IMG/VR virus record: IMGVR_UViG_3300042545_002007
Span: 1 to 53,384 of that record
DNA from: a virus
Length of the DNA stretch: 53,384 bases
Direction: 5' to 3' (one strand)
Shown piece after piece: positions 1 to 53,384 of this stretch; within the stretch, counting starts at the first letter, position 1, and each line of letters starts with the position of its first letter. Below the pieces are notes generated by a model, which was not told where the DNA came from, ran no database searches, and saw only the letters and a list, made by a program, of their open reading frames with translations. A program made the position numbers and the translations under genes.

Positions 1-2
1 TT

Positions 3-152
3 AGTACTTCTCATCATGAAAAAGTATTAGACTTGAATGACTTATATAGAGAAATTCTAGGCGCGGACTATCTTATTAAGCAACTACAAAAGATTAAGAT
101 CGAAAGAACTAAAGAAGCCAGCAAGTTACTGAAAAAAATCAATAATATCTAA
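3..152 (+). CDS. partial hypothetical protein (C-terminal end)
   Basis: An open frame runs from the window edge to a TAA at 150-152 and encodes about 49 residues of charged, helix-prone sequence ending in KKINNI. The start lies outside the window. No family is recognised. It precedes the dense plus-strand operon of small genes and is probably part of it. Confidence 0.55.
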   Translation, partial: STSHHEKVLDLNDLYREILGADYLIKQLQKIKIERTKEASKLLKKINNI

Positions 153-165
153 TACCAATACTGTC

Positions 166-363
166 ATGATCACTATATACAAAAATCAAAAAGAATACGA
201 AAAAGCTGAAATGATGGATATGCATAATAAAGCCGATGTAGTTGCGGTAGCAAACGGTGATAGTTACGAGATTAAGAAATCTCGTTATACTTGTCGCGTG
301 TCGAGCGTGAGTTATTATTATCTAATAGATTTAATAAGAAAAACTTTGATTAATGAACATTAA
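166..363 (+). CDS. small hypothetical protein
   Basis: A 65-residue protein starting at ATG 166, 13 nt after the preceding stop. No recognised motif, signal peptide or membrane segment. Its 3' end overlaps the next gene by 11 nt, which is typical of this compact operon. Confidence 0.6.
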   Translation: MITIYKNQKEYEKAEMMDMHNKADVVAVANGDSYEIKKSRYTCRVSSVSYYYLIDLIRKTLINEH

Positions 364-520
364 AAACCTAACAAAATTAGAGTTGGAATTATCAAAACTT
401 CTAAAAAAAGCAATAGATGCTTTGTTTGATGCAGGGGAAGATCAAATCTCAAATAGTATCTATGGTGATATGGAGAAGGCTATGCAGAAAAAGATTGACG
501 TTTCCGAAAATATTCTCTAA
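353..520 (+). CDS. small hypothetical helical protein
   Basis: A 55-residue frame that starts at ATG 353 inside the end of the previous gene and stops at 520. It is leucine/lysine rich at the N-terminus (MNIKNLTKLELELSKLL) and looks helical. It fits the overlap pattern of the operon better than the competing longer frame over 417-662, whose first part would be basic and Cys/Trp-rich. No family recognised. Confidence 0.55.
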   Translation: MNIKNLTKLELELSKLLKKAIDALFDAGEDQISNSIYGDMEKAMQKKIDVSENIL

Positions 521-530
521 TATTATCAAC

Positions 531-662
531 ATGAGCAAAGAACTGAAAAAACTTAAAGGTGGTAAAAATTTAGCAACCGAAGTAGCAAATCATCCAAATT
601 TTCTGAAACTTGGAAAACGAGGACTAAAAAAGTTGGTTAATAAAATTCAAAAAAATAAATGA
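531..662 (+). CDS. very small basic protein
   Basis: A 43-residue lysine-rich protein starting at ATG 531, 10 nt after the upstream stop. Its stop overlaps the next start as ATGA, which supports this short frame over the longer reading from 417. The charge suggests nucleic-acid contact, but no motif is recognised. Confidence 0.55.
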   Translation: MSKELKKLKGGKNLATEVANHPNFLKLGKRGLKKLVNKIQKNK

Positions 663-1030
663 ACAATAAAAAATTTAGAGTTTGGGACAACATTCAGAAG
701 AAGTTTGAATACTTTGATCTTAATAATATCACTGTTCCTGATCGTTTGCTTTCTCAGCATTCATGTTCGGTTCAGCAATTTCTTGGAATTTTAGATTCAC
801 GCATGAAAGAAGTTTATGAGGGAGACGTAGTAAAAGGCACATATGGCTTAGAAGGAATTGATATAATCGGAGAAGTAATATATAGTTATGATCTTTGCTG
901 CTATGTTGTAGATTGGTATCATGAAATTTCTAATATAGCATTTGACTCTTTAGAAATACTCGGTAATATGATTGAAGATTATATGTATGATGAAAAAGGA
1001 GAGCTGGTAAAACGTGAAACTCTATCTTAA
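659..1030 (+). CDS. YopX family protein
   Basis: A 123-residue protein with the YopX-family pattern: an N-terminal KFRVWD motif, a central 'EVYEGDVV' segment, a short GEV strand, and a C-terminal 'LEILGNMIED' segment corresponding to the family's IGNIYE box. YopX proteins are common small phage and prophage proteins of unknown function. The start overlaps the upstream stop as ATGA and the 3' end overlaps the next gene. Confidence 0.8.
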   Translation: MNNKKFRVWDNIQKKFEYFDLNNITVPDRLLSQHSCSVQQFLGILDSRMKEVYEGDVVKGTYGLEGIDIIGEVIYSYDLCCYVVDWYHEISNIAFDSLEILGNMIEDYMYDEKGELVKRETLS

Positions 1031-1346
1031 AAAACATTTTGTTGAAATTGGCTTAGTAAGCTGCAAAGAACCAATCTATGTTGATGTATATTATGTAGAC
1101 CGAAAAGCCAAGGTTGCGTATTATACTTGGGATTTTGGCATGGATGGCGCTGTAAATTTAAATAATTTTAATATAAAAAATATTAAAGGATTAAAGAATA
1201 AAATCGCGGCTGATGTTTATTTTGATGTTGGTCACGCTTTCTTTCATTACGAGAGGGATCCAAATTATACACATTACCATTGGGCATTGCGTGCCTGGCT
1301 AAAAGATAGGCTTGACATTGTAGAAAAAGACTTCTATAATCAATAA
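1014..1346 (+). CDS. hypothetical protein
   Basis: A 110-residue protein, apparently starting at GTG 1014 within the end of the YopX-like gene. It is rich in aromatic residues (Tyr, Phe, Trp, His) and looks like a small beta-rich fold. No catalytic motif or family recognised. Confidence 0.6.
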   Translation: MKLYLKKHFVEIGLVSCKEPIYVDVYYVDRKAKVAYYTWDFGMDGAVNLNNFNIKNIKGLKNKIAADVYFDVGHAFFHYERDPNYTHYHWALRAWLKDRLDIVEKDFYNQ

Positions 1347-1347
1347 T

Positions 1348-1653
1348 ATGAAAAATCCGACGCTTAAACAAAAAGTGGCCCAATATGAGGCTTTCCTGCA
1401 CAAGATTAATATGTTTTGTATTTCTGGCAATAATGACGGAGTTAGAGAGCTAGTAGAGAATGCCGATAATTGGAGCTACAGTCACAGAAGCGGGGAGTTT
1501 GTTACTGATGCTCAAAGAGACAAAATGATCAATAGCACATTCTGGAAACTTTGCGATACTCCTAAAACTGATAAAGATAGCGAAGAGAGACAAAAGTTTT
1601 GGTCTGAAGCAAAAGGTAGAATTTTGAAACAAAAAGAAAAGGTTTTAAAATGA
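1348..1653 (+). CDS. hypothetical protein
   Basis: A 101-residue mixed-charge protein that starts 1 nt after the previous stop. It is predicted soluble and mainly helical, with a lysine-rich end. Its stop overlaps the following ATG (ATGA), implying coupled translation. No family recognised. Confidence 0.65.
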   Translation: MKNPTLKQKVAQYEAFLHKINMFCISGNNDGVRELVENADNWSYSHRSGEFVTDAQRDKMINSTFWKLCDTPKTDKDSEERQKFWSEAKGRILKQKEKVLK

Positions 1654-2099
1654 GAAAAATACAAGCAGAATACAAAGAAGCGCAAGATTATGAAAGATCT
1701 GCCTTTGTTGTTCCGTTAGAACAATTCCTTTCAGTCGAAAAAGAACTTAACGAATTACAAGAAAAATACGACACCCTTGCAACAGAAAATATGCTGGAAG
1801 TTAATAAAATTTGCAATCAACGAGACGCAGCAATGGATGTTTTAAGTAAAGTTTCTCATTTTTTGAGTTGCGGGATTGGAGACGAAACCACCACCGCCAA
1901 ACAATTTGGTGATAGAATCATTGATGGATTTGTTGACTTGAGTAACCGGCTTGGTGGCGAGAGGGATTTAGCGGAAGCAGAAAAAACCAATTTAATCAAA
2001 GAATTAAAAGAAGCTTGGCTTGCTATGGATGAGATAGAAGGCACAGATAGAATAAACAAATGGCAAAATAAAAATGCACATGTATTGGGAAAAGCATAA
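1650..2099 (+). CDS. coiled-coil hypothetical protein
   Basis: A 149-residue protein with a long Glu/Leu/Lys-rich heptad-like stretch at residues 20-60 and another near 110-130, consistent with a coiled coil. It resembles the next gene product in composition and in segments such as 'QRDAAMDVL' versus 'ERDAAIDAI', so the two may be distant paralogues. Coupled to neighbours by ATGA and TAATG overlaps. Confidence 0.65.
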   Translation: MRKIQAEYKEAQDYERSAFVVPLEQFLSVEKELNELQEKYDTLATENMLEVNKICNQRDAAMDVLSKVSHFLSCGIGDETTTAKQFGDRIIDGFVDLSNRLGGERDLAEAEKTNLIKELKEAWLAMDEIEGTDRINKWQNKNAHVLGKA

Positions 2100-2536
2100 T
2101 GAATAACAGACCAACATTAGAAACAGATGCTTTAATAGCAAAATGGTCAGGAGATCCTACTGCAACAGGATACATCGAAGAACTTGAAGAAAAATGCAGT
2201 AACTTTGAATTTCAGCGTATTGGGGTTCAGGAATTTCTCCGTCAGACGCAAGAACTGTGCCATGAATACTTGAATGCCAAAATAAAAGCAGAACGCGAAC
2301 GGGATGAGGCGTTGATAGAGCTAGAAGAATACAGATCAATCGCAGAAAATACTGGAGCGGAAAAAGCTGTTTCTGAAAAAGAAAAAGCAATCCGCGAACG
2401 AGACGCAGCAATAGACGCAATAATGAAAATTGAAGATATCTATATAGATGGTGATGATACATACGAAGATTGGAAAAGTATGGGACAAATTGCCAGAACA
2501 TTTTTGGAAAAAACATATGAGTCCAGAATTAATTAA
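2099..2536 (+). CDS. coiled-coil hypothetical protein, possible paralogue of the preceding gene
   Basis: A 145-residue, strongly charged protein with Glu/Lys/Arg heptads at residues 55-110. It shares an xRDAAxDxxxK segment with the preceding product. It starts at the TAATG junction and its end overlaps the next gene by 20 nt. No enzymatic motif seen. Confidence 0.65.
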   Translation: MNNRPTLETDALIAKWSGDPTATGYIEELEEKCSNFEFQRIGVQEFLRQTQELCHEYLNAKIKAERERDEALIELEEYRSIAENTGAEKAVSEKEKAIRERDAAIDAIMKIEDIYIDGDDTYEDWKSMGQIARTFLEKTYESRIN

Positions 2537-2927
2537 AATAATTAAAAAAGTAGATTTTTTCCGCGAAGTTCTAAAAGAACATGGTTTTGAGAATCTTGAA
2601 TGCCTTTGGTATTCTGATGGTCGTTATTGTGGTAACTGGAAAGATATGTCGGTTGCTAAAGAAAAACCAGATATAGAGGAATCTTCATTATGGTGGCAAT
2701 TCGGATTTAAAAGTAAAAATGAAAAATTTAAAAGACTTCATCTAGAAGCACTCATGCCAGTTTTTGAAGATTATTTTACATTTGATTTGAGATACTATCC
2801 AGAAGTAAAATTACATGACAGAGAAGGTTATTCGGGACCAACAGCAAAATTAGAAGTTTGTGGAATCCTAGAAGAAGACTTGACAAATCTTCAAAAACAT
2901 ATAGACTATTTATTGAACTTGAAATGA
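2517..2927 (+). CDS. hypothetical protein
   Basis: A 136-residue protein. The start is placed at ATG 2517 (MSPELIK) rather than 2448, because the longer version would overlap the upstream gene by almost 90 nt. It is aromatic-rich, with motifs such as LWWQFGF, and no recognised domain. The next gene begins at the ATGA overlap at 2924. Confidence 0.6.
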   Translation: MSPELIKIIKKVDFFREVLKEHGFENLECLWYSDGRYCGNWKDMSVAKEKPDIEESSLWWQFGFKSKNEKFKRLHLEALMPVFEDYFTFDLRYYPEVKLHDREGYSGPTAKLEVCGILEEDLTNLQKHIDYLLNLK

Positions 2928-3208
2928 AAACTAAATTAAATTGGAAGAAGAAATGGCTTGATGATAAATCTGGTTATTGGTATTCTGCAAAAGTACCTGT
3001 TATTGGTTGGGAATATATTGTAGATAGTGATTATGATTTTGGGCAACATTGTGGCTTTATTGGAGGTTTATACTTTGGAAAGTTTGATGATGATATTACA
3101 AAAATTTCTAATAAGTTTTATAAGACAGAAGAAGATGCTATAATTGCTTGTGAAAACCACTTGCAAGATACTGCTGAAAAATTTAACAAATGGATGAATA
3201 AAAAATGA
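2924..3208 (+). CDS. hypothetical protein
   Basis: A 94-residue aromatic- and glycine-containing protein. The start is ATG 2924, overlapping the upstream TGA, and it ends in another ATGA overlap at 3205. A WYSAKVPVIGWEYIV segment suggests a small beta fold. No family recognised. Confidence 0.65.
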   Translation: MKTKLNWKKKWLDDKSGYWYSAKVPVIGWEYIVDSDYDFGQHCGFIGGLYFGKFDDDITKISNKFYKTEEDAIIACENHLQDTAEKFNKWMNKK

Positions 3209-3822
3209 ACGAAGAAAAATTTATAGCTAAAAATCACTGCTTGAAAGATTTTCCCAAAAAGGATGAAACTCTATTTGGAAAAGTAAGGAGTTATATTTTT
3301 GAAAAATATGGCTTTTGGGATGCTTGGGATTTGTTTCCTTATAGCTGGAGAATGACATATTACGATAAAATTAGACCAATCATTAAACCTCAAAACCAAA
3401 AGATTAGAAAGTCTATTCCTCGTACTTGGGTTGATGTTACTGAATTGGTAGTGAGTGTTAATTTTGAATTTATTAAAGCATTCTACGAAGATGAATACAA
3501 GGCTGATATTGTAGATTGGGAAGCAACAGAACATCATAAAGAGTTTGCGGAATGGTTGGAAAAAGCTTACGAATATGTAACTAAGATTAAACCTCAACTA
3601 GAAATTGATCTACAAAATGCTTATCCTCCTTCCAAACCAATTGAAGAAATGTTTGAGCGCATTCCACAAGAAGACGGAACAACTAGAATATATATGAAAG
3701 ACGATGGTATCCCTTATGAAGTAAAATATAAGGACGTCAATAGAATCGAAGAAGAGATTAAAAACCGAGATACAGAAGTTCTAACTGAACTTATTAAACG
3801 TAGAGAATATTTCTGGACATGA
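3205..3822 (+). CDS. hypothetical protein
   Basis: A 205-residue soluble protein with a Trp/Tyr-rich N-terminal half (KYGFWDAWDLFPYSWRM) and an acidic/basic helical C-terminal half. It lies directly upstream of thyX with an ATGA overlap, so it is cotranscribed and translationally coupled with nucleotide metabolism. No catalytic signature is visible and function is unknown. Confidence 0.65.
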   Translation: MNEEKFIAKNHCLKDFPKKDETLFGKVRSYIFEKYGFWDAWDLFPYSWRMTYYDKIRPIIKPQNQKIRKSIPRTWVDVTELVVSVNFEFIKAFYEDEYKADIVDWEATEHHKEFAEWLEKAYEYVTKIKPQLEIDLQNAYPPSKPIEEMFERIPQEDGTTRIYMKDDGIPYEVKYKDVNRIEEEIKNRDTEVLTELIKRREYFWT

Positions 3823-4457
3823 TCAAATTAATATCACTCACACAACCTAACATAGAAGGACTAAAAACTGCCGAAGATTTGATATCTTATTGTGCAAGAG
3901 TTTCTAATCCATCAAACCAACTCAATGTCGAAACTGCTCCAAAGCTTCTAAAGTATCTAATCACTCATAAACATTTCAGTCCGTATGAGATGGTCAATAT
4001 GTGCGTAGAAATTAAAACTTCAAGAGCCATTGCAGCACAAATTCTTAGACATCGTAGTTTTAGTTTTCAAGAATTTTCACAAAGATATTCCCAATCTACT
4101 TCTTTTGAAGATATTGAATGGAGAATGCAGGGTAAAACAAATAGACAAGTTGGGGACGAAGAAATAGATTTGTCACCAGAGCTAAAATACGAAGTCGATG
4201 CTACTTTAACTAATTGTAAAGAACTTTACGATAAGCTTATTGGAAACGGTATTGCTAAAGAATGTGCTAGAATGGTTCTGCCTTTGACTACATCCACTAC
4301 ATTGTTTATGTCTGGTACAATTCGTTCTTGGATACATTATTTGGAACTAAGAACAAAAGAAGATACGCAAAAAGAGCACAGAATTATTGCAGAAGAAATT
4401 AAAAAGATTTTTGTTAAAGAATTTCCAGTTACTTCTTGTGCTTTAAATTGGCTGTAA
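3819..4457 (+). CDS. thyX: FAD-dependent thymidylate synthase ThyX
   Basis: A 212-residue protein of typical ThyX length. It makes dTMP from dUMP using methylene-tetrahydrofolate, NADPH and FAD. The ThyX signature RHRxxSxxxxSxR is present as RHRSFSFQEFSQR near residues 74-86. 'HKHFSPYEMVNM' and the C-terminal 'SWIHYLELRTKEDTQKEHR' match the family's substrate and flavin-binding regions. Phages commonly carry thyX to support DNA synthesis, and the dCMP deaminase at 17.2 kb fits the same dTMP supply. It overlaps the upstream gene by ATGA. Confidence 0.95.
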   Translation: MIKLISLTQPNIEGLKTAEDLISYCARVSNPSNQLNVETAPKLLKYLITHKHFSPYEMVNMCVEIKTSRAIAAQILRHRSFSFQEFSQRYSQSTSFEDIEWRMQGKTNRQVGDEEIDLSPELKYEVDATLTNCKELYDKLIGNGIAKECARMVLPLTTSTTLFMSGTIRSWIHYLELRTKEDTQKEHRIIAEEIKKIFVKEFPVTSCALNWL

Positions 4458-4494
4458 TGTTGACCTAAACAAATAATAATTTATACTAAAACTC

Positions 4495-5088
4495 ATGGGA
4501 ATGTTTTCATATATTAAATGTAAAAAGGAATTACCACTTACAGAAGAACTAAAAGGTCTTTCTGTGAAGTGGAACGAATTGCAATACCAAACCAAAGATT
4601 TGGATAATTGTTTGGAGACTTATATTATCTCAGAAGACGGAGAGCTGTTGGAGGAGGTAATAGAGTATGAGTACACGTATTATACAGAAGAGGAAAAGAA
4701 GCAAAAAAACCACAAGCCTTGGAATCTTGTCAAAGATCAAAAGATAGTAAAACAAGAAACAAAGAAGGTAGATTTTCATGGCAAGATTGTTTTTTATGAA
4801 ACTCTTGATTTAAATGATCAAGAATCTATTTGGGTAGACTTTGACGCTTATTTCGTTTATGGGAAGCTAGATAAACTAGAATTAGCCAAGGTTGAAAAAT
4901 ACGAAAACCGTAAAGTAAAAATGGATGAGTATTGGAAGACTTACGAGAGCAAACAAAATAGCTTCTGTTACAAGCTTAGAAAATATTCTGGCTGGTTTTG
5001 GTTATGGAAGAAAATAGAAAAGCGCTGCTATTCAACGTCTCGCTTTTTTGATATTATTCGATATTTCATCATCAGAAACATACTATGA
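4495..5088 (+). CDS. hypothetical protein
   Basis: A 197-residue protein opening with MGMFSYIKCKKELPL, which resembles the start of small phage proteins with a Cys-containing N-terminal strand. The middle is very acidic and the C-terminus is basic and aromatic (FWLWKK, RYFIIRNIL). Not recognised further. It ends in an ATGA overlap with a secreted protein gene. Confidence 0.65.
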   Translation: MGMFSYIKCKKELPLTEELKGLSVKWNELQYQTKDLDNCLETYIISEDGELLEEVIEYEYTYYTEEEKKQKNHKPWNLVKDQKIVKQETKKVDFHGKIVFYETLDLNDQESIWVDFDAYFVYGKLDKLELAKVEKYENRKVKMDEYWKTYESKQNSFCYKLRKYSGWFWLWKKIEKRCYSTSRFFDIIRYFIIRNIL

Positions 5089-5342
5089 AACTAGCACTTG
5101 CTTTAATTTTAATAAGTGCTAATGTTAGTTTTACTCAGGTAAACTTTAATGGTAACACAAACTATTCGCAACAAAACGACAAACACTTATCGTCAAGCGG
5201 CAAAGTCGAACATCTTTTTAAGATTTATGAAGATCATAAGGTTTTGATCAGTATTTCAAATGCCATCAATGTTGATCTTGATTGTTTTAAAAATGAAATA
5301 AAAGAAACTAATGTTTTCACGACTCTAAAAATAGAATTTTAA
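5085..5342 (+). CDS. small exported protein
   Basis: An 85-residue protein with a probable N-terminal signal peptide (MKLALALILISANVSF), with cleavage likely near residues 17-20, followed by an Asn/Ser-rich mature part of about 65 residues. Translationally coupled to the upstream gene. No family recognised; it may act in the envelope. Confidence 0.6.
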   Translation: MKLALALILISANVSFTQVNFNGNTNYSQQNDKHLSSSGKVEHLFKIYEDHKVLISISNAINVDLDCFKNEIKETNVFTTLKIEF

Positions 5343-5345
5343 TAT

Positions 5346-5642
5346 ATGGAATACGAACAATTCAAAGACCTGATTGAAACAATTGAAAAAGTAAGGGAAC
5401 GTTCATCGGCGCTGTATAAATTAGATATAGATCTTTTAGATTTTGAAGATTCTTATTTTAAAATAATTGATATTCTTATGAAGGGCGTCTTCGATGAAGA
5501 GGGTTGCGGATGGGTTGATTGGTACCTATACGAACGAATCGGATTCAACGATAAGGTAAATTTAGCAACAGATAAAAATGGCAAGGAAATTTGTTATGAT
5601 ATTCCGTCATTATGGGAGGTAGTTAAGGAACATTTAAAATGA
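5346..5642 (+). CDS. hypothetical protein
   Basis: A 98-residue acidic, mostly helical protein with a C-terminal half rich in Trp, Tyr and Asp. It starts 3 nt after the previous stop and overlaps the next gene by ATGA. No motif recognised. Confidence 0.65.
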   Translation: MEYEQFKDLIETIEKVRERSSALYKLDIDLLDFEDSYFKIIDILMKGVFDEEGCGWVDWYLYERIGFNDKVNLATDKNGKEICYDIPSLWEVVKEHLK

Positions 5643-5980
5643 AAAAAACAACTAGACCAGCACAGCGAGAAGAAGCAGTTTATTATTCTGATTTCTCTGG
5701 AAAATGTTTTGGAGAATTTGATCCTCATGTAGAATTAATACTTGACTTTGGATATGGATCAAAGTATGATGGTAGTAAGCTAAGATTTGATTTGGATGAT
5801 GACGATGTCGAAGCTATTTTAACACTATTGAAATGCAAGTTGAGTAAGGATGCAAAAAAAGCACTAAAAACCGCCCACACAATTTTAGATGACAAATTAG
5901 ACAATAGCGTTCAAAGCAGAGACTGGACTGATTGTGAATTTGTTTGTAACGAAAAAGAATTACTAGAAAAACTTTTATGA
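5639..5980 (+). CDS. hypothetical protein
   Basis: A 113-residue protein with a 'LRFDLDDDDVEAI' segment followed by a lysine/alanine helix (LSKDAKKALKTAH). Coupled by ATGA overlaps on both sides. No function can be assigned. Confidence 0.65.
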   Translation: MKKTTRPAQREEAVYYSDFSGKCFGEFDPHVELILDFGYGSKYDGSKLRFDLDDDDVEAILTLLKCKLSKDAKKALKTAHTILDDKLDNSVQSRDWTDCEFVCNEKELLEKLL

Positions 5981-6252
5981 TTAAAAAAACAGTAGAACCA
6001 ACAGGAGATGTCTGTGTTAAATTCACAGAAGATGAACTTGCGCAACTTAATATTAAGCAAGGAGACAAGTTTTCTATTAAAGAAACAGAAGAAGGAATTT
6101 TACTTGAAAAATTTGCTACTATTGATATCGATTTGAATGAGGTTGATAGAGAAATTCTAGAATTTCTTATCCAAGAGTCTTGTGACAAAGACGTTTCAAT
6201 TAATCAAGTTATTTCAGATCTTCTGGAGAAAGGTCTTGAGCAATATAAATGA
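5977..6252 (+). CDS. AbrB/SpoVT-like small DNA-binding protein (tentative)
   Basis: A 91-residue protein. Residues 10-45 (VKFTEDELAQLNIKQGD..., followed by IKETEEGILLEKF) have the swapped-hairpin pattern of AbrB/MazE-type DNA-binding proteins, where a GD turn precedes two strands. The C-terminal 45 residues form a helical segment (INQVISDLLEKGL) recalling ribbon-helix-helix or antitoxin tails. No toxin gene is recognised next to it, so a phage regulator is as likely as an antitoxin. Confidence 0.5.
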   Translation: MIKKTVEPTGDVCVKFTEDELAQLNIKQGDKFSIKETEEGILLEKFATIDIDLNEVDREILEFLIQESCDKDVSINQVISDLLEKGLEQYK

Positions 6253-6401
6253 AAATTTACCATAAAGATGTTTGGGGCTTTTGGTTTTTTAAACGCTATT
6301 CATTTTATGTTGAAGATGAATCAGAAGGCTTGATTGAAATTTTAGTAGACAAACACACTTGGACGCAGTACGATATAGGAGATTATTATGAAATACATTG
6401 A
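6249..6401 (+). CDS. small hypothetical protein
   Basis: A 50-residue protein that starts at the ATGA overlap at 6249 and ends 14 nt inside the next gene. It is aromatic-rich (DVWGFWFFKRYSF) with a C-terminal DIGDYYEIH. It fills what would otherwise be an unexplained 135-nt gap in a gap-free operon. Confidence 0.6.
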   Translation: MKIYHKDVWGFWFFKRYSFYVEDESEGLIEILVDKHTWTQYDIGDYYEIH

Positions 6402-6873
6402 ACAACGAGTAGAAGAATTAGAAAAAGAAGTGGCTTTTCTTAAAGCAAAGAACAAATTGCAGGAAATTAATTTTACAACATCTTACGGCGATGGAAGTAA
6501 GTTTAATTTTAAAGAAGCCATGGAAAATATCCCGACGGATTTTAACATCACTCTTGATGATTATGAATATATGGAAGCATCTGTGAAGTATCCAGAAATA
6601 ATTGGATCTTGGGATGATTTGCCGCATTCAACTGGGGTTGAGAAAAAAATAGAAAAAGAATTTGGCAAAATTATTCATAAATTTGAAATTTTAAATCATC
6701 AATGGGAGATGGATGGATATGGTTATATCATCAATACGGGAATCGATTGCCAATTGGTCGTAACAGATCATGGGAAACCAGCAATTGTCGGTAAAGACTT
6801 CCTCGCTAATAAACTAGAAGAATACAAACAAATCGTTCTGAATACTGAAAAAGCATTATCATTAATAAAATGA
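6388..6873 (+). CDS. hypothetical protein with N-terminal coiled coil
   Basis: A 161-residue protein. Residues 3-28 (IEQRVEELEKEVAFLKAKN) form a classic coiled-coil heptad, probably an oligomerisation element. The rest is a mixed alpha/beta domain without known motifs. It overlaps both neighbours (14 nt upstream, ATGA downstream). Confidence 0.65.
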   Translation: MKYIEQRVEELEKEVAFLKAKNKLQEINFTTSYGDGSKFNFKEAMENIPTDFNITLDDYEYMEASVKYPEIIGSWDDLPHSTGVEKKIEKEFGKIIHKFEILNHQWEMDGYGYIINTGIDCQLVVTDHGKPAIVGKDFLANKLEEYKQIVLNTEKALSLIK

Positions 6874-7079
6874 AAGATTGGGTAAAAATTTTAAATGAAA
6901 AAACTTTAGAGGCTCAAGCCATTAAAGAAAGCGAAATTTTGATAAACATTCCAAATGAATTACGAGAAGAATGGGATAATTTCATGAGAGGAAAGACTTG
7001 TCCCATACTCGATGATGGCGATCACGGCGTTTATAGTTGGGATCTTGGCCAATTTTTAAATAAATTTAATGATAAATAG
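6870..7079 (+). CDS. small hypothetical protein
   Basis: A 69-residue soluble acidic protein between two overlapping neighbours. The C-terminus contains 'DDGDHGVYSWDLGQFLNKF'. No family recognised; its place before the phosphatase-like gene suggests co-translation. Confidence 0.6.
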   Translation: MKDWVKILNEKTLEAQAIKESEILINIPNELREEWDNFMRGKTCPILDDGDHGVYSWDLGQFLNKFNDK

Positions 7080-7623
7080 CGTTACGATAACTGATCTTTC
7101 CGATGCTGTATCCAGTTCTTTCAAAGAACTTAAGCAAAATGCTTGGATTTCTACAGTCGATGAAGAGGACGAGAATAAAATCAGAATGATGAGAGGAAAT
7201 TTATGCAAAAGAAATGTTAAACATTTTGCACAATATTTTTATGATTGGTCTGATGAAGACAATGATGAATACATTCAAAAAAACATAGAGCAGCAAGGAC
7301 CACAAGAACAACATGTTAACAATATTATTTCTTTTATCGAACCGCTGGTTGATTCCAGTACTGTGTATAATCTTGGCATTAATTGCTTTGCTGGCGTGTC
7401 TAGATCAACGGCAATAGGAATAATTGCTTGGGTATTACAGGGTAAAACTCCGGTCGAAGCACTTGATGAAATTATCCAAGTTAGACCCATGGCGTGGCCC
7501 AATTTAAGAATTTTAAGATTTGCTTCCCAAAGGCTCAATCAAGATTTAGTTGCTCCAATCAAACAATGGAAAGAACATCAAGGCGGTAATTTATTCGTTC
7601 CTAAAGCTGGATGGGTTTGGTAA
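7069..7623 (+). CDS. tyrosine/dual-specificity phosphatase-like protein
   Basis: A 184-residue protein with the CX5R phosphatase P-loop as CFAGVSRSTA at about residues 107-116, in the context of the dual-specificity family's HCxxGxSRS loop, with Asn replacing the usual His before Cys. The helix that follows (GIIAWVLQGKTPVEALDEI) and 'VRPMAWPNLRILRFASQRL' match the family's recognition helix and C-terminal segment. The general-acid Asp is not identified with certainty, though an Asp-rich stretch lies before the P-loop. It may remove phosphate from proteins or nucleotides of the host. Confidence 0.7.
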   Translation: MINSVTITDLSDAVSSSFKELKQNAWISTVDEEDENKIRMMRGNLCKRNVKHFAQYFYDWSDEDNDEYIQKNIEQQGPQEQHVNNIISFIEPLVDSSTVYNLGINCFAGVSRSTAIGIIAWVLQGKTPVEALDEIIQVRPMAWPNLRILRFASQRLNQDLVAPIKQWKEHQGGNLFVPKAGWVW

Positions 7624-7638
7624 ATATAATTTTTGAAA

Positions 7639-7830
7639 ATGAAAAGCGCAAAAGAAAATAAAAACACAGACGTAAGAGCAACAATTGTTCCAAAAAAAGT
7701 AATCAATGCTGTTAAAACTATTGAAGATTGGACAAAAAAGCAAACTTCAAGAGATGATTGGGCTATAGGAGACATTGCTTGCAGAAGAGGATTCGAAAGA
7801 TTATTGAAATTGAATAAAAATATAAAATAA
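7639..7830 (+). CDS. small basic hypothetical protein
   Basis: A 63-residue lysine/arginine-rich protein starting at ATG 7639, with an in-frame TTG at 7633 as the alternative. It has a helical core (VINAVKTIEDWTKK). No recognised motif; the charge suggests nucleic-acid binding. Confidence 0.55.
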   Translation: MKSAKENKNTDVRATIVPKKVINAVKTIEDWTKKQTSRDDWAIGDIACRRGFERLLKLNKNIK

Positions 7831-7834
7831 TAAT

Positions 7835-7981
7835 ATGTCAAACAATAAAGATTCTATTTTTAAATCAAAAAGTGATGCCGGAAAAGGCGACAAGCCAAGA
7901 AATATCAGTAAAAAGTATTATGACAATTATGACCAAATAAATTGGAATAAAAAAAAGAGTGACAACGAAAATAAAAATTAA
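7835..7981 (+). CDS. very small hydrophilic protein
   Basis: A 48-residue, extremely hydrophilic Lys/Asn/Asp-rich protein (KSKSDAGKGDKP) that starts 4 nt after the previous stop and looks disordered. No family recognised. Confidence 0.5.
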   Translation: MSNNKDSIFKSKSDAGKGDKPRNISKKYYDNYDQINWNKKKSDNENKN

Positions 7982-8048
7982 ATTAATATTGATTCTATCT
8001 TTAATAATCTCAATGTATTTATTTTTGGGTTGTAAAATTTTGAATTAA
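7959..8048 (+). CDS. possible 29-residue mini-lipoprotein
   Basis: A GTG-started frame inside the end of the preceding gene encodes a short basic start, a hydrophobic run (LILILSLIISMYLFLG) and a Cys at the end in a lipobox-like LFLGC context, leaving only KILN as the mature tail. It occupies the otherwise empty gap before 8053. The start codon and expression are uncertain. Confidence 0.35.
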   Translation: MTTKIKIKLILILSLIISMYLFLGCKILN

Positions 8049-8052
8049 AAAT

Positions 8053-9006
8053 ATGAATATAAATAAATACTTCATTTTGCAGCAGTTTCTAAATACATTA
8101 AGAGGGCTTGGAATATTCAGTAACAATATTAGTGGTGAATACTACTCCTACCCATACGAACACATTAGGCTTTTTAATATATTTAACGAAGAAACTTACC
8201 AAGAAATGTGCGGTCGTGCAAATGAATTATGTTCAAAAGTTAGTAATGATAGTTATTCAGCGGGCGGAACCTCAAAAAAATATGCCAAAATAGCAAATAT
8301 TTATCCTAAAGCCGCTGAAAACACGGGCTATTCTTTTTTTACATCTGAGAATTTTAAAAACTTTATTTCCAGAATTTTTGATTTACAATTAACAAGATTT
8401 TTCTCTTCATCTTGCCATTTGCACGAAGGGCAAATTGACAATCCGTCGGTACTAGGCTGGCCTCATACCGATTTAAATGTATGTAAATTCACAAAAAACG
8501 AGAGCGAAAGCAACTATTTAAACAATATGCAATTTAATAATAGATTATATACGCATACTAATATGGATTATGATCCAGATGCTGTAGAGCATGCAGTAAG
8601 ATCAGTAGCGTTTTTATTTTATCTGAATAATAAGAAAGATTTAAAAGAGCAAGATGGCGGCGGAACTTTTATTTACAGTCATGAGAGTGGTCGCAATATA
8701 ATTAAAACAATTCCGCCGATCAATAATAGTTTATTTATTTTTAAAATATCGAAAAAATCTTATCATGGTGTTCAGCCAGCCACATTTAATAGGTATGTTA
8801 ATACCAACTGGTTTCACTCTGATCCGGTGCAATTTGTACATAAAAATTTCGAAGACTTTGAAGATCAAATAAGGAATGGTTTACCCCTATTTGAAGACTG
8901 GGATCCAAAAAATCCATGGAATTTGGAAAAAGCTAAGAATTATCAAGTTTTTTTTAAAAAACCAATGAAATTTATATCCAGTAAAGAAGATTTAAATATT
9001 ATCTAA
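8053..9006 (+). CDS. 2OG-Fe(II) oxygenase
   Basis: A 317-residue protein with the double-stranded beta-helix iron triad: the HxD motif as HTD in 'GWPHTDLN' (about residues 138-140), a distal His in 'SYHGVQ' (about residue 238) and an Arg in 'NRYVNTNWF' to hold 2-oxoglutarate. Such enzymes hydroxylate proteins or small molecules with O2 and 2-oxoglutarate. It is followed 14 nt later by an epimerase-like gene, so they may act on one sugar or peptide pathway. The substrate is unknown. Confidence 0.75.
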   Translation: MNINKYFILQQFLNTLRGLGIFSNNISGEYYSYPYEHIRLFNIFNEETYQEMCGRANELCSKVSNDSYSAGGTSKKYAKIANIYPKAAENTGYSFFTSENFKNFISRIFDLQLTRFFSSSCHLHEGQIDNPSVLGWPHTDLNVCKFTKNESESNYLNNMQFNNRLYTHTNMDYDPDAVEHAVRSVAFLFYLNNKKDLKEQDGGGTFIYSHESGRNIIKTIPPINNSLFIFKISKKSYHGVQPATFNRYVNTNWFHSDPVQFVHKNFEDFEDQIRNGLPLFEDWDPKNPWNLEKAKNYQVFFKKPMKFISSKEDLNII

Positions 9007-9020
9007 TTTATAAATAAAAT

Positions 9021-9608
9021 ATGTCAAATATATTAATTTTAGGAGGCACGCAATTTCTTGGTAGAAGCTTTGTTGAGGAGCTAGAGTGTAGCCAAAACAC
9101 CAAAAAGATAACTCTATGCAATAGAGGAGTATCTAACCCTGAATTGTTTTCAAATTTAAATAAAATAAAATGCGACAGAAACCTAGAAAAAGATTGCCAG
9201 ATAATATTTAATGATTTCTATGATTTTGTGTTTGATTTTTCTGGTTACAAAGTTATTCAATTGTCTAATATATCAAAATATTTAAGATGTCATAAGTATA
9301 TATACATATCCACTATTTCTGTTTTACATGAATATGCAGACGAGGTTATGAAATCTTATGCGTATAATAAATCTCTTTGCGAGAAGTTTGTAAATGAAAT
9401 CTATAAAAATAACTGCATAGTTAGACCAACGTGCGTAATAGGAGATAATGATAATACTAATAGATTCTATAAAGAAAATGAACAATATTACTGGACATCT
9501 TCTAAAAAAAAGGTTACTGAATGTATTACGCCAGGAGATTTGAATAAAGTTTTAATAAATGAAATAAATTTTTCTAATGGTCAAAAGGTGATAAGCTGTG
9601 AAAAATAA
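9021..9608 (+). CDS. short NAD-dependent epimerase/dehydratase-like protein
   Basis: A 195-residue protein with an N-terminal Rossmann motif GGTQFLG (residues 8-14) and a YxxxK active-site motif within 'SYAYNKSLCEKF' after an STISV strand, as in extended short-chain dehydrogenases. Typical family members have about 300 residues, so the C-terminal substrate domain is missing or minimal. It may be a degenerate or specialised sugar-nucleotide enzyme partnered with the upstream oxygenase. Confidence 0.7.
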   Translation: MSNILILGGTQFLGRSFVEELECSQNTKKITLCNRGVSNPELFSNLNKIKCDRNLEKDCQIIFNDFYDFVFDFSGYKVIQLSNISKYLRCHKYIYISTISVLHEYADEVMKSYAYNKSLCEKFVNEIYKNNCIVRPTCVIGDNDNTNRFYKENEQYYWTSSKKKVTECITPGDLNKVLINEINFSNGQKVISCEK

Positions 9609-9619
9609 ATAAAAAAAAC

Positions 9620-9883
9620 ATGAATAAAGTATCTTTTCTCCCAGTTTTTGAAGTGGGAATAGTCGATCAAGAATTGCCGGCTTGTAGGCAAATTAATACG
9701 GCAAGTCTGGACCCTGCGACTGTAGCAGGAATGTGCGTGTCAATTATAGATTTTATGGTTTCTAAATTGGAAGATCATAAACAATTAGAATTTGAAAAAG
9801 AAATTTTAAATTTATTCAATTTAATTGTAGAAAACCGGCACGACTTCACAAGTAAGGTGGATGATTTTGATATTGAAAAATGA
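9620..9883 (+). CDS. hypothetical protein
   Basis: An 87-residue protein with an N-terminal strand segment and a C-terminal helix (LEFEKEILNLFNLIVEN). The stop overlaps the next start as ATGA. Not recognised. Confidence 0.6.
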   Translation: MNKVSFLPVFEVGIVDQELPACRQINTASLDPATVAGMCVSIIDFMVSKLEDHKQLEFEKEILNLFNLIVENRHDFTSKVDDFDIEK

Positions 9884-10425
9884 ATACTTTAATTGGATCA
9901 ATACCTAAGCATCAGTATATTTGGGTTGACTCCAATTTTACTCATAAAAATTCTGCAGGATTTGTAAGGGCGGTTTGGTTTGGACTTGTTAGTTTTCCTG
10001 GTAGGACTTGGGGCTTGAATGTAATGTTTGAAAATGGCGCGGTTTACAGATCATTGCCCCCACATACAATTTCATTTTCAGAAAACCCAAGGCAAAAAAT
10101 TTGGAAGGCGGATGACTCACAATTATGGGATTGCTACGGTTATGATTGGACAAGCGTTGAGTATACCTATTTAAAAGGGCTAGGCTGTTCATGCAAAATT
10201 AAAGATAATTTCCTAGATGGTGAATATTTATTCACAGTTGCTCCTATTGGAGACGGTTTTTCAAACGCACCAGAGCAGTCAAAGGAATTTAAATTTATAA
10301 AATTACACAATGGAAGATTAACCATTCAGCCAACCAATAAAGTTTTATTCAACGATTCAAGCTTTACTGACAATACCTCTACTGTGAATTTAAAACTACA
10401 AACTGAATATTATTCTTGCGAATAG
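9880..10425 (+). CDS. hypothetical protein
   Basis: A 181-residue, Trp/Tyr/Phe-rich protein that looks all-beta. It contains repeated aromatic-glycine segments and a C-terminal Ser/Asn/Thr-rich part. No signal peptide. It ends just before a new promoter, closing the transcription unit. Function unknown. Confidence 0.6.
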   Translation: MNTLIGSIPKHQYIWVDSNFTHKNSAGFVRAVWFGLVSFPGRTWGLNVMFENGAVYRSLPPHTISFSENPRQKIWKADDSQLWDCYGYDWTSVEYTYLKGLGCSCKIKDNFLDGEYLFTVAPIGDGFSNAPEQSKEFKFIKLHNGRLTIQPTNKVLFNDSSFTDNTSTVNLKLQTEYYSCE

Positions 10426-10439
10426 CTAAAATTGTTAAC

Positions 10440-10468
10440 TTGACAAGCTATCAAATTACATGTATAGA
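10440..10468 (+). promoter_or_regulatory. sigma70-type promoter for the VWA/metallopeptidase-like gene
   Basis: TTGACA, a 17-nt spacer, then TATAGA, 15 nt before the ATG at 10484. A perfect -35 box. Confidence 0.7.
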
Positions 10469-10483
10469 TTATAGTCTTCCTGT

Positions 10484-11824
10484 ATGAAAGATTTTTATGA
10501 ACCAATTGAATATTCAGAATTTTCTGAAATATCTAGGGACATTATCAAGCATCACGGAGTTTTCTATAAATTTTGGGATCTAGTTAGACCATCTTATACA
10601 AACGCCAAAAATGTTCCAACTGCTTGCGTAGTCTTCAATAAAGAAAATCAATGTATCGACTTCTTGATTAATAAAAAATTCTGGAATAAACTTTCTCAAG
10701 AAAAGAAAAATTTTATTATTTGTCATGAGTGTCTTCATGTTATTCTTGAACATGGGAAAAGGGCTTGCTCTATAAATACCAAATTGAATCCAGAGTTGAC
10801 AAATGCCTGCCTTGATATACCAATTAACGAAATGCTAGTTAAATATTTTGGCTTTGATAGAAAAAACATAGATCCAAAAAATAAATTTTGCTGGGCAAAC
10901 ACCGTCTTTAAAAAAGAAAAAGTGCCAAATGATAAAGGGTATGAATTTTATTTCAATAAAATAAAAGAAAATGCAGATGTTGAAAAAATATCAATTTGTG
11001 GCATGGGATCTGGAGAATCCGGAGAGGGAGATTTAGAAACAAATTCGCATGAGTCTCTTAATTCCTTCGATGGCGAAGATGGCGAAAAAGCGGTTCAAGA
11101 CTTGGCTGAATCCCTTTCCGAAGAAGAAGCTGGTAGCCTAAAAGATATATGCGAAAGAATGGCTAGAAATGAAGAGTCTAAAAATAAAGAAGAAAAATCA
11201 AAAACAAGAGGTAATGTGGCTGGCGGAATGGTAAAATTGCTTGGAAAAGTAAAACCTAAAAAGAAGAAAAAATGGGAAACCGTTATTAAAAAGTGGAGTT
11301 TAAAATTCGGAAAAGCCGAAAGGGAAGAAAATCACTGGTTGGTGAAGGCGCGCAGAAACTCTTTAATCAATACCGATTTCTTTATTCCGTCCGAAATCGA
11401 ATACGAAATCAAAAAAACAAAAGATGAAAAAATAGACGTTTGGATGATGCTTGACACTTCAGGCTCATGTGCGGATTTAGCTCCAAGATTTTGGCGCGCA
11501 GCGAATTCACTTCCAAAAGAAAAATTCAATGTTCACTATTATTGCTTTGATACCCAGGTTTATAAACTGAAAGATGCCGACGTAAACGCGGGAAAACTTT
11601 ATGGATTTGGAGGAACTTGTTTTATTTCAATAGAAAATTTCATCCAAAAATCAATTAAAAAAGAAGGGAAAAAATATCCTGCTGCTGTTTTCGTTTTGAC
11701 AGATGGGCATGGAACAAATGTAAAACCTCAAGATGCGAAAAAATGGTATTGGTTTTTATCAGAAGATAACAAATCCTGTATACCAAAAGATTCGCATGCT
11801 TTCATATTGAAAGATTTTGAATAA
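10484..11824 (+). CDS. VWA-domain protein with metallopeptidase-like N-terminus (DUF2201 type)
   Basis: A 446-residue two-domain protein. At about residues 78-90 'FIICHECLHVILEHG' gives an HExxH-like zinc site with a further His. A central acidic/lysine linker (about 165-265) follows. The C-terminal half is a von Willebrand A fold with a MIDAS motif 'MLDTSGSC' (DxSxS, about 321-328) and a later 'FVLTDGHG'. This matches VWA proteins that work with MoxR-type AAA ATPases, and such an ATPase lies at 14.8 kb. The pair may remodel a complex or activate a metal-dependent partner. It has its own promoter. Confidence 0.75.
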   Translation: MKDFYEPIEYSEFSEISRDIIKHHGVFYKFWDLVRPSYTNAKNVPTACVVFNKENQCIDFLINKKFWNKLSQEKKNFIICHECLHVILEHGKRACSINTKLNPELTNACLDIPINEMLVKYFGFDRKNIDPKNKFCWANTVFKKEKVPNDKGYEFYFNKIKENADVEKISICGMGSGESGEGDLETNSHESLNSFDGEDGEKAVQDLAESLSEEEAGSLKDICERMARNEESKNKEEKSKTRGNVAGGMVKLLGKVKPKKKKKWETVIKKWSLKFGKAEREENHWLVKARRNSLINTDFFIPSEIEYEIKKTKDEKIDVWMMLDTSGSCADLAPRFWRAANSLPKEKFNVHYYCFDTQVYKLKDADVNAGKLYGFGGTCFISIENFIQKSIKKEGKKYPAAVFVLTDGHGTNVKPQDAKKWYWFLSEDNKSCIPKDSHAFILKDFE

Positions 11825-11886
11825 TTTTTTAAATTGATCTACAAATTCATAAGGCAAATTTTTCCATAATTCAGATTATTATTTTT

Positions 11887-12831
11887 TTAAATAAATAGAA
11901 ATGGCTTAGATAATTTCATTATCCTTTCTCTCCATTCATTCGGTCCCCCAACACTTTGGTCGCCAACCATCACTTGTAAATCAACGCTTTCATGTATTTG
12001 AAATCTGGAAGTTGCTGCGCCAGATCCGTCCAGCAGATACAAAAAACCGTCTCTAGTTGTCCAAAAGCTTTCATTAAAGTGAGAGTAGTATGAAATATTT
12101 CCATTTGACCTTAATGTTCCATCCTCAGAAAGCTTCAAATGTCCATAATTATTTAATTTCCATTGTTCAGTTTTACTAAATGGCGCATCGGGGTCTAGCG
12201 ATCCAAACATAAAAATTTTATTATTAAACATTTCCAAATGCTTTTGCTCACATCCAATTTTTGTAAAAATAAATTTCCACATTCTTTCAAAGTAATACCC
12301 CTCATATGGATCAACCCCTCTAGAAATCATTTCCAAAGCTTTTTTATAAAAATCAATTTTGTTTCTTAAAATAGCCTTTTTAGAGACTCTGAATATTCCG
12401 TATAACGTTGCTCCACAAGCAAGTAATTCATTTATTTTTTTTGATTCAAATTTTCCGTATAATTCTGTAGAAAAACCAATCCAATTTATTGTCCTTTTAC
12501 GCACGATCATGTCAAAGTCAGTCGGACTTATCCCACAAAAATCTAATAAATTTTTATTCAAGAAAATATTCATTTCGGTCTCGAATGGAATTTTTCTTTT
12601 CTTGCTAAAATGATCAATTGGGTCATATTGAGAAAATAGTAATTCGTCTGGCAAATTGTCATAATTTTCAATTATATAATTTAGATAAGTATGCCCTTCC
12701 CTGCCTATATTCGGAAGAAGGTTGTCCCCATTGTGCTTATTGTAAACAATGACTTCGTATTTTTGAGACACCAAGTCATGCCAAAAATTATTATTTTCTT
12801 TGTATCTGGATAAAACTGCAACTTTTTTCAT
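11887..12831 (-). CDS. DUF3431-like putative glycosyltransferase
   Basis: A 314-residue protein whose N-terminal region (VVSRY-type strand 'VAVLSRYKENNNFWHDL', then 'PNIGREGHTYLNYIIENYDNLPDELLFSQYDP') matches the DUF3431 family, often linked to glycosyltransferase loci. The gene at 31758 encodes a shorter relative with the same NIGREAHTYLHHIV-type box. It is transcribed against its neighbours and sits between the VWA gene and a glycosyltransferase gene, which suggests insertion as part of an accessory cassette. Confidence 0.65.
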   Translation of the reverse strand: MKKVAVLSRYKENNNFWHDLVSQKYEVIVYNKHNGDNLLPNIGREGHTYLNYIIENYDNLPDELLFSQYDPIDHFSKKRKIPFETEMNIFLNKNLLDFCGISPTDFDMIVRKRTINWIGFSTELYGKFESKKINELLACGATLYGIFRVSKKAILRNKIDFYKKALEMISRGVDPYEGYYFERMWKFIFTKIGCEQKHLEMFNNKIFMFGSLDPDAPFSKTEQWKLNNYGHLKLSEDGTLRSNGNISYYSHFNESFWTTRDGFLYLLDGSGAATSRFQIHESVDLQVMVGDQSVGGPNEWRERIMKLSKPFLFI

Positions 12832-12885
12832 AAAAAATTAATTATTTAATTATAATGTTATATTATATTATATAATACACGCTTT

Positions 12886-14763
12886 ATGTCAAAAATATTT
12901 ATTCAAATTGCATCTTATAGGGATCCCGAATTATGCAAAACAATTGATGACTGCATCTCTAAATCTGAATTTCCAGAAAATTTAACATTTGCAATCGTTA
13001 ATCAATACTGCGAGGAAGACGAATTTTCTCTAGAAGTCAATCGTTATGAAAATGATAATAGATTCAAAATTTTAAATATTCCATTTAAGGAGTCTCTTGG
13101 CGCTTGTTGGGCTAGAAGCAAAACTAATGAAATGTATGCCGACGAAGAATACACTTTACAAATAGACTCGCATTCTAGATTTATAAAACACTGGGACTCA
13201 AAGTTAATAGACTCTTGGAAGTCGCTTAATGATGATAAGGCTATTTACACGTCTTATCCGCCCCCATACAATCCGTCAAGCGAGGAAAAGGATTGGGAAA
13301 AAAAAACTTACGTGATCCATGTTTATGCTATTCAAAACGGCATGACAAAACAGAGACCAAAAACTTTGGACAATTGGGAAATTAGAAAAAAACCATATTT
13401 AGCCAGACATTTAGCTGCAGGTTTCCTCTTTGGAAGAGGTTTTCTTATAAAAGATGTCCCATACGATCCAGAATTTTATTTTTCTGGGGAAGAAACGTCT
13501 CTTTTCATCAGGCTCTATACTCGTGGTTATAACATATATCATCCAGTGGATTTTTTCCTTTGGCATTTTTACATAAGAAACGAATACTCAAAGCATTGGA
13601 AGGATCACAGTAGCGCAGTCTTATCGTCTAAATCAAGAAACAGATTGAAATGCTTACTTGGCTTTAATTCCGATTATGATCTTAAAAATTTTTCATTAGG
13701 AACAGAGAGAACCTTAGAAGATTATAAAAATTATTCAGGCATAGATTTCGAAAGAAATATTCTTCATAAAGACGCGGTAGAGTGCAACGAGCCTCCAGTT
13801 GATCCAGACCCGGATTCGTGGTCACTAATAAAGAAAAAAATTACTGTAAAGCTTACTTGGGATATAAATTTGGTAGATTATGCGGATGATATTTCGTTTT
13901 TAGCTTTTTTTATTAAAGATTCAAATGAAAATACGATTGAAAGAAAAAATTTAAATATAAAAAAATCTCCTGACTTTTTAAACAAAAAATTAAACGAAAC
14001 AGAGTTCGAAATAAATTATTATCACCCATACCAAGAACCAAAAAGTTTTGTAATTTGGCCTTATTCTAAATCTAAGAAATGGATGAAAAAAAGCCCATTA
14101 TTCCCTATAGAAAATTTAAAAAAGACAGAAGCTGTTTCCGACAATGTTTTAAAAAAATACAAAATTTTAACTCGAAGAAGCAATGAAAAAGATAAAATCC
14201 TTATTATTGGAAGCGGAAAAAGCGGATTAGATGTCTCAAAGTATGAAAAATATTTCAATTCAATTATTGCCGTCAATAATGCTTGGGCTCTAACTGAAAA
14301 ATGGACATATTGGATTCATCCAAACGATTACGAAGGTTCTAAGCCGGATCTAATAAAGGAAAATCAGGTCGAAATAAATGCAAATATATACGGACCATCA
14401 CTCAGAAAATACGGAGGCATAGGCGAATGTGGATTTTCTATTATGTTGAATGCTTCGTACTGGGCTTTAGATAATCTTAATCCAAAACAGATATATTATT
14501 TGGGCGCTGATATGAGTTACATTCCAGATGAAAATGGAAATACGCATTTCTATGGAATTGGAATAGATATAAAAAATAGAGGAATGTCAGATCCTGATTA
14601 TATGGTCAAAGTAAGAGGAAAAAATGACCCCAATTATTTAGAAAACATATACAAAAGATTTGAAAAAATAGCAAAAGACAACAATTGCGATGTATTCAAT
14701 TTGTCCGAAGATAAATTTACTCGCTTGCCATATCCAAAGGCTGGTGAATATTTTCTGAAATGA
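12886..14763 (+). CDS. fusion of a Skp1-type GlcNAc transferase-like domain with a sialyltransferase/DUF115-like domain
   Basis: A 625-residue protein. Residues 1-250 match the GlcNAc-transferase family of PF11397 (Skp1 type): 'IFIQIASYRDPEL' at the start, 'LQIDSHSRF' containing the DxH-type metal site, and 'VPYDPEFYFSGEE...LYTRGYNIYHP'. A beta-rich linker (about 320-415) precedes a Rossmann-like C-terminal domain starting 'ILIIGSGKSG' with 'IIAVNNAW' and 'IYYLGADMSY', resembling GT42 sialyltransferases or DUF115/MptE-like proteins. So two transferase-like activities may be joined. It is divergent from the DUF3431 gene across an AT-rich 54-bp gap. Confidence 0.7.
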   Translation: MSKIFIQIASYRDPELCKTIDDCISKSEFPENLTFAIVNQYCEEDEFSLEVNRYENDNRFKILNIPFKESLGACWARSKTNEMYADEEYTLQIDSHSRFIKHWDSKLIDSWKSLNDDKAIYTSYPPPYNPSSEEKDWEKKTYVIHVYAIQNGMTKQRPKTLDNWEIRKKPYLARHLAAGFLFGRGFLIKDVPYDPEFYFSGEETSLFIRLYTRGYNIYHPVDFFLWHFYIRNEYSKHWKDHSSAVLSSKSRNRLKCLLGFNSDYDLKNFSLGTERTLEDYKNYSGIDFERNILHKDAVECNEPPVDPDPDSWSLIKKKITVKLTWDINLVDYADDISFLAFFIKDSNENTIERKNLNIKKSPDFLNKKLNETEFEINYYHPYQEPKSFVIWPYSKSKKWMKKSPLFPIENLKKTEAVSDNVLKKYKILTRRSNEKDKILIIGSGKSGLDVSKYEKYFNSIIAVNNAWALTEKWTYWIHPNDYEGSKPDLIKENQVEINANIYGPSLRKYGGIGECGFSIMLNASYWALDNLNPKQIYYLGADMSYIPDENGNTHFYGIGIDIKNRGMSDPDYMVKVRGKNDPNYLENIYKRFEKIAKDNNCDVFNLSEDKFTRLPYPKAGEYFLK

Positions 14764-14764
14764 C

Positions 14765-14793
14765 TTGACATACCGAAAAAAATTACGTATGTT
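14765..14793 (+). promoter_or_regulatory. sigma70-type promoter for the MoxR-type ATPase gene
   Basis: TTGACA, 17 nt, TATGTT. Only 6 nt separate the -10 box from the ATG at 14800, which predicts a leaderless mRNA. Confidence 0.75.
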
Positions 14794-14799
14794 TTTTTC

Positions 14800-15861
14800 A
14801 TGTCAAAGCATAATTTCGACTACCAAAAGTTAATAGCAAAACTTAAGTTCTATCTAAAACATGATCAAAATGTGCTCTTGGAAGGAAGAGCCGGAACTGG
14901 AAAAACAACAATCATCACTCAAGTCTTCAATGAAGAGTTTGGGGAGGGGAATTGGCTTTATCTTTCCGGTTCAACCATGGACCCATTTATAGATTTTGTA
15001 GGAGTTCCAAGAGAGCAGAAAGACGAAAATGGAAATAATTATCTTGATTTCGTACTGCCAAAGCATTTTGTTACAAAAAACATAAAGGCAATTTTTATTG
15101 ATGAGTACAATAGAACACATAAAAAAGTCAGAAATGGCTCAATGGAACTTATTCAATTTAAAAGCATCAATGGTAAAAAATTTCCTTCGTTAAAAACCGT
15201 ATGGGTTGGCATTAACCCATTCAGTGACGATGAGATTGATCAGTCTTATGATGTTGAGCAGCTTGACCCTGCCCAATTGGATCGTTTCCAGGTCCAAATA
15301 AAACTCCCATATCAGGCTGACTTAAGTTATTTTTCAAAAAAATTTGGCGCAGAAATCGGAAAAGCAGCAATCGAATGGTGGAATGGACTGAATAAATCAA
15401 CCCAACTATTAGTTTCCCCGAGGCGTCTTGACTACGCAATAGAGATGTATAATCTTGGCGGCGATGTTTTTGATGTTCTTCCGCTCGAATCTAATCCTTC
15501 GAAACTGATTACTTCCATTTCCATTGGCAATGTTGAAGACAAACTCAAAGAAATTTTTCAAAAATCAGATTTCAAACAAGCTCAAAATTTTCTGTCAGTG
15601 GAGAATACCTATCAAAGCTCGATTCCCTTCATCACTAAAAACAAAGAATTTCTTAGATTTTTCTTGCCTGTGCTTTCTGAGGAAAGATTCATATCCTTAT
15701 TTTTCAAATACGAAGAGGTTAAAAGCTATGCCCTAAGAAACCCTTTATACTTTAAAGAAGCTCTAATTCAAATTAAAAACGCTGACTCATGCGACGGTTA
15801 CATTAAAAACCTATTGAACAAATCTCTTAAAAACATAGAGAACCTAGAACTCACAAATTAA
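14800..15861 (+). CDS. MoxR-type AAA+ ATPase
   Basis: A 353-residue AAA+ protein with Walker A 'GRAGTGKTT' (about residues 28-36), Walker B 'AIFIDEYNR' (about 104-112), a sensor-like 'WVGINPF' and 'LDRFQVQIKL', the latter matching the MoxR LDRF box. MoxR ATPases act with VWA partners as chaperone-like remodelers; the VWA/metallopeptidase gene 3 kb upstream is the obvious partner, separated from it by a glycosyltransferase cassette. It has its own promoter and is predicted to be leaderless. Confidence 0.85.
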   Translation: MSKHNFDYQKLIAKLKFYLKHDQNVLLEGRAGTGKTTIITQVFNEEFGEGNWLYLSGSTMDPFIDFVGVPREQKDENGNNYLDFVLPKHFVTKNIKAIFIDEYNRTHKKVRNGSMELIQFKSINGKKFPSLKTVWVGINPFSDDEIDQSYDVEQLDPAQLDRFQVQIKLPYQADLSYFSKKFGAEIGKAAIEWWNGLNKSTQLLVSPRRLDYAIEMYNLGGDVFDVLPLESNPSKLITSISIGNVEDKLKEIFQKSDFKQAQNFLSVENTYQSSIPFITKNKEFLRFFLPVLSEERFISLFFKYEEVKSYALRNPLYFKEALIQIKNADSCDGYIKNLLNKSLKNIENLELTN

Positions 15862-15898
15862 TAAAAAAATAAAAATAATCTTGACAGTTTCATAAAAA

Positions 15899-16096
15899 AT
15901 GACGAAGAAAGAGAAAATCCTAATTGCCTTACTTGTAGAATCTGAAAAATTTAAAAACGAAGATTCTAAAAATTTATTGAAATATATTCATACCACAAAT
16001 GAAGACTTTGACGCAATGTCCCCCTTTTCATGGTCGGAACATCATGGATCAAAAAAAACAAAGCTGAAGATTAAAAAGTTGAGCAATAAAAAATAA
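15899..16096 (+). CDS. small basic hypothetical protein
   Basis: A 65-residue lysine-rich protein with a helical N-terminal half and a basic tail (KKTKLKIKKLSNKK). It precedes the phosphoesterase gene by 6 nt. No family recognised. Confidence 0.55.
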   Translation: MTKKEKILIALLVESEKFKNEDSKNLLKYIHTTNEDFDAMSPFSWSEHHGSKKTKLKIKKLSNKK

Positions 16097-16102
16097 TTTA
16101 AA

Positions 16103-17179
16103 ATGAACAACAACAAAATGACAAAAAGCGCGAAAAGTAAAAAACCAACATTCGAAGATACAGTATCCGATGATGGATCAATTTCAATGCCATGCTCGGA
16201 AGGTAAGAGTTTAGAGCAAACCTTGAAGGCTTGTGGAGTGGATGAATCAAAATGGAGTGTTGATCATTACACCATTGAAGAAAACACAAGAGGCTATAAT
16301 TTTAAAGTTTATCTGAAGAAGAAGACTATTCTTGGGCAAGACATTAGCGAGTTGAAGAGGGAGCTTTCAAGTTATGTTCAAAAATCATCACCTATTAAGT
16401 ATAAAAACAGGGAGAACGGAATGCTTCTAGAATTTGCACCATTCGATCTACATTGGGGCAAACTCGCATGGGCTGAGGAAGCTGGGGAACATTATGATAT
16501 GAAGGAAGCTGCGATGGCTTTGAATAAATCAATTGATTATACTCTCAATGCTGTTTCTAAGTTTCCAGTTAATAAGATTGTATTTCCGTTCGGCAATGAC
16601 TTCTTCCAGATTGACAATGAGCAAAATACCACAACGGCTGGAACTCATCAAGACACCGACTCAAGGTTCAAGAAAATCTTGCGAGAGGGTCGAAAGATCG
16701 TAATTGAGACAATTGAAAAATTGAAAACTGTTGCGCCAGTGGATGTTGTGATTGTTTCTGGTAATCACGGTCATCTTTCTGAATTTATGCTTGGCGATCT
16801 GCTTGAAGTAAAGTATGAGCATGATAAGAATGTCACGGTCAATAATTCTCCAATGACTAGAAAGTATTACAGCTATGGAAAGAATTTGATCGGATATACC
16901 CATGGAAATGAGGAAAAGGTTGCTGACTTGGTTGGTATTATGGCAACTGAAGAATCAAGATTGTGGGCTGACTGCAAGCATCGTTTCTGGCATCTTGGTC
17001 ACTATCATATGATGCAACAAAGGGAATTGCAAGGAGTTCGAGTATGCTGGAAGCCATCTCTTTCCGCCAGCGACTTCTGGCACAAGAAGAAGGGATATGT
17101 CGGCAACACAAGAGGAGTAGAATCTTCCCTCTTTGATAAGGAAATGGGACTGGTTCACAAGATTTATTTTAATCTTTAA
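16103..17179 (+). CDS. calcineurin-like metallophosphoesterase
   Basis: A 358-residue protein with the five metallophosphoesterase blocks in order: DxH as 'FDLHWGK' (about residue 112), GD-type 'FGNDFF', GNH as 'VSGNHGH' (about 217), 'YTHGNE', and GHxH as 'LGHYHM' (about 298). These bind two metal ions to hydrolyse phosphoester bonds in nucleotides, nucleic acids or proteins. The N-terminal 80 residues are a separate region of unknown role. Its GC content is visibly higher than its neighbours. Placed before dCMP deaminase and UvsE, it may belong to nucleotide or DNA repair functions. Confidence 0.8.
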   Translation: MNNNKMTKSAKSKKPTFEDTVSDDGSISMPCSEGKSLEQTLKACGVDESKWSVDHYTIEENTRGYNFKVYLKKKTILGQDISELKRELSSYVQKSSPIKYKNRENGMLLEFAPFDLHWGKLAWAEEAGEHYDMKEAAMALNKSIDYTLNAVSKFPVNKIVFPFGNDFFQIDNEQNTTTAGTHQDTDSRFKKILREGRKIVIETIEKLKTVAPVDVVIVSGNHGHLSEFMLGDLLEVKYEHDKNVTVNNSPMTRKYYSYGKNLIGYTHGNEEKVADLVGIMATEESRLWADCKHRFWHLGHYHMMQQRELQGVRVCWKPSLSASDFWHKKKGYVGNTRGVESSLFDKEMGLVHKIYFNL

Positions 17180-17181
17180 AA

Positions 17182-17598
17182 ATGACTTGGGAGCAACATG
17201 CACTAGCCTTAGCATCTGTGGCATCTTTAAAATCAAAAGATCCATATGTTAAGGTTGGTTGTACCCTATTGAGACACAATAACACAGTCGCGGCGCATGG
17301 TTTTAATGGATTTCCAGCCGGAATAGAGGAAGATTGGACTGATAGAGACAGGAGAAGGAAATTTGTGGTGCATGCAGAGCAAAATGCATTAAGATACATC
17401 AGACCAGATGAATGCTACTTAGCCGCTACTACATTACTTCCATGCAATGATTGTCTAAAATCCCTATCGTCATATGGAATTAAAAAGGTTATTTATGCTG
17501 ATGTATACGATAAGGACAGTTCCTCATTAGAATTAGCTGAAAAATTAGGAATAGAGCTAATACAGATTGACTGCCCAATAAAAATATCATATATATAA
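17182..17598 (+). CDS. dCMP/cytidine deaminase family protein
   Basis: A 138-residue zinc deaminase with HAE ('VHAEQNAL', about residues 68-75) and PCxxC ('LPCNDCLKSL', about 88-97), the catalytic and zinc-binding motifs of dCMP deaminases. It converts dCMP to dUMP, the substrate of ThyX encoded at 3.8 kb. It starts 2 nt after the phosphoesterase stop and precedes UvsE by 3 nt, so the three are probably cotranscribed. Confidence 0.9.
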   Translation: MTWEQHALALASVASLKSKDPYVKVGCTLLRHNNTVAAHGFNGFPAGIEEDWTDRDRRRKFVVHAEQNALRYIRPDECYLAATTLLPCNDCLKSLSSYGIKKVIYADVYDKDSSSLELAEKLGIELIQIDCPIKISYI

Positions 17599-17601
17599 AA
17601 T

Positions 17602-18513
17602 ATGACTAAACAAAGAATTGGTTTTTGCTGTATCTCGCTTCCGCACGAAAATTACATTGGCACTAAATTCAAATCCACAACACTATCATGGTGTACTAAA
17701 AATAAGTCTCAAGCACCAAAAAAACTTGTCGATATATATAAAAACAACCTGTTAGAGCTAAAAAAAGTAATCAACTACTGTATAGATAAAAAAATTTGGA
17801 TTTACCGCATCTCCTCTGATCTTTTTCCGCTTGGAGATCATCCAGATTTTTCACATGTCTACGACAGTTTTTATTCAAATCAATCAGAATGGGATTCTGC
17901 AAAAATTTGTTTAGAAAAGTATTATGAGATGGGCGGCAGATGCTCCACGCATCCAGGTCAGTTCTGCAGCATCGGATCTTCCAATCCAAGTGTTAGGGAA
18001 AATTCAATCAAAAACTTAATTCATCATGCAGATTTTATGGACAAACTTGGTTTGCCGCAGGATCACTCAGCCCATATAAATATTCACCTCAGCAATGGTA
18101 AAGATCCAATCCCACTGCTTCCATTTTTTAAAGAGTCACTTGCAAAGTTAAAACCAAATGTTCTTAACAGACTCACGTTTGAGAATGAGCATTCCGGCTT
18201 TTGGACCGTTTCAAACATTCGTTCTTATTTTCCCAATGTTCCAGTTGTTTTTGATTCTCTTCATTATATTTGCAATCCAGATGCGCTTTTGTCATTTGAC
18301 GATGCTTTTAAATCTGCAACCCTAACTTGGAAAAATGTTAATCCAGTCTTTCATCATTCAGAAGGAAAGTCTAAAACTGACGACAGGGCGCATTCAGACT
18401 ACATAAAGCACATTCCTAAAATTTTCTCACTATACAACGTAGATATAGAAGTAGAAGCAAAAGCAAAAAATCTAGCAATTTTTGAGTATAAAAACTTGTT
18501 AAAAGAAATATAA
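17602..18513 (+). CDS. uvsE: UV damage endonuclease UvsE/UVDE
   Basis: A 303-residue TIM-barrel nuclease matching the UVDE family: 'RIGFCCISL' at the start, 'YRISSDLFPLGDH' (about residues 69-81), 'STHPGQFCSIGS' (about 114-125), 'HINIHLSNGKD', 'FENEHSGFW' and 'PVVFDSLHY'. His, Glu and Asp residues in these boxes bind three metal ions. The enzyme nicks DNA 5' of UV photoproducts, giving repair independent of the nucleotide excision system. Length is normal for the family. Confidence 0.92.
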   Translation: MTKQRIGFCCISLPHENYIGTKFKSTTLSWCTKNKSQAPKKLVDIYKNNLLELKKVINYCIDKKIWIYRISSDLFPLGDHPDFSHVYDSFYSNQSEWDSAKICLEKYYEMGGRCSTHPGQFCSIGSSNPSVRENSIKNLIHHADFMDKLGLPQDHSAHINIHLSNGKDPIPLLPFFKESLAKLKPNVLNRLTFENEHSGFWTVSNIRSYFPNVPVVFDSLHYICNPDALLSFDDAFKSATLTWKNVNPVFHHSEGKSKTDDRAHSDYIKHIPKIFSLYNVDIEVEAKAKNLAIFEYKNLLKEI

Positions 18514-18522
18514 TATCATATT

Positions 18523-18717
18523 ATGAAAACAAGACAAACAAGAAATATTCTTAATAGAAGAAAAAATACAACACGAAAAAATTGTGGTAAAAGTTGCGAT
18601 AAAAGTTGCAACAGAAGTTGCGACAAGGATTGTCACAAATCAGAAACTAGATCCAAGCCAGAATCCAAATTGCAATGGCTTAAAAAGCTCATACTAAAAC
18701 TTTTGCATTTGGGATAA
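18523..18717 (+). CDS. small basic cysteine-repeat protein
   Basis: A 64-residue protein with a run of CxxxC-spaced cysteines (CGKSCDKSCNRSCDKDC, residues 21-37) in a highly basic context, followed by a hydrophobic/basic C-terminal helix (LQWLKKLILKLLHL). It could bind metal or be disulfide-rich. No signal peptide and no known family. Neighbours give no clear context. Confidence 0.5.
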   Translation: MKTRQTRNILNRRKNTTRKNCGKSCDKSCNRSCDKDCHKSETRSKPESKLQWLKKLILKLLHLG

Positions 18718-18726
18718 TTTTATAGA

Positions 18727-20139
18727 ATGCTTAGAGGTTTAATTTACATGAATCCGCTGGTCATAGATAAGATCAGCAAAAAATTTTATTACTACAAAGA
18801 CAGCGGATTTATATATGTAAAGCAGCTTCTCAAGAGTTTTCCAAAAGATTATAGATTTACTTGGATTGTTCCAGAGCAGGTTTTTAAAAAAAACGAACAG
18901 CAATGGTTTCTTGATGCACATCCAAATATTGATTTCATTTACTATCCCTATCCTACTAGCATACATAGGAACAGATATGATTTCTATGGCAGAAATATAC
19001 TGGACGCTATACCTTACACTACTGATATTGACTTTATTCTCAATAATCAGCCGGAAGTAACCGGCTCATTAAGAACTTTATTTGATACAGCGAAAAGAGA
19101 AAAGCCTATAATAATTAATTTTTTCCACTGGATAGACTGCCAAGAATCTAGAAAATTTGGTGAAGATCTTGGGGGATATTTTTATAGAGAAGCGGAGGGG
19201 TTCATTGACGCAGACTATTCAGCATTCCATAATGATTATGCTTTTTCCCTATTTAAAAATGAATTTAAATCCAGGTTTGGCGAAAATGGTAAAGATATAG
19301 AAGAAATCAAAGACGACAAAGTTTTATATTTTAGACCATCGGCAACTAAATTTGGAAATGATCCAGTAGATTTGTCAAAATTTTCTGGTAAAAAAATAGT
19401 TTTATTCAATCATAGATTAAATCAAACAACTCAATGGAAAGAAGTTGTTAAAATATTCGAAGAGATATATCAAACACGACAAGATTTTGTTTTGTGGATA
19501 ACCGATGCCGCGAACAAGGAAAGCTCCGAAATAGCTAAAAAGTATCCATTCGTTCACATTGAGCAACTTCCATTTGAAAATTATGGATATTTAATGCAGC
19601 AAAGCCACTTTGCAGTTTGCAATCACAAAGGATATTCCACTTGGAATATGGCGGCTTTGGATGCGATATACAACGGGTGTTATACTCTTATTCCTGAAAG
19701 AGAAGTTTATATAGACATGTTTAAGGAATACGAGCATGCCCCAGTTTTTTTTCATAAAAATGCTTTAGAGTTAAAAAATAAAATTATTTTACTACTTGAC
19801 CGCGATAAAATTGGAACATCAACAATATATTCTAGTCCAAAGTTGAAAACATTATTTGTACCTGATGACTCAGTATTTAACACGAAAATAATAGAATCAA
19901 TTAAAAATAAAATTGGCAATGTCCCTGCTAAATACGATAAAGTTTTAGACCTGATTGATGAAAGAAAAAATATTACAAAAAAAGAACTTATTAATTCCTT
20001 ATGGAGTTTTCATTGCAATAGCAACTTTCAAAGAATGAGATGGCGTTTACTTTTTAACGACGAGATAAAAGATAACACGACCAATAAAGATACAATTTAT
20101 TCTAAACCGATTATTCCGGTTTGTAAATCAAGTTCTTAA
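18727..20139 (+). CDS. GT-B fold glycosyltransferase
   Basis: A 470-residue protein with a GT-B layout. The C-terminal domain shows 'KIVLFNHRLNQTTQWKEVVKIF' (about residues 221-242), 'FVLWITDAANK', 'EQLPFENYGYLMQQSHFAVCNHKGYSTWNMAALDA' and 'GCYTLIPEREVY', the family-1/4-like nucleotide-sugar region. The end overlaps, tail to tail, with the minus-strand oxygenase gene. A later in-frame ATG at 18748 is an alternative start. Sugar and acceptor are unknown. Confidence 0.7.
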   Translation: MLRGLIYMNPLVIDKISKKFYYYKDSGFIYVKQLLKSFPKDYRFTWIVPEQVFKKNEQQWFLDAHPNIDFIYYPYPTSIHRNRYDFYGRNILDAIPYTTDIDFILNNQPEVTGSLRTLFDTAKREKPIIINFFHWIDCQESRKFGEDLGGYFYREAEGFIDADYSAFHNDYAFSLFKNEFKSRFGENGKDIEEIKDDKVLYFRPSATKFGNDPVDLSKFSGKKIVLFNHRLNQTTQWKEVVKIFEEIYQTRQDFVLWITDAANKESSEIAKKYPFVHIEQLPFENYGYLMQQSHFAVCNHKGYSTWNMAALDAIYNGCYTLIPEREVYIDMFKEYEHAPVFFHKNALELKNKIILLLDRDKIGTSTIYSSPKLKTLFVPDDSVFNTKIIESIKNKIGNVPAKYDKVLDLIDERKNITKKELINSLWSFHCNSNFQRMRWRLLFNDEIKDNTTNKDTIYSKPIIPVCKSSS

Positions 20140-20728
20140 AACTATAATGCACAAACATATTTCTGAAAAAATTTCCAGGATACGGAGTTGTTCTTCCATG
20201 CTCGCAAACTGCTGACTCATACATAATCATATCGCCAGGCTTGGCGTAAACATGATGCAGCTTTCCAGTATGGTCTTTTATATCTAAAGGCCATTTTTCA
20301 CCGTCTTCATCCACAATGATGATACAAGAAATATGGTGGGTTTCTACCTTGTCCTTATGCATCTTTAATGTAGAGCCATTTTTGTAACTTCTTATTCCAT
20401 AACATGCTATTGGACTCAAATCAACGTCAGCCCAAGCTTCATGCTCAGAAAGCAATCCTTGAAGTATCGACTCTCGAATCTCTGGAAATTGATCCAAAGA
20501 CATAATCTCTGTAGCAATGCTTCCAGAAGCGTTTTTTATAAAACCCAAACCTGCATTCTCATCACGAGCAGAATCTTTAAGAGAATTATACGCATCTTTA
20601 ATTATATTAAAAATTTCAACAGGAACACGCTTCACTTCAAAACCAAGCGTAGTTAAACGAGGCAATTCATCAGAATTTTTAAAAAAAGTTTTTTCCATTG
20701 AGTGAATTTGATTATTGCTAATTTCCAT
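20111..20728 (-). CDS. prolyl 4-hydroxylase-like 2OG-Fe(II) oxygenase
   Basis: A 205-residue protein with the P4H-type triad: HxD in 'KMHKDKVETHH' (about residues 127-129), distal His in 'CEHGR' (about 182) and a later Arg ('FFRNMFVHY') as 2-oxoglutarate ligand. The motif 'YAKPGDMIMYES' before the distal His is typical of this fold. It is likely to hydroxylate proline or another residue in a protein or peptide. Convergent with a glycosyltransferase gene, which suggests hydroxylation followed by glycosylation, though that link is inferred. Confidence 0.8.
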   Translation of the reverse strand: MEISNNQIHSMEKTFFKNSDELPRLTTLGFEVKRVPVEIFNIIKDAYNSLKDSARDENAGLGFIKNASGSIATEIMSLDQFPEIRESILQGLLSEHEAWADVDLSPIACYGIRSYKNGSTLKMHKDKVETHHISCIIIVDEDGEKWPLDIKDHTGKLHHVYAKPGDMIMYESAVCEHGRTTPYPGNFFRNMFVHYSFKNLIYKPE

Positions 20729-20800
20729 ATGTTTTTTTATATTTTTTTTGCTTGTTAAATAATTAAAAGTATAATATATTATATCACGTATACACGGAAA

Positions 20801-21427
20801 ATGAAAAAAATATCAAATAACGAAAATAAAAATCCAAATCTCAATCAATTTTCAGCTTCCTTGAATTTTGCGTTTTGCCCATCTAAAGCGTTGTTTCCAT
20901 CTTATAGCCTCCTACAAAGTAATGAAGAAATAAATTCAATAATAAAAGAATGCGGGTCTAAAACGCAAATTGAAAAAGTTTTAAAATCCTTCAGATATTT
21001 TTATATATGTTATTGTTTGAAGATAGAAGATTTAAATCAAGAAAATAAAAACTATTTTTACTTTCAATTATTCTCCCAAATAGGCGATCAACAGTCGGAG
21101 ACTTCTCCTGTATATGGATTTTACAATAATGAAGAAATTATCTCTATGATAAGAGATGTAAATAATATGTTCAGTCCAGACGAACATGATAAACAAATCT
21201 TTGAATCATATGTTCAGGATTTAAATGGAAACGCCTCTGAGATAATAAAATTAATGCAGGATTGGACATCTTTGAAGCTGTTGCAATTTACTGAACTATA
21301 TTTCCAAGACCATGACGCAATTCAAAATTTGCGAGAATTACTCACTTATGAAGAAGAATCAAAAAAGAATATAAAGAAAACTAAAAAAGTTCCAAGGAAA
21401 TCAAGACAACAAAAAAACAAAAAGTAA
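20801..21427 (+). CDS. hypothetical protein
   Basis: A 208-residue protein with a helical middle and a very basic tail (KKNIKKTKKVPRKSRQQKNKK), suggesting nucleic-acid or particle association. It follows an AT-rich divergent gap after the oxygenase gene. No recognised domain. Confidence 0.6.
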   Translation: MKKISNNENKNPNLNQFSASLNFAFCPSKALFPSYSLLQSNEEINSIIKECGSKTQIEKVLKSFRYFYICYCLKIEDLNQENKNYFYFQLFSQIGDQQSETSPVYGFYNNEEIISMIRDVNNMFSPDEHDKQIFESYVQDLNGNASEIIKLMQDWTSLKLLQFTELYFQDHDAIQNLRELLTYEEESKKNIKKTKKVPRKSRQQKNKK

Positions 21428-21444
21428 AAACAAAGATTCGCAAT

Positions 21445-21702
21445 ATGAATAATATAAATTTTGATAAAGAATATAATCTTTCTCCATTAGTGGAAATTGT
21501 ACCATATTCAAAAATTAATGAAAAAGATGTTATAGTTTTACGATGCGAAAAAGGCGAGGAAAACAAGGCAATTTCTAAAATTAATTCGGCGCTTAGGGTT
21601 TTAATAGATGAAAAAGATTTAAGAATTTTAGCACTCACTCCAGATTTCGATACTGACAAATTATTTCTCGCAATAGAAACAGCAAAAAGCTGGGAGGGCT
21701 AA
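21445..21702 (+). CDS. hypothetical protein
   Basis: An 85-residue small alpha/beta protein 17 nt after the previous gene. It contains short hydrophobic strands (DVIVLRC, LRILALTPDF) and no known motif. Confidence 0.6.
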   Translation: MNNINFDKEYNLSPLVEIVPYSKINEKDVIVLRCEKGEENKAISKINSALRVLIDEKDLRILALTPDFDTDKLFLAIETAKSWEG

Positions 21703-21709
21703 TGAGAAT

Positions 21710-22018
21710 ATGGAAGATATTTTAAAAAACATAGAAAAATCAATTCCTGCTGACTTAAAATTAAATGCCGGTAGATGCCTAAACGCAGGTAGGTTCAACT
21801 TTATTGACTTCTCTAATAAATTAAGACAGATGACAAACGATCACGGGGAATTAAAGGCACAACTTTTCTCAAATAATGAAAATGCGCTACATTATTCCGG
21901 TGATATTTTAGCAAAAACCTTTCACGATTATTGGATAAAAGGTGGCCCTATAAAGGAAATTTTTATTGAAAATGCTCAAACCACCGCTTTTTATGCTGGC
22001 TTTGAATGCGTTTGGTAA
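21710..22018 (+). CDS. hypothetical protein
   Basis: A 102-residue soluble protein following the preceding gene by 7 nt. A repeated LNAGR motif (LKLNAGRCLNAGRFNF) appears near residues 14-30. It is convergent with the minus-strand glycosyltransferase gene. Not recognised. Confidence 0.6.
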   Translation: MEDILKNIEKSIPADLKLNAGRCLNAGRFNFIDFSNKLRQMTNDHGELKAQLFSNNENALHYSGDILAKTFHDYWIKGGPIKEIFIENAQTTAFYAGFECVW

Positions 22019-22024
22019 TTTTTT

Positions 22025-23128
22025 TTAATTTAAAAGATTTACTAAATTTTTCAACCATTGGTCTTTATTGTATTTTGACCATAAATCATCCTGTGAATCA
22101 TTCAATAAAAGAGAATGATCATATTTCATAAAGTTATCTATATGTGTTGACAGCTTTTTCATATTCTCTTTTCTTTTGTCGATATTTTTTTCTTTTTTAA
22201 TCCAAGAGGCGGGATACAGGAACTCTTTTGGGTATAAATCTTTATACGCGCACAATTCGCCATCTGGAGCAAGAGGAGTTGCTCCTTGCATGATAGCCTC
22301 TATCATAGAGTTCCCCCAAGTTTCATGCTCTGCAAAACTCAGGACAAAACTCGACTTCTTCAAGCACTCAAGATATGAGTCACGCTTTTTGCCGTTGTCT
22401 CTAACAATTTTATTGAAGGTTAATTCATGATGCTTCATCTCAACTGAATAAGCTGCACTTAAAGCTTCTGGCGTACAAACAGCTATCCTCTCTTTTACAA
22501 ACTGGTCGAGTGCAAACAGCACCCAAGGATTCTTCTGCTTCTGCAATCTATGATTCCAGATAATCAGGTCTTTACTTTTTTGTATTTGAAAACTTTTTAC
22601 CTCTTCATGAGTTTTTCCTAAATAATACGGCGGTATAAAAATTGGTATTCCGAGTATGTTTATTTTGCCAATGTCTAAATTTGTTACTTTACTTGTTAAA
22701 AAAGAACAGAAAGCTTTACTTCCTAAAAAAAGTTGATCAACCTCTTTCAAAGCCTCGCCTTCTAAATTTTGCATATCAACTAATGAATCTTTTCCAATAG
22801 AAGCATTTCCAGGCTCTCCTTCGAAGTATCTTGAGCCTCTCATAAAACCTGCTATTTTGAATTTTTCTTTAAGTTCAGTTCTTCTATTGAAGTAAATATA
22901 ATCATTCAGATTTACAAAAAATAGCGCACCGCCTTGTATTTTAGCAGAATTATCTAATAAAGAATTTAAATATTCATCTCTCAATTTGCCCGCTTTGGAG
23001 TAATTTCCATATTGGAAGTCCTTGCCATAACATTGGAAACGTCCAGAATTTTTCAAGAACTCGCTCATTTCTCTCGCCCAGTTCAAGCGATAAAAATGCG
23101 GAATAAGAATATAATTTTGCTGCATCAT
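22025..23128 (-). CDS. GT-B fold glycosyltransferase
   Basis: A 367-residue protein with a GT-B C-terminal domain: 'KDLIIWNHRLQKQKNPWVL' (about residues 189-207), 'CLKKSSFVLSFAEHETWGNSMIEAIMQGATPLAPD' (about 261-295) where E-x7-E-like acidic positions contact the nucleotide sugar. It belongs to the scattered set of minus-strand accessory glycosylation genes. Sugar donor and acceptor unknown. Confidence 0.72.
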   Translation of the reverse strand: MMQQNYILIPHFYRLNWAREMSEFLKNSGRFQCYGKDFQYGNYSKAGKLRDEYLNSLLDNSAKIQGGALFFVNLNDYIYFNRRTELKEKFKIAGFMRGSRYFEGEPGNASIGKDSLVDMQNLEGEALKEVDQLFLGSKAFCSFLTSKVTNLDIGKINILGIPIFIPPYYLGKTHEEVKSFQIQKSKDLIIWNHRLQKQKNPWVLFALDQFVKERIAVCTPEALSAAYSVEMKHHELTFNKIVRDNGKKRDSYLECLKKSSFVLSFAEHETWGNSMIEAIMQGATPLAPDGELCAYKDLYPKEFLYPASWIKKEKNIDKRKENMKKLSTHIDNFMKYDHSLLLNDSQDDLWSKYNKDQWLKNLVNLLN

Positions 23129-23222
23129 ATATAATAAGCTGGGTATTAGTTTTTTTTAAAAAAAATATAAATATTCTTATATAAGTATATATTAGGTATA
23201 TAGAAAATTCAAAAAAAACATT

Positions 23223-23432
23223 ATGGACTTCAATATTAAAGTAGAAAATGCCAATGGTAATTTAAATAAAAATTTTACCATTACCGGCGCACATTTTCCT
23301 ATGTCAGCTGCGGGCTATAAAGAATTTGATTTAGTTTTTGATAAATTTTTTCCATATGACAATGGAAACGGTCAACCAATCTATAATAGCGCGGACGGTT
23401 CCGTACTGAGAGATCCAGTTACCGGATTATAA
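23223..23432 (+). CDS. small hypothetical protein
   Basis: A 69-residue protein with an Asn/Gly-rich beta-like sequence and a C-terminal PYDNGNGQPIYNSADG segment. It precedes the larger beta-rich gene at 23472 and may encode a companion structural component. Not recognised. Confidence 0.55.
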   Translation: MDFNIKVENANGNLNKNFTITGAHFPMSAAGYKEFDLVFDKFFPYDNGNGQPIYNSADGSVLRDPVTGL

Positions 23433-23471
23433 CAAAAAAAATAAAAAAAAAACCTTGACCAATTCAAGATT

Positions 23472-24542
23472 ATGCCAGATAAAGTAGCATTTGCAACAAC
23501 AAATTGGAAAGATAGCGAAGGGAAAACTGCCGAATTCAGTCAATCTGGATGGGACGCCTACAATTCTAGTAAATTCAATCGTTTTCCTTTTCCAATCTTG
23601 GAAAAGGACCAAGAAAACAATACTTTTTCTGATTGGGATTTAGAAACAACTTACGAAAGTATACCAAGTAAATCAAGTGATAATCTGGTTTCGGTTTTAT
23701 CACCTGAATATAGTTACAAATTTACATTTGATCAGTTATTTCAAGTTTTTTGGAGAATGAGTCATGCCAAGCCAAAAATAAAAGACGCAAATGATATTAC
23801 ATCAACAAATAATAGAGTTTCGCAGTACACTTATGATATAGATACGTTAACAATCACGGAAGATTCAAAAGACATTTTAAAAGATAAAGAATCAGAGCTT
23901 GTTACAAAATTATATGAAAATAAATGGGAATTTTATATAAATAATTGCCCAGTTGGGATAGATTTTACTCTACCCGTTTTGAAAACAGACGATGATGAAT
24001 ATAGGCCGTATGTTTATTGCGGCTGCTGCGAGCCGTGCAATGGACCCACCTCTGGTCAAAATGTTTTCGAAATAAGCAAAGAAAAATACTATGCGTATTT
24101 AAGAGGAGGAACATGGACTTTAACCAGTGCTTTTTCAGAAACCGAATCAGCTGCTGATGGTAGATCTTCGAATGGTGGCGGAAGCATATCCGGAAGCGGG
24201 GATACAAATGGATGCTCTGGATACGTATCTGCTCAAGGAACAGCTACCGTCACATATCCACCTGGCGGTCCTTCTGAATATACAATTTCATGCAGCATAA
24301 GCTATTCATTAAGTCATGATGTTGAAAATGACCTTTATTTTGTAAAACTTTCTGGAACGGCTCACGAAGCTACCTCTGAGGCTGAATCTTCGCAGTGTGG
24401 ATACCCTACATCCGTCAGTATAACAGTGGACGGTGAAAATCTTCCTGCTTTTGGAACGTGGTGCCCCGGATGGCAGGGCAGCGACGGATACACCAACACT
24501 TCTTCGTCAACGCTGACTGCAACATATACCCCTTCTAGTTAA
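23472..24542 (+). CDS. beta-rich, Cys/Gly/Ser-containing hypothetical protein
   Basis: A 356-residue protein. A Cys cluster YCGCCEPC (about residues 180-187) is followed by a Gly/Ser/Thr-rich low-complexity region (GGGSISGSGDTNGC...) and alternating strand-like segments to the end, with paired cysteines (SCSISYS, SSQCGYP, GTWCPGW). No signal peptide is seen. Composition resembles virion decoration or adhesion proteins, but no family is recognised. Confidence 0.6.
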   Translation: MPDKVAFATTNWKDSEGKTAEFSQSGWDAYNSSKFNRFPFPILEKDQENNTFSDWDLETTYESIPSKSSDNLVSVLSPEYSYKFTFDQLFQVFWRMSHAKPKIKDANDITSTNNRVSQYTYDIDTLTITEDSKDILKDKESELVTKLYENKWEFYINNCPVGIDFTLPVLKTDDDEYRPYVYCGCCEPCNGPTSGQNVFEISKEKYYAYLRGGTWTLTSAFSETESAADGRSSNGGGSISGSGDTNGCSGYVSAQGTATVTYPPGGPSEYTISCSISYSLSHDVENDLYFVKLSGTAHEATSEAESSQCGYPTSVSITVDGENLPAFGTWCPGWQGSDGYTNTSSSTLTATYTPSS

Positions 24543-24809
24543 AGCGCATTAATACTGAGAGTTTGCGCGGGGATTATAAGTGTTTTAGGAGATTGGCTTT
24601 TTGGGTTACGACGTAATTTTACACAAGCGTTGCGGTTCGCTTTATACACTTCCGATTTTCATCTCGAAAAATATTTGACAGCTGCATAAAAAGCGCGTAG
24701 TATATTTGAAGTACGGCAACAGCCCAAAAGAGGGAGTTGCGCCACATACAAGGTCATCCAGACCTTATAAAAATAAATGGAAAAGATTTTTGACGGGATA
24801 TAATTCAAT
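24543..24809 (+). other. leader region before the first tRNA cluster
   Basis: There is no convincing gene. It contains a perfect promoter at 24675-24703. Downstream come two possible hairpins, with arms GCAAC/GTTGC at about 24715-24742 and AAGGTC/GACCTT at about 24751-24767, then an AT-rich stretch up to tRNA-Leu. The upstream part is GC-richer than its surroundings and holds an AAGCG/CGCTT inverted repeat. The promoter presumably drives the three tRNAs. Confidence 0.5.
24675..24703 (+). promoter_or_regulatory. sigma70-type promoter for the tRNA-Leu/Met/Arg cluster
   Basis: TTGACA, 17 nt, TAGTAT, about 105 nt before tRNA-Leu. Confidence 0.75.
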
Positions 24810-24895
24810 GGTCGAGTGGTGGAATGGCAGACACAACGGACTTAAAATCCGTTGCCAGTAATGGCGTGAGGATTCGAGTTCCTCCTCGACTACCA
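24810..24895 (+). tRNA. tRNA-Leu (TAA)
   Basis: An 86-nt type II tRNA. Acceptor GGTCGAG pairs with CTCGACT (one G-T wobble), then A73 and an encoded CCA. The anticodon loop ACTTAAA-type gives TAA, and a long variable arm (GCCAGTAATGGC) is present, as expected for Leu. Confidence 0.92.
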
Positions 24896-24931
24896 AATTT
24901 GATCCACCAATTTTGCAACTTATCAATTTAT

Positions 24932-25006
24932 AGGGGTGAAGCATATCGATCATGCGCTCTGCTCATAACGGAAGGAAAGTGGGTTTGACTCCCATCGCCC
25001 CTACCA
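24932..25006 (+). tRNA. tRNA-Met or tRNA-Ile2 (CAT)
   Basis: A 75-nt type I tRNA. Acceptor AGGGGTG/CGCCCCT, D stem GCAT/ATGC, anticodon loop CTCATAA giving CAT, T arm GTGGG/CCCAT, A73 and encoded CCA. It begins with an A-U pair, unlike a bacterial initiator, so elongator Met or a lysidine-type Ile tRNA are the options. The 27-43 pair is a mismatch. Confidence 0.85.
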
Positions 25007-25014
25007 CTTCATAA

Positions 25015-25086
25015 GTCTCAATCGTTCAATGGATAGGACAAGGGCCTTCTAAGCCTTTAATGAAAGTTCGACTCTTTCTTGAGACA
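25015..25086 (+). tRNA. tRNA-Arg (TCT)
   Basis: A 72-nt type I tRNA. Acceptor GTCTCAA/TTGAGAC is perfect; the anticodon loop CTTCTAA gives TCT. No CCA is encoded (A73 is followed by TTT), so host CCA addition is needed. It reads AGA, a codon frequent in this AT-rich genome. Confidence 0.9.
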
Positions 25087-25090
25087 TTTT

Positions 25091-25867
25091 TTACTTAAAA
25101 TCAATATTTTTGATAATCTCTTCCATACTCGCTTCAGAAAAACATCTTTTAGATGGGATTTCGAGCAAAATCCAACCCTCTTCAACAATCAAATTATGTC
25201 TTTCTTCATAGTATGGTTTTAAAGAAGAGTCTGGATTATAATGTTGATTCCCGTTGATCTCTATTCCTATTTTCTTATCTGGAAATGCTATGTCTATTCT
25301 AAAAAATCTACCCTTTTCAATAAGTGGCAAGTATTCTTCAGAAAAATCTATTCCCCTTTTTTTCAAGAATGATTTAAATTTTTCACACGGAACAGAGGAA
25401 TGAACTGATGACTTGTATTTCCATGGATTCTCGCCATTTTCTTTCAAATATTTTTTTCTCGCTAGCGATATTTTATTTTTCGTTTCTTCTGAATGTTTTC
25501 TTGGTTTTTTAACTGCCGTTAGTTTAATGGAGTCCGACAAGTTTCTACTTTTTAATTCATTACTTCTCACTTTTTCATAGATAGTTGCACAAGAAATTTT
25601 TCCAACCTTACTGACTTCTCTCCAACTTAAACCGCTATCGTATAATGATTGGATATATGACAAATCTCTATTGGAACCTAATCTATTCATATTCAAAAAT
25701 CTTTCAGTAGAATAAAACTCTTTGTCACCGACTTTAAAGTTTTTACTCTTCAGATCATACTTTTTCATCCAATGTCTAACCGTGCTTTGCGCGCAGTTCA
25801 TTTTTTGTGCAATTTCTCTGTGAGTCGAACCCTCTTCTACCAGTTTTATTAATTGAAGTTTATCCAT
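25091..25867 (-). CDS. homing-type endonuclease with HTH, NUMOD3-like and PD-(D/E)xK-like domains
   Basis: A 258-residue protein. An N-terminal helix-turn-helix (about residues 15-40, 'STHREIAQKMNCAQSTVRHWMKKY') and a second one near 80-105 are followed by a NUMOD3-like motif ('HSEETKNKISLARKKYLKENG', about 130-150) and a C-terminal nuclease core with 'RIDIAFPDKKIGIEINGNQHY' (about 197-217), resembling Vsr/PD-(D/E)xK nucleases. It is convergent with the tRNA cluster and begins 4 nt after tRNA-Arg, which suggests a selfish element using the tRNA region as its home. Confidence 0.75.
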   Translation of the reverse strand: MDKLQLIKLVEEGSTHREIAQKMNCAQSTVRHWMKKYDLKSKNFKVGDKEFYSTERFLNMNRLGSNRDLSYIQSLYDSGLSWREVSKVGKISCATIYEKVRSNELKSRNLSDSIKLTAVKKPRKHSEETKNKISLARKKYLKENGENPWKYKSSVHSSVPCEKFKSFLKKRGIDFSEEYLPLIEKGRFFRIDIAFPDKKIGIEINGNQHYNPDSSLKPYYEERHNLIVEEGWILLEIPSKRCFSEASMEEIIKNIDFK

Positions 25868-25922
25868 ACTCTATATTACACCACACTAAGCTACATTTCT
25901 ATTTTATCCTTATCAATAACCC

Positions 25923-25951
25923 TTGACAATCGGCGCAATTAGTTTTAAAAA
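25923..25951 (+). promoter_or_regulatory. sigma70-type promoter for the small lipoprotein gene
   Basis: TTGACA, 17 nt, TAAAAA, 6 nt before the ATG at 25958. A leaderless transcript is predicted. Confidence 0.65.
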
Positions 25952-25957
25952 TAATAC

Positions 25958-26200
25958 ATGAAATTAAAATCACAAACTACAAATAGTATTAAAAAAATTG
26001 TAACTCTGCTCATCGTATCAGCCACATTTACAGGTTGCGAAACAGCGAACCAAGTCGGTAAAGATTTTAAAAACTTCACTGCCGCCGTTAATATGTATAA
26101 TTTTTCTGAACAAGCAGATCCACTATGTCAATTTTGTAGTAAATTTCAAAAATGCAAAACACAAATTTGTCCATATAAAAAAATCTCTCAATCAGAATAA
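25958..26200 (+). CDS. small lipoprotein
   Basis: An 80-residue protein with a basic N-terminus, a hydrophobic run (IVTLLIVSATFTGC) and a lipobox ending in Cys28. The mature part is about 53 residues, with four more cysteines in the C-terminal half (PLCQFCSKFQKCKTQIC). It is probably anchored in the host envelope. It has its own promoter and could alter receptors or exclude other phages; no family is recognised. Confidence 0.65.
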   Translation: MKLKSQTTNSIKKIVTLLIVSATFTGCETANQVGKDFKNFTAAVNMYNFSEQADPLCQFCSKFQKCKTQICPYKKISQSE

Positions 26201-26213
26201 TCACCCTCTTATT

Positions 26214-26753
26214 ATGAACAATCCAGAAGAATGGTCAGATATTGTAGGACATGAAGGCAGATATGAAATCAAGATGATTGATGAAAGTCCTTATGTCCAA
26301 GTGAGGAGCAAAACAAAATTAAAAATATTAAAACCCTACTTAGATGCTGGCTATCTTTGTTTCAGCCTATATAGGATAAATGGTAATAAATGTAATAGAA
26401 CCCCATTGCATAGAATTGTTGCTAAACAATACATCCCTAATCCTTCCAATAAAGAAACGGTAAATCATAAAAACGCAATAAAGACTGACAATAGGATACA
26501 AAATTTAGAGTGGAATACTTTTGAAGAAAACCATAAACATGCCGTTCAAAATAATCTTTTAGACCTATTTCAATTTGGTGAATCTAGCAAAGTTTACAAG
26601 GGGGCTATAGAGGTTTATAAAAATGGCGAATTGGTAAAAGTACTAAAGGGCAGAACAAACATTGAAAGCGAAGGGTTTTGTAATGTTTCAGTTTATCGTT
26701 GCGTAAATGGGCGGGCAAAGTCACATAAGGGACATACATTTAAAAGAATTTAA
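26214..26753 (+). CDS. NUMOD4/HNH homing endonuclease
   Basis: A 179-residue protein. N-terminal NUMOD4-type segment ('EEWSDIVGHEGRYEI', about residues 4-18), an HNH core ('LHRIVAKQYIPNPSNKETVNHKNAIKTDNRIQNLEW', about 64-99) and a NUMOD1-type C-terminal segment ('AIEVYKNGELVKVLKGRTNI', about 132-151). Freestanding HNH endonucleases of this design are mobile in phage genomes. It lies 13 nt after the lipoprotein gene and is convergent with glf. Confidence 0.88.
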   Translation: MNNPEEWSDIVGHEGRYEIKMIDESPYVQVRSKTKLKILKPYLDAGYLCFSLYRINGNKCNRTPLHRIVAKQYIPNPSNKETVNHKNAIKTDNRIQNLEWNTFEENHKHAVQNNLLDLFQFGESSKVYKGAIEVYKNGELVKVLKGRTNIESEGFCNVSVYRCVNGRAKSHKGHTFKRI

Positions 26754-26754
26754 A

Positions 26755-27744
26755 TTAATTTAATCCTTCTAACTTGACCATCACCTGCTTAATAGCCATC
26801 CACATATCTAAATATTTATAAGTAGCCAATCTTCCCAAGAATAATACATCTTTTTCAGAATCAGCAAGCTCTTTGTATTTTCCGTAAGTTTTAACCCCAT
26901 CTCCAAAGGTAATCGGATAAAAAGGAATATCGCCTTCCTCATAGACTTTTGGAAACTCTCTGGTAATTATAGTAACACCCTTATGATCAGGAGTAAAATA
27001 GCTATGATCATATTTTCTTGTATAGTCATTATACTTTGTATTATCATTAATAACAAAAGTCTCTTGCTTTTTGCTGGTGACGGTATGATTGAAGGTTAAA
27101 GACCGGTAGGGAAGTTGCCCGTATTGATTTCCATAATACTCATCTATCTTTCCAGTATAGATAGTTAAATCGGCTTTGTGTTTTCTCCATTCTGATTGCT
27201 CAACGCCAAGGTTGACCTTTATGCCGTCAAGCATATTATTCATCATGTAGGTGTATCCATTCTTAGGTATACATTGATACTTCTGTCCCTCAAACCAAGT
27301 TGGATCTTCGCAGTCTTTTGTTTTTGGTATTCTTCCAGTAATCGCGGAGGAAATTTTCTCAAATGGAACCCCCCATTGTTTTTCAGAGTAGTCTTTGAAT
27401 AAAAATTCAACAATTTCTTTTTCATTTAATTCTCTACCTATTTGTTGAATAGTTTTTTTACTATAGGGTAGTGATATCTTTCCAAGATAAGTATTGCCAA
27501 CTGGCCTAAGCAGAAAAGGAGTCCATTCAGTATATCTACTCAAAAAAGAGAATACTTCCTCATCATCAGTATGAAATATATGAGGTCCATAATTATGCAA
27601 TAGTACGCCATTTGTACTACTATCATAACAATTGCCGCCAATATGAGGTCGGGATTCAAAAATCTCAACATCATGCCCAGCGCGCTTGGCTATTATAGCA
27701 GCAGTTATTCCAGAAAGCCCACATCCTACGATTTTTACCTTCAT
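26755..27744 (-). CDS. glf: UDP-galactopyranose mutase
   Basis: A 329-residue flavoenzyme matching Glf: FAD-binding 'IVGCGLSGITAA' at residues 4-15, 'FESRPHIGGNCYD' (about 30-42), 'YGPHIFHTDDEEVF' (about 52-65), 'SLPYSKKTI', 'KQWGVPF', and 'YKYLDMWMAI' at the C-terminus. It converts UDP-galactopyranose to UDP-galactofuranose, the donor for galactofuranosyl glycans. It overlaps the upstream methyltransferase by 4 nt. With the glycosyltransferases elsewhere in the window it could supply a virus-directed glycan. Length is slightly below the usual 360-390 residues. Confidence 0.92.
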   Translation of the reverse strand: MKVKIVGCGLSGITAAIIAKRAGHDVEIFESRPHIGGNCYDSSTNGVLLHNYGPHIFHTDDEEVFSFLSRYTEWTPFLLRPVGNTYLGKISLPYSKKTIQQIGRELNEKEIVEFLFKDYSEKQWGVPFEKISSAITGRIPKTKDCEDPTWFEGQKYQCIPKNGYTYMMNNMLDGIKVNLGVEQSEWRKHKADLTIYTGKIDEYYGNQYGQLPYRSLTFNHTVTSKKQETFVINDNTKYNDYTRKYDHSYFTPDHKGVTIITREFPKVYEEGDIPFYPITFGDGVKTYGKYKELADSEKDVLFLGRLATYKYLDMWMAIKQVMVKLEGLN

Positions 27745-28322
27745 GTTTCAAGCGGTACAAATTGCTGCATTAAGGTGAGCCCATGACGAAATGGAAGTGA
27801 TGCGTCATGATCTTCTGATCTTGTATGCAAACATATAGCGCTCCATCCTTGCTCCACTAGCAAATTCACCATTTTTCTTTCAACAGGTTGATGCATTACT
27901 CCTCCAGGATGTAAATTTGTATCATGCAGTGCTAAAATTGTTCTTTTGGTAATCTTGTTATTTTTTACCATATTTGAATGAAACTGCATGGAGGCTTCCA
28001 AATCGTGACAGTCATAAAATAATAAATCGATTTCCCAAGGAATCTCTTCCGATGTAACTAATCTCGCGTCTTTAATAATAGTGGTGTGATTTTCGCTCCA
28101 CTTTGGCGTCGGAAAAATATCAATTCCAATAACGTGTCCACCATCACCAACTGCTTCCAAAAAATTTTTAGCTGAATACCCTGAGTGAGCACCGATTTCA
28201 ACAATGCGTTTCAGTCTCATTACTTTAATTATGCCAAATAATGTTAAAGCTTCATCATCTTGAATCGGACCTACTACATCTTGGTCTGGCAACTGAGTTA
28301 AATGGTTTAAATTATATATCAT
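27741..28322 (-). CDS. class I SAM-dependent methyltransferase-like protein
   Basis: A 193-residue protein with SAM motif I 'VEIGAHSGYSAKNFLEAV' (about residues 36-53), 'HVIGIDIFP' (about 59-67) and an acidic 'LLFYDCHDLE' (about 100-109), as in the Methyltransf_24/O-methyltransferase group. It is the promoter-proximal gene of the minus-strand pair with glf (ATGA overlap) and may methylate a sugar or sugar-bound lipid. Confidence 0.7.
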   Translation of the reverse strand: MIYNLNHLTQLPDQDVVGPIQDDEALTLFGIIKVMRLKRIVEIGAHSGYSAKNFLEAVGDGGHVIGIDIFPTPKWSENHTTIIKDARLVTSEEIPWEIDLLFYDCHDLEASMQFHSNMVKNNKITKRTILALHDTNLHPGGVMHQPVERKMVNLLVEQGWSAICLHTRSEDHDASLPFRHGLTLMQQFVPLET

Positions 28323-29011
28323 ATGTAAATGCGTTTATTGAAGAGGTATATCACCAATTACACATATTATAACGTATAAATCAATTAATTAAAATATATA
28401 ATACAACCGCTTACTATATATATAAAAGATTTTATTTGTATAAATTTAAAAACTTCGCCGCTGTATTATTTTTTATCCACATTTTGCCACAATATAGCCA
28501 CCCTATTTCGATAGGAAAAGCCTACGGAAAACCCTAAGAAAAATACCACAAAATTCAACACCAAAAATACCCCTCTACACTAGGGAAAATAGCACAAAAT
28601 TATAGGGCAAAATAAACACAAATAAAAGAGAGTATAAGTATAGAGAATAATAGAGAATAAACAAGATAATGTTATATACTAATGTAAATAATAAAAATTG
28701 ATTAATAATATTTCGATTTTTATAATTTTATACAATAGTCAAGCAAAAAATACCAAAAATAATTTTATACAAAAGAATATTCTTCTTATCCTACGGCATT
28801 TTCTTCTTTACCTACAGCTAAAAAGCCTTTATAGTGCTAAAGTGGGCGGAACTTTACTGAATAAACCTGAATAAAAATTAATTAAAATAGAAAATTCATG
28901 GCGGCGAATGAACTTTTTCCCTAGGGCCGATACGGCCTCTATACGCAAAACCTCATAAACTCGAATTAAAATTAATTTAAATTAAATAAAAAGAATTAAA
29001 ATTAAAAAAAT
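28323..29011. other. AT-rich divergent intergenic region, candidate replication origin
   Basis: This is a 689-bp gap with no convincing gene, lying between the minus-strand methyltransferase gene and a plus-strand gene. It contains a perfect DnaA-box-like 9-mer TTATCCACA at 28473-28481, long A/T runs, AG-rich repeats (TAGAGAATAATAGAGAATAA), and two GC-rich inverted repeats (TAAAGT/ACTTTA at about 28838-28855 and GGCCG/CGGCC at about 28925-28937). A relic of the TTGACT-attgtataaaa promoter block occurs near 28730 on the minus strand. Confidence 0.4.
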
Positions 29012-29194
29012 ATGTTGAAACCTATATCTTCTTTATACTATACTCTATTAGCTTATCTATTCTATTATCTTGGGGACATTTTTTGGAGAATCCCGGCCGG
29101 CTTTGCCTACCACCTTTATCATAACTGCATGCTTCTCTCAATCAAGTATGATGATCTTGGTGGGAATAAAATTTGGACTAATAAAGAAGACTGA
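29012..29194 (+). CDS. small membrane protein
   Basis: A 60-residue protein with a hydrophobic N-terminal segment (LYYTLLAYLFYYLGDIFWRI, residues 8-27) and a soluble C-terminal half with 'LYHNCMLLSIKYDDLG'. This layout (YYLGD plus LYxxxMxxSxxxD) is common in unnamed small phage membrane proteins. It is the first gene after the candidate origin gap. Confidence 0.6.
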   Translation: MLKPISSLYYTLLAYLFYYLGDIFWRIPAGFAYHLYHNCMLLSIKYDDLGGNKIWTNKED

Positions 29195-29263
29195 GTATAA
29201 TAAATGAGTGTAATGAAGAAGTACAATAAGTTTGAATAAATAAAAATTAATTTAATAGTTCAT

Positions 29264-29348
29264 GGGTCGGTGGCAGAGCGGCCGATTGCAGCAGTTTACT
29301 AAACTGCAGAACCGAAAGGTTCCGAAGGTTCGAATCCTTCCCGGCCTG
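29264..29348 (+). tRNA. tRNA-Ser (ACT)
   Basis: An 85-nt type II tRNA. Acceptor GGGTCGG/CCGGCCT (two wobbles), Ser-like D arm, perfect anticodon stem GCAGT/ACTGC with loop TTACTAA, variable arm GAACC-GAAA-GGTTC, G73. No CCA encoded. The anticodon ACT, with A at position 34, is unusual for a bacterial or phage serine tRNA. Confidence 0.85.
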
Positions 29349-29362
29349 AGTTTATTATATAT

Positions 29363-29448
29363 GGGTGGTTAATCTAGACGGCTCTAGACCTAGTCTTGAA
29401 AACTAGCGGTACCAGGAATGGTATGGAGGTCGGCACTTCAGCCACCCG
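29363..29448 (+). tRNA. tRNA-Ser (TGA)
   Basis: An 86-nt type II tRNA. Acceptor GGGTGGT/GCCACCC, anticodon stem CTAGT/ACTAG with loop CTTGAAA giving TGA, long variable arm (GTACC...GGTAT), G73 as required for Ser. No CCA encoded. It lies 14 nt after the previous tRNA. Confidence 0.9.
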
Positions 29449-29483
29449 ACTCTTCAAGTTGAATATTAGAATAAATAATTTAA

Positions 29484-29915
29484 ATGAAATTAAAAGATGA
29501 AATTTTCAAACTAAAGAAAGAAGGTTATTCTTATAGGGATATTCAAAAAGAATTGAACTGCTCTAAGGGGACCATCTCTTATCATTTGGGAGTGGGTCAA
29601 AAAGATAAAGTGGACAAAAGAAGGATAGATGCAAGAGGCAAGATAACAAGATACATACAAGAATATAAGTCAAGTAAATCTTGCGCAGATTGCAAAGAGA
29701 ATTATCCATATTGGATTTTAGAATTTGATCATTTGGGCAATAAAGAATTTAATATTTCTCAACATAGAATTCATACCATCTCTCTTGATAGGGTAAAAGA
29801 AGAGATTCAAAAATGCGAAGTAGTCTGCAGTAATTGTCACAAGAACAGAACATTCAATAGAAGAATAAAAAACGCCGATAATGTTGGTTTAGAATTCTGT
29901 AATTATCCAGAATAG
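29484..29915 (+). CDS. HNH homing-type endonuclease with N-terminal HTH
   Basis: A 143-residue protein. The N-terminal helix-turn-helix (about residues 14-38, 'YSYRDIQKELNCSKGTISYHL') is followed by a zinc-type HNH core with CxxC pairs ('CADCKENYPYWILEFDHLG', about 70-88, and 'CEVVCSNCHKNRTF', about 112-125). It is a small freestanding endonuclease between two tRNA groups, like the nuclease genes at 25.1 and 44.0 kb. Confidence 0.8.
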   Translation: MKLKDEIFKLKKEGYSYRDIQKELNCSKGTISYHLGVGQKDKVDKRRIDARGKITRYIQEYKSSKSCADCKENYPYWILEFDHLGNKEFNISQHRIHTISLDRVKEEIQKCEVVCSNCHKNRTFNRRIKNADNVGLEFCNYPE

Positions 29916-29923
29916 TAATCCTG

Positions 29924-29957
29924 TATTTGCGAACAAAAAAATCCCAAATAATATAAG
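29924..29957 (+). repeat. tRNA-linker repeat copy 1
   Basis: TATTTGCGAAC, a variable A-rich centre, then CCCAAATAATATAAG. The copy follows the endonuclease gene. Confidence 0.6.
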
Positions 29958-29985
29958 CCGGCCAATTATCTAATATAATAACTTC

Positions 29986-30057
29986 ATGGAAATAATATTC
30001 ATGATCTTATTAGGAGCCATCATAGGACTCTTACCCATTGACAAAATTAATAAATAA
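29986..30057 (+). CDS. tiny single-pass membrane peptide
   Basis: A 23-residue peptide, MEIIFMILLGAIIGLLP... with a short polar tail. It has the same plan as the tiny peptides at 39832, 47194, 49941 and 51953: Met-Glu start, one hydrophobic helix with an LG motif, polar end. Confidence 0.4.
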   Translation: MEIIFMILLGAIIGLLPIDKINK

Positions 30058-30076
30058 GTGTATAGTATATTTACTG

Positions 30077-30107
30077 TATTTGCGAATGATTTTTTGCCAA
30101 ATAAAGC
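30077..30107 (+). repeat. tRNA-linker repeat copy 2
   Basis: TATTTGCGAATGA, T-rich centre, GCCAAATAAA, ending 2 nt before tRNA-Thr. Confidence 0.6.
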
Positions 30108-30109
30108 TC

Positions 30110-30183
30110 GGTCTTTAAGCATTGTGGTGATGCACGACTTTTGTAAAGTTGAGAGCAGAGTTCGATTCTCTGATTGACCTCCA
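30110..30183 (+). tRNA. tRNA-Thr (TGT) with an imperfect acceptor stem
   Basis: A 74-nt type I tRNA. D stem GCAT/ATGC, anticodon stem CGACT/AGTTG with loop TTTGTAA giving TGT, perfect T stem CAGAG/CTCTG, encoded CCA. The acceptor stem GGTCTTT/ATTGACC has two adjacent T-T mismatches (5-68, 6-67), so function may be impaired or the stem may be tolerated. Confidence 0.75.
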
Positions 30184-30184
30184 G

Positions 30185-30218
30185 TATTTGCGAACCATTT
30201 TTTGCCAAATAATATAAG
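30185..30218 (+). repeat. tRNA-linker repeat copy 3
   Basis: TATTTGCGAACCA, T-rich centre, GCCAAATAATATAAG. It begins 1 nt after the tRNA-Thr CCA. Confidence 0.65.
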
Positions 30219-30234
30219 CGCCCGAAAAATTTTT

Positions 30235-30309
30235 GTCTCCATAGTGTAGCGGTTAGCACACTACCCTTTCACGGTGGGAGCATGGGTTCAATCCCCATTG
30301 GAGATGCCA
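30235..30309 (+). tRNA. tRNA-Glu (TTC)
   Basis: A 75-nt type I tRNA. Acceptor GTCTCCA/TGGAGAT, anticodon stem CTACC/GGTGG with loop CTTTCAC giving TTC, G73 and encoded CCA. Confidence 0.93.
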
Positions 30310-30342
30310 TATTTGCGAACGTGAAGTCGCCAAATAAATAAG
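30310..30342 (+). repeat. tRNA-linker repeat copy 4
   Basis: It fills the whole gap between tRNA-Glu and tRNA-Asn: TATTTGCGAACGTGAAGTCG followed by CCAAATAAATAAG. Confidence 0.65.
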
Positions 30343-30343
30343 A

Positions 30344-30418
30344 TCCCAGGTAGCTCAGAGGTAGAGCGGCCCGCTGTTAACGGGTTGGTCGTAAGTTCGA
30401 ATCTTACCCTGGGAGCCA
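30344..30418 (+). tRNA. tRNA-Asn (GTT)
   Basis: A 75-nt type I tRNA. Perfect acceptor TCCCAGG/CCTGGGA, anticodon loop CTGTTAA giving GTT, G73 and encoded CCA. Confidence 0.94.
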
Positions 30419-30522
30419 AATAAAAATTAGTTTAAATTAATTTAATTAAATAACAAGAGATCTAATACTATCTTGTACTATAATAGAATACAATAAAAAA
30501 TAACGAATATAATTTTATTCAT

Positions 30523-30551
30523 TTGACAACATTTGAAAGATGGTATATAGT
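30523..30551 (+). promoter_or_regulatory. sigma70-type promoter for the exported protein gene
   Basis: TTGACA, 17 nt, TATAGT; 7 nt to the ATG at 30559. A leaderless mRNA is predicted. Confidence 0.78.
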
Positions 30552-30558
30552 GTTATAT

Positions 30559-30840
30559 ATGAAAGCATTGACCAAGTCTACAGTAAAACTTCTAGCGGCG
30601 GCGCTACTCGCATCAACGGCAGCGGCTTCAGCAGCCGGAGACTATAGGTATTATGATTATGTTATCGGCGCTGGAAACAGTAAAGGTGACTCATTGGCTT
30701 CGGCAATTCAAAACCTGCCGTACGGAGCAAAGATTGAAAAAGTAAACTTCAATGGATCTGCAAAGCATGAATTTGTAAAAGGAGTAGGATATATTCAAAC
30801 ATCTGGTAGCCATAAATGCAAAGTAGACTATAGTAGATAA
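30559..30840 (+). CDS. small exported protein
   Basis: A 93-residue protein with a clear signal peptide (KSTVKLLAAALLASTAAASAAG), cleaved after an AxA-type site near residue 24. The mature part, about 70 residues, is Gly/Tyr/Lys-rich. The start is placed at ATG 30559 because the longer TTG frame begins inside the -35 box. Its own strong promoter argues for independent, probably early expression. Function unknown. Confidence 0.7.
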   Translation: MKALTKSTVKLLAAALLASTAAASAAGDYRYYDYVIGAGNSKGDSLASAIQNLPYGAKIEKVNFNGSAKHEFVKGVGYIQTSGSHKCKVDYSR

Positions 30841-30848
30841 TAATTAAA

Positions 30849-31469
30849 ATGAAAAAAATTTCTTATTATCATAATAGCATATATAAATTTAATGCTAAGC
30901 CCGAAATGTATGCAGAGGCATTTGAGTTAATCAAATTAACAGATTGGCAAGAGAATAAACTAAACTCTTACTCAAAAATTTATGACCTATACAATCATGA
31001 AGGATTTAAAGATATACATTTGTGGTTTCTTGACTGCATTCAAGAAGCGAAATCAGACATAGCATTCCTAGAAGTAGAAAACCTGGTCATTACTCAGTCA
31101 TGGGCTAATAAATCAACCAAGGGAGAGTCTCACCATTTGCACTCTCATCCTAACTCATTCATGAGCGGAGTATTTTATTTTACCTCCGCGAAACCTGGCG
31201 AAGGAGGAGAAACTGAATTTTTTACCAATAATATTCCGATTTGGTACAAGTCTCCATTTTTATCCCGACATGATGACGTTATTACAGTAAGACCCGAAGC
31301 TGGCGCATTGATACTTTTCCCATCTAATCTTTTGCATAAAGTTCTGGTGCATCAATCAGATACGCCAAGATATACAATAGCATTCAATGTTTTTCCCGAT
31401 GGGCAATGCGGAAATACAAATAGCTTACAATCCTTGAATATAAAAACACAAGGATTCGGCAGCAGGTAA
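30849..31469 (+). CDS. 2OG-Fe(II) oxygenase (TIGR02466-like)
   Basis: A 206-residue protein with 'HHLHSHPNSFMSGVFYF' (about residues 95-111, HxH-type metal site), 'LILFPSNLLHKVLVH' (distal His, about 163) and 'RYTIAFNVFP' (2OG-binding Arg, about 174), the signature of the TIGR02466 putative 2OG-Fe(II) oxygenases often found in marine phages. It follows the exported-protein gene by 8 nt and probably shares its promoter. Substrate unknown. Confidence 0.82.
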   Translation: MKKISYYHNSIYKFNAKPEMYAEAFELIKLTDWQENKLNSYSKIYDLYNHEGFKDIHLWFLDCIQEAKSDIAFLEVENLVITQSWANKSTKGESHHLHSHPNSFMSGVFYFTSAKPGEGGETEFFTNNIPIWYKSPFLSRHDDVITVRPEAGALILFPSNLLHKVLVHQSDTPRYTIAFNVFPDGQCGNTNSLQSLNIKTQGFGSR

Positions 31470-31478
31470 TTTTAATTT

Positions 31479-31603
31479 GGGACCAGCGCCAGGTTCTTTG
31501 GCGACGGTGGGGTGGTTGGTATGGCTCCGTGGTTGTTGCCATATATGGTTCCCACTGTGTTGGGCGGGGTGGTAGCCGTCCCGACCTGGTCCCTTTCTTT
31601 TTG
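31479..31603 (+). ncRNA. GC-rich branched RNA structure with a terminator-like U tail
   Basis: The 8-bp outer arms GGGACCAG (31479-31486) and CTGGTCCC (31586-31593) enclose about 100 nt and are followed by TTTCTTTTT. Inside are CGCCA/TGGCG and TATGGC/GCCATA hairpins and G-rich segments. GC content is far above the flanking DNA. There is no credible reading frame. It could be a very elaborate terminator of the oxygenase transcript or a small stable RNA. Confidence 0.55.
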
Positions 31604-31634
31604 ATTATAACATATAAAGACAAATATAAGTATT

Positions 31635-31715
31635 ATGATTAACAATGCTAATGAAGATGTAGTATATTATATTCTTGGATTAATTTTTTGGATTTGTTTT
31701 CAGTTGTTTCTTTAA
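31635..31715 (+). CDS. tiny membrane peptide
   Basis: A 26-residue peptide with an acidic N-terminus (NNANEDVV) and one hydrophobic segment (YYILGLIFWICFQLFL). It lies in a gap that is otherwise empty. Expression is uncertain. Confidence 0.35.
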   Translation: MINNANEDVVYYILGLIFWICFQLFL

Positions 31716-31757
31716 ATAAATTTCCGTGTAATACATAAAGTTGATTAGATTAATTTT

Positions 31758-32366
31758 ATGGTTACTACTATTGTCTCAAGATACAATGAAGATTTGCTTT
31801 GGCTAGATGGTATATTTACTAATGTAGTAATTTACAATAAGGGATCTGCATTAGATGAACAAGCCTTGTCTCTGAAAGAAGGTAGAGAACTTTATCAGCT
31901 AAAAGTTTATCATCTAGAAAATATTGGAAGAGAAGCTCATACTTATTTACATCACATAGTTAATAACTATAATAATCTTGCTACTTGGAATATATTTCTT
32001 CAAGGTAATCCATTTGATCATTGTCCAGAAGTTATTAGATTGGTGAATGATTTTCCACAATGCGCCGGCGAATTGAATAAATTCTCAGAGGGTTGTTATT
32101 CATTGGCTAATCGAATATTGAAAGAAGATCAATCTTTTCTTTCAGGCTTAGGTGTTTATGCTGAAGACTTACATTATAAAACCTTCAATAGTTCAAAACA
32201 ATATTTCGTTTACGCTTCAGGAGCACAGTACATAGTTCATAAACAAAACATACTGAATAGACCAAGGGAATTTTATATGGATCTTTTGAATTCATATAAT
32301 TGGAATACTCATATGCCATGGAGCATAGAAAGAATATGGCCTGAGATATTCAATATAGATTATTGA
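31758..32366 (+). CDS. DUF3431-like protein
   Basis: A 202-residue protein whose N-terminal half ('VSRYNEDLLWLDGIFTNVVIYNKG', then 'ENIGREAHTYLHHIVNNYNNL' and 'FLQGNPFDHC') matches DUF3431 and the gene at 11887. It is shorter than that relative, lacking its C-terminal 100 residues. A role in glycan or surface modification is likely from context but unproven. It is followed directly by tRNA-linker repeats. Confidence 0.68.
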   Translation: MVTTIVSRYNEDLLWLDGIFTNVVIYNKGSALDEQALSLKEGRELYQLKVYHLENIGREAHTYLHHIVNNYNNLATWNIFLQGNPFDHCPEVIRLVNDFPQCAGELNKFSEGCYSLANRILKEDQSFLSGLGVYAEDLHYKTFNSSKQYFVYASGAQYIVHKQNILNRPREFYMDLLNSYNWNTHMPWSIERIWPEIFNIDY

Positions 32367-32378
32367 AAATGAATGCTG

Positions 32379-32411
32379 TATTTGCGAATGATTTGGCCCG
32401 AAATAATATAG
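32379..32411 (+). repeat. linker repeat copy 5
   Basis: TATTTGCGAATGATT, then CCCGAAATAATATAGG, right after the DUF3431-like gene and far from any tRNA. Confidence 0.55.
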
Positions 32412-32416
32412 GTCAG

Positions 32417-32447
32417 ATTTACGAACTCGAAGTCGCCAAATAATATA
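32417..32447 (+). repeat. linker repeat copy 6
   Basis: ATTTACGAACTCGAAGTCG followed by CCAAATAATATA; nearly identical to copies 4 and 7 in its 3' half. Confidence 0.55.
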
Positions 32448-32450
32448 TGG

Positions 32451-32481
32451 TATTTGCGAACGCGAAGTCGCCAAATAATAT
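32451..32481 (+). repeat. linker repeat copy 7
   Basis: TATTTGCGAACGCGAAGTCG followed by CCAAATAATAT; tandem with copy 6. Confidence 0.6.
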
Positions 32482-32563
32482 GTATATGGATACGCCCGAT
32501 CCGGCGCACGATCATCCGCCCAATCGCCCACCAGCCTGTGCGCACATTTATACGTATACGTAA
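32480..32563 (+). CDS. possible tiny His/Pro-rich peptide
   Basis: A 27-residue frame (MYMDTPDPAHDHPPNRPP...) of much higher GC than its surroundings, starting at the edge of linker repeat 7. There is no promoter or homologue to support it; it may be non-coding GC-rich DNA. Confidence 0.25.
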   Translation: MYMDTPDPAHDHPPNRPPACAHIYTYT

Positions 32564-32623
32564 GTCCCTGATTCTCAATGGTTTACGAAACCCCAACTTA
32601 CAACAATTAATTCAAATTTAATT

Positions 32624-32701
32624 ATGGGTAACGCTAGCACACAAGTCGTTCGATCTACGGACGTTCCGTATCCCATATGGGAGAATAAAGAAAAACCATA
32701 G
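32624..32701 (+). CDS. possible 25-residue peptide
   Basis: A frame MGNASTQVVRSTDVPYPIW... preceded by the A/T-rich ATTTAATT leader that precedes many genes here. The N-terminal MGNAST and a PYPIW motif are notable but no family is recognised. Confidence 0.35.
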   Translation: MGNASTQVVRSTDVPYPIWENKEKP

Positions 32702-32787
32702 GAGGTTTAATAAAAAAAGATTAATAGGATTTTGTAGAATGATGTAAGTATAGTATATTATAGGATAAATTATTGACTTGATTTTTT

Positions 32788-32857
32788 AAGTTGTTGATTA
32801 TCAGCATTTTAGGGGCCCGTCCGGCCCGCAAGTCCTTGAACGATAGCAACTTACGCG
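32788..32857 (+). repeat. GC-palindrome intergenic element E1
   Basis: Plus orientation, upstream of rIIA: AAGTTGTTGA arm, core GGGGCCCGTCCGGCCCGCAAG, and CAACTTACG arm. Confidence 0.75.
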
Positions 32858-32892
32858 AGCAAAAGATTCTAAAACTTTTTTAAGAAAATCCC

Positions 32893-32921
32893 TTGACCTC
32901 GATATAAAAAACCTGCATATT
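32893..32921 (+). promoter_or_regulatory. sigma70-type promoter for rIIA
   Basis: TTGACC, 17 nt, CATATT, followed by a leader of about 25 nt made of CAACCAACC-type repeats before the ATG at 32952. Confidence 0.75.
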
Positions 32922-32951
32922 AGAGACTCAACCAACCAACCAAACCAAACC

Positions 32952-35069
32952 ATGATTATCGCAGACAAAACCAACAAAGTTCAATTCAACGGCAACTTCG
33001 AGACTATTTCCGTAGGTATCGACGAGAAGAACATCGCTCACTTCTTCCGCATGATTGCCAATCTCTATCAAGACCCAACGATGGCAGTCCTTCGTGAAGT
33101 GGGTGCAAATTGCGTTGATGCTACTATCGAGGCAGGGACACAAGACCTCGGATGGGAATTGCATCTTCCCTCACGACTCGACGGCAATGTTCGTTTCGTT
33201 GACAATGGCGTGGGTATCTCTCACGATCAAATGATCCGCATTTACTCAATCATTGGGGCATCCAGCAAGCGCGGCAACAATGACCTCATTGGCGGGTTCG
33301 GCGTTGGCAAGTGGTCGCTTTGCTCGCTTGTGAATAACTTCCAAGCAATCTCCCGATTCAATGGCACAAAGTCGCAATACTTCATCTCCCTGCAATCAAA
33401 TGGACTTCCCGACATTCGACTGATTAAGAGCGAGGCAACTACTGAACGCAATGGCTTTGAGGTAAAGTTCCTTTGCCCTGATCGTCATGTTTCTCAATTC
33501 AACGAGAAGGTCGAAAGAGCTTACCGATTCTTCTCAATCAAGCCGCGAGTTTTCTGTGATGGCATTGCCAAGAATATCAACTTCACGCCTCAAGCTATGA
33601 CCTTTGATGGCGGCACAAGCAACTTCGCAATCTACGAGGGCAGTGGTTCTCCTGTCATTGTCATGGGAGGCGTGGGTTACAGCCTACCTGTTCAAACTCT
33701 CTTGGAGAATAAAAAGTTCGCCAAGTTCGATAGACTTCTCCGATGCAATCTTGTTATCCATGTTCCAATCGGTGAATACAGCATCACTCCATCCCGCGAG
33801 GCAATCCAACTGGATGACCTCACGATGACAAGGATGTTCACCAAGCTGGAACAGATCGTTGACTCCTTCCTGCCAAAAATGCAAGCCGACATGGACGCTT
33901 TCAAGGGCAACACTTGGGAAGCAAAGCTCAAGCTGAAAAGCCTCCGCGAATCTTTCACCTTCCTACCAGATACGCTCAAGCTCAACTGGAACGGCAAGCC
34001 TTTGACCGCAACTGCAATGCAGGTTAAGGATGCAAAGGTTAATCTGTATGCCACGGCATCATGGAACAAGAAAATCAATGTTAGCGAGGGAGAGAAGAAT
34101 GTTGAGCCGAATAAAAAAGCATTTTTATTCTTGGACGATTTGAAGGTGGGCGGCGTTGGTCGCGCAAAGCAAGTCATCCTCGAAAAGAAAAAGAATGATA
34201 GCTATGCCTCATACGCTTTCTACATCCTCAAGGATTCTGAAAAAGCCAAGTTCATTCAAGAAACTGGATGGGTGGGAGAGTTCGTGTTGACAAGTTCCCT
34301 GCCTAAAGTTCCAAGCAAGGGTAAGACCTCGACTTCAACTGGCGCAACTGCCAAAGGCACATTCCGTATGCGCTCTGGTCGCAACTATGGGTTTCACGAT
34401 TGCGTTGAGTTTTACAACGCCGCCTCGCACAAGGACACAGAAAAGTTCATCCTGTTCCCCTCGGTATCGAATAAGGTTTACGATCAACTTCAAGCAAATT
34501 ATGTTGACCCGATCATTGCGATTCTCTCTGACGAATCAAAGCAGAAGACTGCCGCCTTGTTCCTTCCAAAAGCCGATTATGACAAGTTCAATGATTCGAC
34601 TTTCGACGGCAAGCCTGTTGTTAAGTTCTGCAATCTTGTTCAAGACAAAAAATTTCAAGACCAGATCAACAAGGGAATCAATGCTATTTCTTGGGACAAC
34701 TTCAAGAGTAAGTTCCGCGATTTTTCTAAAAACTGGGAAATGCGCGGGTTGCCAGAAACTCTCAAGTCATTGGTTACGCTTCTCCCTGCCAATCATATTG
34801 TTGGCAAAGCAATGGCTACAATCAAGCCAATCATTCAAGATCAATCGAAGTGCATGGATAGTAAAACTATTAGCCTCATTCGCCTTGCCAATAAGTCATT
34901 CATTGCTGATGCTCAAGCATCTATCGACAAGGAAATGAGTGAGTTTACGAATCTTGTAAACGAGATCATTAAAAAGTATCCTCTCGTCTTGCCAGTTTCA
35001 GACGAATACAATCCAGACACTTACAAGAAAGCGCTCACAGATTATATCAACATGATTGATGCGTTGTAG
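32952..35069 (+). CDS. rIIA: rIIA-like GHKL ATPase
   Basis: A 705-residue protein. The N-terminal GHKL fold has the N box 'REVGANCVDA' (about residues 47-56), G1 'FVDNGVGIS' (about 81-89) and G2 'GGFGVGKWS' (about 114-122), which bind ATP. The context is that of T4 rIIA: same architecture and an adjacent rIIB-like gene. In T4 the rII proteins affect lysis timing and protect against prophage exclusion. The C-terminal two thirds are divergent. GC content and codon use differ from the AT-rich genes before 32.5 kb. The start follows an AC-rich leader without a Shine-Dalgarno. Confidence 0.85.
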   Translation: MIIADKTNKVQFNGNFETISVGIDEKNIAHFFRMIANLYQDPTMAVLREVGANCVDATIEAGTQDLGWELHLPSRLDGNVRFVDNGVGISHDQMIRIYSIIGASSKRGNNDLIGGFGVGKWSLCSLVNNFQAISRFNGTKSQYFISLQSNGLPDIRLIKSEATTERNGFEVKFLCPDRHVSQFNEKVERAYRFFSIKPRVFCDGIAKNINFTPQAMTFDGGTSNFAIYEGSGSPVIVMGGVGYSLPVQTLLENKKFAKFDRLLRCNLVIHVPIGEYSITPSREAIQLDDLTMTRMFTKLEQIVDSFLPKMQADMDAFKGNTWEAKLKLKSLRESFTFLPDTLKLNWNGKPLTATAMQVKDAKVNLYATASWNKKINVSEGEKNVEPNKKAFLFLDDLKVGGVGRAKQVILEKKKNDSYASYAFYILKDSEKAKFIQETGWVGEFVLTSSLPKVPSKGKTSTSTGATAKGTFRMRSGRNYGFHDCVEFYNAASHKDTEKFILFPSVSNKVYDQLQANYVDPIIAILSDESKQKTAALFLPKADYDKFNDSTFDGKPVVKFCNLVQDKKFQDQINKGINAISWDNFKSKFRDFSKNWEMRGLPETLKSLVTLLPANHIVGKAMATIKPIIQDQSKCMDSKTISLIRLANKSFIADAQASIDKEMSEFTNLVNEIIKKYPLVLPVSDEYNPDTYKKALTDYINMIDAL

Positions 35070-35107
35070 AATTAAAATTAAATAAAAATCATGGTTAGTG
35101 GTGGTTG

Positions 35108-35142
35108 GGGGCGCGGAGTGGTTGCCGCGCCCCTTCTTTTTG
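35108..35142 (+). terminator. intrinsic terminator after rIIA
   Basis: Stem GGGGCGCGG/CCGCGCCCC with an 8-nt loop, followed by TTCTTTTTG. Confidence 0.85.
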
Positions 35143-35159
35143 CTTTTCGCCCAGCTCAT

Positions 35160-35230
35160 GTAAGTATATCAACGCCAACGAGTTACGGGCCCCTCCGGCC
35201 CGCAAGTCCTTGGCTACCAACAACTTACGT
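35160..35230 (+). repeat. GC-palindrome intergenic element E2
   Basis: Plus orientation between rIIA and rIIB: GTAAGT arm, core ACGGGCCCCTCCGGCCCGCA, CAACAACTTACG arm. Confidence 0.8.
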
Positions 35231-35255
35231 ATTGAAAAAAAACTTGAAAAAAAAT

Positions 35256-35284
35256 TTGACACGCCAATCAAAAAGGTGCATATT
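35256..35284 (+). promoter_or_regulatory. sigma70-type promoter for rIIB
   Basis: TTGACA, 17 nt, CATATT, 9 nt before the ATG at 35294. A very short leader is expected. Confidence 0.78.
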
Positions 35285-35293
35285 GGTTTTGTT

Positions 35294-36187
35294 ATGAACA
35301 CAACTAACAACCAGACCAACCCATACGCAACTCAAGCTCTCATCGGACGCTTCGTGTCCAAGGAGCAAATCACGCTTATCTTCTCCGAGGATACTGCGGT
35401 CATCGACAACTCAAACCCCAAGTTCAACGACATTCTCCAACTCTGCAAAGAGGGCAAGTATGCAGAAGCGGCAGGACTCGCCACAATCAAGAATCAGATC
35501 AACCAGACCTTCGATGGTAGCGTCGAAGTTGTTGGCGGCGAGGTTTTGTATGATGGCAAGCCTCTCCACAATGTTATGTGCGAACGCATCCTCGACATTA
35601 TGCGCGAGGGACTGGACGCAACGGGACTTGTCAAGTTCCTTGAGAATGTGATGGAGAATCCATCCTACACGGCAGTTCAAGAACTCTACTTGTTCCTTGA
35701 GGCAAACCAAATCCCAATCACCGAGGATGGTCACTTCCTCGCGTGGAAAAAGATTCGCGGCAACTGGAAGGACATTCACTCCAACTCTGTTGACTACTCT
35801 GTTGGCGCAACGCCAACGATGAAGCGCAACGAGGTTGATCCAGACCGAGACAGGACTTGCTCAAATGGATTGCATTGTGCGGGATGGAGCTACCTGCCAC
35901 ACTTCGGTTCTAACTCCGATTCGACTGATCGAATTGTTATTGTCAAGGTGAATCCTGCTGATGTTATCGCAGTTCCCAAAGACTACAACAACGCCAAGAT
36001 GCGCGTTTGCCAGATGGAGGTCTTGCGCGAATACACAGACCGCAAGGTTGAGGCAGAAGAGTTTTCGCACTCTGTTGTTTCCTCTGATGGTGAACCTCTC
36101 TACACCGAAAACGACTTGGACGAGGCATACAGCAAAGGATATGAGGATGCCTACAATGAACTTGCGTGGGACGAGGAAGAAGATTGA
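35294..36187 (+). CDS. rIIB: rIIB-like protein
   Basis: A 297-residue protein. The C-terminal half matches rIIB closely: 'LVKFLENVMENPSYTAVQELYLFLE' (about residues 115-139), 'ITEDGHFLAWKKIRGNWKDIHSN' (about 145-167), 'DRTCSNGLHCAGWSYL' (about 194-209) and 'VVKVNPADVIAVPKDYNNAKMRV'-type segment. It is the partner of the rIIA-like gene upstream. The start is placed at ATG 35294 because the longer frame crosses the promoter. It ends with an acidic tail. Confidence 0.88.
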   Translation: MNTTNNQTNPYATQALIGRFVSKEQITLIFSEDTAVIDNSNPKFNDILQLCKEGKYAEAAGLATIKNQINQTFDGSVEVVGGEVLYDGKPLHNVMCERILDIMREGLDATGLVKFLENVMENPSYTAVQELYLFLEANQIPITEDGHFLAWKKIRGNWKDIHSNSVDYSVGATPTMKRNEVDPDRDRTCSNGLHCAGWSYLPHFGSNSDSTDRIVIVKVNPADVIAVPKDYNNAKMRVCQMEVLREYTDRKVEAEEFSHSVVSSDGEPLYTENDLDEAYSKGYEDAYNELAWDEEED

Positions 36188-36213
36188 GAGATAAACTCAT
36201 ACTGAAGAAAGAA

Positions 36214-36243
36214 ATGGGGGGCGCAAGCCTCCCATTTTTTTTG
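36214..36243 (+). terminator. intrinsic terminator after rIIB
   Basis: Stem ATGGGGGGC/GCCTCCCAT with a GCAA tetraloop and eight T residues. Confidence 0.9.
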
Positions 36244-36280
36244 TATTTTTATTCTTTAAGGTTGCAAACTGGCACCTTTA

Positions 36281-36349
36281 TAAGTCATTCAATATCAACA
36301 GGTTACGGGCCCCTCCGGCCCGCAAGCGCCTCAGTATCAATAACTTAAC
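36281..36349 (+). repeat. GC-palindrome intergenic element E3
   Basis: Plus orientation, downstream of the rIIB terminator; core ACGGGCCCCTCCGGCCCGCA. Confidence 0.78.
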
Positions 36350-36366
36350 AATCCTATACTTTATAC

Positions 36367-36395
36367 TTGCATTCACATTAAAATTCATTTATATT
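36367..36395 (+). promoter_or_regulatory. sigma70-type promoter
   Basis: TTGCAT, 17 nt, TATATT. The ATG at 36402 lies 6 nt after the -10 box, predicting a leaderless mRNA. Confidence 0.7.
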
Positions 36396-36401
36396 ATGGG
36401 T

Positions 36402-36731
36402 ATGTCAAAACAACGAGGAAGAAAGCCAGGGTCAGTTAGCTTCATGCAAGTTGAACTGAGTGAACTAAACAGAGTATTGAAACCAGATGCAAAAGTCATT
36501 TTGTCTATCCGATACGCACAACTTGTTGGACTTAACGGGAAGGCTGTTAGTTCTAACTTGGATGTTGTCACGCATTGCGTGAGTAGCGGTAAGGCAGAGA
36601 TGCAACTTGTTGACTTCGGAAATGATGAGCCGGATTCTCCAAAGGCTAACAAAGTAAAAGAAGAGCCAAAGGATGACGACCATATTTCCCCACAGGCAGA
36701 GCTGGAAACATTTGACGAAAACCCATTTTAA
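36402..36731 (+). CDS. hypothetical protein
   Basis: A 109-residue protein. The start is chosen at ATG 36402 (MSKQRGRKPGS) because the ATG at 36396 touches the -10 box. It has a basic N-terminus, a beta-like core (VILSIRYAQLVGLNG) and an acidic C-terminal tail (EEPKDDDH). It may bind DNA or RNA, but no family is recognised. Followed 12 nt later by another gene in the same unit. Confidence 0.65.
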   Translation: MSKQRGRKPGSVSFMQVELSELNRVLKPDAKVILSIRYAQLVGLNGKAVSSNLDVVTHCVSSGKAEMQLVDFGNDEPDSPKANKVKEEPKDDDHISPQAELETFDENPF

Positions 36732-36743
36732 TTAAATAAAAAT

Positions 36744-37052
36744 ATGAAACCAGAAATACCAAACTCAACATTGTCAATCAAAAATCTACGGCAGCGCGGC
36801 TGGAAAGTTCGCGTCCTGCATCAGCGCAATTATTTTTTGCGTGATCGCTTTAATGGAAGTTCTTCCGAGGTTTCAGCCAAGGGGGGCATTACCGAAATTC
36901 AGCTAACCAGTCCAGATAAAACATTCAATGTGTCTGGCAAGGCAGTTTGCTCTGAGCAGGAAAACTACAGCAGGAAAGTTGGAAATTCAATTGCATTGGG
37001 CAGGGCATGGAAGAAGTATGAGTCTCTATTAGACGCGACAATCAATCTATAA
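36744..37052 (+). CDS. hypothetical protein
   Basis: A 102-residue basic protein with an N-terminal 'LRQRGWKVRVLHQRNY' and a C-terminal helix. It is second in the transcription unit starting at 36402. The overall pattern is of a small nucleic-acid-associated phage protein, not identified. Confidence 0.62.
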   Translation: MKPEIPNSTLSIKNLRQRGWKVRVLHQRNYFLRDRFNGSSSEVSAKGGITEIQLTSPDKTFNVSGKAVCSEQENYSRKVGNSIALGRAWKKYESLLDATINL

Positions 37053-37079
37053 AATTATTCGGATTTAGAATAAAATTAT

Positions 37080-37108
37080 TTGACTATTGTATAAAAACCA
37101 ACTACTAT
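37080..37108 (+). promoter_or_regulatory. sigma70-type promoter for the RuvB-like gene
   Basis: TTGACT, 17-nt spacer starting ATTGTATAAAA, TACTAT, 8 nt before ATG 37117. The same spacer recurs in promoters at 43857 and 46371. Confidence 0.75.
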
Positions 37109-37116
37109 ATTAAACC

Positions 37117-38127
37117 ATGAACGATACAAACACAACCCAAGAAGAGAAAGATCATTTCGCCCACTTGATCGGACAGAACAAATTGAAAGCGCAACTTCGC
37201 TTTTATCTCAACTCTTTCCGCGAGACTCAAATTCTGCCAACCATTCTTTTGGTAGGCGGTAGAGGTTCTGGCAAAACAGAGTTCGCTGTTTCCCTCGCAA
37301 GGAATCTTCGACTCGACGCTATGGGAGGTCGCCCAAAGCCTTTGCTGACAGTCAATTCCAGCACAGTTAAGAATGTGAGACAATTCGTGGAAGACATTGT
37401 TCTCAAGTATGTTAATGACCAAACTTTGACAGTTTTTTTTGATGAGTGTCATGCTCTTCCAGAAAGCGTTCAAACTTCACTGCTTACAATCCTTAATCCA
37501 AACAAGAAGAATAGTAACTTGTTTCGATATGAAGATTCAGAAATTCTTTTTGACTTCAAGAAGGTGAGCTTTGTATTCGCCACTACTGATCCGCAAAAAT
37601 TGGTGGGGCCTTTCAAAGATCGTTGCCGTATTCTTCACATGGACGAATACGAGTATTCAGACCTTGGAAGGATTGTCCGCGAGAATCTTGATGAGGGCTT
37701 GGAGATTCCAGAAGATGTAATGCCTCATGTTGCTTCGGTATGCCGTGGCAATGCGCGTAACGCTGTATTGATGGCAAAGGATAACATCGTCCAGTATATG
37801 AAGGGCGGCAAGGTTTCAAAACTTTGCCAGAAACATTGGGAAACTCTCTGCGAGGTTCTTGGTATCATGCCTATGGGTCTTGAGAGTTCCGAGGTTCAAG
37901 TTCTCAAGGCATTGAGCGAGTTCCCTACTGGTTGCTCCCTCAACAACTTGTCAGCAAAGACAGGGTTCACACGGCAAGCCATCATGCTTGAGTTTGAGTC
38001 CTATCTTGTCAAGAAAGGTCTGATGCAGATTAAAGCTGGCGGCAGGGAGATCACAGCAAACGGCAAAGAGTATCTCCGCAAGTATGTTTTCAAGAATGAG
38101 GGAGGGTTTACTGATGCAACAGCGTAG
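37117..38127 (+). CDS. ruvB: RuvB-like Holliday junction helicase ATPase
   Basis: A 336-residue AAA+ protein. It begins with the RuvB-like 'FAHLIGQNKLKAQLRFYL' (about residues 15-32), Walker A 'GGRGSGKTE' (about 47-55), Walker B 'VFFDECHALP' (about 105-114), sensor 1 'FVFATTDP' (about 152-159) and arginine-finger region 'FKDRCRILHMDEY'. The C-terminal winged helix (about 262-330) is retained. In bacteria RuvB drives branch migration with RuvA; no RuvA is seen, so the phage enzyme may use the host's. Confidence 0.88.
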   Translation: MNDTNTTQEEKDHFAHLIGQNKLKAQLRFYLNSFRETQILPTILLVGGRGSGKTEFAVSLARNLRLDAMGGRPKPLLTVNSSTVKNVRQFVEDIVLKYVNDQTLTVFFDECHALPESVQTSLLTILNPNKKNSNLFRYEDSEILFDFKKVSFVFATTDPQKLVGPFKDRCRILHMDEYEYSDLGRIVRENLDEGLEIPEDVMPHVASVCRGNARNAVLMAKDNIVQYMKGGKVSKLCQKHWETLCEVLGIMPMGLESSEVQVLKALSEFPTGCSLNNLSAKTGFTRQAIMLEFESYLVKKGLMQIKAGGREITANGKEYLRKYVFKNEGGFTDATA

Positions 38128-38695
38128 AACAACTCAATTGCAAAATCTGCAAGATGGTGCTCCGTTCATCGTAGAATCTCTTAAAGATACATTCAAGCTA
38201 ATGTATCTCATCAGAGGCGGCGAGTCAACCTGCAAGGTGCAGGGATACAAACAAACAGATGCAGGGGGCTATTCACCATTCGTTGACTTCTTCGCTCCAG
38301 CCACAATGGTCTCTTATGATGTGGGGAGGCAAAAGCTACCAATCAATAAGGAGGGCATGATAACAATTCCAAAAGAAATTTTAAATACAATTTTAAATGA
38401 AAAAAAAGAAGAAGAAAAAGAAGTAAAACCTAAAACAAAGAAAGTAAAGAAAATGAGCATTGAGAATGTTAAACATACAAAAGTGGGCGCGGGTCGCCCA
38501 AAGAAGCACGCAATTCAATTGCCTCGCCATGAAGAGTTTACAGTAGGGCATATCGCTGCTAAACTTGGAGTAAAGAAGTTCGTTATCAATAATGAGATTG
38601 CAAAGATTCAGCGCGAGAATCCAGACACAATACAGATTGTTGGCACAAAGCCACAAGGCAAGGGCAAGCCAGCCCGAGTATTCAAGCTATCTTGA
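38114..38695 (+). CDS. hypothetical basic DNA-binding-like protein
   Basis: A 193-residue protein starting at ATG 38114, 14 nt inside the RuvB-like gene. The N-terminal third is a small beta domain. A lysine-rich linker (about 102-135) leads to an 'AGRPKKH' AT-hook-like motif and a C-terminal winged-helix-like region ('EFTVGHIAAKLGVKKFVINNEIAKIQ', about 146-171). A role with DNA near the branch-migration ATPase is plausible. Confidence 0.62.
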   Translation: MQQRRTTQLQNLQDGAPFIVESLKDTFKLMYLIRGGESTCKVQGYKQTDAGGYSPFVDFFAPATMVSYDVGRQKLPINKEGMITIPKEILNTILNEKKEEEKEVKPKTKKVKKMSIENVKHTKVGAGRPKKHAIQLPRHEEFTVGHIAAKLGVKKFVINNEIAKIQRENPDTIQIVGTKPQGKGKPARVFKLS

Positions 38696-38769
38696 GAATT
38701 TGAGGATTGGGGGTTGGGCGTCATCCTGTCAAAATAAAACGCCAGATTTAAATTAAAAAAAAAAAAAAT

Positions 38770-38961
38770 ATGCAACAACATCTAATCAATTCAAGCGTTA
38801 AGAAGGCTATAGTTTATTTGACATCAAGTCAAATGCCTAATGTAGAGAATTTTGATTTTGTATTGGATTTGGTTAATACCTGCGAGCTGGAAGAGGCAAG
38901 GGCTCTCCTTTATGATAATTACTATCAAGAAATCTTAGATTGGTTGCAGTATAATTCATGA
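38770..38961 (+). CDS. small acidic hypothetical protein
   Basis: A 63-residue, helix-rich acidic protein following a poly-A leader. There is no motif. It ends 10 nt before element E4. Confidence 0.55.
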   Translation: MQQHLINSSVKKAIVYLTSSQMPNVENFDFVLDLVNTCELEEARALLYDNYYQEILDWLQYNS

Positions 38962-38970
38962 CGCAAAGCC

Positions 38971-39034
38971 TTGTAACTCAGTGAGTTACGGGCCCCTCCG
39001 GCCCGCAAGTACTTCTGGTTGAACAACTTGCACG
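38971..39034 (+). repeat. GC-palindrome intergenic element E4
   Basis: Plus orientation; GTAACTCAGTGAGTTAC arm is a perfect hairpin, core ACGGGCCCCTCCGGCCCGCA, then GAACAACTTGCACG. Confidence 0.78.
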
Positions 39035-39057
39035 AGGAATATTCTATAAAAAATTCA

Positions 39058-39086
39058 TTGACGCATCCATCAAAAACGCATACCTT
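39058..39086 (+). promoter_or_regulatory. sigma70-type promoter
   Basis: TTGACG, 17 nt, TACCTT, 8 nt before ATG 39095; leaderless or nearly so. Confidence 0.75.
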
Positions 39087-39094
39087 GATTGAGT

Positions 39095-39805
39095 ATGTCA
39101 ACCACTACACTACCAACAACCACAATCGCCCGAATAGACGCAACCGAAGCAGAGGCTTTCTTTGCTTCATTGACAAAAAATGAGATCGACTTCCAGACCG
39201 CTTACTGGTCTGCTCTCAAGCCAATCAACGATACGGAAATTTTTCAGCGTTTCCTTTTCGCCTTTACAAGCGTCCATACCTCTTGGGAGTCCAATATCAA
39301 AGCGTATTCTCTCATCAAAAACTGGTGGGAGTGGATGAACAACTGGCAGGCTCTTGAGGATCGCTTGAGGGAGAGTGGCGCAGGGCTGTATAACAATCGC
39401 GTAAAGTTTATCAAGCAGTTCTCAATCAAGTATTGGAGCAACCCATCCTTCTACAAGAAAGCAGAAGGCGAGTCTTGGACTGAATATCGCAATCGTATCG
39501 AGGATACTATTCTTGGTTTGGGTATGGCAAAATCCAGCTTCAGCATCGAGATGCTCTACCCATCAGAAGCAGAGATCACTTGCCTTGATACTCACCTATT
39601 CCAACTTTACGGACTGGATCAAACAAAGCACAGAAACAAATATCAAGAGATCGAGCATCATTGGGTCAGAATGTGTTTCGAGTATAATGTTTCCTGCTAT
39701 GTTGCGCGTTGCATTTATTGGGATAGAAAACAAGGCTATACAAACTCGCGCTACTGGTCTTATGTTCTTGAGGAGGGAGACTTTACAGATGAGATTCAAT
39801 ACTAA
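39095..39805 (+). CDS. HhH-GPD-like DNA glycosylase (tentative)
   Basis: A 236-residue protein. The start is ATG 39095, since the earlier in-frame TTG lies next to the -10 box. The region 'EDTILGLGMAKSSFSIEML' (about residues 138-156) resembles the helix-hairpin-helix and 'ITCLDTHLFQLYGL' (about 164-177) the VDTHV catalytic-Asp segment of EndoIII/AGOG-type base-excision glycosylases. The fit is moderate and no iron-sulfur cysteines are seen. A DNA repair role would match UvsE. Confidence 0.55.
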   Translation: MSTTTLPTTTIARIDATEAEAFFASLTKNEIDFQTAYWSALKPINDTEIFQRFLFAFTSVHTSWESNIKAYSLIKNWWEWMNNWQALEDRLRESGAGLYNNRVKFIKQFSIKYWSNPSFYKKAEGESWTEYRNRIEDTILGLGMAKSSFSIEMLYPSEAEITCLDTHLFQLYGLDQTKHRNKYQEIEHHWVRMCFEYNVSCYVARCIYWDRKQGYTNSRYWSYVLEEGDFTDEIQY

Positions 39806-39831
39806 CAACAAAACCAAAACAACAAACCAAA

Positions 39832-39906
39832 ATGGAAACAACAAACCCGTCATTCGCACTAATCGTAATTCTTGGAATCATTCTATCAACCTTCATAAAA
39901 TGGTAG
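39832..39906 (+). CDS. tiny single-pass membrane peptide
   Basis: A 24-residue peptide, METTNPS followed by a hydrophobic helix (FALIVILGIILSTFI) and KW. It starts 26 nt after the previous gene with an A/C-rich leader. Same plan as peptides at 29986, 47194, 49941 and 51953. Confidence 0.45.
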   Translation: METTNPSFALIVILGIILSTFIKW

Positions 39907-39907
39907 C

Positions 39908-39936
39908 TTGACAAAACAATAAATTTAAATTAGATT
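39908..39936 (+). promoter_or_regulatory. sigma70-type promoter
   Basis: TTGACA, 17 nt, TAGATT, with a leader of about 30 nt rich in A and C before ATG 39975. Confidence 0.75.
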
Positions 39937-39974
39937 AAATACTCAACCGACAATACAACCAAACTAAACCTAAA

Positions 39975-40241
39975 ATGGGGATGCTCGAAACACAAATCAA
40001 ACGGATTCCAGAAGGCAAAACCAAATCTGAATACATTCAGAAACTATTGAGCCAACTGGAGGATCACTTCTCTGATTATGAAAATTCCTGCGAATCTTAC
40101 GAAGTAAAAACACTCACAGAAGAAAACTTCGATGAGGTATGGAAAGTCCAAGACACATACAAGGACACGCCAGAGATCAAAGAGAAATATAAAAACCTTG
40201 CCAAAGAAGGACAGCTCATCTACATTGAAATAGATTACTAA
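39975..40241 (+). CDS. hypothetical protein
   Basis: An 88-residue, strongly charged, helical protein (many Glu and Lys). No recognised family. It forms a single-gene unit between its promoter and element E5. Confidence 0.6.
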   Translation: MGMLETQIKRIPEGKTKSEYIQKLLSQLEDHFSDYENSCESYEVKTLTEENFDEVWKVQDTYKDTPEIKEKYKNLAKEGQLIYIEIDY

Positions 40242-40272
40242 AGCAAATTAATAAAAACAAGTAAGCCAACCC

Positions 40273-40343
40273 TTAAGTTGTTGAGTATCAGCGACTTAGG
40301 GGCCCCTCCGGCCCGCAAGTACCTGGGCGGCAACAAGTTATGT
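40273..40343 (+). repeat. GC-palindrome intergenic element E5
   Basis: Plus orientation; TTAAGTTGTTGAGTATCAGC arm, core TAGGGGCCCCTCCGGCCCGC, CAACAAGTTATG arm. Confidence 0.78.
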
Positions 40344-40357
40344 AGTATAAAATCCGC

Positions 40358-40386
40358 TTGACAAGTTAATAAAATTACCCTACATT
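40358..40386 (+). promoter_or_regulatory. sigma70-type promoter
   Basis: TTGACA, 17 nt, TACATT, then a leader of about 15 nt ending ACCAACCAAACC before ATG 40408. Confidence 0.78.
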
Positions 40387-40407
40387 GGATACTCAACCAA
40401 CCAAACC

Positions 40408-40674
40408 ATGTCAACCACCAAAATTCAAAATGCTATTGATTCTTGCTTGGGCGAGGATCAAGAAATTACTTTAGCCACTGGCTACGAAGATGCCTTTGTT
40501 GGCATCGCCACTCAATTCAACAGCGTCTTTGCCGTCTATGATCGCGCCAAGTGCATCGACATTCTTGCAAAAGATATGTCTTATGATGAAGCCGAAGAAT
40601 ACTTCCAATTTAATGTTGAGGGAGCTTGGGTGGGAGAAAGCACTCCTGCTTTTATTTGCTTTGAAAGGAACTAA
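40408..40674 (+). CDS. hypothetical protein
   Basis: An 88-residue acidic protein with short alpha/beta segments (YDRAKCIDILAKDM) and no motif. First gene of a probable operon running to 41746. Confidence 0.62.
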   Translation: MSTTKIQNAIDSCLGEDQEITLATGYEDAFVGIATQFNSVFAVYDRAKCIDILAKDMSYDEAEEYFQFNVEGAWVGESTPAFICFERN

Positions 40675-40675
40675 A

Positions 40676-41035
40676 ATGACGCCATACAAACACGCTCAAA
40701 GTTCTGCCGCCAAATGGGGAGGTGAGCCAGAAGATTACATCGCCCTGCACGACTGGTTTGACGAAACCAAAGCATTCACAGGGGACTGGACACATAGGGC
40801 ATTGAGGCATCACTCTGCTGGCATCCAATGGTCAATCGAAAAGTTTGGACATACGATCACCAACTCCAAGGGTCAAAAAATTCCTACAAAACTTTTATCT
40901 GAACAGCATCTCATGGAGGATTGCGGATTCATCCCAACTCCAAAAGATTATCTTTCCCCCTTGACAAAACATCCAGAAAAGTGGATGCTACAAGTCGGAA
41001 AAACAACCAAAACACAAACCCTCGAAATAAAATAA
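40676..41035 (+). CDS. DUF6915-like protein
   Basis: A 119-residue protein with 'PYKHAQSSAAKWGGEPEDYIALHDWFDETKA' at residues 3-33 and 'HRALRHHSAGI', 'IPTKLLSEQHLMEDCGFIPTPKDYL', which match the DUF6915 pattern seen in phages and bacteria. The His-rich central helix could bind metal. Function unknown. It starts 1 nt after the preceding stop. Confidence 0.72.
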   Translation: MTPYKHAQSSAAKWGGEPEDYIALHDWFDETKAFTGDWTHRALRHHSAGIQWSIEKFGHTITNSKGQKIPTKLLSEQHLMEDCGFIPTPKDYLSPLTKHPEKWMLQVGKTTKTQTLEIK

Positions 41036-41054
41036 AAATAGAAAAAATACCATT

Positions 41055-41375
41055 ATGAACATCAAACCATTAAGCAAAGCAATCTACAACAAAGCCAAAG
41101 AGCTTGGAATCGAAACCATCGTCCTTAACTTCAGCGGAGGCGACGATAATGGCTATCTTGAGGTTGGCATGACGCCAAAGTTTATCGAGTCCTTTGCCAC
41201 AGAAATCGAAGATTGGGTATGGGAGGTTTACGATTATTCTGGAGCTGGTGATGGCAACAGCTACGGCGACAACATCGAGTATAATCTTAAAAACGGCACA
41301 GCGCAAACCGAAGAGTGGTATATGATAAGGCAAGCTGGCGAATCCGATGTACGCAATTTGCAGATAGAAGCATAG
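41055..41375 (+). CDS. hypothetical protein (DUF6878-like, tentative)
   Basis: A 106-residue acidic protein with an 'IVLNFSGGDDNGYLE' strand-turn segment (residues 21-35) and a Gly/Asp-rich middle. This resembles the small DUF6878 group, but the match is from memory only. Third gene of the operon. Confidence 0.5.
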   Translation: MNIKPLSKAIYNKAKELGIETIVLNFSGGDDNGYLEVGMTPKFIESFATEIEDWVWEVYDYSGAGDGNSYGDNIEYNLKNGTAQTEEWYMIRQAGESDVRNLQIEA

Positions 41376-41388
41376 GAGAAGAACTAAA

Positions 41389-41586
41389 ATGAAAAAAGAT
41401 ATAGCAGAAGTTTTAGGAATGTTATTTGGAGGATTTTTATTTGTGGCGGCTTATTCAGCCATTGTGCCGCTTGCAATTATCTGGTCATTGAATGAGTTAT
41501 TCCGTCTTGGGATACCATTCACCTTCTGGACATGGCTTGCCGCCTTCCTTCTTCTTGGATCGATTAAAATTAAATCAAATAAATAA
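41389..41586 (+). CDS. small membrane protein
   Basis: A 65-residue protein with two hydrophobic segments (about residues 8-31 and 40-58) and a basic C-terminus, so probably two membrane passes. It lies in the operon upstream of a further short gene. No holin family is recognised, though size would allow it. Confidence 0.6.
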   Translation: MKKDIAEVLGMLFGGFLFVAAYSAIVPLAIIWSLNELFRLGIPFTFWTWLAAFLLLGSIKIKSNK

Positions 41587-41587
41587 T

Positions 41588-41746
41588 ATGGAAAAGCTAA
41601 TTAAAAAAATTCTAAATAAAGTATTGAGCATCATCTTCCCGTTTAGAGAGCCAGACCCTCGCCCGTTGTATCTCTTTGGTGAAGAGACATATATACAAAT
41701 GCTCTTCCGCACAGGAGAGATCGAAAAGTTTTCAATTAAAAAGTAA
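41588..41746 (+). CDS. small amphipathic protein
   Basis: A 52-residue protein with a basic amphipathic N-terminus (MEKLIKKILNKVLSIIFPF) followed by a polar region. It starts 1 nt after the previous stop, supporting it over the longer frame from 41492. It is the last gene of the plus-strand cluster. Confidence 0.55.
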   Translation: MEKLIKKILNKVLSIIFPFREPDPRPLYLFGEETYIQMLFRTGEIEKFSIKK

Positions 41747-41756
41747 AATGCAAAGG

Positions 41757-41815
41757 CTTGTAAGTGAACAACTTACGGGCCCCTCGGGCCTGTAACTCAT
41801 TGAGCTACAAGCACT
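41757..41815 (+). repeat. GC-palindrome intergenic element E6, at the strand switch
   Basis: Located between convergent genes, with a plus-type core ACGGGCCCCTCGGGCC. Arms: TTGTAAGTGAACAACTTAC, a perfect hairpin, and AACTCATTGAG. Confidence 0.75.
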
Positions 41816-41821
41816 TATAGT

Positions 41822-42073
41822 CTAACAATAGATGTTTATGTCTTCCACCTCTTCGGCTACAACAACTCGGTAGAGTTCGTCTGACTCTTCGAGAGACTCG
41901 ACAATATCCTCTATTTCAGTCTCAGCGTCTTCTTTTGAAACAAAGGTTTCGGTATAGTAATTATGACCATCTTCGCTAAACTTCAAGTCACCCCATCCCC
42001 AAAGAGTGCGCGTTTGGATTTTGTATTCTTGCTCTGGTATTAGCTCTGGTATTAGTTTTAGTTGTGTTTTCAT
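41822..42073 (-). CDS. hypothetical protein
   Basis: An 83-residue, acidic protein with a beta-like N-terminal half and an acidic C-terminal helix (EDAETEIEDIVESLEESDE). The start overlaps the upstream stop by ATGA. Last gene of the four-gene minus-strand operon from 42647. Confidence 0.62.
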   Translation of the reverse strand: MKTQLKLIPELIPEQEYKIQTRTLWGWGDLKFSEDGHNYYTETFVSKEDAETEIEDIVESLEESDELYRVVVAEEVEDINIYC

Positions 42074-42258
42074 TTGAATTTGAATTCAGTTTTTCCTGTT
42101 GACTGGTCGATTACTTCCCAAGAGGCATATCCTTTTTGGATAGCTTCTGTTCGGAGTGGATCGGTTACGATTATCTGAACCCCAAAGAGCGTTATGAGGC
42201 ATCCAAAGGTGAATGCCATTACTGATAATATGGCTACTTCTAATGTATCTAATTTCAT
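42070..42258 (-). CDS. small membrane protein
   Basis: A 62-residue protein with one hydrophobic helix (VAILSVMAFTFGCLITLFGVQIIV, about residues 8-31) and a soluble C-terminal half. Coupled to the following gene by ATGA. Unknown function. Confidence 0.6.
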   Translation of the reverse strand: MKLDTLEVAILSVMAFTFGCLITLFGVQIIVTDPLRTEAIQKGYASWEVIDQSTGKTEFKFK

Positions 42259-42267
42259 TTTATTTAA

Positions 42268-42501
42268 TTAAATAATAATTGCGGTTTCGTTTTCTACTTT
42301 GATCTCGGTTGCTTTTCCTGCCATGACACAGCGCGGCTGAATTTTTCTGTTTCTTGTCTTGATAGGAACTCGACAGTCTAATCCCTCCACAAAATGACAA
42401 GCCCCGTCAAAGTGGATGGTTAGTATGTTTTTCTTCTGCTGAAGCGATAGCGGCTTATTGTAGTGAAACCAGAAGGCTTTCTGTTTGAGGCTGGCAGTCA
42501 T
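42268..42501 (-). CDS. hypothetical protein
   Basis: A 77-residue basic protein with 'SLKQKAFWFHYNKPLSLQQKKNILTIHFDGACHFV', looking like a small beta fold with one Cys/His-rich segment. It overlaps the upstream gene as ATGA. Not recognised. Confidence 0.6.
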   Translation of the reverse strand: MTASLKQKAFWFHYNKPLSLQQKKNILTIHFDGACHFVEGLDCRVPIKTRNRKIQPRCVMAGKATEIKVENETAIII

Positions 42502-42647
42502 AGTTCATACCCCCATTGGAGAAAAGATAGAGCATACTTTTGTTTTCTGCTGTATTGTTTCTTGTCTTTGATTACTTTGGTGGGCGGCACAGCTTTCTTC
42601 CGCGCTTTGGGTTTTGCAACCTCGATTTTGAATGGTTTGATTTTCAT
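42498..42647 (-). CDS. small basic protein
   Basis: A 49-residue Lys/Pro-rich protein (MKIKPFKIEVAKPKARKK...) with a Tyr/Trp-containing C-terminus. The CAACCAAAC-type leader and a promoter 25 nt upstream, plus the ATGA overlap downstream, support it as first gene of the operon. Confidence 0.6.
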   Translation of the reverse strand: MKIKPFKIEVAKPKARKKAVPPTKVIKDKKQYSRKQKYALSFLQWGYEL

Positions 42648-42672
42648 GGTTGGTTGTTTGGTTGATAATTCT

Positions 42673-42701
42673 TTTATAGAACTATTTTAGACAATAGGCA
42701 A
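42673..42701 (-). promoter_or_regulatory. sigma70-type promoter, minus strand
   Basis: TTGCCT, 17-nt spacer starting ATTGTCTAAAA, TATAAA; it drives the operon from 42647 to 41822. Confidence 0.68.
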
Positions 42702-42734
42702 GAACTATTTTGAATAAAAATTAAAAAAATATAA

Positions 42735-42800
42735 ACCGTTGCGCGCCAGGAACTTACGGGCCCGACGGGCCTGCAAGTCATTGACTCGCAGGGGTTTATG
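42735..42800 (-). repeat. GC-palindrome intergenic element E7
   Basis: Minus orientation; core ACGGGCCCGACGGGCCTGCA, arms CAAGTCATTGACTCGC. Confidence 0.72.
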
Positions 42801-42804
42801 TTGA

Positions 42805-43260
42805 TCACTCTTCTTGGTATGGCTCGTAGCCAACGCTATCGAGAAGTTCTTGCGGGGCTGTTCCAATCTCATTGTAAAACTCATCGTAATCCCCATCTTT
42901 TCCAGCCGTGTAGCGACCACAGAAAAAACATCCCTCTTCAATATATTCAAGAACGAAAGTCAGCCCTGTGATTTCTGCAAGTTTCTTAATTACTGGAAGC
43001 GGAGCGGACCAAGCTGTGTTGAAACAAAACATTGAACCATCTTCATTTAGCCTCCCATCATATCCGCCCCATTTCGTCCCCCAGTTCTCTATTCTCCAGT
43101 AATACCAATCTTCCCCATTATTTGTTTCTGGCTCTGGAATGATCTTGTTGAAGTCAAAGCTGTATTCGTTATCTCCCTTGAATACCAAGTAAGGATTAAG
43201 AACATTTAGAATATCTTCTTCGCTTGAGATTTTGAGTTGATTATAGCAATGGTTAGGCAT
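42805..43260 (-). CDS. DUF1281/YubB-type ferredoxin-like protein
   Basis: A 151-residue protein beginning MPNHCYNQLKIS, the hallmark MPNWCxNxLxI start of this family, and containing 'WRIENWGTKWGGYD' (about residues 52-65) and 'FNTAWSAPLPVI' (about 74-85), both typical. Members are common on phages and plasmids; function unknown. The start is ATG 43260, not the upstream TTG-type frame. Confidence 0.85.
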   Translation of the reverse strand: MPNHCYNQLKISSEEDILNVLNPYLVFKGDNEYSFDFNKIIPEPETNNGEDWYYWRIENWGTKWGGYDGRLNEDGSMFCFNTAWSAPLPVIKKLAEITGLTFVLEYIEEGCFFCGRYTAGKDGDYDEFYNEIGTAPQELLDSVGYEPYQEE

Positions 43261-43300
43261 GGTTTTATTTTGGTTTGTTGGTTGTTTTCTACTTTTATAT

Positions 43301-43846
43301 TTAATCAATTTTTGAAAGAAATGTCAAACGAGATTTGCAAGAGCCGCAACGATAAGACTGCTTGCCGCTTTGAACTTTATTATGTCGGATTGCAGTAAAC
43401 TCATGCTTCTTGCAATTACAGATATATCGGAAGCGCGAAACGCATTTTCCTATTCCAGTCGTGTCTAAAGAATGACAACGAGTTGGCTCAAGACCATACA
43501 CGCGCCGCATAACCATTTTCCAAGTTTTGCCGTGCGCCCCTTCTACTGGAAGGTTCTTCAACACTTGAAGTTTTCTTGCAAACAGGTGAGCTACCTCATG
43601 CGGGATCGTGTCTTTCTCAAAATGCTGGCGATTCTGCTTGACAAGTTCAAGATTCAAATAGACAAGGCTACTGGTCATTGGTTGGACATATCCTGCTGTC
43701 CTGCTCTTTTTGAAAAATTGCACACCCTCAAATGGGATGTGGATATTTAATTTTGATGCTCCAATGGCGAGAGCTTTCTTAACATTATTTTCGGCAAACT
43801 CCCTTATATCTGATGGGACAAGTAGTGGTGAAACAAGGTTGCTCAT
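43301..43846 (-). CDS. SprT-like zinc metallopeptidase domain protein
   Basis: A 181-residue protein with an HExxH site 'DTIPHEVAHLFARKL' (about residues 78-92) and a C-terminal zinc ribbon with CxC and CxxC ('YICNCKKHEF', 'YRCGSCKSRL'), the SprT/SprT-like layout. In eukaryotes SPRTN cleaves DNA-protein crosslinks; in phages the role is unknown. The start is ATG 43846, 10 nt from the -10 box. Confidence 0.82.
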   Translation of the reverse strand: MSNLVSPLLVPSDIREFAENNVKKALAIGASKLNIHIPFEGVQFFKKSRTAGYVQPMTSSLVYLNLELVKQNRQHFEKDTIPHEVAHLFARKLQVLKNLPVEGAHGKTWKMVMRRVYGLEPTRCHSLDTTGIGKCVSRFRYICNCKKHEFTAIRHNKVQSGKQSYRCGSCKSRLTFLSKID

Positions 43847-43856
43847 AACATCTATC

Positions 43857-43885
43857 AATGTATAGGAATTTTATACAATGGTCAA
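43857..43885 (-). promoter_or_regulatory. sigma70-type promoter for the SprT-like gene
   Basis: TTGACC, 17-nt spacer starting ATTGTATAAAA, TACATT. Confidence 0.78.
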
Positions 43886-43918
43886 GAATTATTTTGAATA
43901 AAAATTCATTTAATATAA

Positions 43919-43986
43919 CCTGTTGACGCAGAGGGCTTTACGGGCCGGATGGGCCCTTAAGTTATTGATTATGAGAAGTTTGCGTG
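43919..43986 (-). repeat. GC-palindrome intergenic element E8
   Basis: Minus orientation, degenerate core ACGGGCCGGATGGGCCCTTA and TAAGTTATTGATTATGAG arm. Confidence 0.68.
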
Positions 43987-44041
43987 ACTGATATTTTTCA
44001 AGTCTAATAGCTTATGTAAAAGTGTAATTAATCATAAGCAT

Positions 44042-44563
44042 ATGATAAACTGTCCAGAATGTAATGTATTATTTAAACCCTTGAAAGATAGGAAGCACAA
44101 CAAGGCAAAGCATAATCAAAGATTCTGTAGCAAATCTTGCCGTATGAGGTATTTTAATAAAAATTTTCATATCAATAAAGGTTGCAAAAGAAATATAAGC
44201 TTTCCAGAGGATTATCTTCTCTTAAAAATAAAAGAAGTATTTCCCTCTTTGAATGTCATTCAGTCAGATAGGAAAACCTTACAATCTGGTCTTGAGATAG
44301 ATATTTGCATACCAGAAATATCTTTAGCGGTAGAAGTAAATGGACCAGTTCACTATTTCCCAATATTCGGAGAGAAGAAGCTTGAGGATGTAAAACTTAA
44401 AGATAGTATAAAATTTAGAGAGCTGTGTGATATGAACTATTCTTTTTTTATTATAAATGTCTCAGAAGTAAGCAGTAGAAAAAAACAAAAACAGATTATG
44501 GATGAAGCATTTGAAACTAAAATAGCACCCATAATAAAGAATAAAATTACGGAGAAGATTTAA
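44042..44563 (+). CDS. homing-type endonuclease with zinc finger and PD-(D/E)xK-like core
   Basis: A 173-residue protein. N-terminal Cys pairs ('CPECNVLF', 'FCSKSCRMRYF') form a zinc finger; the nuclease core 'SGLEIDICIPEISLAVEVNGPVHYF' (about residues 85-109) resembles the Vsr/PD-(D/E)xK domain of the gene at 25091. It is the only plus-strand gene in the minus-strand region and ends 5 nt from the tRNA-Pro 3' end, suggesting invasion of the tRNA/ncRNA locus. Confidence 0.75.
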   Translation: MINCPECNVLFKPLKDRKHNKAKHNQRFCSKSCRMRYFNKNFHINKGCKRNISFPEDYLLLKIKEVFPSLNVIQSDRKTLQSGLEIDICIPEISLAVEVNGPVHYFPIFGEKKLEDVKLKDSIKFRELCDMNYSFFIINVSEVSSRKKQKQIMDEAFETKIAPIIKNKITEKI

Positions 44564-44568
44564 GTCAA

Positions 44569-44641
44569 TCGAATAGGGAAGACTTGAACTTCCAATCCCT
44601 CCGCCCCAAACGGGGTGCCTTAGCCATTAGGCCACTATTCG
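44569..44641 (-). tRNA. tRNA-Pro (TGG)
   Basis: A 73-nt type I tRNA. Perfect acceptor CGAATAG/CTATTCG, D stem GCCT/AGGC, anticodon loop TTTGGGG giving TGG with G37, T stem GGAAG/CTTCC, A73. One C-A mismatch in the anticodon stem. No CCA encoded. Confidence 0.88.
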
Positions 44642-44650
44642 TTAAAAAAT

Positions 44651-44736
44651 TTGCGGGTGTTGGAATTGAACCAAACGTGTCTATATTAGACTACGGGATA
44701 TGAGCCCGTTGACTTTGACCTCTAGTCTAACCCGCA
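44651..44736 (-). tRNA. type II tRNA with CAT anticodon
   Basis: An 86-nt tRNA. Perfect acceptor TGCGGGT/ACCCGCA, D stem GACT/AGTC, perfect anticodon stem ACGGG/CCCGT with loop CTCATAT giving CAT, and a long variable arm GTCTA-ATA-TAGAC. A73, no CCA. A long variable arm is normal for Leu, Ser or Tyr but not for Met or Ile, so the charged amino acid is uncertain; A73 would suit LeuRS or TyrRS. Confidence 0.82.
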
Positions 44737-44744
44737 TATAAAAT

Positions 44745-45340
44745 TTACTGGTGTGCTTTTACGCCAAAGGGGTTACGAATTTCTTCGTCCTGTGAAACGC
44801 AATTCACGGTCATCTCCGCACCTATAAATAGGATGTATGGCTTATTTGAATTGTGTCCATACTAATTACCAGTTCTCCACGTCCAGTCCCACTCCTTAGA
44901 TGATAGCTGCCTCTAAGCTAACATTCCAGTTTTAGAATTATTACCAAGACTTCTTCTGAAGTTCCCTATGGGTTAAATGTTGTTTCCGGAAACATTGCAT
45001 TGTCGCCCATCGCGGTAGAGCTTTGCGAGCATCTGCGCTTGGTAAAAGAACACCCGCCAAAGTGTGCATCAACTTACTTAGTTGCCGTGTACTTTAGAAA
45101 CTACTCATTGCAAGTGAGAGGCATGGCGGGTCTACTAAAAATCTATTTGGCAAGCGGCTGCGATGCATACGAATGCACACGAAACGCCTTATTAAGCACC
45201 ACTCCTCTTTCGATTGCACAGGGATAGGTATTACTACTCTATCTACCAAACAAAAATAAAATGTCAAAAATCAATTTCCGATTTTGTTTTCGACCGAGTA
45301 AGCCCAGTCCCATTGGATCATCGGGAACCAACTACCTTAT
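44745..45340 (-). ncRNA. large structured phage RNA of about 600 nt, with a 23S GTPase-centre-like segment
   Basis: It begins just after a perfect promoter and runs into the two tRNAs, with no credible reading frame on either strand. Hairpins on the minus strand include ACGAA-GAAA-TTCGT (a GNRA loop), GTGAA/TTCAC, GTATGG/CCATAC, CCTA-TTTA-TAGG, ACTTC-AGAA-GAAGT, AATGTT/AACATT, TGCAT-TCGT-ATGCA, and a long-range CCCGCC/GGCGGG pairing. At 44893-44926 a 34-nt segment closely resembles E. coli 23S rRNA 1055-1088 (the A1067 loop). Size, structure and the tRNA neighbourhood recall giant phage RNAs such as ROOL and GOLLD. The family is not assigned. Confidence 0.75.
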
Positions 45341-45346
45341 AAAACT

Positions 45347-45375
45347 AATATAGTGTCTTTTTACACCATTGTCAA
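45347..45375 (-). promoter_or_regulatory. sigma70-type promoter for the ncRNA-tRNA unit
   Basis: TTGACA, 17 nt, TATATT. Initiation is expected near 45340. It is one of the best matches in the window. Confidence 0.88.
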
Positions 45376-45517
45376 TAAAAATTTCAAAATAAAAATTCAA
45401 AAAAAAGAAAAAAAATTTGGGCAAATAGCGGCCTAGGTGGCCGTAAATAATGCAAATAATGAGGGCGGGGATAGTTCTGCATACACTTATGGGTATATGT
45501 ATACGCATGCATAACAT

Positions 45518-45574
45518 GTTCAATACCAACCACTTACGGGCCGGAGGGGCCCCTAAACCGCTGGGGCTTAACGC
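45518..45574 (-). repeat. GC-palindrome intergenic element E9
   Basis: Minus orientation; core ACGGGCCGGAGGGGCCCCTA, shortened downstream arm. Confidence 0.7.
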
Positions 45575-45575
45575 T

Positions 45576-45875
45576 TTATGAAGACCAGTAGGTTTCAGAA
45601 GCTACCGAGAGAGTGAAAGGCGTATTCACATCCTCTGTCATCCATCTACCATCAAATGCAGAAGATACAACTTTCTTACCAATCATTTTCTCTGAACAAA
45701 TTTTTGCAAGTGTATCATGGTCAATGACTAATCCGCAGAGAGTTTTAATCTTATGAATTTTTTCTGTTGGAAAATTGTAGTCATAAACATCTTTTCCATC
45801 AAAGAGAACATCATGCAGTTGTCCAGCTAAGTTTAAGACCATTAGCCACTTATCTTGTGAGGTTGTATTTCTCAT
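45576..45875 (-). CDS. hypothetical protein
   Basis: A 99-residue protein, N-terminal half helical (LMVLNLAGQLHDVLFDG), C-terminal half beta-like. Its start overlaps the upstream stop by ATGA. Not recognised. Confidence 0.62.
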   Translation of the reverse strand: MRNTTSQDKWLMVLNLAGQLHDVLFDGKDVYDYNFPTEKIHKIKTLCGLVIDHDTLAKICSEKMIGKKVVSSAFDGRWMTEDVNTPFTLSVASETYWSS

Positions 45876-46099
45876 ACAAGTTCCTCCTCCTGTTCTGCTT
45901 CCTCAGAGCCGCCAAAGAGTTGATCCCACTCTTCCCCTGTGATCCCTGTCTTTACGAACTCCCTGTCGTCCGCCGAGAGTTGCGGCATTGCGTTCTGGAT
46001 GAGTTCGCCCTCTTCCCATGCTAAGATTTGCTCAATCGTGACATCAATTTCTTTGGTGCGGGTGATTCCTGTCAATGGTGATTTGCGTGTGATTTTCAT
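45872..46099 (-). CDS. small acidic protein
   Basis: A 75-residue acidic protein (MKITRKSPLTGITRTKEID..., tail EEAEQEEELV), preceded by a CAACCAACAAACC-type leader. The N-terminal 'KITRKSPLTGI' recalls short basic strand motifs in small phage proteins. It is followed by an ATGA-coupled gene. Confidence 0.62.
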   Translation of the reverse strand: MKITRKSPLTGITRTKEIDVTIEQILAWEEGELIQNAMPQLSADDREFVKTGITGEEWDQLFGGSEEAEQEEELV

Positions 46100-46144
46100 T
46101 TTGTTTGGTTGGTTTGTTGGTTTGTTGGTTGAATTAAAATGAGA

Positions 46145-46360
46145 TTAAATGTTTGACTTGATTGAGACTTTGAAGAAATTGCTACCACGACGAAGCGCAA
46201 TGATTTCGGTTGGCTTTACTTTGCGAATGTAGCCCTCGCCATCAAAAATGTTGGTCAAGATTCCCGCGATGGTCTTGGAGAGAACGCGTCCCTCCTTCTC
46301 GTCGTTCAAGGTGATGTCGTCGCCGATGTTGATTTGTGGTGTTCGAGTGATGGTGTTCAT
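46145..46360 (-). CDS. hypothetical protein
   Basis: A 71-residue protein with 'NIGDDITLNDEKEGRVLSKTIAGI', beta-rich, resembling a small SH3-like barrel. It has its own promoter 10 nt upstream. Function unknown. Confidence 0.6.
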   Translation of the reverse strand: MNTITRTPQINIGDDITLNDEKEGRVLSKTIAGILTNIFDGEGYIRKVKPTEIIALRRGSNFFKVSIKSNI

Positions 46361-46370
46361 AACAGAAAAG

Positions 46371-46399
46371 AGTATGCTATAATTTTATACAATGGTCAA
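46371..46399 (-). promoter_or_regulatory. sigma70-type promoter, minus strand
   Basis: TTGACC, 17-nt spacer starting ATTGTATAAAA, CATACT. Confidence 0.72.
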
Positions 46400-46407
46400 G
46401 GATATTT

Positions 46408-46575
46408 TTATGGTTGAACTTCTGTTTCTTCCCAATAGTAAGGATCTATTGCGCCACCGAGACGCTCAAAGCGTATTTGGCATTCTTTTTTGGCTCCTTC
46501 TTCTGTGGCATGAATAGACAACAATCTATCTGCTGCATAATCTTCTTCTTTGAAAACAATATAAACTTTATTCAT
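46408..46575 (-). CDS. small hypothetical protein
   Basis: A 55-residue protein starting MNKVYIVFKEEDYAADRLLSI, a strand-turn-helix pattern seen in small phage proteins of the 'status/response' type (DUF7336-like, from memory). The start is ATG 46575, not the upstream frame that crosses the promoter. Confidence 0.6.
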   Translation of the reverse strand: MNKVYIVFKEEDYAADRLLSIHATEEGAKKECQIRFERLGGAIDPYYWEETEVQP

Positions 46576-46585
46576 TACAGTATTG

Positions 46586-46614
46586 ATCTTACAAGCTCCT
46601 TGATTATTGGTCAA
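46586..46614 (-). promoter_or_regulatory. sigma70-type promoter, minus strand
   Basis: TTGACC, 17 nt, TAAGAT, 10 nt before ATG 46575. Confidence 0.7.
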
Positions 46615-46642
46615 GATATTTTTTTAATTTTTATTCTGCCAT

Positions 46643-46663
46643 GCAAGCATGATCCATGCCAAG
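46643..46663 (-). repeat. iteron-like element, single half unit
   Basis: Minus strand CTTGGCATGGATCATGCTTG, matching the TGGCAY-N5-nTGCT form of the 33-bp-period elements. Confidence 0.55.
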
Positions 46664-46664
46664 T

Positions 46665-46736
46665 TGTAACTCGTTGATCGTCAATGCTTTAGGGGCCCGA
46701 GGGGCCCGTAAGTCGTTGATGCTGAGCAACTTACGA
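46665..46736 (-). repeat. GC-palindrome intergenic element E10
   Basis: Minus orientation; core TAGGGGCCCGAGGGGCCCGT, arm GTAAGTCGTTGATGCTGAGC followed by AACTTACG. Confidence 0.8.
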
Positions 46737-46751
46737 GGAAAGGCTTCTGGG

Positions 46752-46786
46752 CAAAAAGAAACGCGCCCCACCACAAGGCGCGTTTC
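46752..46786 (-). terminator. intrinsic terminator, minus strand
   Basis: Stem GAAACGCGCC/GGCGCGTTTC with a 9-nt loop, then TTTTTG, just after the stop at 46806. Confidence 0.85.
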
Positions 46787-46805
46787 TACCCTTATACCCT
46801 GACCA

Positions 46806-47105
46806 CTAACCAATTACAAAGTTATCAACTTCGGCGAGTTTGAACCGCTTCACCACGGCAGTCGTATCCTCATTATTAGGAACGCCTTGGAGATAAAGAT
46901 TATTATTATGCTCTACAATCGCGCCATTGGCGTATGTCTTGCCCCATGAAGTGCCGCCAGCGAGGCGACCAGCCATTTTTGCGCCGAGGGTGAGGTTGCG
47001 GCGTTTGCCGTTGTAAGTGAATCCTGCAAAGCAGGTTCCCTTGTTAATTACGATTTCAGTGATGAGTGAAGCGAGTTGTTGAGCTTTGCGGTTGTTTGTG
47101 TTCAT
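46806..47105 (-). CDS. hypothetical protein, paralogue of the product of 52031-52363
   Basis: A 99-residue basic beta-like protein. It shares 'AGGTSWGKTYANG', 'YLQGVPN' and 'KRFKLAEVDNFV' with 'AGGSTWGKSNNG', 'YLQGVEE' and 'KRFDFGYISDLQV' in the product of 52031-52363. The start is ATG 47105, preceded by an AC-rich leader; an in-frame ATG at 47141 would be leaderless and would add 12 residues. Function unknown. Confidence 0.62.
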   Translation of the reverse strand: MNTNNRKAQQLASLITEIVINKGTCFAGFTYNGKRRNLTLGAKMAGRLAGGTSWGKTYANGAIVEHNNNLYLQGVPNNEDTTAVVKRFKLAEVDNFVIG

Positions 47106-47148
47106 GTTGTTGGTTTTGTTGGTTTTAGTGAGGTTAATCATATTATTA

Positions 47149-47177
47149 TTTATAGGTTTTTTGGTTTGTTTTGTCAA
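47149..47177 (-). promoter_or_regulatory. sigma70-type promoter, minus strand
   Basis: TTGACA, 17 nt, TATAAA. It drives the gene ending at 46806. Confidence 0.82.
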
Positions 47178-47193
47178 GTTAATTTTTTTTGAT

Positions 47194-47259
47194 TTAATTT
47201 TTAGAAGAGTAGAGCATAAAAATGCCAAGTATAAAGCCAAGAATGATAGTGAGTTCCAT
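47194..47259 (-). CDS. tiny single-pass membrane peptide
   Basis: A 21-residue peptide MELTIILGFILGIFMLYSSKN located 3' of the GP88-like gene. Its close likeness to the peptide at 49941 (MEITLLLGLALGVFLVANN) supports both being real. Confidence 0.5.
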   Translation of the reverse strand: MELTIILGFILGIFMLYSSKN

Positions 47260-47292
47260 TTATAGTTTGTTTTTGTTGTATGTCCTTTCATG

Positions 47293-47964
47293 TTATGTTT
47301 TTACTACGAAGCCCGATGTGTCTTTTTTGCCCTTGCCCTTGGCTTTCAGCCCGACGATAACCCCTTTAGCATCAAGGAATCGCAAGTCGGTTGCGTCACC
47401 GTCCACAACTTGCTTGCCGAGATAGCTTTCGGGGAGTTTGTCGAACACGACCGCGACATTGCCGCCCATTGCAACGATCAATTCAACCTTAGCCTGATTA
47501 TTTTCTTTGCGGCTGAATGTAAGGTGATAGTTTGCAGGGAGTTCTCCATTTAAGAATTGGATCATGCGACCCATGTTAGGAGTATAATCATAAAAATGAA
47601 GATTCTCGAAGCTCTTCATGTCGATCATGTTATGCCAAGGCAGATCGGAAAGAACATTGAGGCGCACAGCAATTTTCTGACCCTTGCCTGCTCGTTTGTT
47701 GAGGTTGACGAGTTCCTTGTTGAGAGCCGCTAGAAAGTCGGCGCGTTTCTCGATCAGAAAGCGGGTTTTATTGATTCGAGCCTCTTGAACATTGGAGAAT
47801 ACGCCCATGCCAGCGGTGTTGAGGCAGGCGAGTTCACAGCCAGCGGAGCGGTGAGGGCAGAGCTGTTTTCCAGAGAGGTTAGCAGGAGCGAGGGACAGAC
47901 CTTTTGTCGTCCAGTCGAGTTTGGTTCCTTTTTCGAGTTTGGTATTGGTGGCAAGTAATGTCAT
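47293..47964 (-). CDS. GP88-family protein
   Basis: A 223-residue protein matching the phage GP88 family: 'GLSLAPANLSGKQLCPHRSAGCELACLNTAGMG' (about residues 22-54, with the CPxxSxGCxxxC pattern), 'RINKTRFLIEKRADFLAAL' (about 63-81) and 'IAVRLNVLSDLPWH' (about 98-111). The Cys pattern suggests a metal or iron-sulfur site. Function unknown; found widely in phages. The leader is AC-rich, without a Shine-Dalgarno. Confidence 0.85.
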   Translation of the reverse strand: MTLLATNTKLEKGTKLDWTTKGLSLAPANLSGKQLCPHRSAGCELACLNTAGMGVFSNVQEARINKTRFLIEKRADFLAALNKELVNLNKRAGKGQKIAVRLNVLSDLPWHNMIDMKSFENLHFYDYTPNMGRMIQFLNGELPANYHLTFSRKENNQAKVELIVAMGGNVAVVFDKLPESYLGKQVVDGDATDLRFLDAKGVIVGLKAKGKGKKDTSGFVVKT

Positions 47965-47993
47965 GGTGTTTGGTGGTGTTGATTACAAGAAAG

Positions 47994-48022
47994 AGAATAG
48001 TCTTATTTGACAGAATAGGCAA
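47994..48022 (-). promoter_or_regulatory. sigma70-type promoter for the GP88-like gene
   Basis: TTGCCT, 17 nt, TATTCT; a leader of about 25 nt, rich in A and C, precedes the ATG. Confidence 0.68.
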
Positions 48023-48070
48023 GGGATTTTTTTTATTTTTTTTCATTTTTATTTTTAACCCTCTCACAGC

Positions 48071-48160
48071 TATTCAAGAAGCGTGCCAGGCCTCTGATTG
48101 AGATATTCAAAAAGCGTGCCAAGTTTTAGATCGGGCTATTCAATTCTCGTGCCAAGTTGT
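48071..48160 (-). repeat. three tandem iteron-like units with 33-bp period
   Basis: On the minus strand, TTGGCAC-N5-TTGAATA occurs twice and CTGGCAC-N5-TTGAATA once, with the starts 33 nt apart, directly next to element E11 and upstream of the GP88-like gene promoter region. Confidence 0.7.
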
Positions 48161-48230
48161 AAAGCGTTGAGTAGCAAGGCCTTGCGGGCCCGAGGGGCCC
48201 CTAAGTCGTTGATATTCAGCAACTTAAGGG
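48159..48230 (-). repeat. GC-palindrome intergenic element E11
   Basis: Minus orientation; core GCGGGCCCGAGGGGCCCCTA, arm TAAGTCGTTGATATTCAGCA. Confidence 0.82.
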
Positions 48231-48237
48231 GATTTCC

Positions 48238-48738
48238 TCAACTCACATGGGCGTGAGTCGAGAAGAAGTTGAGCGATGACATATCCAGCGAAGGTGCGCC
48301 GCCGTCAAGTTTCTTGAACGCAACCTGTTCCGAGGTTTTGTAAAGCATGAAGTTCTCGCGCTTGATACTTTTGTAAAGATCTTTGGCTAAAGTTTTTACC
48401 TCATTAAGAATGCCGTCTTTCTTGCCTTTATGTTCGGGATTGGGTTTGGAGTTTGCAATCATAAGTTGTTCAGTCTCAAGGGCTTTAATCATTGCCTCTT
48501 CGTCAGAGAGGAAGTAAGCGAAGCGGTCGCTCAAGAAGTGAATGTAATTGTCGCCAGCGTCAGAGTCTTCAGAGCAGAAAGCGGCAGTGCAGTTTGGTGC
48601 TGCCCCTCCCATGTTGAAAAAGCGGTTGAATTGCTGGTTGATTTCCTCGCGTGTTCCTTCGATGCCAACGGCAATTTCAGAGCCGTAGAGCGAGATGATG
48701 AGGTTGGAGTTTTGGGTTTGGGTGTTTGTTGTATTCAT
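48238..48738 (-). CDS. hypothetical protein
   Basis: A 166-residue protein, starting at ATG 48738 (MNTTNTQTQN). The longer frame begins at the TTG of the -35 box and is rejected. It is mostly alpha/beta with a helical central region ('SDEEAMIKALETEQLMIAN') and a lysine-rich segment. No recognised family. Confidence 0.62.
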   Translation of the reverse strand: MNTTNTQTQNSNLIISLYGSEIAVGIEGTREEINQQFNRFFNMGGAAPNCTAAFCSEDSDAGDNYIHFLSDRFAYFLSDEEAMIKALETEQLMIANSKPNPEHKGKKDGILNEVKTLAKDLYKSIKRENFMLYKTSEQVAFKKLDGGAPSLDMSSLNFFSTHAHVS

Positions 48739-48751
48739 GTTTTGAGTTTTT

Positions 48752-48780
48752 AATTTAATGGTTAAAGTTGATGGTGTCAA
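48752..48780 (-). promoter_or_regulatory. sigma70-type promoter, minus strand
   Basis: TTGACA, 17 nt, TAAATT, 13 nt before ATG 48738. Confidence 0.8.
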
Positions 48781-48783
48781 GGA

Positions 48784-49023
48784 TTATTTTGAAGGAAAAA
48801 TTTTCATCCAAGTGATAGAGATTGCATTTTTAGGGATGCGAGCGCCAGATGGAACACTGCCACAATAAAATTGCAGAAACCATCTATACAGAGTTTGCTG
48901 TTTAGTTGCGCCAACTGCGAATGTTTCGGCTATGCCATGCCCAGACGGGTAAGTTATAGACAGCCTCCAGCGGTTTGTTGTCTTTTTCTTCATTGCTTTC
49001 GTGGTGGTTGGTGTTGTTGTCAT
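48784..49023 (-). CDS. small basic hypothetical protein
   Basis: A 79-residue protein with a Thr/Lys-rich start (MTTTPTTTKAMKKK) and a beta-like body ending IPKNAISITWMKIF. Predicted to be made from a leaderless mRNA. Unknown function. Confidence 0.58.
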   Translation of the reverse strand: MTTTPTTTKAMKKKTTNRWRLSITYPSGHGIAETFAVGATKQQTLYRWFLQFYCGSVPSGARIPKNAISITWMKIFPSK

Positions 49024-49029
49024 GGATTT

Positions 49030-49058
49030 AAGGTATCACAAGGTTTCTTAATGTCCAG
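49030..49058 (-). promoter_or_regulatory. sigma70-type promoter, leaderless type
   Basis: CTGGAC, 17 nt, TACCTT, 6 nt from ATG 49023. Confidence 0.62.
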
Positions 49059-49095
49059 AATTATTTTTAATTTTTATTTATTTTTATTTTTCCCT

Positions 49096-49149
49096 GTAAG
49101 CAGGTGGCGTGCCAAGTTGCAATTTGAGGTATTCAAGAATCGTGCCAAT
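49096..49149 (-). repeat. two tandem iteron-like units
   Basis: TTGGCAC-N5-TTGAATA, 33 nt on, TTGGCAC-N5-CTGCTTAC (minus strand). Confidence 0.7.
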
Positions 49150-49150
49150 C

Positions 49151-49221
49151 GTAAAGCGTTGAACGCCAACCACTTGCGGGCCCGAGGGGCCCCTAAGTCG
49201 TTGAGACTCAGGGGTTTACGC
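49151..49221 (-). repeat. GC-palindrome intergenic element E12
   Basis: Minus orientation; core GCGGGCCCGAGGGGCCCCTA, starting directly at the stop of the acidic gene. Confidence 0.82.
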
Positions 49222-49515
49222 TCACCACTCGTCGCCCCCGAAGTATCCGTAATCCTCGTCCGTGCCGTAACCGGCTCCAGCCAAGGCGTTTGCGTCCGCG
49301 TCCACATCATCACGGAAGTTGTCCTCGCGGGGTTCGCGGTTGAAGCCGTGATGATCGTCGTCGTTGTCGTCGTCGATTTGGTAAGAATCGTATTGCTCGC
49401 TTTCCTGTTCTTCGCGTAGTCCGTCGGCGAATTGAAAGTAAGTATCGTCAAGTTCCTCGCAAGTCACGCTGGCGAGGCTGATGATTTCGTTGTCGGTGGT
49501 GGTGGTGGTCGTGTT
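49222..49515 (-). CDS. small, highly acidic protein
   Basis: A 97-residue protein (MNTTTTTTDNEII...) very rich in Asp and Glu, with 'DDDNDDDHH'-type runs and a Gly/Tyr C-terminus. It could mimic DNA, but no anti-restriction family is recognised. The start is ATG 49515; the upstream TTG frame overlaps the -10 box. Confidence 0.62.
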   Translation of the reverse strand, partial: NTTTTTTDNEIISLASVTCEELDDTYFQFADGLREEQESEQYDSYQIDDDNDDDHHGFNREPREDNFRDDVDADANALAGAGYGTDEDYGYFGGDEW

Positions 49516-49521
49516 CATGGT

Positions 49522-49550
49522 TAAAAGATACTCCAAGTCCCAAAAAAGTG
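49522..49550 (-). promoter_or_regulatory. sigma70-type promoter, leaderless type
   Basis: TTGCAC, 17 nt, TATCTT, 6 nt from ATG 49515. Confidence 0.72.
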
Positions 49551-49579
49551 CAAGATATTTTTTAATTTATTTTTGCCAT

Positions 49580-49632
49580 GTAAGCAGACGCCGTGCCAGG
49601 CCTCGAATCGGAGTATTCAAGAAGCGTGCCAA
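49580..49632 (-). repeat. two tandem iteron-like units
   Basis: TTGGCAC-N5-TTGAATA, 33 nt on, CTGGCAC-N5-CTGCTTAC (minus strand). Confidence 0.7.
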
Positions 49633-49634
49633 CT

Positions 49635-49706
49635 TGTAACTTGTTGATTACCAATCACTTGCGGGCCCGAGGGGCCCCTAAGTCGTTGAGACTCAGGGAC
49701 TTACGC
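49635..49706 (-). repeat. GC-palindrome intergenic element E13
   Basis: Minus orientation; core GCGGGCCCGAGGGGCCCCTA. Confidence 0.82.
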
Positions 49707-49713
49707 GTGCCGT

Positions 49714-49923
49714 TTAAGATTGGCGCGCTTTCTGTTTTTTCTTTGGCAGGGTTTTTGGCGTTTCTTCGCTCTTAATCTCTGGAAAGTCAAAGACTTGCGT
49801 AGCGGCTTTTTTTACTTGATCATTCTCGTTTTGTTTAATTGTGGCAAGAGTATAGAATGAGCAGGAAGTCATTGCCAGTAAGAGGTTGAGAGAGAATGAG
49901 ATGAGGATGATTTTGTTTTTCAT
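49714..49923 (-). CDS. small lipoprotein
   Basis: A 69-residue protein with a basic start, a hydrophobic run and lipobox LLAMTSC (Cys21), then a helical/charged mature part ending in lysines. It is cotranscribed with the tiny membrane peptide at 49941 and the gene at 50022. A Rz1-like or exclusion role is possible but not recognised. Confidence 0.65.
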   Translation of the reverse strand: MKNKIILISFSLNLLLAMTSCSFYTLATIKQNENDQVKKAATQVFDFPEIKSEETPKTLPKKKQKARQS

Positions 49924-49940
49924 TTTATTTTGTTTTTAAT

Positions 49941-50000
49941 TTAATTATTTGCCACAAGAAAGACGCCAAGAGCCAAGCCGAGAAGTAGAGTGATTTCCAT
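49941..50000 (-). CDS. tiny single-pass membrane peptide
   Basis: A 19-residue peptide MEITLLLGLALGVFLVANN between the genes at 50022 and 49714. It has a rare clear Shine-Dalgarno (AAGGAG) 9 nt upstream. Near twin of the peptide at 47194. Confidence 0.55.
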   Translation of the reverse strand: MEITLLLGLALGVFLVANN

Positions 50001-50021
50001 TTTTATATTCTCCTTAATCTG

Positions 50022-50522
50022 TTAATCTGCAACGATTTCGAGAGAGTATTTTTTAATGACATTATCAGCCTCTTGTTTCCATCTTCTTAACTGCCTATCG
50101 TGGAACTCTTTGAAGAGAGTTTCTGGAAGAACATCCTCGCCAGTATCAGCTTTAATGTCATTGCATTTATCAACAAGAGTCTCATACATAAGGTCTTGCG
50201 ATCTTTGTTTTCCAATCCTAAAATGATTTGCGAGAATTTCAGCGTTGCCGTTTTCCCATTTTGTAAATCCTGCCCAGTATTTGCCATTTTCAAAAGAGTT
50301 CATGGGTCTGCCGTCAATGTCGGAAAGGTGCATGGCAACAAGGTCATCGAGTTCTGGAAAGGCGGCAAGAATTTCATCGTGAATTGCGCCGCTCACAGAT
50401 TCGCGCCCATTTTCAACAATGCGCCCAGTCAGAGAGAAGTAGGGCTTTTGATCTTCGATCTTTTGAAGGACAGCTTTTGCTTGGATGAAGTTTAGAGGGT
50501 CTGTTTTTTTAGTGAATTTCAT
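50022..50522 (-). CDS. hypothetical protein
   Basis: A 166-residue protein, mixed alpha/beta with a lysine-rich C-terminal helix. The start is ATG 50522 (MKFTKKTD); the longer TTG frame begins in the -35 box. First gene of a three-gene unit with a tiny membrane peptide and a lipoprotein. Function unknown. Confidence 0.62.
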   Translation of the reverse strand: MKFTKKTDPLNFIQAKAVLQKIEDQKPYFSLTGRIVENGRESVSGAIHDEILAAFPELDDLVAMHLSDIDGRPMNSFENGKYWAGFTKWENGNAEILANHFRIGKQRSQDLMYETLVDKCNDIKADTGEDVLPETLFKEFHDRQLRRWKQEADNVIKKYSLEIVAD

Positions 50523-50547
50523 GGTGAGGTTATTTGATTGAGTTTTT

Positions 50548-50576
50548 AGTTTAGTGGTTAGTGGCGAGCGCGTCAA
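50548..50576 (-). promoter_or_regulatory. sigma70-type promoter, minus strand
   Basis: TTGACG, 17 nt, TAAACT, with a leader of about 18 nt before ATG 50522. Confidence 0.75.
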
Positions 50577-50585
50577 GGATTATTT

Positions 50586-50792
50586 TTAGTCGAAGCGTTC
50601 AGTTTCCTTCAGCTCTCTTGCCTGTTCGCGGGCGATACGCTTTAGGATTGCGTCCTCTTGCGCGAGGCTTTCAGCGAGCCAGACATTGCCGCCAGCTTGC
50701 TCCATGAAGCGGTCATATTTGTTGTAGAGGTTTTCCCCTGCATAGTCAGAGAGGCGGTCGATCAGTTCGTCTTGGTTGAGGTATTTTTTCAT
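50586..50792 (-). CDS. small charged hypothetical protein
   Basis: A 68-residue helical protein (MKKYLNQDELIDRLSDYAGENLY..., C-terminal 'ILKRIAREQARELKETE'). The start is ATG 50792, set by the promoter 6 nt upstream. No known family. Confidence 0.62.
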   Translation of the reverse strand: MKKYLNQDELIDRLSDYAGENLYNKYDRFMEQAGGNVWLAESLAQEDAILKRIAREQARELKETERFD

Positions 50793-50798
50793 GGTTTT

Positions 50799-50827
50799 AG
50801 GGTAGTCGATTCTCTCGTTTTTGTCCA
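50799..50827 (-). promoter_or_regulatory. sigma70-type promoter, leaderless type
   Basis: TGGACA, 17 nt, TACCCT, 6 nt from ATG 50792. Confidence 0.65.
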
Positions 50828-50854
50828 GATATTTTTTTAATTTATTTTTCAGGC

Positions 50855-50908
50855 ACAAGCATGGAACATGCCAGGCCCTCGTTTCTGGTATTCAAAAAGT
50901 GTGCCAAG
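50855..50908 (-). repeat. two tandem iteron-like units
   Basis: TTGGCAC-N5-TTGAATA, 33 nt on, CTGGCAT-N5-ATGCTTGT (minus strand). Confidence 0.68.
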
Positions 50909-50910
50909 TT

Positions 50911-50981
50911 GTAAAGCGTTGAGGTGTAAGGACTTGCGGGCCCGACGGGCCCCTAAGTCGTTGATACTCAGGGGTTTGCGC
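50911..50981 (-). repeat. GC-palindrome intergenic element E14
   Basis: Minus orientation; core GCGGGCCCGACGGGCCCCTA. Confidence 0.82.
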
Positions 50982-50984
50982 GCT

Positions 50985-51167
50985 TTATTTTTCTATTCCA
51001 CAGGCTTGTTTGAAACGATTCTTGTCGAACAAGTTGTTGAGATTTTTGAAGGTAGAGCAGAGATCATCCACAATGTTTTCAATCAATTTAAGCTCTTGGG
51101 TTGTAGCAGCTTGCGCGTATTGAAGATTGATGCTCTTTGCAATTTCTGTGAAGTGTTTTTTTGTCAT
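50985..51167 (-). CDS. small helical hypothetical protein
   Basis: A 60-residue helical protein (MTKKHFTEIAKSIN...) with an A/T/C-rich leader 45 nt after the previous gene. No own promoter seen, so likely cotranscribed with the membrane peptide at 51213. Not recognised. Confidence 0.55.
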   Translation of the reverse strand: MTKKHFTEIAKSINLQYAQAATTQELKLIENIVDDLCSTFKNLNNLFDKNRFKQACGIEK

Positions 51168-51212
51168 GGTGTTTTTTTGTTTTTTGTTTTTTGTTGGTTG
51201 GTGATTGAGAGA

Positions 51213-51332
51213 TTAAAGCCCGTGGCGTTCGACATATTCAGCGAATGCAAAGAAAAGATTGAACATGGCAAGGGCGAAGACAGAGGCGAACAAGTAGGGG
51301 ATGAGTTTTTCGATGGCGTTTATTGCTTTCAT
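51213..51332 (-). CDS. tiny membrane protein
   Basis: A 39-residue protein with one hydrophobic helix (LIPYLFASVFALAMFNLFFAFA, residues 10-31) and a polar tail. The start is ATG 51332, 7 nt from the -10 box. Possible accessory lysis or membrane factor, not recognised. Confidence 0.55.
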   Translation of the reverse strand: MKAINAIEKLIPYLFASVFALAMFNLFFAFAEYVERHGL

Positions 51333-51339
51333 GGTTTTA

Positions 51340-51367
51340 ATTGTATTGGTTGAGATTTTTATTGCAA
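51340..51367 (-). promoter_or_regulatory. sigma70-type promoter, leaderless type
   Basis: TTGCAA, 16 nt, TACAAT, 7 nt from ATG 51332. Confidence 0.6.
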
Positions 51368-51375
51368 GGATTATT

Positions 51376-51531
51376 TCAGCGATTCTTGAGGCGGATGAGG
51401 ACATCTTTATTCTCCTCCATGATTTCACCAAGGATTTCAAAGCAGAGTTTGAACCATTCATCTTGAGAGATCAAGCCATTTTCAAATCTTGCTTTTGCCC
51501 ACTCGTATCTGGATACCATTTCTTGCTTCAT
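51376..51531 (-). CDS. small hypothetical protein
   Basis: A 51-residue helical protein (MKQEMVSRYEWAKARFENG...) with an acidic C-terminal half. The start is ATG 51531, 6 nt after the -10 box. No family recognised. Confidence 0.58.
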   Translation of the reverse strand: MKQEMVSRYEWAKARFENGLISQDEWFKLCFEILGEIMEENKDVLIRLKNR

Positions 51532-51537
51532 GGTTTT

Positions 51538-51566
51538 AATGTAGTCTAAAACTCTAATTTTGTCCA
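51538..51566 (-). promoter_or_regulatory. sigma70-type promoter, leaderless type
   Basis: TGGACA, 17 nt, TACATT, then AAAACC and the ATG at 51531. Confidence 0.7.
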
Positions 51567-51605
51567 GATATTTTTTCGATTTTTTTTTCATTTTTATTTT
51601 TCTCC

Positions 51606-51660
51606 GCAAGCAAACGCCATGCCAGGCCCTCGTTTCTAGTATTCAATTTCCGTGCCAAGT
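51606..51660 (-). repeat. two tandem iteron-like units
   Basis: TTGGCAC-N5-TTGAATA, 33 nt on, CTGGCAT-N5-TTGCTTGC (minus strand). The second unit matches the sigma54 consensus spacing GG-N10-GC. Confidence 0.7.
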
Positions 51661-51661
51661 T

Positions 51662-51732
51662 GTAACCCGTTGATTGACAATGATTTACGGGCCCGAGGGG
51701 CCCCTAAGTCGTTGATACTCAGCGACTTACGG
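51662..51732 (-). repeat. GC-palindrome intergenic element E15
   Basis: Minus orientation; TAAGTCG-N11-CGACTTA arm is a perfect 7-bp hairpin. Confidence 0.84.
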
Positions 51733-51740
51733 GTTATTTA

Positions 51741-51944
51741 TCAGAAGCCAAACCCAGCCACAAACTGGTATTTTGTGCCAACTGGCATACGCCTAACTGG
51801 TTGATATCCTTCGCTTTCCAGCATTTTATTATATGCCCAGAGAATATTTTGCTTATGGGTTTCGTAAAGGCTACAAATTCCTGCTAATGTGCAGCTTCCG
51901 AGTTTAACTGTGGGTGGAACTTTGGCTTTAAGTATAGATTTCAT
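51741..51944 (-). CDS. small hypothetical protein
   Basis: A 67-residue protein with 'TVKLGSCTLAGICSLYETHKQNILWAYNKML' at residues 12-42, helical, with two cysteines. Last gene of a unit with the tiny peptide at 51953 and the gene at 52031. Not recognised. Confidence 0.6.
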   Translation of the reverse strand: MKSILKAKVPPTVKLGSCTLAGICSLYETHKQNILWAYNKMLESEGYQPVRRMPVGTKYQFVAGFGF

Positions 51945-51952
51945 AGTATTTA

Positions 51953-52009
51953 TTAAGAGTTTTTAATTAAGATTATTCCGATGATTATTCCTGCTGTAAA
52001 GATTAGCAT
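51953..52009 (-). CDS. tiny membrane peptide
   Basis: An 18-residue peptide MLIFTAGIIIGIILIKNS between genes at 52031 and 51741, with the same gene-peptide-gene layout as at 49714-50522. Confidence 0.4.
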   Translation of the reverse strand: MLIFTAGIIIGIILIKNS

Positions 52010-52030
52010 AAGTCGCTCATTTCGGCTGGC

Positions 52031-52363
52031 TTACGCCAGCACTTGGAGATCGCTGATGTAGCCGAAGTCGAAACGCTTGATCTTGAGGCGTCCATCCTCC
52101 TGCTCCTCAACCCCTTGCAGGTATTCGCGGCGTTGTTCTGTGTCCTTCTTATAGAGAGCCACAAAGCGGTTTCCGTTGTTGCTCTTGCCCCAAGTCGAGC
52201 CGCCTGCGAGAAGTGGCAGGATGACCTCGCGCCCCATGCGGATGACGCGCTGGGTTACACTCACGCCGCCGCCTTTAAGCGGTTTGGCATAGGTAAACTT
52301 CACGAGGGTCGTGGAGGCTGGGATTTCGTTCGGGTTTACTGCGGTGGTGTTGTTCGTTGTCAT
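52031..52363 (-). CDS. hypothetical protein, paralogue of the product of 46806-47105
   Basis: A 110-residue beta-rich protein. It has the 'GGSTWGKSNNG' turn, 'YLQGVEE' and 'LKIKRFDFGYISDLQV', aligning with the 46806 gene. A Thr/Ala-rich N-terminus precedes a positively charged core. It has its own leaderless promoter. No family recognised. Confidence 0.65.
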   Translation of the reverse strand: MTTNNTTAVNPNEIPASTTLVKFTYAKPLKGGGVSVTQRVIRMGREVILPLLAGGSTWGKSNNGNRFVALYKKDTEQRREYLQGVEEQEDGRLKIKRFDFGYISDLQVLA

Positions 52364-52369
52364 GTTTTT

Positions 52370-52397
52370 AAGATACCACAGATCACAAAGAAGGCAA
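52370..52397 (-). promoter_or_regulatory. sigma70-type promoter, leaderless type
   Basis: TTGCCT, 16 nt, TATCTT, 6 nt from ATG 52363. Confidence 0.66.
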
Positions 52398-52435
52398 GAA
52401 TTATTTCTATTTTTTTTGAATTATTTTTTTGGGAT

Positions 52436-52522
52436 GTAAGCAGGCGTCATGCCAGGCCAGGTAACGCGCCAATCAAGAAGCGTGCCAGGCCCGGTGAGTA
52501 GGTATTCAAGAAGCGCGCCAAG
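52436..52522 (-). repeat. three tandem iteron-like units with 33-bp period
   Basis: TTGGCGC-N5-TTGAATA, CTGGCAC-N5-TTGATTG, CTGGCAT-N5-CTGCTTAC (minus strand), starts 33 nt apart. Confidence 0.68.
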
Positions 52523-52593
52523 TGTAAAGTGTTGAACAGCAATGCCTTACGGGCCCGAGGGGCCCCTAAGTGGTTGATACTGAAGGAGTTACG
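52523..52593 (-). repeat. GC-palindrome intergenic element E16
   Basis: Minus orientation; core ACGGGCCCGAGGGGCCCCTA. Confidence 0.82.
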
Positions 52594-52612
52594 CCGATTG
52601 GCTTCTGGATAG

Positions 52613-52642
52613 CAAAAAGCGTGCCAAGTTTCCCTGACACGC
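52613..52642 (-). terminator. intrinsic terminator, minus strand
   Basis: Stem GCGTGTC/GGCACGC, one wobble, 10-nt loop, then TTTTTG. It follows the stop of the gene at 52664. Confidence 0.75.
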
Positions 52643-52663
52643 ATAGCAAGACCTATGCCAGGC

Positions 52664-53023
52664 CTAGTCGCTCCAGCAGTCGTAGCTGCCGTTGTAGAGG
52701 AAAGAGCCATCTTCCAGCTTGACTCCATCATCACAGGTAAGTGATTGACCGCCAATGCCATACATACCACAGATGAAAGAGAGCTTTTTAGCCTTCTCCT
52801 TAACCAGTTCAAGGCGAGTCTCTTCCGTACCGTGGTAGTTGCCGATGAAAGTGCCATCGGGCTGTTTCACGGCGAACACATGGAACAAGCGAGTCGAGGA
52901 GTGAATCTGGAATTGTCCAGAGTCGTGAGTGCCACGGCTGTTTGAGATGCGCGTTGCGCTGAATTTGACGAAGTGCTGCGGGTGAGTGACAGCGTGGAGG
53001 GGGATGGTGTTTATTGGTATCAT
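52664..53023 (-). CDS. hypothetical protein
   Basis: A 119-residue beta-rich protein (MIPINTIPLHAVTHPQHFVKF...), with 'DGTFIGNYHGTEE' and 'LEDGSFLYNGSYD' repeats suggestive of paired strands. Its own promoter and terminator make it a stand-alone unit. Not recognised. Confidence 0.65.
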   Translation of the reverse strand: MIPINTIPLHAVTHPQHFVKFSATRISNSRGTHDSGQFQIHSSTRLFHVFAVKQPDGTFIGNYHGTEETRLELVKEKAKKLSFICGMYGIGGQSLTCDDGVKLEDGSFLYNGSYDCWSD

Positions 53024-53029
53024 GGTTTT

Positions 53030-53057
53030 AGTATAGTGGAATTGAATTTGATTGCAA
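53030..53057 (-). promoter_or_regulatory. sigma70-type promoter, leaderless type
   Basis: TTGCAA, 16 nt, TATACT, then AAAACC and the ATG at 53023. Confidence 0.66.
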
Positions 53058-53065
53058 GGATTATT

Positions 53066-53269
53066 TTACAGGGAGAATTTCATCTCATGGGCTTTTCTTG
53101 CCAAGCGAACCAGCTTAATTGCAGAGCGAATTTCGTTTGCTGTCCACTTGTCAAGTTTTCCGTTCATGTCGTGGCGAATAGTGAAAAGTTTTTCGACCCG
53201 ATTGATCAAGGCGCGAACGATGACGATTTGCTGTGGAATTTCGAGGCTGAGGGTGATGGTGTCTTTCAT
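53066..53269 (-). CDS. small helical hypothetical protein
   Basis: A 67-residue, basic helical protein (MKDTITLSLEIPQQIVIVRALINRVEKLF..., C-terminal 'IRSAIKLVRLARKAHEM'). It resembles small helical regulators but no family is recognised. Confidence 0.6.
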   Translation of the reverse strand: MKDTITLSLEIPQQIVIVRALINRVEKLFTIRHDMNGKLDKWTANEIRSAIKLVRLARKAHEMKFSL

Positions 53270-53275
53270 GTTTCT

Positions 53276-53303
53276 AATCTACCACAGAATAGGAGGAGCG
53301 CAA
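53276..53303 (-). promoter_or_regulatory. sigma70-type promoter, leaderless type
   Basis: TTGCGC, 16 nt, TAGATT, 6 nt from ATG 53269. Confidence 0.6.
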
Positions 53304-53384
53304 GGATTTTTTTTGAATTTTTTTTAATTTATTTTCGACGCTCGAAAGATTTCCCTTGACACCCCCCCCAATTTTTCGAATTTT

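Follow-up and report, generated by a model that had tools for sequence, protein, structure and literature searches.

What kind of RNA is encoded at positions 44745-45340 of the virus record analysed here (the window, 53,384 bases at its full length), where a segment resembling the GTPase-associated centre (GAC) of 23S rRNA precedes tRNA genes? The initial annotation had proposed a structured phage RNA of about 600 nt that is started by a perfect promoter, runs into two tRNAs, and represents either one of the giant ROOL/GOLLD-type RNAs or a new family. The window probably comes from a large T4-like phage, to judge from PHROG matches to a rIIA lysis inhibitor and to clamp-loader and exonuclease proteins, and the stretch does lead into tRNA-Met and then tRNA-Pro on the same (minus) strand. 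None of the open reading frames of at least 40 amino acids in the ORF list overlaps positions 44747-44930, and no Pfam family was found in ten proteins encoded by neighbouring genes (eight from phages that carry the element described below, two from the window). A further tRNA of the window, at 24932-25003 on the plus strand, was recognized by Rfam (40.8 bits) and missed by ARAGORN.

The match to the GAC is real and unique in the window. Read on the minus strand, positions 44926-44893 are identical to E. coli 23S 1055-1088 at exactly 28 of 34 bases, as originally aligned by eye; no other diagonal holding a 34-mer with at least 26 matches to this 23S was found, either on the two strands of the window or in six Markov-shuffled windows searched on one strand each. 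Likewise correct were the observations that 1062-1076 is an A-U in place of a G-C pair, that is, a compensatory change, and that A1067 is kept. The second half of the centre, which had been thought not to be conserved, is in fact present: GGCGUAAAAGCACACCAG at 44765-44748 supplies H44 together with the 3' strand of H42, and is shifted away from the first half by an insert of ~120 nt. Since it is merely displaced by the insert, positions 44930-44747 (minus strand) form a complete GAC fold (Table 1).

Table 1. Features of the locus (positions in the window; numbers such as 1057-1081 refer to E. coli 23S rRNA).
Feature	Position	Strand	Remarks
tRNA-Pro	44569..44641	-	ARAGORN and Rfam tRNA, 51.3 bits
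tRNA-Met	44651..44736	-	Directly downstream of the element; ARAGORN and Rfam tRNA, 49.8 bits
Complete GAC-like RNA element (H42 outer stem, H43, junction, insert, H44)	44747..44930	-	Covariance model R1
H42 outer stem, 5' strand (1051-1055), ACUGG	44926..44930	-	Pairs with 44751-44747 CCAGU; covaries across the family
H43 hairpin with 1067 loop (1057-1081)	44900..44924	-	Within the 28/34 match; 1062-1076 is A-U
Junction CUAAGGAGU (1082-1090), tertiary pair 1082-1086 as C-G	44891..44899	-	Pair kept in 79/84 elements
Insert after 1090: variable domain and UUU	44766..44890	-	Closing stem 44890-44888 with 44771-44769
GAC second half: extra G, then 1091-1104 (H44 hairpin, 1095 loop)	44751..44765	-	GGCGUAAAAGCACAC; R1 match
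H42 outer stem, 3' strand, CCAGU	44747..44751	-	Pairs with 44930-44926
Promoter-like TTGACA-17-TATATT	45347..45375	-	11/12 consensus positions

The conserved unit is ~185 nt, not 600 nt, in length. For the full 609 nt, the folding energy resembles that of shuffled sequences (z +0.42), on which grounds a single structured RNA of 600 nt was rejected. The promoter described as perfect is one mismatch short of the consensus, and such sites are about as frequent in the region as expected by chance (7 found, 6.2 expected). An assignment to ROOL or GOLLD, both of which presumably have Rfam models, failed as well, given that no Rfam match to them was obtained for the whole window at gathering score or for 44560-45570 at E-values up to 10.

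The family to which the element belongs was gathered with sequence patterns. A degenerate pattern for the H43 hairpin (1060-1077), run over viral sequences, retrieved at least 119 stretches, most of which share the wider consensus ~GGANGUUGGCUUAGAAGCAGCCAUCNUYUAARGAGU outside any rRNA and often right after a tRNA. A second block, ~YUUUGGCGUARNAGCACAC, lies 41-332 nt after the first and corresponds to the other half of the GAC; it is followed in turn by the complement of the sequence preceding the first block. A second scan of viral sequences with the second block alone (UUUG-1091-1104), using a regular expression that demanded most of 1091-1102 with A1101 included, yielded at least 120 stretches, 74 of them new; the counts from both main viral scans are lower bounds. 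Over all loci, the first block (with at most 4 mismatches) is found within 600 nt upstream of 145 of the 155 second-block occurrences, as against 0 of 488 control stretches, and the remaining 10 occurrences are either too close to an end (4) or over the mismatch limit (6). Bacterial and archaeal genome contigs (257 Gb) contain 35 stretches with the second block; the first block is present within 600 nt in 16 of them, and the covariance model described next adds L263 (67.3 bits) and L286 (42.5 bits). The contigs concerned, mostly metagenome assemblies from several phyla according to their titles, are read as putative prophages or phage contigs.

Covariance model R1 was built from 37 sequences, which hence match by construction, and with the window left out. 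It recognizes the window at 44944-44729 on the minus strand with 101.7 bits (E 6.7e-31), the next match in the window scoring 4.9 bits. At E ≤1e-5, R1 matches 107 of the 119 loci from the first scan (89/100 and 18/19) and all 74 new loci from the second; one locus, L021, is marginal (26.9 bits). Seven of the 12 misses overlap long reading frames (L022, L042, L046, L047, L066, L067, L090) and look like chance pattern matches, while the others comprise L072 (weak pieces only, long insert), L082 (same core as L072), L114 (aberrant), L009 and L105. R1 also recognizes E. coli 23S rRNA at its own GAC (46.5 bits, E 3.5e-12). Conversely, none of the 4227 Rfam families exceeds its threshold at the elements of the window and 30 loci (L278, one of the 30, holds no element). 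The new family considered in the initial annotation is the most likely assignment. The bacterial LSU model RF02541 (gathering score 50 bits) gives no more than sub-threshold matches at elements (31.4, 20.9, 26.7 and 21.8 bits) and none in the window; sub-threshold matches to bacterial or archaeal LSU rRNA coincide with the elements of L036, L080, L168, L170, L172 and L175. These matches and the recognition of the E. coli GAC by R1 are independent signs of kinship with 23S rRNA.

The element is a member of a large family of phage RNAs present in many different phages. R1 matches all ten cultured phages examined (W01-W10), which had been chosen because of a GAC-like core match and one of which, Milchi, is also in the training set: Xanthomonas phages XacN1, XbC2 and XaC1, Pseudomonas phages pf16, UNO-G1W1 and Milchi, Aeromonas phage 4_4572, Cronobacter phage GAP32, Pectobacterium phage CBB and Serratia phage BF. 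In none of the ten is the element annotated as RNA; it occupies an empty gap in eight, and a small opposite-strand ORF is found there in Milchi and UNO-G1W1. A GAC-like core match is seen in further phage records, among them Erwinia phages and Astolliot.

In E. coli numbering, the family comprises H42 (1047-1055/1104-1112), H43 (1057-1081), the junction (1082-1090), the insert, mostly UUU, then a G and 1091-1104. Because the search patterns and a filter demanded particular letters, conservation at those positions holds by construction. The filter that defines a set of 84 elements, and likewise an alignment of 42 sequences, demanded A1084, A1085, G1087, A1088 and U1090 at the spacing of 23S; in the 27 of 111 insert-distinct elements outside the set of 84, either H43 ends in an additional insertion or the spacing differs. 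Compensatory variation in homologues, on which the initial annotation had made its reading depend, is present at four places. (i) For each of the nine outer-stem pairs 1047-1055/1104-1112, the observed pairing was reached in 0 of 1000 shuffles, both in the set of 84 and in 101 elements for which only one 3' half came into question, the latter test being restricted in this manner because the best outer stem had been chosen wherever several 3' halves were possible. (ii) At the base of H43, in pairs lying beyond the search patterns or on their margin, 1057-1081 is paired in 83, and 1058-1080 (with six pair types) and 1059-1079 in all 84 of the 84 elements. (iii) Positions 1082-1086, which we take to form a tertiary contact in 23S rRNA, are paired in 79 of the 84, with U-A, C-G and A-U as the main types, when compared with a mean of 49.8 after shuffling (0 of 1000 shuffles). 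(iv) The stem closing the insert is 90.5% paired in 42 elements, and both sides change at all four pairs.

The 42-sequence alignment gives a similar picture for pairs outside the patterns: 88.1% of the cells are paired, as against 38.6-53.4% with slid partners, and the covariation score is 0.897 as against 0.226, neither value being reached in 500 shuffles, while two weaker measures were equalled by 74 and 58 of 500 shuffles. An earlier count over all 26 pairs (91.6% of the cells) was inflated by five filter-fixed pairs, and the all-paired helices 3, 5 and 7 are uninformative. The junction motif AANGA[G/A]U, which is outside both patterns, follows H43 at the spacing of 23S in 84 of the 111 insert-distinct elements, and AANGAGU occurs elsewhere within 130 nt in 25 more (chance rate for AANGAGT: 86 of 2220 random 111-nt stretches); judging by eye, H43 appears to end in an additional insertion in most of these 25. 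Taken together, the unique 28/34 match, the pairing of the two blocks when compared with control stretches, the junction and the covariation led us to reject a chance resemblance to the GAC.

Other features of the GAC are kept to varying degrees. Position 1067 is A in 86% of the 84 elements and another letter in 14%, even though one search pattern demanded A, and positions 1096-1097 vary. The letters of U1060/A1088 and of 1071-1072 are present, but were demanded by the patterns or the filter, and two nucleotides at ~1071-1072 are missing in 12 loci; we take the U1060-A1088 contact and base triples between 1071-1072 and H44 to be features of the GAC in 23S rRNA. A1101 replaces U1101 across the elements, and this letter, demanded by the filter, is also found in L026, L096, L098 and L115, which failed the filter; opposite U1090, it would form a Watson-Crick pair beside the insert.

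In none of the 84 elements is H44 continuous with the junction, each of them having an insert after 1090. The insert opens with a helix straight after U1090, stops immediately before UUU, and is 43-365 nt long in the 111 insert-distinct elements. Iterated nhmmer grouped 132 inserts into 69 clusters (28, 9, 8, 6, 4 ... members); the insert is hypervariable. Letters like CACCCCGUAAYUGGUAAGGC recur near the 3' end in many members of the largest cluster. A fold common to all inserts was not found, RNAalifold giving little beyond the core for the largest cluster (28), and a blastn search of the 132 inserts against the E. coli rRNA operon revealed no clear further rRNA piece (best E 0.015, taken as chance). 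The common insertion site suggests that the insert-bearing element arose once and then probably spread between phages.

Twelve loci close to that of the window are informative about the two loops. The sequence GUUGGUUUAGAAAACCA occurs in 25 stretches, 13 of which are unrelated and 12 of which are the element (L134, L135, L142, L144, L149, L152, L294, L295, L297, L301, L306, L307). In all 12 the H43 loop lacks two nucleotides (~1071-1072) and, at the same time, the H44 hairpin is two nucleotides longer; an alignment of five of these variants with the window and L015 shows hardly any other change (mean column identity 92%). Absence of the rRNA-like segment in close relatives, which according to the initial annotation would refute its reading, is thus borne out in part: these loci keep the element, but both of its GAC loops are altered. 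That two hairpins distant in sequence change jointly is consistent with the docking of one on the other in the GAC. The change also makes strict mimicry of the factor-facing loops less likely, and shows that the 23S-like interface is dispensable in this lineage.

Among 107 viral insert-distinct elements flanked by 150 nt or more on both sides, 35 abut a tRNA gene (-12 to +30 nt), whereas random placement within these loci does so in 254 of 4813 cases. The spacing is often only a few nucleotides; in Pseudomonas phage pf16, the element occupies the gap between tRNA-Asn and tRNA-Pro. This test was preferred to counting tRNAs within 500 nt, for which the contrast is weak (46 of 93 elements, 609 of 1860 random placements). 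The initial proposal of a structured phage RNA that lies beside tRNAs and resembles the L11-binding centre is supported. A tRNA gene was detected in 68 of the 107 loci and none in 39, and the jumbo-phage copies have no annotated tRNA within 2 kb. In 34 carrier records, some of which are perhaps fragments, neither a uL11 gene (0/34; controls 14/14) nor a RelA/SpoT gene (0/34; controls 11/14) was found, so that any uL11 partner would be that of the host. Matches resembling the C-terminal domain (CTD) of bL12 exceed the Pfam cut-off in 6 of the 34 carriers (L052, L053, L077, L083, L170, L216) and in 10 of 14 controls; four of the six span only ~28 positions inside longer frames, and this rate, which comes without a baseline from non-carrier phages, was kept out of the evidence for an association.

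Other RNAs and repeats were seen near the elements. Upstream of the window's element, a hairpin resembling abiF RNA (RF03085; 45130-45052, minus strand) scores 29.8 bits (E 0.0043 in a 1-kb search), below the gathering score of 37. The 16-nt start of this hairpin is present in 39 viral loci (L128-L166), 28 of which close the hairpin with GGCGGG, in many cases followed by a T run in a terminator-like manner; an abiF RNA in a T4-like cyanophage has already been published (PMC9964418). A phage-borne tmRNA (L080:1861-2208, minus strand, 162.6 bits) lies near a GAC-like element and several tRNAs, and a match to YrlA (Y RNA-like; L093:5547-5646, minus strand) reaches 34.9 bits, with a gathering score of 69, near phage tRNAs. 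Positions 45512-45563 of the window hold a dispersed ~23-45-nt repeat centred on GGGCCGGAGGGGCCC, which recurs at least eight more times in the window (49637, 49158, 40289, 52530, 32802, 35175, 51685, 38986). In the record of Paenibacillus phage Pd_22F (L171), a genuine 23S segment, in which H43 is directly followed by GCGTAATAGCTCACTGG, is located at ~2001-2060 in a stretch without annotated features.

What might such an RNA do? Mutants of uL11 have stringent-response defects. The likeliest role, at about even odds, is that the element acts in trans as a stand-alone phage RNA with GAC fold, which binds host uL11 and draws it from the ribosomes or to the partner of the insert. The element would be transcribed, often together with the tRNAs; host ribosomal protein uL11 would bind the core, a copy of its own natural site; uL11, perhaps along with what docks on it, would be taken off the ribosomes or onto the insert's partner; and uL11-dependent events such as the stringent response might consequently be blunted, or translation be retuned, during infection, with the hypervariable insert serving as an effector or host-specific part. 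Both the binding of host uL11 by the core and the function are predictions. In isolation, the 58-nt GAC folds in the presence of Mg2+ and is able to bind L11 without the ribosome (PMC8373061, PMC10161774), and since neither step needs the ribosome, an RNA with the same core likely binds host uL11 as well. A narrower role as a bait specific for RelA by way of A1067 is weakened by PMC5829649, which reports that A1067 mutants still activate RelA in starved complexes, though to a lesser degree as vacant 70S. Counting against a uL11 mimic are that two thirds of the tested elements have no abutting tRNA gene, that 1067 is not A in 14% of the elements, that 12 loci have altered loops, and that an insert located within H44 could hinder uL11.

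The same features have to be weighed for other readings. A copy of a functional rRNA site, lying among phage tRNAs in a third of the cases and carrying an insert that varies fast, as in an arms race, might act as a bait, drawing a host defence enzyme or toxin by which the GAC of the ribosome is recognized or cut, with the insert tuning it to local defences. RNA decoys do exist in phages, phage TE escaping ToxIN by RNA-based mimicry (PMC3475682). Against such a bait, which we regard as unlikely, speaks the conservation of the whole GAC core, and not just of one loop; no defence system directed at H43/H44 turned up in searches made for other purposes. A core that is conserved, joined to a side domain that is closed and exchangeable, is also reminiscent of an adaptor, and the detached stalk base might, beyond titration, bring uL11 and/or translational GTPases to the partner of the insert. 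The bL12-CTD-like matches in six of the 34 carriers would be in line with this, but the missing non-carrier baseline weighs against their use and most inserts sit in small clusters of their own, so that such a recruitment platform appears doubtful to us. Abutment and a spacing of often a few nucleotides could, on the other hand, reflect a cis-acting element of tRNA operons that borrowed an rRNA fold for transcript processing, antitermination or stability. Such a role would leave the conservation of the GAC core unexplained and is at odds with the 39 loci at which no tRNA was detected and with the jumbo-phage copies, and we consider it more improbable still. That the elements are inert remnants or misassembled pieces of host 23S rRNA has a negligible probability: some phage records do contain genuine pieces of 23S (L171, and several annotated as 23S), but covariation, the single insertion site, presence between annotated genes of complete cultured genomes, and inserts that hold no other clear 23S piece speak against debris. 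Misassembled rRNA was thus rejected for the family and is true of single records such as L171.

If the capture of uL11 is nonetheless taken as the working model, a broader picture can be sketched, which we put forward tentatively and judge to be somewhat less probable than the model itself. Phages of several bacterial phyla might deploy a detached, fast-diversifying stalk base that captures host uL11, along with L12-dependent GTPases or the stringent machinery, and couples it to an effector domain in H44, as a general RNA device for takeover or anti-defence, often travelling with tRNA arrays. This would then be the first widespread viral RNA known to us that copies a functional centre of the ribosome, and could help to explain both the retention of tRNA arrays by large phages and their control of translation and the stringent response. 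Loop variants and exchangeable inserts represent natural experiments on folding and binding of the GAC, and the presence of the element in culturable phages makes the proposal testable at once.

To our knowledge, a viral, trans-placed and GAC-folded RNA family with a plug-in domain is of a new kind; none was found among the matches listed for the open-licence literature, an earlier description elsewhere being possible. With the GAC of 23S rRNA (H42-H44, E. coli 1051-1108, the uL11 site) the element shares the core secondary structure, the 1082-1086 pair and near-identical letters in H43, junction and H44. In contrast to the GAC, however, it is not part of an rRNA, has a 43-365-nt insert after 1090 and a freely varying outer stem, and exhibits an extra G before 1091 (mostly after UUU) as well as A1101 for U (demanded by the filter, yet also found in four loci that failed it). 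ROOL and GOLLD are phage-borne non-coding RNAs that are often located near tRNAs; when compared with them, the phage element is a far smaller unit with an rRNA-like core and has no Rfam match to either. Leader RNAs of the L10/L1 type imitate rRNA sites of ribosomal proteins and are cis regulators of ribosomal-protein operons. They likewise copy the site of a ribosomal protein outside the ribosome, whereas the phage element lies by tRNAs or between phage genes, in carrier records in which no uL11 gene was found (0/34). The available part of PMC12286853 also describes ROOL and GOLLD as phage-borne non-coding RNAs. The species 1 and 2 stable RNAs of phage T4, rnaC and rnaD, are likewise small stable RNAs in a phage tRNA cluster; a search of both with R1, filters off, found no GAC-like core (best 9.5 bits, outer stem only), and they were rejected as relatives. 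Phage-encoded ribosomal proteins such as bL12 (PMC6375957) are phage parts aimed at the ribosomal stalk, and differ in being proteins instead of RNA; that paper names uL11 as a stalk protein, and its main text has no word starting with L11. The ideas nearest to the one advanced here are the decoy of phage TE (PMC3475682) and the ribosomal-protein leaders that copy rRNA sites.
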